A DNA stretch of 20,635 nt from a virus, in the IMG/VR virus record IMGVR_UViG_3300035698_013046, positions 1 to 20,635 of that record. One strand, given 5' to 3'. Below, one piece after another: positions 1-20,635 of the stretch. The translations under genes and the position numbers were made by a program. Position 1 is the first letter of the stretch. Each line of letters starts with the position of its first letter. The notes under the pieces are model-generated. The model did not search any database and was not told the DNA's origin. It saw nothing but the letters and a program-made list of their open reading frames with translations.

Positions 1-3000
1 GCTACTTAACAGGTATCATAGAGCTTCTCACTGACCTAGAGGTCGATGGTGGCTACTTCATGGAGTATGTCCCTGCTTCTCCCTTAGAAGTTCTGGTGGT
101 CACGGCCCAAGAAGGTGACTACGCGTACGACCTTAAAATTCTAGATGATCCATCGTTCTCTATAAGTAAAGACAAGCTTGTCGTAAAATATGTAAACCCC
201 TCTGTATCTATCTCTAGTGGAGATAGCTATAAGTCAGAGCTTCTAGTTAGTAACATAGAGTACCTAAAAACTCTAGAGAGGGAGGGTAGTGGCGGCGCCA
301 TTATCCCGGGAGAATCCCTAGACCTAACTAATGCTGAGTTTGGTAACGCAGATAAGCTACTCACTCTTGACAGTAGTGTTAATACTGTAGGTCTTAGTTC
401 AAAACAAGTTCTCCTCTCTACCTATAAATATAACGGAGCCAATCTTCCTTATGCCCCAGTAGTTACGATACAGCATATAAGCCCTTCAGGTGGGAACACT
501 ATTCTTATTGAGGGAAAAGACGCGACTACTGAGATTTTTGTAGATGGAATTCTTCGTGCTTTTGCTCGTGATACAAAAGAGTTCTTTTATTTTAAGATCA
601 AATCTGTCGAACTGGTAGATGCTATCAATACAAGAGTTACGATCTATGGGGAATTCCCTAGCGATCTAAGAGATGCGTCGTTATCAGTGTCTGATAGCGC
701 TGTATCCTTTTCTGAGGATATGTACTCCATATCTCCCATAGCCATAAATAACTCCAACATCACTTTCTCTGGAAATCTCGCGGGTGTCCTTAGCCTAGGC
801 AAACTTATCAACATTGATGATAGCCAAGTATACTCAGTAGTGTCCTACACCTTAGCTGAAGATGGAAGCTCCACATCTGTAGAGGTATCACCTTCTGTAA
901 AGAAAGCGATCTTCAGCGGTAATGCTTCCCTTGGGAAGGTGAAGATCAGTACTCATATTCTATTCTCTGAGGGAGACAATGGGCTTATAGCTGCTGCCCC
1001 TGTCCTGGGCACACCTCTCAGCATTCTTAAGATAAAGCTGTCAGAGGCTTATGCAGGTGATGACAATGCCTTTGCAACTGTATTTATCGATAACAACTCT
1101 ATAATTCTGACGCAGACTCTGGGAAGCGAGATCACCGAGTTTGATCCAATTGCTTACAAAAGTCTAGAGTCCATACAAGAAGTTATCGATGCTATTGAGA
1201 TATTACCAGAGGGCTCTAGCACAAAAGCCTTCAGCGTTTCATGGATTGTACCTGAGGGCTCAGACCTGAAGAACTCCTATATCTTAAATACCCTAGGAGA
1301 GGCTGAGACTACTCAACCTATTCCTTATAACTTGAAGATCAGTCCTCAGGTGTTAAGAAAGAGGAAAGATGATACTGAGTATACCCCGTTAGTTCAGGGG
1401 GCCTCTGAAGGCAAGGGTGATTTTGCCGCGGTGAATGGAGTTATAGTTCTCTCAAGTTATCTATTGAGGGGTGACCGATTTAAGCTCACATACCAGGGAT
1501 TAGACCTCCTTAGAGATAAGATCGATCAAGAGATTTCTATAGCGGCTAAGTACTTTGTAGCAGCTAGTAAGGGGACCCAATTTAAGGTATCTCTAAATTA
1601 CCTCAACCCTGATCAATGGTTTGTACAAGCTATGACAGAGGCGGGATTCTTGGACCTGGTAGCTATTCCTAAGATCCTTGAAATGGTATCACAAAGAAAG
1701 GGCGCTCCTACTCAGGGGGTAGAGAATAACTTACCACCAGATCAGGGTAATGCCTCAGGCGGTGTTCAGGACAACTACTACTTTCTTCGTGATGAGCAGA
1801 TAAAACTTGCGATATACCGACAGATCTATCAATACTACACTGATAGAATGGCTGCCTTCGCCAAAGAGAATAAGTCCATTAAAGGCATGAACCTTGGTAA
1901 CAACGAGTTCTATCATCTTGAGGCTGATGATCGTTATAACTTCAGCACCCAGAGAGACCTAGATCAGCAATGCACCTTTGGCACCAGTAAGCTCTTACCT
2001 ATGGGGTGGGACAGGTCAGACTTAAAGCCTGATGATAGATTTGAGAAGGAGTACCTCTCTTACGGAGAGGCCAATTTCTATAACTATGATAGTAAGGGGT
2101 ACGTCATAGGGGATAAACCAGAATGGGTAGCGCGTAACATACACCCAGGTGACGAGATCAGACCTTACCAGACAGATACCTGGTACACTGTCGAGCAGGT
2201 AGTGCATGACAGTACTATAATTTTGACAGAAGAGCTTGAAGGCATAGAAACTGCCACGGTATTCTGGAACCCCCTAATGCAAGAATTAAATCAGATTGAA
2301 TTTAATGGGATAGTTCCTCAGGTTGGTCCGGTACCTAATAAAGGATTTCAGTATGAAGTCCGCAGGCAAGAAGCTCCTACGTACCCATTGGAAGATTCTC
2401 GTGGATTTATGGGTGCTCAGGCACAAGGAAAGAAGAAAGGTCCTATAACACTAGCATACACGGCTACTGGTATAGTCTCAGAATCTAACATCTTCGTGAT
2501 AGAGTGGTCCCCTGATGGCGGGGAGTTCTGGGCTCGTATCGACATAGATCTATCAGAGCTGGAGTTCCCCGCTAGTTTGCAGACCCTTCAGTCAGCACTA
2601 CTCGCTGATGAGGACTTTAGGGAGAGCTTTAAGGTAGATGTAGAATCTATTTATGACTCTAATCTAGATGTTTCCAAAACAGCCTCAGCCTCTTGGCCCA
2701 TCCTTCTAGTAGATCTAAAGCAGTATGTGGGGGTAAGAGAAGGTCTTGTTATTCGAGCTAGTAGAAAAGAGACCTGGTTCAGATTTCCAGAGCCCACAAC
2801 AACCGTAGATTTACTTGGCATAGGGTTAGTTAGTGTGTCTAAGAATGCTTCTAAATCCTTAGGATTCCCTAGAGGGTGGACTGACGGATCCGGGGTGCCA
2901 CAGGGTACGTGGTTCTTTCCAAGGTACACACCTTTTAATGCTGATGAGAATACTGCAGCAGAGCAGGTTGATCGTCCTATGCAGCTGCGACTATTAGAGG

Positions 3001-4421
3001 AGATGAAGGCACTTCCCTATAAGCTTGATAGAAGCAGTGCTGCCTATAAGGCAAGATGGATAGCTATTGGTAACTCAATTAAGGAGCATGTACTTCTAGC
3101 CCAAGCCGCTGTGTACCAAGCCCTTAGTCAAGCCGTTGTCATAGCTAATGAGACAACAGCTTCCCCTGCTATTGAGATATCTTATGAGAATGCTCTTATA
3201 GCCATCGAAGAGTACAGTGTTATAATTGCTGAAAACCTAGATTCCTATAACTATAATGAGGCTCTACTATCTATAGCCCTCACTGGGTTTGATAGGTTCA
3301 CATGGACTTTTGAGCAGGTGGCAAATAATAGAGCTATTCTAGCGGAGAACCTAAAAGCTTCTATAGCCGCAGGTAGCAATAAAACTATGGTATTAGCCAC
3401 GAGGGGGATAGAGCTAGATCCTAGAATACTTTACGGTGACGGGTCATCATTCCCTGTAGATGGTGTATCAGTTTATACCCCTCCTATATACATTGACTCT
3501 AACACTATTGGAGAGTTTAGCCAGGAGGTCAAGGGTGCCTGGGATACAGCTTCGAGCCCTAGCACAGCATTTACCATAAATTACACAGGTACGATATTTG
3601 ATTATAATGTAGTGATAGCCATGAATTCCATAAGTCTGAACGTACCCTCCGCGGCACCTCCCTTTACACGGGTATTTAGCCTACCCCTCTATCAGACTGT
3701 AGCACAGCTTGTATCGGCAATTACTTTCGGAACTGCTGGTGCCTTTCAAGCAGTGGCGCTGCCTGGTCAGGATGAAAGGTCTCCCAGTAATATGGATAAT
3801 GGAACCTACAACAGCATCGCTTCGGGATCTATCTCCCCTACCTTCTCAGTACTACCATATTCACCTTCAAGCACATCCTCTATACCAATGCAGGCGGCAT
3901 TTGGTCTTATACCCACATCCTCGGGACAGGAGTGCGCTATAACGCAAACGGGGATAGACCTCTATATTGGAGGAGCCCCTCAGAGCCTATCCTTTGCAGA
4001 TTATGGAAGTTTGGGCAGCCTTATGGATGCTATCAGCCTTCTACCTGGCTGGGGTATACTGAATGCAGGGACTACTGACCTCCTATATCCATACGGTGTA
4101 CTAGGGGAAAGGGACCGCGCTGTAGTTGGCGCCCTAACCATCCCTATTTACTATGGGATAAAGTCAGATATCGCTTTTCATCAGATATCAGATTATAATC
4201 TAGATGATGTTATCGCTCACACCTCTACTCGAGATGCTAAGCTAATTTCTAATAGGGAGTTCTATGATCTTCGGGAGTCTCAAAATATAGTTAGCGTTGG
4301 ACCCGATGGAGAAGACCTAAATGAGAATCGTAATCTTTGGCTGGATAGGATTGTCCATAAGGGTGAAGGTCCTTGCAGCTTCATTAAGATCTATAAGCAA
4401 AGATTAGAGGAGGAAGAATGA
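1..4421 (+). CDS. Giant beta-rich phage structural protein, 5' end outside window
   Basis: The reading frame is open from base 3, so the gene begins upstream; Met at base 60 is in frame but is probably internal. Residue numbers here count that Met as 1, giving 1,453 residues to the TGA at 4419-4421. I do not recognise the family. The protein is mostly predicted beta, rich in Ser, Thr, Gly and Asp, with no signal peptide visible in the part present. A small module with a closing helix of the type LxxaI seems to recur near residues 333-397, 795-870, 1170-1235 and 1289-1336. A G-x-x-I...Y-x-V strand module lies near 693-728. A long Ala/Glu-rich helical stretch covers about 975-1110, and the C-terminus is highly charged. 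Location in a late tail operon suggests a tail, baseplate or fibre component; that role is inferred, not shown. Confidence 0.8.
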   Translation, partial: YLTGIIELLTDLEVDGGYFMEYVPASPLEVLVVTAQEGDYAYDLKILDDPSFSISKDKLVVKYVNPSVSISSGDSYKSELLVSNIEYLKTLEREGSGGAIIPGESLDLTNAEFGNADKLLTLDSSVNTVGLSSKQVLLSTYKYNGANLPYAPVVTIQHISPSGGNTILIEGKDATTEIFVDGILRAFARDTKEFFYFKIKSVELVDAINTRVTIYGEFPSDLRDASLSVSDSAVSFSEDMYSISPIAINNSNITFSGNLAGVLSLGKLINIDDSQVYSVVSYTLAEDGSSTSVEVSPSVKKAIFSGNASLGKVKISTHILFSEGDNGLIAAAPVLGTPLSILKIKLSEAYAGDDNAFATVFIDNNSIILTQTLGSEITEFDPIAYKSLESIQEVIDAIEILPEGSSTKAFSVSWIVPEGSDLKNSYILNTLGEAETTQPIPYNLKISPQVLRKRKDDTEYTPLVQGASEGKGDFAAVNGVIVLSSYLLRGDRFKLTYQGLDLLRDKIDQEISIAAKYFVAASKGTQFKVSLNYLNPDQWFVQAMTEAGFLDLVAIPKILEMVSQRKGAPTQGVENNLPPDQGNASGGVQDNYYFLRDEQIKLAIYRQIYQYYTDRMAAFAKENKSIKGMNLGNNEFYHLEADDRYNFSTQRDLDQQCTFGTSKLLPMGWDRSDLKPDDRFEKEYLSYGEANFYNYDSKGYVIGDKPEWVARNIHPGDEIRPYQTDTWYTVEQVVHDSTIILTEELEGIETATVFWNPLMQELNQIEFNGIVPQVGPVPNKGFQYEVRRQEAPTYPLEDSRGFMGAQAQGKKKGPITLAYTATGIVSESNIFVIEWSPDGGEFWARIDIDLSELEFPASLQTLQSALLADEDFRESFKVDVESIYDSNLDVSKTASASWPILLVDLKQYVGVREGLVIRASRKETWFRFPEPTTTVDLLGIGLVSVSKNASKSLGFPRGWTDGSGVPQGTWFFPRYTPFNADENTAAEQVDRPMQLRLLEEMKALPYKLDRSSAAYKARWIAIGNSIKEHVLLAQAAVYQALSQAVVIANETTASPAIEISYENALIAIEEYSVIIAENLDSYNYNEALLSIALTGFDRFTWTFEQVANNRAILAENLKASIAAGSNKTMVLATRGIELDPRILYGDGSSFPVDGVSVYTPPIYIDSNTIGEFSQEVKGAWDTASSPSTAFTINYTGTIFDYNVVIAMNSISLNVPSAAPPFTRVFSLPLYQTVAQLVSAITFGTAGAFQAVALPGQDERSPSNMDNGTYNSIASGSISPTFSVLPYSPSSTSSIPMQAAFGLIPTSSGQECAITQTGIDLYIGGAPQSLSFADYGSLGSLMDAISLLPGWGILNAGTTDLLYPYGVLGERDRAVVGALTIPIYYGIKSDIAFHQISDYNLDDVIAHTSTRDAKLISNREFYDLRESQNIVSVGPDGEDLNENRNLWLDRIVHKGEGPCSFIKIYKQRLEEEE
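4408..4413 (+). promoter_or_regulatory. Perfect Shine-Dalgarno AGGAGG inside the end of the upstream gene
   Basis: AGGAGG lies four bases before the ATG at 4418, inside the last codons of the upstream giant gene. It is the strongest ribosome binding site in the window and is the main reason to accept the short gene at 4418. The ATG overlaps the upstream TGA as ATGA, the usual layout for translational coupling. Confidence 0.75.
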
Positions 4422-4570
4422 AGCCTCTACAGTGGGGGAGTGTGAGAGAGCTCCCAAACCCCATAGATAAAGTTATGTCTGATACTCAGAGAGTGCTGGA
4501 CCAGGTTATTGAGATTAAAAATAAAGAGTTAATAAAATCTGTGGAAGAACAGCAGAGAAGGAACTTTTAA
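4418..4570 (+). CDS. Small 50-residue helical protein, unknown function
   Basis: A 50-codon frame starts MKPLQWGSVR and ends QQRRNF. Its ATG overlaps the stop of the giant gene (ATGA), and its TAA overlaps the ATG of the next gene (TAATG). A perfect AGGAGG precedes it. The frame fills exactly the space that would otherwise be the largest gap in the operon, which argues strongly that it is translated. Residues about 15-48 look like one charged amphipathic helix (Val, Leu, Ile spaced between Asp, Glu, Lys, Arg), with no cysteine and no membrane segment. I do not recognise the family. Plausible but unproven roles are a small baseplate or tail cofactor, an assembly chaperone for a large neighbour, or a coupling peptide that keeps ribosomes moving between the two big genes. 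Confidence 0.75.
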   Translation: MKPLQWGSVRELPNPIDKVMSDTQRVLDQVIEIKNKELIKSVEEQQRRNF

Positions 4571-6480
4571 TGGCTGAAAATTTTGATACCAATTTAGAGA
4601 GTAAGTTTACGCTTCCCAAAAGTGTCTCTGAAAGCATTTCCAGCTCAAAGCTTCTTCAGTCTGCTGCCCAAAGCATAAATGCTCCATTGGATGTGCCTGT
4701 CACACCTGACTCCTCCGTAAAGCAAGATGGAGCAGGTAGTAAAAATGTTAAGTGGGCAGGTAAGGCAGGGTCCATAAACCCCCTAGAGTCCCTGATAGAT
4801 ATTTTTCCTATTGACCCTAAAAAGGGGTTAGATACCTTAGGTGGTATAAATGACTCACTTATAACTATTGTGGATGTTCTTGATGTTCTTTTACAGATTA
4901 TCAATGCCTTCCAATCAGATTACAATAATCTGTACAAGGCCCTTCAATTTGCAATAAAGACTCTGCTGGACCAGATAAGTGCTCTGCTTGTTAGTATCTC
5001 CAGTACAGGGATCTACATCCTACCCGTAGTTCCTGATATGTCTCCTCTAAATCCTAACTATAAGCCAGGCGGCGGATTTCCCTCCTTTACTAAGAAAGTG
5101 AATCACGCATTGTTTAATAAGAAAGACCCCAACAGGCCTGTATTCGAGGGGAACGATGATATTGTAGGTGGAATAGTATTTGCGCTTACTGCAGGGTCAA
5201 ATTATGGCAGTCTTATAAAAGACCTGAGGGTACTTTCAAAGTTTATTAAGGGGCTTTATGGCGAAGATAAAATTGAGCCACCAAAAGCCCTTCAAGCCTT
5301 AGCGGGGCTGTACAAGCTTAAGGAAGCTGAAGATACCTATAAGTACTGGAATCCAGAGGACGACGTAGGACTGTTTGAGGAAATCGCAATAGATCCTAAG
5401 TCCGCAGGTGTAAAGCTTCTCTGGGATGCACCTCAGGGACTAGTAGGTGTGCGATGGTATAAGATATTTAGGGATTCTTCTTATGAGGGTACTAAGATAA
5501 TAGACCCTGAGACTGGAGAGCCCCTAAGGACCCCTGAGGCATCTGATGGGAGCGGCGGGGACTTTGTATACGAGTACACTGATCTTACTTTTAACGGCGG
5601 ACGTCCTGTCATATTCGATTCAAATCCTCCAGGAATACTTAACTCCAGGGCTCTAGAATTCATAGACTTTGAGGTGGTGCAGAGTAAGACATACTATTAT
5701 AAGGTACTGCCCGTATTCGAGGATGAGGATCTGTTTGACAAAGGGACTGCTCCCGAAGAGTTCGTAGATGGGACGATGTTTAGTTCTATAGCAAGTGCTA
5801 AGGTTGAGGTATGCCTACCGCCTGGTGACTTCTCAGAGTTTCTAGAGACACCTGATGGCATGTTACCTGGAATACCCTCGGGAAGCCCTCCTTACTGGGA
5901 GAATGCTACCCTGAGGCAGCTTTTAGGCCCTGATTTAGATCAGGCATTTAAGGGATTAACCCGATTAGTGGAAAGCTTGTGGGGTCTAGTGCAGACTAGT
6001 AACGACCACTTTAATAGCTTCCTGGATGGAATCAAGGACTTCCTGGAGGACACCAGAACACTTATATCACTTCTTCAAAAAGTGATAGAGTCCTTAGAGG
6101 GCCTTAAGCTTAGTGGCTCCGCTCTAAGCCTATGGGTACCACCTGAAAAAGGTGGCATGAAGGGGTTTTCAGAAAGGCTAAACCAAGCCACGATACCAGA
6201 GGACCTGCAGGAAGCAATTACTGGTGGCGATACAGGTGGCGCTCCTATCTGTGATATCTATGGTGGTTTTGTGCTTCTCTCAGGGGTCCCAAGTGTTGGG
6301 TCCTTTTCATCGGCCTTTGATCTGACGGATGAACAAACGAATGCACTAAAGCCCTCAAAAGCCTTAGCTAATGCAAAAGCTCAGATGCTGAGGGGCGAAG
6401 AGCAGATTGAGCTAACAAAAGATGCCGTAGAGAAAACTTTGAGCTTAATTGGCGGCCTATTTGGCGGCGGAAAGGATTAA
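4570..6480 (+). CDS. Phage structural protein with fibronectin III-like domain
   Basis: 636 residues. The ATG overlaps the stop of the 50-codon gene, with AAGGA seven bases upstream. Residues 1-60 are Ser/Gln-rich and probably flexible. Residues about 90-155 are hydrophobic amphipathic helices, too interrupted by polar residues to be a clear membrane anchor. Residues about 267-420 look like an expanded fibronectin III-type sandwich: a strand KLLWDAP, a Trp-Tyr-Lys strand RWYKIFRD, a FVYEYTDL strand, and a closing TYYYKVLPVFEDED strand. Residues about 460-530 are again helical, followed by a Gly-rich region with GGAPICDIYGGFVLLSG near 555-575 and a helical tail ending in Gly-rich GGLFGGGKD. 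This alternation of helical bundle and Ig-like domain is common in tail and baseplate proteins of large phages. I do not know the specific family. Its place upstream of the gp25-like gene suggests a tail or baseplate hub role, which is inference. Confidence 0.8.
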   Translation: MAENFDTNLESKFTLPKSVSESISSSKLLQSAAQSINAPLDVPVTPDSSVKQDGAGSKNVKWAGKAGSINPLESLIDIFPIDPKKGLDTLGGINDSLITIVDVLDVLLQIINAFQSDYNNLYKALQFAIKTLLDQISALLVSISSTGIYILPVVPDMSPLNPNYKPGGGFPSFTKKVNHALFNKKDPNRPVFEGNDDIVGGIVFALTAGSNYGSLIKDLRVLSKFIKGLYGEDKIEPPKALQALAGLYKLKEAEDTYKYWNPEDDVGLFEEIAIDPKSAGVKLLWDAPQGLVGVRWYKIFRDSSYEGTKIIDPETGEPLRTPEASDGSGGDFVYEYTDLTFNGGRPVIFDSNPPGILNSRALEFIDFEVVQSKTYYYKVLPVFEDEDLFDKGTAPEEFVDGTMFSSIASAKVEVCLPPGDFSEFLETPDGMLPGIPSGSPPYWENATLRQLLGPDLDQAFKGLTRLVESLWGLVQTSNDHFNSFLDGIKDFLEDTRTLISLLQKVIESLEGLKLSGSALSLWVPPEKGGMKGFSERLNQATIPEDLQEAITGGDTGGAPICDIYGGFVLLSGVPSVGSFSSAFDLTDEQTNALKPSKALANAKAQMLRGEEQIELTKDAVEKTLSLIGGLFGGGKD

Positions 6481-6491
6481 GGGGTCCCCCT
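6480..6491 (+). promoter_or_regulatory. Short hairpin containing the likely Shine-Dalgarno of the next gene
   Basis: AGGGG (6480-6484) is followed by TC and then CCCCT (6487-6491), directly against the ATG at 6492. AGGGG is a reasonable Shine-Dalgarno with seven bases of spacing, and its exact complement lies between it and the start codon. A four-pair stem with a GTCC loop is sterically possible. A second AAGGA at 6472-6476 is 15 bases from the ATG. Whether the structure forms or matters is unknown. Confidence 0.35.
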
Positions 6492-7043
6492 ATGGGCATT
6501 TTACAACAGGATGATCTTACTAAGCCTCAATCAAAGCTTTACCTTGACAGGCTCGCTAGCGTCGTTGACAGCACCTTAGCTATAAGATCAAGGCGTATAG
6601 AATCTCTGCGTACAGAGATTATCGTTTTAACTAATAGGATGCAGGATCTTAAAAGAATGGAAGAGCAGTATCTGGAGAGAAATGATATTCTTCCAGAGCT
6701 TACACAAGATGCAGGATCTTTTAAAGATGGCAAAGTAACACCTAACCAGCTGGGAACTGACCCTCTCTATCAGAAAGAGAATAAAGCGAGTGTTTATACT
6801 CAGTACCAGGATAAGGATGCCCTAGCTGAGAGCGCTGACCTTATTGAAGGGGCGGGAACTACCTTCACTATTCCTTCAATAACTCTAGCACAGAGGCAGC
6901 TTTCCGACAGGATAAGGCCTATTCATAAGAACCTCAATCGTTACCAGCACTTGATTAAGCAGGCTAGGATTACTATTGAGATAAAAAGAATAGAGCTAGA
7001 AAGTATTATTAATGAGAGAGCTAGTATAGGATTGGAGTCTTAA
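6492..7043 (+). CDS. Helical coiled-coil protein, unknown function
   Basis: 183 residues, starting 11 bases after the previous stop and ending directly against the next ATG (TAAATG). Residues about 18-65 form a strong predicted coiled coil with regular Leu, Ile, Val and Met positions between Arg, Lys and Glu. Residues about 70-125 are polar and probably loosely folded. Residues about 128-180 form a second helix pair starting near LAQRQLSDRI and ending LESIINERASIGLES. The layout of two helices joined by a linker would suit a helical hairpin or an oligomeric stalk. There are no cysteines, no membrane segment and no enzyme motif. I do not recognise the family. The operon position points to a small tail or baseplate structural protein or assembly factor; this is inferred from context only. 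Confidence 0.75.
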   Translation: MGILQQDDLTKPQSKLYLDRLASVVDSTLAIRSRRIESLRTEIIVLTNRMQDLKRMEEQYLERNDILPELTQDAGSFKDGKVTPNQLGTDPLYQKENKASVYTQYQDKDALAESADLIEGAGTTFTIPSITLAQRQLSDRIRPIHKNLNRYQHLIKQARITIEIKRIELESIINERASIGLES

Positions 7044-8342
7044 ATGGCAGGAAAAAACATTACTCAGGCTCTAAGCACTCTAGAGGCACTACTTCGCGAT
7101 GTTACCTCAGCTATAAAGCAGGTTTGGGAGCTCTATGACATAGTAAAAGAGTACCAGATAACTGAGTCGGGTATTGGTGTCGCCATAGATACTGCACAGG
7201 TGAAAAACCCTATTCAGTTTGATGCTTTTTCAAAGACAAAGGAAGTTAGATCTAGGCTCGATGAACTTAAAAAGAGGTTTGTTAAGCAATTCCCTAATGA
7301 GTTTGAGAAGCTTAACACTCCTGAGATAGAGAAGTTTCAATGCTTCCCTAGCCTCAGGCTTTGGGGGTCACCCGATCTGACTACTAGTCTGTCCAATGTG
7401 CTACTGGCCCTTAGATATAGGAAGGCAAATATCCAAAAGAGGGTTGCAGAAGTAAGAAATGTGGGAGGAAAGCCCTCTGACACTAACATAGCCCTATCAG
7501 CTGCACGAGACTTAGAGTCTGCCTACTTCGCGGCCTATGTGGATAAAACCACGACAGAGGCCCAGGTGAAGAATGAGTTTGTTGCAGAAGTCGCAGCAAA
7601 TAACTCGCGAGTAGTGGAGGTGTACAATAAATTAGGAAACTACAGTGTTGCACTATGCCGAAAAAATGCAGAGTTAGCAGCTCTTGGAAAGCCTCCAGTC
7701 AAGTTCTTGCCTGGCTCTAACGGAAGCACGGTTGATACTGTGGTGAATATATTTAACCTGGGAGTAGTTCCTGCTCAGGCAGCAGAGAAAGTCTTTAATG
7801 CTGGTGCTAAGGGTCTCAAGGCGTTGCAGTTTCCTGGAGTTCCTGATTGCAAGCCCGAGAAGTCTGCTTTTGAGCAGATATGCCCCGAAGAGTTTTCTAA
7901 AGCTCGAAAGGATGAGCAGGATAGAATCTCTCAGAATGAGAAGGATCGCAAAGAGAAGGAGCAGTCTAAAAAAGACCTTCTTATAAGGAACAATGCTAAT
8001 GACCGGAGAGATGCACTACTGGATAGTGGCCCTGATAAAGCCTTTGAAGGTCTAATACAGCAAATACTTAGGAGTGGCTCCAGTCTAGGAAGTATAAAGC
8101 TCACCACAGGGGCTGTAAACCACTCAGCACGCATAGCTGAATTAGTCAGAGAGGCCGCCGAGGAGCTTAGAGATGCTTTTGCGACAGCCCTTACCCTAGA
8201 TGCATCATCTAGAGTCTCAAAGGCGGCATCAGCCTATAATGCCACTTTGCAGAACCTCGTTAAGTTGGCCTCCACGAAGCCAGATGCTTACAAGAATTCG
8301 ATCATTGCCTCTAGAGATGAGTTACTTAATCTGAAGATTTGA
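7044..8342 (+). CDS. Mostly helical protein with charged stalk, unknown function
   Basis: 432 residues. The ATG directly follows the TAA of the previous gene, with GGAG seven bases upstream. Most of the chain is predicted helix. Residues about 1-40 and 60-90 are amphipathic helices. Cys residues occur at scattered sites (FQCFPS, ALCRKN, PDCKPE, QICPEE) without a metal-site pattern. Residues about 280-325 are exceptionally charged (runs of Lys, Glu, Asp, Arg such as KDRKEKEQSKKDLL), probably a single exposed helix. The C-terminal 90 residues are Ala/Leu/Ser-rich helices. No signal peptide, membrane segment or catalytic motif is seen. I do not recognise the family. The gene ends the first sub-block of the operon; the 66-base gap follows. 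A structural or assembly role in the tail is inferred from position only. Confidence 0.75.
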   Translation: MAGKNITQALSTLEALLRDVTSAIKQVWELYDIVKEYQITESGIGVAIDTAQVKNPIQFDAFSKTKEVRSRLDELKKRFVKQFPNEFEKLNTPEIEKFQCFPSLRLWGSPDLTTSLSNVLLALRYRKANIQKRVAEVRNVGGKPSDTNIALSAARDLESAYFAAYVDKTTTEAQVKNEFVAEVAANNSRVVEVYNKLGNYSVALCRKNAELAALGKPPVKFLPGSNGSTVDTVVNIFNLGVVPAQAAEKVFNAGAKGLKALQFPGVPDCKPEKSAFEQICPEEFSKARKDEQDRISQNEKDRKEKEQSKKDLLIRNNANDRRDALLDSGPDKAFEGLIQQILRSGSSLGSIKLTTGAVNHSARIAELVREAAEELRDAFATALTLDASSRVSKAASAYNATLQNLVKLASTKPDAYKNSIIASRDELLNLKI

Positions 8343-8354
8343 ACTATAACACTA

Positions 8355-8383
8355 TTGGCTGATTTTGAGCTCCAGGTAATAAT
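8355..8383 (+). promoter_or_regulatory. Candidate sigma70-type promoter in the only sizeable intergenic gap
   Basis: TTGGCT (8355-8360) matches the -35 consensus at four of six bases, and AATAAT (8378-8383) matches the -10 consensus at five of six, with a 17-base spacer. Transcription would start near 8390, about 19 bases before the ATG at 8409. The gap of 66 bases stands out in an operon whose other junctions are 11 bases or less, and it sits just before the conserved baseplate genes. Such matches also arise by chance in AT-rich DNA, so this is only a candidate. Confidence 0.3.
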
Positions 8384-8408
8384 CTTCTAATGATTCGGCA
8401 GTGGGGCA

Positions 8409-9161
8409 ATGGCTACAATAGACTTAAAAATTCAGAATATCTGCGATCACCGTGTCCAGGCAGAGGTCGTAACTCTCTATAACGACCAGAAGACGCTTGT
8501 TCCTAGATTCCTTATGATGAGTGAGGGGACGATAGAAGTCTATCGTTTTGGTCTTTTAGTGCCAAAAAGTGAGTACTACATAGCAGTTCTTGAAACAAGC
8601 GCTGATGAGCCAGGGACCTACGATTCTCAGAGAATAGTAGTGCTAAAGAAGCGCGATAGATATCTAGGGCCCGTATATACCATTAATTATGTTACTTCTT
8701 TAGACACCTGTCCTAAGTGCATGGGATTTAAGTTCACTGATGAGATTAAAATCGGATCTAAAGGGAACCTTAATACTGTAGAGGGCCTAGATCAGCTTGC
8801 ACAGAATATGGAAAAGAATGTTATCACTGATATAGGGACAAACCTATTCCATCCTTGGGTGGGGAACAATATCAGATCCTTGATAGGCCAGAAGGCACTT
8901 GACGTGAATTACATTGAAGCTGAGATAAAGAGTGAAATAAGATCTAGTATCTCTAAGTTTAGAGATACTCAAGTACAGCATGCTGATTCTAACCCAAGCG
9001 TTGGGGTGATTGAGCAGCTCAAGCAGATAGACTCTATCGAAGTTACAAGAGATAATGACGACCCTACAGTATTTAGAGCATTTGTTAAGTATACCAGTTT
9101 ATCGGGGCTATCTATAGAGTTTAACACTCTTGTAGATCTCCAGAATTTTAGGGTAAGATAA
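8409..9161 (+). CDS. gp25/W-like baseplate wedge protein with beta N-terminal extension
   Basis: 250 residues. An in-frame stop at 8391 limits the start to this ATG; its Shine-Dalgarno is poor (GGGG only two bases away). Residues about 138-250 resemble the gp25/GPW family of T4 and P2: a GTNLFHPWVGNNIRSLIGQK segment, where family members usually have a T-x-x-G...F...G motif; then helices, and a final beta section. In that family the protein joins the wedge near the sheath attachment and the gp6/J dimer. Residues 1-95 are an added beta-rich domain, joined through a CPKC motif (Cys101 and Cys104). Typical gp25 proteins are about 110-140 residues, so the extension roughly doubles the size. The next gene, two bases on, is the J/gp6-like partner, which supports the call. 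Confidence 0.7.
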   Translation: MATIDLKIQNICDHRVQAEVVTLYNDQKTLVPRFLMMSEGTIEVYRFGLLVPKSEYYIAVLETSADEPGTYDSQRIVVLKKRDRYLGPVYTINYVTSLDTCPKCMGFKFTDEIKIGSKGNLNTVEGLDQLAQNMEKNVITDIGTNLFHPWVGNNIRSLIGQKALDVNYIEAEIKSEIRSSISKFRDTQVQHADSNPSVGVIEQLKQIDSIEVTRDNDDPTVFRAFVKYTSLSGLSIEFNTLVDLQNFRVR

Positions 9162-9163
9162 AG

Positions 9164-12100
9164 ATGTCGGTACAAGCACCAAATATTCAACTTCCCAGCA
9201 GCGACAACTTCTACACCTCTGACTTAGGTCAGGTAGTGAGCGGTACTGTTACACATGATGTAACAAAAATAGGGTACACCTATGCACTGCAAGGAAGCTC
9301 GGACCCTACGGCGCCCTCGTACTCCGCAGAGATATCCTATGTTGCAATGTCACTCACAGCCCCTGTTACTGGTAATGAGACCATGCTTCCATGGTCCTTT
9401 GATAGTCAGTACCTTGAGGAGACTCTAGAGGTAGGTAAGAAGCTATCACTCAGATTCTATGCTATTGATGAGGTCTCTAACACCACTAGCCTTCCTTCAG
9501 AGATTGTAACATACTTTGTAGAAGAAGAGCAGATTCTCATTAGCGCTCCCTTGGTAACAGGTCTTGAAGTGCTGAGAAAAAACACTTCTTTAACCGTGGT
9601 TAATAAGAGCCCTGAGATGGCAGGTTTCCAAGGGGACCTACTCGGGCTAAATTATTACATCAGTACAGAAGCTGGTGGCGGGGTGTCCGGATATACCCGG
9701 ATGAATGAAGAGCTAGTTACAGTACCCTACCAGATTGTTGAATCAAAGATAGAAGTAAGTGATGAAGTAAATAAGGCTGGTGGCACAGAAGTCAATACTA
9801 TTGAGTATCAGGTAAGTGAAGAAACAGAGTTTCGATATTCACTAGATAGTCAGATTTTTGAAAGATTGATCAATAATGGATCTCTGCCTAGTATCAACTA
9901 TAATGAGACAACCGTATTTTACTTTGTAGTCACCTCCGTAGTTTTTGATAATGAGTTAGCACAAAACATAGAGAGCGACTTCAGTCCTGAGGTGGAAGGA
10001 AGATTCGTCACTTTTCTACCTCTATATAGGGATCTTCCTCCTAGAAACATGCAAGATATAACCTTGTCCATGTCTCGTAGCATGCTTAGTAAGAACTCAA
10101 AGGTGAATCTTGCTGCAGGCAGTGTGCTTAGGGATCTTACAGATCCAGTATCTAATGAGTTCTCTAATCAGTACATCATTCAAGACTTTGTATTCAGATC
10201 TGGTTCATGGGATGGGCTAGTAGGCTTTGATGATGCCGATGGTGATGGATATTCTGACCCAGTAGAAGAGAGCTCTTTAAAGATCCGATTAGCTCAGGCA
10301 TTAAAGATCGCAAACAGCTCGCAGTTGCAGGCCATAATCGATGAGTCCTTTGACAAGCTCGCTGGAAACTTCAATACTACAAGGCTTCCAGGATCACCTG
10401 CTTCCGGTCAGGTAATATTCTATGCCCCTGAAATTCCTATCGATGGATTAGAGATTCAAGATGGGGCTGTAGTGGCTAGCGCTCCTGATGAGGATAGTAC
10501 AACATCTACTCAATTCCTGGTTCAAGGCTCAAGATTCATACCATTTGAGAACAAAGACACTTTTTACAACATGGACACAGAGCGCTATGAAGTCATAGCA
10601 GACATCGTCTCTTTCGCCTCTGGTGAAGATGGCAATGTAAATGCCGGTACGATTACCATAAGAGTCTCTGGGGTGGATAGCAAGCTTAAGGTTACTAACA
10701 CCACTCCTACTACTGGGGGTAGAGACTTTGAGCTGAATGTATCATTAGCCAATAGAGCTAAATTGGGGTTTGTCTCACTTGATACCGGTACCGAGGGAGC
10801 CTATATGAAGGAATCCCTAGCTGTTAGCGGTGTTGAGCAGGCCCGAGTAGAAAAGAGTGGCGACTCCCTAATGAGGAGAGACATCCTTAGCACTGGAGAG
10901 GTTGTGGGTGGGAAGGTTGACGTGTATATCAAGGGGTTCAGAAGCCTCCAGACCTCTGATACCTTTGCCTTTCAGTACGAGAGCCCCTCTACGCTTGGAA
11001 CCGAGGGAGGAGAGAGATTCTTTGTTGAGTCCGCTTCCTACTTCAGACTTAGGACTTTAAATCCTAAGGTCGGAGCAGCCACCCCTATCTTTGAAGCTAC
11101 GAAGATCAGAAACGTCACAAGATCCAAAGACTATGATATGGCTGGAATCGTTGTGGGTGCAGGCGATGGAGATACCGTGCAACTAGCTCAGAACTCCTCT
11201 AATATCGCGATCGGAATGGCCACACTAGATGTTATTGAAGTCGATTATAGATATAGAGGTTCAGATACATACACAACTACTACCCAACCGCTAGAGAGCG
11301 TCGTTTCCGTAACTGGTGATCTAGACGGAATACTGCCTACAGAGAACTACCGTGTTGTCAAGCTAGAGGATCCTTTACTTGCCGGAAGGAGTACTGAGGC
11401 GAGTGATGGTATCAAGATAGTCTTTCTTAATGGCAGGCCTACAGAAGCTCTGCAGACTATTGCAGCCGAATCTCACCAGTTCTTAACACTAAGTGCTGTT
11501 AGCCTGCGGAAGATGGGAGTGGATCCTGATACTATTGTGGTATCGGCGGATCCCGAGCAAGCTCAGGTGTACGATAAGGATGTTGACTACTCCATAGTTA
11601 TAGGTAACGGCCGTACAGCTACCCAAATAATATCTCAGCCTAACAGCGCCTTAAGAAACGGATCTATCGCTTATGTTTCATACTCCTGTGGGCAGAACTT
11701 CACTATTGTGTACTCAGTTAATGGAGTACTGCAGGATGTTAAGGATAAGCTTGAGGATGAGAAGACTGCTAGTGCCGGTGCTGATGTAGCGATAAAAGCT
11801 GCAGTTAGGAACCAGGTTCAGATCTCTGTTCAGGTTATAAGAAAAAACAATACTGAAGAGATCGATGTTATCAATAAGATCCAGACTGTCTTAGGAAATT
11901 TTATCAACCAAAATCAGATGGGACAATCGCTCTATCTTGATGATGTTGTTTCAAAAGTAAAGAATATTGATGAAGTAGATCATATCCTGTTGCCTGTGTC
12001 CGTGATGCAGAAAGCTGATGGGTCCTTTATCCCTAATGATGTCCTAGGTTCTGTAGACTTCATAGTCTACAATGAGAACTCAAATAGTGGCATCACATCA

Positions 12101-12460
12101 TATGTGTCATCAGATCCTGTACTCAATTACGGGACTGTGGATAACGGTGGACCCTCCAACTTATTTAGGACTGTATATGAGAATGGCATCCAGCTAGTAA
12201 TGGCTGAATCCTCTCTAGAAGTCTCACAGATAAGGGGCCGGGCCTACATACAGGCTGATGGAAGAATCATTGTTAGTACTAGGGACTCAGAACCTCCTCA
12301 GTTGAAACAATACTCCGCAGCATATTATACATTTGAAGCACCTGGTGAAGAGAAGTCAGGTGATATCTTCGTAGATCAGATTGAACATCTTTGGGCCGGG
12401 GCGAATAGCATACAAGTTGATGCTACAGCTGTTCAGGTTCCTATTAAGAGAGGTCTCTAA
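9164..12460 (+). CDS. gp6/J-like baseplate wedge protein
   Basis: 1,098 residues. Residues about 1-290 are Ig- or fibronectin-like beta strands. From about residue 294, the segment PPRNMQDITLSMSRSMLS leads to GSVLRDLTDPVSNEF and IIQDFVFRSGS, the usual opening of Baseplate_J proteins. A calcium-type loop follows, D357-A-D359-G-D361-G-Y-S-D365. The GSPASGQVIFY strand near 410-420 fits the family's G-x-V core. Residues about 870-965 (AGADVAIKAAVRNQVQISV through VDHILLPVSVMQKADGSF) match the C-terminal Baseplate_J pattern. T4 gp6 and P2 J form the dimeric wedge that holds the baseplate ring and opens on contraction. P2 J is about 300 residues, so the extra length is added beta domains. The gene follows the gp25-like partner and shares its last base with the next ATG (TAATG). 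Confidence 0.78.
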   Translation: MSVQAPNIQLPSSDNFYTSDLGQVVSGTVTHDVTKIGYTYALQGSSDPTAPSYSAEISYVAMSLTAPVTGNETMLPWSFDSQYLEETLEVGKKLSLRFYAIDEVSNTTSLPSEIVTYFVEEEQILISAPLVTGLEVLRKNTSLTVVNKSPEMAGFQGDLLGLNYYISTEAGGGVSGYTRMNEELVTVPYQIVESKIEVSDEVNKAGGTEVNTIEYQVSEETEFRYSLDSQIFERLINNGSLPSINYNETTVFYFVVTSVVFDNELAQNIESDFSPEVEGRFVTFLPLYRDLPPRNMQDITLSMSRSMLSKNSKVNLAAGSVLRDLTDPVSNEFSNQYIIQDFVFRSGSWDGLVGFDDADGDGYSDPVEESSLKIRLAQALKIANSSQLQAIIDESFDKLAGNFNTTRLPGSPASGQVIFYAPEIPIDGLEIQDGAVVASAPDEDSTTSTQFLVQGSRFIPFENKDTFYNMDTERYEVIADIVSFASGEDGNVNAGTITIRVSGVDSKLKVTNTTPTTGGRDFELNVSLANRAKLGFVSLDTGTEGAYMKESLAVSGVEQARVEKSGDSLMRRDILSTGEVVGGKVDVYIKGFRSLQTSDTFAFQYESPSTLGTEGGERFFVESASYFRLRTLNPKVGAATPIFEATKIRNVTRSKDYDMAGIVVGAGDGDTVQLAQNSSNIAIGMATLDVIEVDYRYRGSDTYTTTTQPLESVVSVTGDLDGILPTENYRVVKLEDPLLAGRSTEASDGIKIVFLNGRPTEALQTIAAESHQFLTLSAVSLRKMGVDPDTIVVSADPEQAQVYDKDVDYSIVIGNGRTATQIISQPNSALRNGSIAYVSYSCGQNFTIVYSVNGVLQDVKDKLEDEKTASAGADVAIKAAVRNQVQISVQVIRKNNTEEIDVINKIQTVLGNFINQNQMGQSLYLDDVVSKVKNIDEVDHILLPVSVMQKADGSFIPNDVLGSVDFIVYNENSNSGITSYVSSDPVLNYGTVDNGGPSNLFRTVYENGIQLVMAESSLEVSQIRGRAYIQADGRIIVSTRDSEPPQLKQYSAAYYTFEAPGEEKSGDIFVDQIEHLWAGANSIQVDATAVQVPIKRGL

Positions 12461-15400
12461 TGGCTCAGAATTTAGGTAATGGGGTATCTTACGTATTTGA
12501 GGCCGAAGGCTATAATTACGATAAGGTTGTATTTAACGATGGCAGACCACCACTGGCCTCAGAACTAAACTTGGCTCAAGAGCTAGGTGACTTACTGAAC
12601 AGAAAAAGATCTGCAGATACGCCTTCAGGTTGGTTTACCGCAAATAAGCCTCATGTAGATCCTGCGCTAGTTAATAGCTTCCTCACACAGGATCCTAGCT
12701 CACCTACTCCAGAGATAGCTATCGTAAATGGTTGGCCTATACTAGTTACAAATACTGCGTACCAAACGCCTCTTGTAAATAAGGTAGACCTTAGCAACTT
12801 CCCACTACTTAAAGGGGCTCGTATTGACGGGGTATTTCTAGAAGTATGGAGAGCTAATATCGATGAAGAGAATGATGGAGTAACCTCTCCGGATACTGTA
12901 TCTAATATCTCCAATCTCAAAACAATCTATGCAATCGATGCACAGGTAGCATGGGCAGCTGGAACCAACGGATCTTTAGCTAAGACGGAAGATGGTGGCT
13001 CTAACTGGGTGGTACAACCCTCACCTACTAGCTACTCTATAAATGATATTAAGTGGCAGACATCCAGTATTGGGTGGATCGTATGCGATAATGGGTCTCT
13101 GTATAAAACGAATAACGGAGGCGTTACTTGGTTTAAGATAGGGCTAGGAACAAACTCAAATCTTAATTCGATCTCAATCATCGGTGATAACAAACTTTGG
13201 ATTTGTGGAGACAACGGCGCCCTTTATAAGACTGAGGATGGAGAAACTTTTAGGGAGCTTGTGAACACACAGGGTACCTCTGAGAACCTTTCCAGCATAT
13301 TCATGTATGATGCGATAGTCGGTTGGGTTTGCGGGTCTGAGGGAACTTACCTTAGAACACAAGATGGTGGAGAGAGCTGGAGTCGTATACCCATTTTCCT
13401 AGATACAGGAACAGAGCTTGGACGGAGCGTATCTAGCCAGCTAAACGCTGTACAGTTCGTCAACCTTAATGATGGTTGGGTTGTTGGAGACGGTGGCCTC
13501 ATCCTTAGATCTGTTGATGGCGGTAGAACCTGGGCAGATACCAGCAGTGCAGTATACAATTCTGAAACAGAAGAGTACGCTCCTATTACTAGGAATCTCA
13601 ATGGAGTCTCTATCTATAGAGAAGAGCCAGTCCAGATCAATTTAAACCTTTATAGGGCACCGGCACAAAGAGAGGCATACTTCAGCAGCGCTAGCTATGT
13701 CGTGACCCCTACAACACTAGTTCTTACTTATATAGAGAGAACTACAGGCACTCCTTACTCACAATCACTTATACTAGCCCGGTATCCAACAGATCAGGAT
13801 CTTGTTGACGCTATTAATGCCTTGGTGCAGAACGGCCTAAGGGTCTTTGGGGCCTCTTTAGACTTCACTGAGACGGCCTACACCAGTCGTACTAATACTG
13901 GCTCAGTTTCCAATATCGAAATTACTCAGATTATATTCTCACTTGGAGACAGAGCAGGGATCGTCGGTGAGGGTGGATTAGTTCTCAGCACCTCTAATAG
14001 TGGAGCTCAATGGCTTATAGAAGACATGCCAGTATCCTTCGATCTGTATAGCTCTTCTTTCATAGACTCTAGTACCGGTTGGGTAGTAGGAGAGCAGGCC
14101 ACAGTTGTTTCTTATGATGCAGCGCTAGCCAGTCCTTGGACTCGACAGCAGACAGAGCTTAAGAATAAGCTACAGCGTAAGATATACTTTGAAGGGAATA
14201 CCGGAGCACTGAATAGCTCCAACCCTAACAACAATAGCATTGACCCTAATGTTAATATTGAAACAGCCACTAGGACCCAGCTTCAGTATAGCATCAGGGT
14301 TATTGAAGGCGTTGATATTACGAACTATCAAGAGGCCGGACTCGGAGCTGAATATGTTCTAGCCCTCGGGCCTAATGGTAACATAGCTGATGCTGGGACT
14401 AACAAATTCGTTAACATGGGAGCCGCTAGAGGGGACTATGGATGCTGGAGAGCTGGCTGTAGAAATACTACTGATGGTTATAGTTGGGCTGTGCCCATGT
14501 TCCTGGTCTCTAGAAGAAACCAAGCCCCTTTCAATGCTGCATCGAACATTAATGGTTCCACAGTTCAGGAACTTAACATAGTTCGACCTGATGGCACTCT
14601 CCCTAACCAGATTATTGAGTCTGACATAGTTGATATTAGAAAGAATATCAACTTTTCAGACTTAGCGGCAGAGCTGGGAAATGGTCTTGATGCCCTACTC
14701 GGTGATACACTAAGAACTAAAGTTAAAAGAGCCTCAGAGAACGGTGCTCAGTCAGGTACAACCTATCTGGTAAGTGATCCTTTTACAGGTCTTGAAGGAA
14801 GTAGAAGTGTTGTAAAGCTGGCACAAGGTGATGTGACTAGTGAATATGTTGCAAGAACTATTTTCTTGGGAGATACCACAGTTGCTGATGGCGACACATC
14901 TATCACTATAACGGCCACAGACGGTACAGGTATTGATGCGAGTGTTGGGAAGCCTACGGAATCCGACTTAACCTTCGCTACCACTCCTAATACACTTTAT
15001 AGTGCTGATAGTACCAACTACTCAGCTAACTACTCAATCAATGAGGACCTTGACGGTATCGCAATTCCAGGCATCTTTGCTAATGTAGGAGATACCCAGC
15101 CTTCCTTTATCCTAGGGCAGGATGTAGGTACTCTTACGACTGAGAAGAGGAATGACGCTGACCAGTACGGTAGAGAGATCAGAGTCACAGGATTTGTTGT
15201 GGAGTCCGGCTATATTAAAGCTGGAACTCAAATCCAATTTGGTGATGAGTCAGGAACCCTTTATACCGTTGTGGAAGACTGCGAAATAGGGGCATCCATA
15301 GCTATTCTGATACTAGACAGGTCTGTTGAGCTGCCTAAGAGGTCTACAACTGTGACCTTCCAGGAAGCGGTATATGGGGTGGACTACTCTGGCCTGCTAT

Positions 15401-16992
15401 ATGTCATCAAAGCCCAAAGAAATGATTACAGCGTTTCAGGTCTTAGAACAATTCCTACGACACCCTTATCAGTACGTAACTCTGATAGCTCCTCTGAGAC
15501 ATTGACTGCTTACTTCAGCAGTATCGATGACACAGAAGAGAGTAGGGAACTTCTTAGTATTGCTAGTACTGTGCCAGGAATCAATAATACTGTAAGGGTA
15601 ATTCCAGGAACCAGAGATTTCTCAGATTCTACTCAGCAGCTAAAAAGCTCCTTAGTTGAGCTAGACTATTGGGTACAGGCTCAGGAGACTACTAATATCC
15701 TACGGGTTCCTAAGAACTACAATGGGTATACCATCTATAGTGTAAAAGCTATTGTTGGCCAGGACGATACCAGCTACAGGATCTTCCAGCTTAGAGACCG
15801 CGAAGAGATAGCTGGTCAAGCTTTTCCTTCGAAGAGCAATATCATAATCGAACTCAGTGAAGCCTATAGGGTCAATGAGGGAGATATCGTGAAGATCGTA
15901 TGTGAGGTTAACTCTGACTCTGACTCAAATAGCAACTTCAATGATACAGTTTTAGGGATCACCGGAGAAGACTATGGTGAATCCGTAGCCAGCTTTAGAA
16001 ATAGCTTTGTATCTACCTTCAGATCTAGGGTTGGTGCTGTAGATAGCTTCTATCAGTCATTCCTTGTAGAAGCTCAGACAGGAAGTATCGAGAATAGCGG
16101 TGTAACCGTAGCAATCTCAGCTCCTGAAGGAGCCATCGTTCTTGGTGTGTCTAAGTACAGTACTAGAGAAGAAGTTGATGAGAACTATTGCTGGTTCATT
16201 GAAAGCACAAGTCTAGAAGCCTACACAAACAATGACCCTGCCTCCTATCTTCAGACTAAGAGAATCACTGTTCTTAGTGGCCATGGTACAAACACCCTGA
16301 CTATCAGATTGGAAGATCTGGGGACTGCAACACAAGGTACGATTCTAGTGCCAATGCTGCTACTAAACACGGCGTTACCTAATAGCCTAGACTCTAGTAG
16401 TGCTCAGGCTTTCTACAGATCCTCTATGTATCAGACTGTTGATGGTATCCTTTCAGAGGTAGACCTCTCCGTAGTGCAAAATCCTACTCAGATGTATATC
16501 TCGAATAATGGTAGCGGTGGCGGTATAGATGGCTTAAACTACGGTAACCCTATCCTGCACATTCCAACTCCGGATGATATCACAACAAATGCAGCATTCT
16601 TTAACCCAGATGGGTTGTGGTTTGACGGCGCCTTTGTTGAATCAGGTTTCACAGCAATGCCTTTACAGGATGCTCCTTTAGTCGGAGACTCGCTAACTAT
16701 TGCAGACCCTACGATGGATAGGCTGGGAAGAGCCTATTATCAGACTGCCAATGATACCTTAAATTGGACTGCAAGGCCTATGCAGAAGCCGGCACCTAGG
16801 AAGATTTTTGTTCCGATGCTGGTGAAGGTTAATTCCAACGTAACATCTCCTTTCTTAAGAGGTGAGATACTTCTCATGGTCGTATCTAAGTCTCTTAATA
16901 TGCAGCTGGAAAATAAGATAAATCTAAGTGATGCCGTGGGGGATACTCAGGTAGCCCTTTACCGCTTGCCTAGAATGCCCATGGTAAGGTAG
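12460..16992 (+). CDS. Baseplate-associated protein with seven-bladed Ycf48/BNR-type propeller
   Basis: 1,510 residues. The ATG overlaps the upstream TAA, with GAGAGG seven bases before it. Residues 1-60 include FNDGRPPLASELNLAQELG, a conserved-looking phage N-terminal segment that may dock to the virion. Residues about 152-558 form seven GW-x-x-G...T-x-D-G-G-x-x-W repeats like those of Ycf48 and other Asp-box propellers. The Asp-boxes begin at residues 175, 216, 257, 299, 350 and 510; the seventh repeat is degenerate. A different module (about 407-465) interrupts repeats five and six. Residues about 640-760 hold a GCWRAGC pair and SWAVPMFLVSRRN...DIVDIRKN, a pattern I associate with large phage tail proteins. 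The remainder is beta-rich. Its place between J- and I-like genes suggests a peripheral baseplate or adsorption protein. There is no catalytic evidence for a sialidase. Confidence 0.75.
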   Translation: MAQNLGNGVSYVFEAEGYNYDKVVFNDGRPPLASELNLAQELGDLLNRKRSADTPSGWFTANKPHVDPALVNSFLTQDPSSPTPEIAIVNGWPILVTNTAYQTPLVNKVDLSNFPLLKGARIDGVFLEVWRANIDEENDGVTSPDTVSNISNLKTIYAIDAQVAWAAGTNGSLAKTEDGGSNWVVQPSPTSYSINDIKWQTSSIGWIVCDNGSLYKTNNGGVTWFKIGLGTNSNLNSISIIGDNKLWICGDNGALYKTEDGETFRELVNTQGTSENLSSIFMYDAIVGWVCGSEGTYLRTQDGGESWSRIPIFLDTGTELGRSVSSQLNAVQFVNLNDGWVVGDGGLILRSVDGGRTWADTSSAVYNSETEEYAPITRNLNGVSIYREEPVQINLNLYRAPAQREAYFSSASYVVTPTTLVLTYIERTTGTPYSQSLILARYPTDQDLVDAINALVQNGLRVFGASLDFTETAYTSRTNTGSVSNIEITQIIFSLGDRAGIVGEGGLVLSTSNSGAQWLIEDMPVSFDLYSSSFIDSSTGWVVGEQATVVSYDAALASPWTRQQTELKNKLQRKIYFEGNTGALNSSNPNNNSIDPNVNIETATRTQLQYSIRVIEGVDITNYQEAGLGAEYVLALGPNGNIADAGTNKFVNMGAARGDYGCWRAGCRNTTDGYSWAVPMFLVSRRNQAPFNAASNINGSTVQELNIVRPDGTLPNQIIESDIVDIRKNINFSDLAAELGNGLDALLGDTLRTKVKRASENGAQSGTTYLVSDPFTGLEGSRSVVKLAQGDVTSEYVARTIFLGDTTVADGDTSITITATDGTGIDASVGKPTESDLTFATTPNTLYSADSTNYSANYSINEDLDGIAIPGIFANVGDTQPSFILGQDVGTLTTEKRNDADQYGREIRVTGFVVESGYIKAGTQIQFGDESGTLYTVVEDCEIGASIAILILDRSVELPKRSTTVTFQEAVYGVDYSGLLYVIKAQRNDYSVSGLRTIPTTPLSVRNSDSSSETLTAYFSSIDDTEESRELLSIASTVPGINNTVRVIPGTRDFSDSTQQLKSSLVELDYWVQAQETTNILRVPKNYNGYTIYSVKAIVGQDDTSYRIFQLRDREEIAGQAFPSKSNIIIELSEAYRVNEGDIVKIVCEVNSDSDSNSNFNDTVLGITGEDYGESVASFRNSFVSTFRSRVGAVDSFYQSFLVEAQTGSIENSGVTVAISAPEGAIVLGVSKYSTREEVDENYCWFIESTSLEAYTNNDPASYLQTKRITVLSGHGTNTLTIRLEDLGTATQGTILVPMLLLNTALPNSLDSSSAQAFYRSSMYQTVDGILSEVDLSVVQNPTQMYISNNGSGGGIDGLNYGNPILHIPTPDDITTNAAFFNPDGLWFDGAFVESGFTAMPLQDAPLVGDSLTIADPTMDRLGRAYYQTANDTLNWTARPMQKPAPRKIFVPMLVKVNSNVTSPFLRGEILLMVVSKSLNMQLENKINLSDAVGDTQVALYRLPRMPMVR
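12913..14133 (+). repeat. Seven degenerate Ycf48/Asp-box propeller repeats
   Basis: Seven imperfect protein repeats of about 40 residues share GW(V/I)xG-x-x-G-x-(L/I)-x-x-(T/S)-x-D-G-G-x-x-W. The Asp-box segments are KTEDGGSNW, KTNNGGVTW, KTEDGETF, RTQDGGESW, RSVDGGRTW and STSNSGAQW, followed by a seventh copy (GWVVGEQATVVSYD) that keeps the GW part but not the box. Repeats one to five are contiguous; roughly 150 residues separate the fifth and sixth boxes. Seven copies would close a standard seven-bladed propeller. The similarity is at protein level; no long identical DNA repeats were noticed. Confidence 0.8.
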
Positions 16993-16998
16993 TAGTTA

Positions 16999-19900
16999 AT
17001 GGCTATAAAAGATAAAGAAAGGATCGCTGCTCAGCAGGAGAAACGTGGGCGTTTAAGGTTTAGAACCAACGCTGAGTTTCTCCGCACCCTCTCAGTACTG
17101 TCTAATCAAACAGCCCAAGAGATGCATGATACGTTACCTAGTAACTATCCTGAGACTCTACTGGGTCAGATTGGAGCGCTCTTTAGAACGTGGTCTGAGG
17201 AGCTTATGCTCCTTCAGGATGGCACTAACCTTGTTAATGAGGATAAGTACTATCAGAATACCAGGGCAGAGTATCTATGGCAGACGCTAGCTTCCCTTCT
17301 TTATCTAGGTGATAGGTCTACTAATGTCCTTGTGGATAGCGGCGAGTATCGCACATTTCTAGAGAAGGTAAAGGACTCATTCTTTAGGGGGTCTAACCCA
17401 GAGTCCCTAGAAGAATCTCTTACTGATATCACAGGCATCCCAGTAACTATAAGGGAAGCCTACAAGCTAGCCAAAGATCCTAATAGCTTTTTCACACTCA
17501 AGGATGCCAATAAGATTTGGATCGATTTAGACATGGATAGTGTCATATCTACAAATAGTATCGGTATGCTTATCCAAGACCTCTTCTTCTTTATCGAGTT
17601 GATAAGGCCCGCCCATATCCTGTTTGATGTCAATCTTATTTGGAATGATAAGATTAATATCAATGACTGCCCTAACCTTGTTTTTGGTGCCTCACAAGAT
17701 GGCATCGCTCAGAGATACGACCTTTCTCCTATGCAGGAGAATATCTATGCTATATCCAAGATGAGTTTCTTTCTTCTGGATTCTGCGAACTCCACTATAG
17801 TTGAGGAAGGGTGGCAGACCGGGATAGTAGACTGGATCGATGATCAAAATAATACCATCTATATGCAAGATGGAACAATCTGTGTAATAACCCTAGCCAG
17901 CTATTTGTACGACTGGGACGAAGAGGGAGACTTCCGAGTTGATTGGAGTGCTCTAGCTCCTGGCCTGGAAGTTGTGTACACGGGTGTTAAGGCTACTGGG
18001 TGGTTTAAGTTTCATAATACACCGCAAAGGATTATACTAAATCTTTTCTTGCAGTTTGATCCTCTGTACCAGGTTACCCCTGAGTTCCAAGGCGCAGTTG
18101 TCAAGCAGTACGGAGATAATGGACGGTTCCCAGAGTTTGATAAGCTGTGTGATGATGTTGTGGCAGACCAACCAGCTTCGGATTTACTCATGCCTATGTA
18201 TGAGGATATGCGAACTTTTTGTGAGTGGCCAGAAGCCGGACCTATTTATGCTGAGTTCTCAACACCCTCAGCTACCCCAATTTTTTCGGATATTGAAGGC
18301 GCGCAGGATCTACCAGCCTACCTGAATGCTTCAGATGCTCCAAACGCATACCAGATGCCAAGCATCCCTATGTTCAATTCCTCAAGTGATCTTATTACTG
18401 CTGAAGAGATTGTCCTATACGTCAATGGGTCCAAAGTTCTTAATGGGGTTGAGTACGTTGATCCCATCGCAGGAATCGTGTTTCTTAACTTTCAACCACC
18501 AGCTGGTGCAAACTTAAGGATTTACTACTACTGGGCTGAGGGTATCCTACCTGTTGAGTTCACACAAGATTACTTTATAGAGTGCGAAAATACTTTTTGT
18601 GGTCCTTGTGGCGTAGACACCGTGCCGCTACCTGTACCCGGAGACACCGTACAAGACCTTGGAGCCTGCCTTTCAATCATACCTGCAGGAAGTTACGTCC
18701 CAAGATTAAACTGGCCTTATGCAGTGCCTTCAAGCATGAGAGGAGACTCTTATGACTGGCAGATGGATAAGTACCCTATTCTTGACGAAGAAGGACTACT
18801 GGCAGAAATCGGTGACATCTCAGTCTACCTTGATGGGGTACTTGTACCTAATGCTGTAGAATCCATGCAGCCCTTATTAGGCCATGTCCGCATCACCTTC
18901 ATACCTGCAAATAACTCTACAATCAGCTTTCAGTATTACTACCAGAGCAGAAGCCGCCAGTACGGTATGCTCTATGATGCACTACAATTCACGACTGATA
19001 CTGTGAACGGAGATGTGTCTCCCTACTCATTACTTTCTGATATAGTAGCAGCTGATGCCGAGTCTGGAGCCTCTCGAGCCCCAGTGAAGCCTTATGAGCA
19101 GATCTTATCGATCGGGTATAAGTATAGAGCTTACAATCTGTCGAATACCTCGGTACTTAACTCTTCAGATACATTACTACTATCTAGCTACTCTAAGCCT
19201 TCTAATAAGGCCTCACTTGCCTTAGCGCAGAATAAGTTGAGCTATGAAGACCAGATGTACAGTGCCGAGTTTCTTAAGGACACAGATAATTATGTCGTAC
19301 TAGATGACGCCTACCTGCAAAGGAGTAGTCCTAGCCCATTAACATGGCTTAAGAAGGGAATACCTCTTTTCGTCCAGACCTTCACGGATACCGCAGCTTT
19401 TAGGTACCTAGTAGAGATAACTCCTACTGAATCTACTTTTCAAAATGAGATTCCAGGGGCTCAGGATATGGTCGGCTCTCTGGCGATCAATGCGAAATAT
19501 GAGCAGTCTGGATTGGTAGAGCATGCACCTCTAGCTCATTATGCAGAAAGCAATAAGCTACTTCTCTACTCTGATCTTAAAATGTTTACAACAGAGGTGG
19601 GAACAGACCTTCCATTATCCTCTGTATGTGATACAAACATGATGGATTTAGATCTTCTTATCGAAGAAGAGTACTATCCTAACAGAGAGATTAGGCTGAA
19701 CAACTACAAGGACTACCTAAAGAGGGAGATGCTCCCCGTAGATACTGCTGGATCGCTAAAGGCCATCAATGGTAGTAAGCTAGTCAAGTCTGCTGATACA
19801 AATTGGAATGCAGTCAGAAGTGGCTCCATAGTGCATATCGGAGAGATGGAGTATACTGTCTCTGATGTCCTTAACGATAGAACTATTCAGCTGAAACAAC

Positions 19901-20562
19901 CTTTCGGAGGAGACTCAGGATACCATGACTATGAGATCGATAGAGAGGTAGTACGTCAGATAGACGTTCTCTTTAACAATGTTGTGCGTAAACTGAAGAT
20001 CAACACTAATAAGCTGGCGGGACTCCCTGGAGAGAGTTGGATAACAGTAAACTTTCCAGACCCTGATCCAGACCCATATCCTAGAAACCCAGGTAATCCT
20101 GATATTGCCCCAACAATACCACCTCTACTAGATAGCCAAATTGATCCTGAGGGGGGTGAGTCTAACTTCTTCCTATCGGAAGAGGAAGCTGATAAGCTGG
20201 TAAAGTGGAGAAACTGGGACCAGAACATGTTCTTTTATACAGGTCTAGGCACTCTAGAAGAGGACTTAAACTCTGCTGTAAACATGGATGACCTTGCAGA
20301 AGGTATCAAGATCTTATGGTGGAACCCCACAACAGGTGAGTACGTTACTCAGGTGTATAGTGGAACGCTGATTGAGACGAGCCAAGAGGCTGGCTATGTC
20401 TTTACCTCGGACTACCCTAACGGTTTGATAAGAGTATTTGATACTACTGATACAGAGGACTTAAACCTCAATAACTACAGGTTGAAGAATACCGTCATAC
20501 GTCAGGTCAACCCAGATAATAGCGTGGTGCTAGTTCAGGTGAACGAGTTCGTTAGACCCTGA
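16999..20562 (+). CDS. gpI-like baseplate protein with large C-terminal extension
   Basis: 1,187 residues, beginning six bases after the previous TAG. Residues about 25-220 resemble the P2 I tail-protein family: a helical start (LLGQIGALFRTWSEELMLLQ), YRTFLEKVKDSFFRGSNPES, then DITGIPVTIREAY, and a closing FFFIELIRPAHILFDVNLIW, close to the typical RPAHT-L-D ending. P2 I is about 180 residues and sits at the baseplate rim, where it joins the wedge to tail fibres. The remaining 950 residues are mainly beta. They include a possible SH3-like segment (about 272-345), two similar modules (about 469-515 and 605-652), a Cys cluster (C529, C534, C537, C557), a G-x-I...Y-x-V module (about 941-971) and a Pro/Asp-rich linker (about 1021-1050). 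The extension probably forms the arm or fibre mount; that is inference. Confidence 0.7.
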   Translation: MAIKDKERIAAQQEKRGRLRFRTNAEFLRTLSVLSNQTAQEMHDTLPSNYPETLLGQIGALFRTWSEELMLLQDGTNLVNEDKYYQNTRAEYLWQTLASLLYLGDRSTNVLVDSGEYRTFLEKVKDSFFRGSNPESLEESLTDITGIPVTIREAYKLAKDPNSFFTLKDANKIWIDLDMDSVISTNSIGMLIQDLFFFIELIRPAHILFDVNLIWNDKININDCPNLVFGASQDGIAQRYDLSPMQENIYAISKMSFFLLDSANSTIVEEGWQTGIVDWIDDQNNTIYMQDGTICVITLASYLYDWDEEGDFRVDWSALAPGLEVVYTGVKATGWFKFHNTPQRIILNLFLQFDPLYQVTPEFQGAVVKQYGDNGRFPEFDKLCDDVVADQPASDLLMPMYEDMRTFCEWPEAGPIYAEFSTPSATPIFSDIEGAQDLPAYLNASDAPNAYQMPSIPMFNSSSDLITAEEIVLYVNGSKVLNGVEYVDPIAGIVFLNFQPPAGANLRIYYYWAEGILPVEFTQDYFIECENTFCGPCGVDTVPLPVPGDTVQDLGACLSIIPAGSYVPRLNWPYAVPSSMRGDSYDWQMDKYPILDEEGLLAEIGDISVYLDGVLVPNAVESMQPLLGHVRITFIPANNSTISFQYYYQSRSRQYGMLYDALQFTTDTVNGDVSPYSLLSDIVAADAESGASRAPVKPYEQILSIGYKYRAYNLSNTSVLNSSDTLLLSSYSKPSNKASLALAQNKLSYEDQMYSAEFLKDTDNYVVLDDAYLQRSSPSPLTWLKKGIPLFVQTFTDTAAFRYLVEITPTESTFQNEIPGAQDMVGSLAINAKYEQSGLVEHAPLAHYAESNKLLLYSDLKMFTTEVGTDLPLSSVCDTNMMDLDLLIEEEYYPNREIRLNNYKDYLKREMLPVDTAGSLKAINGSKLVKSADTNWNAVRSGSIVHIGEMEYTVSDVLNDRTIQLKQPFGGDSGYHDYEIDREVVRQIDVLFNNVVRKLKINTNKLAGLPGESWITVNFPDPDPDPYPRNPGNPDIAPTIPPLLDSQIDPEGGESNFFLSEEEADKLVKWRNWDQNMFFYTGLGTLEEDLNSAVNMDDLAEGIKILWWNPTTGEYVTQVYSGTLIETSQEAGYVFTSDYPNGLIRVFDTTDTEDLNLNNYRLKNTVIRQVNPDNSVVLVQVNEFVRP
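18403..18954 (+). repeat. Two similar beta modules within the gpI-like protein
   Basis: Residues about 469-515 (VLYVNGSKVLNGVEY, then GIVFLNFQPPAGANLRIYYY) and about 605-652 (VYLDGVLVPNAVES, then GHVRITFIPANNSTISFQYY) follow one pattern: V-x-Y-x-(N/D)-G-x-x-V, a gap, G-x-V-x-(L/I)-x-F-x-P, then a polar turn and a Tyr-rich strand. They look like duplicated small beta domains separated by about 90 residues that include the cysteine cluster. Identity is too low to show at DNA level. Confidence 0.5.
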
Positions 20563-20635
20563 TTTATCTCTAGGTTTAGTTAAACATTCTCTCAGTCTAT
20601 CTATGATCTTTTTCAGTATCGTAGCTAATAATCTA
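20530..20635 (-). CDS. Possible C-terminal end of a convergent gene, cut by right edge
   Basis: On the minus strand the frame is open from the right edge for 34 codons to a TAG at 20530-20532. It would encode a Lys/Arg-rich amphipathic helix (LLATILKKIIDRLRECL) and a polar tail ending NELVHLN. It would overlap the last 33 bases of the gpI-like gene. A 34-codon open stretch is not rare by chance, and no start is visible, so this is weak. In its favour, the composition is protein-like and no convincing + strand gene begins in the last 73 bases. Confidence 0.25.
   Translation of the reverse strand, partial: RLLATILKKIIDRLRECLTKPRDKSGSNELVHLN

Follow-up and report, generated by a model that had tools for sequence, protein, structure and literature searches.

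W7, a 1510-residue phage protein encoded in a baseplate gene block, contains a closed, seven-bladed Asp-box propeller that is inserted, as a whole, in one loop of a tail domain conserved among huge phages. The propeller was acquired once, in the ancestor of one lineage of large-genome, contractile-tailed phages, and has been kept since. Propellers of this kind are common in bacterial surface proteins and are best known from a photosynthesis helper, and little has been learned so far about huge-phage baseplates. One propeller clade set against propeller-free sisters at the same loop provides a clean with/without comparison of a single added domain, which lets experiments ask what one domain gives a contractile tail.

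The gene for W7 lies within a baseplate gene block

The window that we analysed is one entire virus record, a fragment of 20,635 bases, in which four tail genes are read in one direction (+ strand, as are all features given below). They encode a gp25-like sheath initiator (8409-9161; phrog_975, E = 9.3e-9; PF10934, 2.5e-6, under the PF10934 cut-off), a J-like or gp6-like baseplate wedge protein (9164-12460; PF04865 (Baseplate_J), 1.1e-15; phrog_6, 1.5e-23), the propeller-bearing baseplate protein W7 (open reading frame 12460-16992) and an I-like baseplate protein (16999-20562), recognised through its N-terminal domain by phrog_1160 (9.4e-7) and by alignment with outgroup I genes. The stop codon of J overlaps the start codon of W7 in TAATG at 12458-12462, and 6 bases separate the W7 stop from the start of the I-like gene. 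The baseplate block of the window encloses W7 between the gp6-like J and I genes, the position assigned to it by an earlier note made from the sequence, with which the PF04865 and phrog_1160 matches agree. A scan of the window for RNA families and tRNAs found none, and DNA comparison with the nearest phage records gave no match for it. The contig opens with a frame of 1472 aa (3-4421) that is incomplete; it weakly matches a distal tail protein (phrog_1302, 6.5e-4) and has a single isolated Asp-box-like motif, SPDGGEFW.

W7 contains a closed seven-bladed Asp-box propeller

Pfam, AlphaFold2 and Foldseek all identify residues ~152-563 of W7 (12913-14148) as a closed seven-bladed Asp-box propeller. 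The Pfam PSII_BNR model (PF14870) matches with an E-value of 4.4e-23 and 82.4 bits, compared with a curated cut-off of 27, and a sequence search of the PDB returns Ycf48 chains (E = 7e-17), a match that a profile from 20 relatives lifts to 4.5e-36. The AlphaFold2 model, obtained with an alignment of 25 relatives as input, has 28 strands arranged in seven four-stranded blades at 153-563, with pLDDT mostly 80-93, and Ycf48 is the top solved fold for the propeller in Foldseek (E = 1.4e-14). The earlier note had placed the propeller at 12913-14133, that is, residues 152-558 of the frame, and had named structure prediction with a fold search as one way to check it; the closed propeller and the first rank of Ycf48 bear it out.

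On the basis of the AlphaFold2 strands and a motif search, blades 1 (153-185; 12916-13014), 2 (194-227; 13039-13140), 4 (277-309; 13288-13386) and 5 (328-361; 13441-13542) carry the Asp-boxes TEDGGSNW, TNNGGVTW, TQDGGESW and SVDGGRTW, which start at residues 176, 217, 300 and 351, respectively. Blade 3 (235-266; 13162-13257) has a degenerate box, TEDGETF, at 258, blade 6 (380-520; 13597-14019) has TSNSGAQW at 511, and blade 7 (529-563; 14044-14148) has none. These six Asp-box-like motifs sit in the C-D turns; in 20,000 shuffles the number of such motifs averages 0.12 and never exceeds 3. Where seven GW...Asp-box repeats had been described in the earlier note, the count of seven holds for the blades; the Asp-boxes are six, one of them degenerate, and GW occurs in blades 2, 4, 5 and 7 only. 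Blade 6 is further distinguished by a nested insert of ~95 residues in its A-B loop (391-487; 13630-13920), modelled by AlphaFold2 as strands and a helix, that separates strand A from strands B-D and that, in the alignment, is not alike in the two subclades of propeller proteins.

The propeller interrupts a conserved huge-phage core

The tail domain into which the propeller is inserted, hereafter the core, comprises residues 1-142 (12460-12885), which end in VFLEVWRA, and residues 571-770 (14170-14769), with the pattern YxxGNxxxL...RTQLQYSIRV; the propeller is thus near the N-terminus, as previously described, and more precisely lies inside the N-terminal domain. Both halves of the core match proteins of the huge phages LR745208, Tunturi_5 (gp247) and Bacillus phage G (gp211), and alignments show the halves joined almost directly in all three; gp211 and gp247 share both core halves with W7 but have no insert at the propeller site. 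A scan of viral contigs with a single protein found nothing, but a profile of the conserved core alone succeeded, and reveals 318 relatives, which also support the second core half as conserved; searches of PHROG, Pfam and the PDB find no relative of the core. A comparison of 117 open reading frames shows a spacer of 399-507 aa between the core halves of the propeller proteins. Five other proteins have 113-139 aa at this point, and all the remaining ones have 4-27 aa. Those five have an unrelated domain at the same site, e.g., in L004 (26409-29639; PHROG 28344), which suggests that the core loop tolerates insertions.

In the AlphaFold2 prediction, for which confidence in the W7 core is moderate, core strands 121-134 and 605-615 flank the propeller. 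The linkers at 134-150 and 568-606 are modelled with pLDDT <50, from which we infer that the propeller is probably mobile on W7.

The remainder of W7 is a C-terminal part (771-1510; 14770-16989) that AlphaFold2 predicts to be all-beta. It gives no confident match in the PDB, PHROG or a fold search, and phrog_1302 was rejected as a relative, its E-value of 0.006 being too weak. The final 170 residues are common to a paralog in LR745208. In Tunturi_5 (L002, 23208-32484), gp246 and gp245, annotated 'regulator of chromosome condensation', adjoin the core protein gp247; gp245 consists in part of six Ig-like He_PIG repeats, and an RCC1 match is absent in a Pfam search of it.

The propeller was acquired once and is linked to a distinct gene order

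A maximum likelihood tree of the core unites the 25 distinct propeller proteins, without exception, in a single clade, with support of 100/100 and recovery in all 200 bootstrap trees. The gene order follows the same division. All 19 records with a propeller have its gene directly behind J (gp6); in those that include I, the distance from J to I is 4 to 33 kb, and I is itself followed by a second core gene, which never carries a propeller in these phages. In records without a propeller, I is 21-51 bases behind J (7 of 7), with two core genes further on. The window has the gene order of the propeller records. The propeller gene may be either a duplicate of a core gene or a core gene that moved; every well-covered record, with or without the propeller, has two core genes.

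Several features of individual relatives were also recorded. A contig from a metagenome-assembled genome named Candidatus Altiarchaeales (L120, WJJK01000053.1, 1-3966) encodes the propeller, the second core half and the C-terminal part, and is probably a mis-binned phage contig. The L024 record (469,617 bases) has a second PSII_BNR stretch at 227511-228287; the frame that encodes it is 2338 aa long and lies far away from the baseplate genes. A variable block immediately behind the propeller gene of L017 (14958-17714) and L009 (12692-20594) encodes collagen-like, PKD-repeat and LamG-lectin proteins and second propeller proteins of BNR/sortilin type, and glycosyltransferase genes are interspersed in these blocks.

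Conservation and selection

Mean pairwise identity within the propeller clade is 0.53 for the core, 0.40 for the propeller and 0.36 for the C-terminal part, and the C-terminal half of W7 evolves as fast as the propeller or faster. The D-A loops on one propeller face are the most variable class, with a mean identity of 0.30; such loops are variable in propellers generally. Wherever dS is estimable in the ten pairs of relatives compared, dN/dS lies at about 0.04-0.25, with a single value of 0.40 in the C-terminal part; dS is saturated in many cells. Selection on W7 is purifying, and no positive selection on the propeller is seen in these ten pairs. Of the propeller positions invariant in at least 90% of the members, almost all belong to the scaffold, as Gly, Trp or Asp-box residues; none is an Arg, Glu, His or Tyr, which leaves the propeller without a candidate catalytic set.

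W7 shares the fold of Ycf48

From sequence comparison, the W7 propeller is Ycf48 in fold only, and not Ycf48 itself. The earlier note had matched the repeats to Ycf48/HCF136 (PSII_BNR, PF14870), and this stands for the fold, with seven Asp-box blades and the top solved structure in common. The label does not stand: W7 scores 86.8 bits with the Ycf48 equivalog model, for which the cut-off is 326, and the arginine cluster common to Thermosynechococcus and Synechocystis Ycf48, a candidate for the conserved arginines that bind chlorophyll proteins, is replaced in the W7 alignment. W7 further differs from Ycf48/HCF136 in being a 1510-aa phage protein and in the nested insert of blade 6. The HMM searches proposed at the outset are divided in the same way, with PSII_BNR clearly matched, the Ycf48 equivalog cut-off missed and the sialidase families without a match.

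For the best stretch of a phage propeller profile, the median score is 151 bits on cellular bacterial proteins, from Bacteroidota, Poribacteria, Ignavibacteria, Acidobacteria and others, vs up to 54 on Ycf48, a comparison from which the highest cellular match, L120, is to be omitted as it belongs to the phage family. The nearest cellular relatives of the propeller are mostly large bacterial repeat proteins. No cyanobacteria are found among the best 80 matches of a genome scan, a weak absence since that scan, run with a propeller profile of four sequences, relies on short peptide patterns. A Photo_RC (psbA-type) gene was sought in 15 related propeller records, mostly partial, and none was found. 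A Ycf48 taken over by the phage to act on photosystem II of the infected host would account for Ycf48 being the best solved structure match, but with the equivalog score, the absence of Photo_RC from these 15 records, the missing arginine cluster, the closer relationship of generic bacterial BNR propellers to W7 and the incorporation of the propeller in a baseplate gene all against it, we give it virtually no credence. A label of 'photosystem II assembly factor' on phage tail proteins of this kind denotes a fold, not photosynthesis.

Possible roles of the propeller

We propose that W7 would be a structural protein of the virion, situated on the periphery of the baseplate in a contractile-tailed phage with a large genome. 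The conserved core (1-142 with 571-770) presumably fixes W7 to the baseplate beside the gp6-like ring, and a whole seven-bladed Asp-box propeller, one of the broad PSII_BNR type of bacteria, entered a hairpin loop of this core once. Suspended on the two poorly ordered linkers, the propeller could use its faces to dock another virion protein, e.g., a fibre or an adjoining wedge component. Judged on such comparative evidence, the chance that the propeller is a baseplate docking module is about even. Docking is favoured by the fixation of the propeller in the lineage, its coupling to gp6, the purifying selection acting on it and the fact that it was never swapped, as well as by separate fibre genes near the propeller gene in some members; the collagen, PKD and LamG/BNR fibre genes after the propeller gene in L009 and L017 indicate that dedicated adhesins exist elsewhere.

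The earlier note had left open whether the propeller binds a host surface glycan or holds another tail protein, and the evidence leans slightly toward the latter. An auxiliary host-binding domain at the baseplate rim, which would bind a host surface glycan or protein in irreversible adsorption, is a serious contender whose chances we put somewhat short of even. To our knowledge, phi11 Gp45 is the only characterised phage receptor-binding propeller, and it is thought to bind the host, which counts against docking. The propellers of phi11 Gp45, PRD1 P2 and phiKZ gp131C are known or suspected receptor binders (PMC4901313), the fibres of eCIS include beta-propeller lectins (PMC12923769), and the loop domain of AlgoCIS Alg11, made up of carbohydrate-binding modules, is proposed for attachment (PMC8894135). 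The variable D-A loops and the faster evolution of the propeller relative to the core (0.40 vs 0.53) also fit a variable host ligand, the flexible linkers of the AlphaFold2 model equally fit a projecting adhesin, and the large bacterial repeat proteins that predominate among the cellular relatives point the same way. However, every lineage member has the same fold at the same place with no domain swap inside the clade, the propeller is not the fastest part of W7, and ligand-site residues are not conserved; docking is favoured over host-surface binding because the invariant residues are scaffold only and selection is purifying. A broader form of the docking proposal makes the propeller a general hub that carries interchangeable fibre modules (collagen, PKD, LamG, BNR), in a lineage founded when one bacterial surface-type propeller was inserted in a baseplate protein and its gene was placed between J and I; this strikes us as rather doubtful.

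An enzyme, e.g., a glycosidase that cuts host polysaccharide, is very improbable. Many glycosidases are found among Asp-box propellers, and a glycosylhydrolase model, NF045728, gives a weak match (1.2e-5, 24.7 bits), but this score is far under the cut-off of 175, the sialidase and GH74 families give no match, and Arg, Glu, Tyr and His are never invariant in the propeller. A sialidase (GH33) identity was considered and rejected, with no family match and the Arg triad unsupported by any invariant Arg; the earlier note had likewise seen no sialidase signature.

Comparison with known systems

Other phage baseplates with propellers have been described before, namely in phiKZ (gp131C), phi11 (Gp45) and S-CAM9; a partial search of the literature found no paper on Ycf48-type propellers in phage baseplates. 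Like W7, phiKZ gp131C (PDB 4GBF) has a seven-bladed propeller, in this case on the periphery of a jumbo-myophage baseplate and of unproven function, but the propeller is C-terminal in gp131C and an internal loop insertion in W7 (PMC4901313); 4GBF is absent among the best 50 Foldseek matches of the W7 propeller. Staphylococcus phage phi11 Gp45 is likewise a propeller protein attached to the baseplate, but it is a trimeric receptor-binding protein with five blades, the glycan site of which is modelled only (PMC4901313). In contractile injection systems, Alg11 domain IV and the Cis11 cage domain resemble the W7 propeller as large domains added to a baseplate wedge protein, but consist of carbohydrate-binding modules or other folds, and neither paper mentions a propeller (PMC8894135, PMC8894136). 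The virion of jumbo phage CBB contains a kelch propeller protein (PMC5259590).

The wedge protein of Synechococcus phage S-CAM9, at the gp7 place, also presents an Asp-box propeller gene directly behind gp6. This protein (L119, 2888-14542) differs from W7 in its length of 3884 aa and in the location of the propeller near the C-terminus (about 3360-3660), and the W7 core was not detected in it. The Foldseek matches of W7 include the wedge initiator of cyanophage S-SSM7, and the S-CAM9 wedge protein additionally has a YHYH domain.
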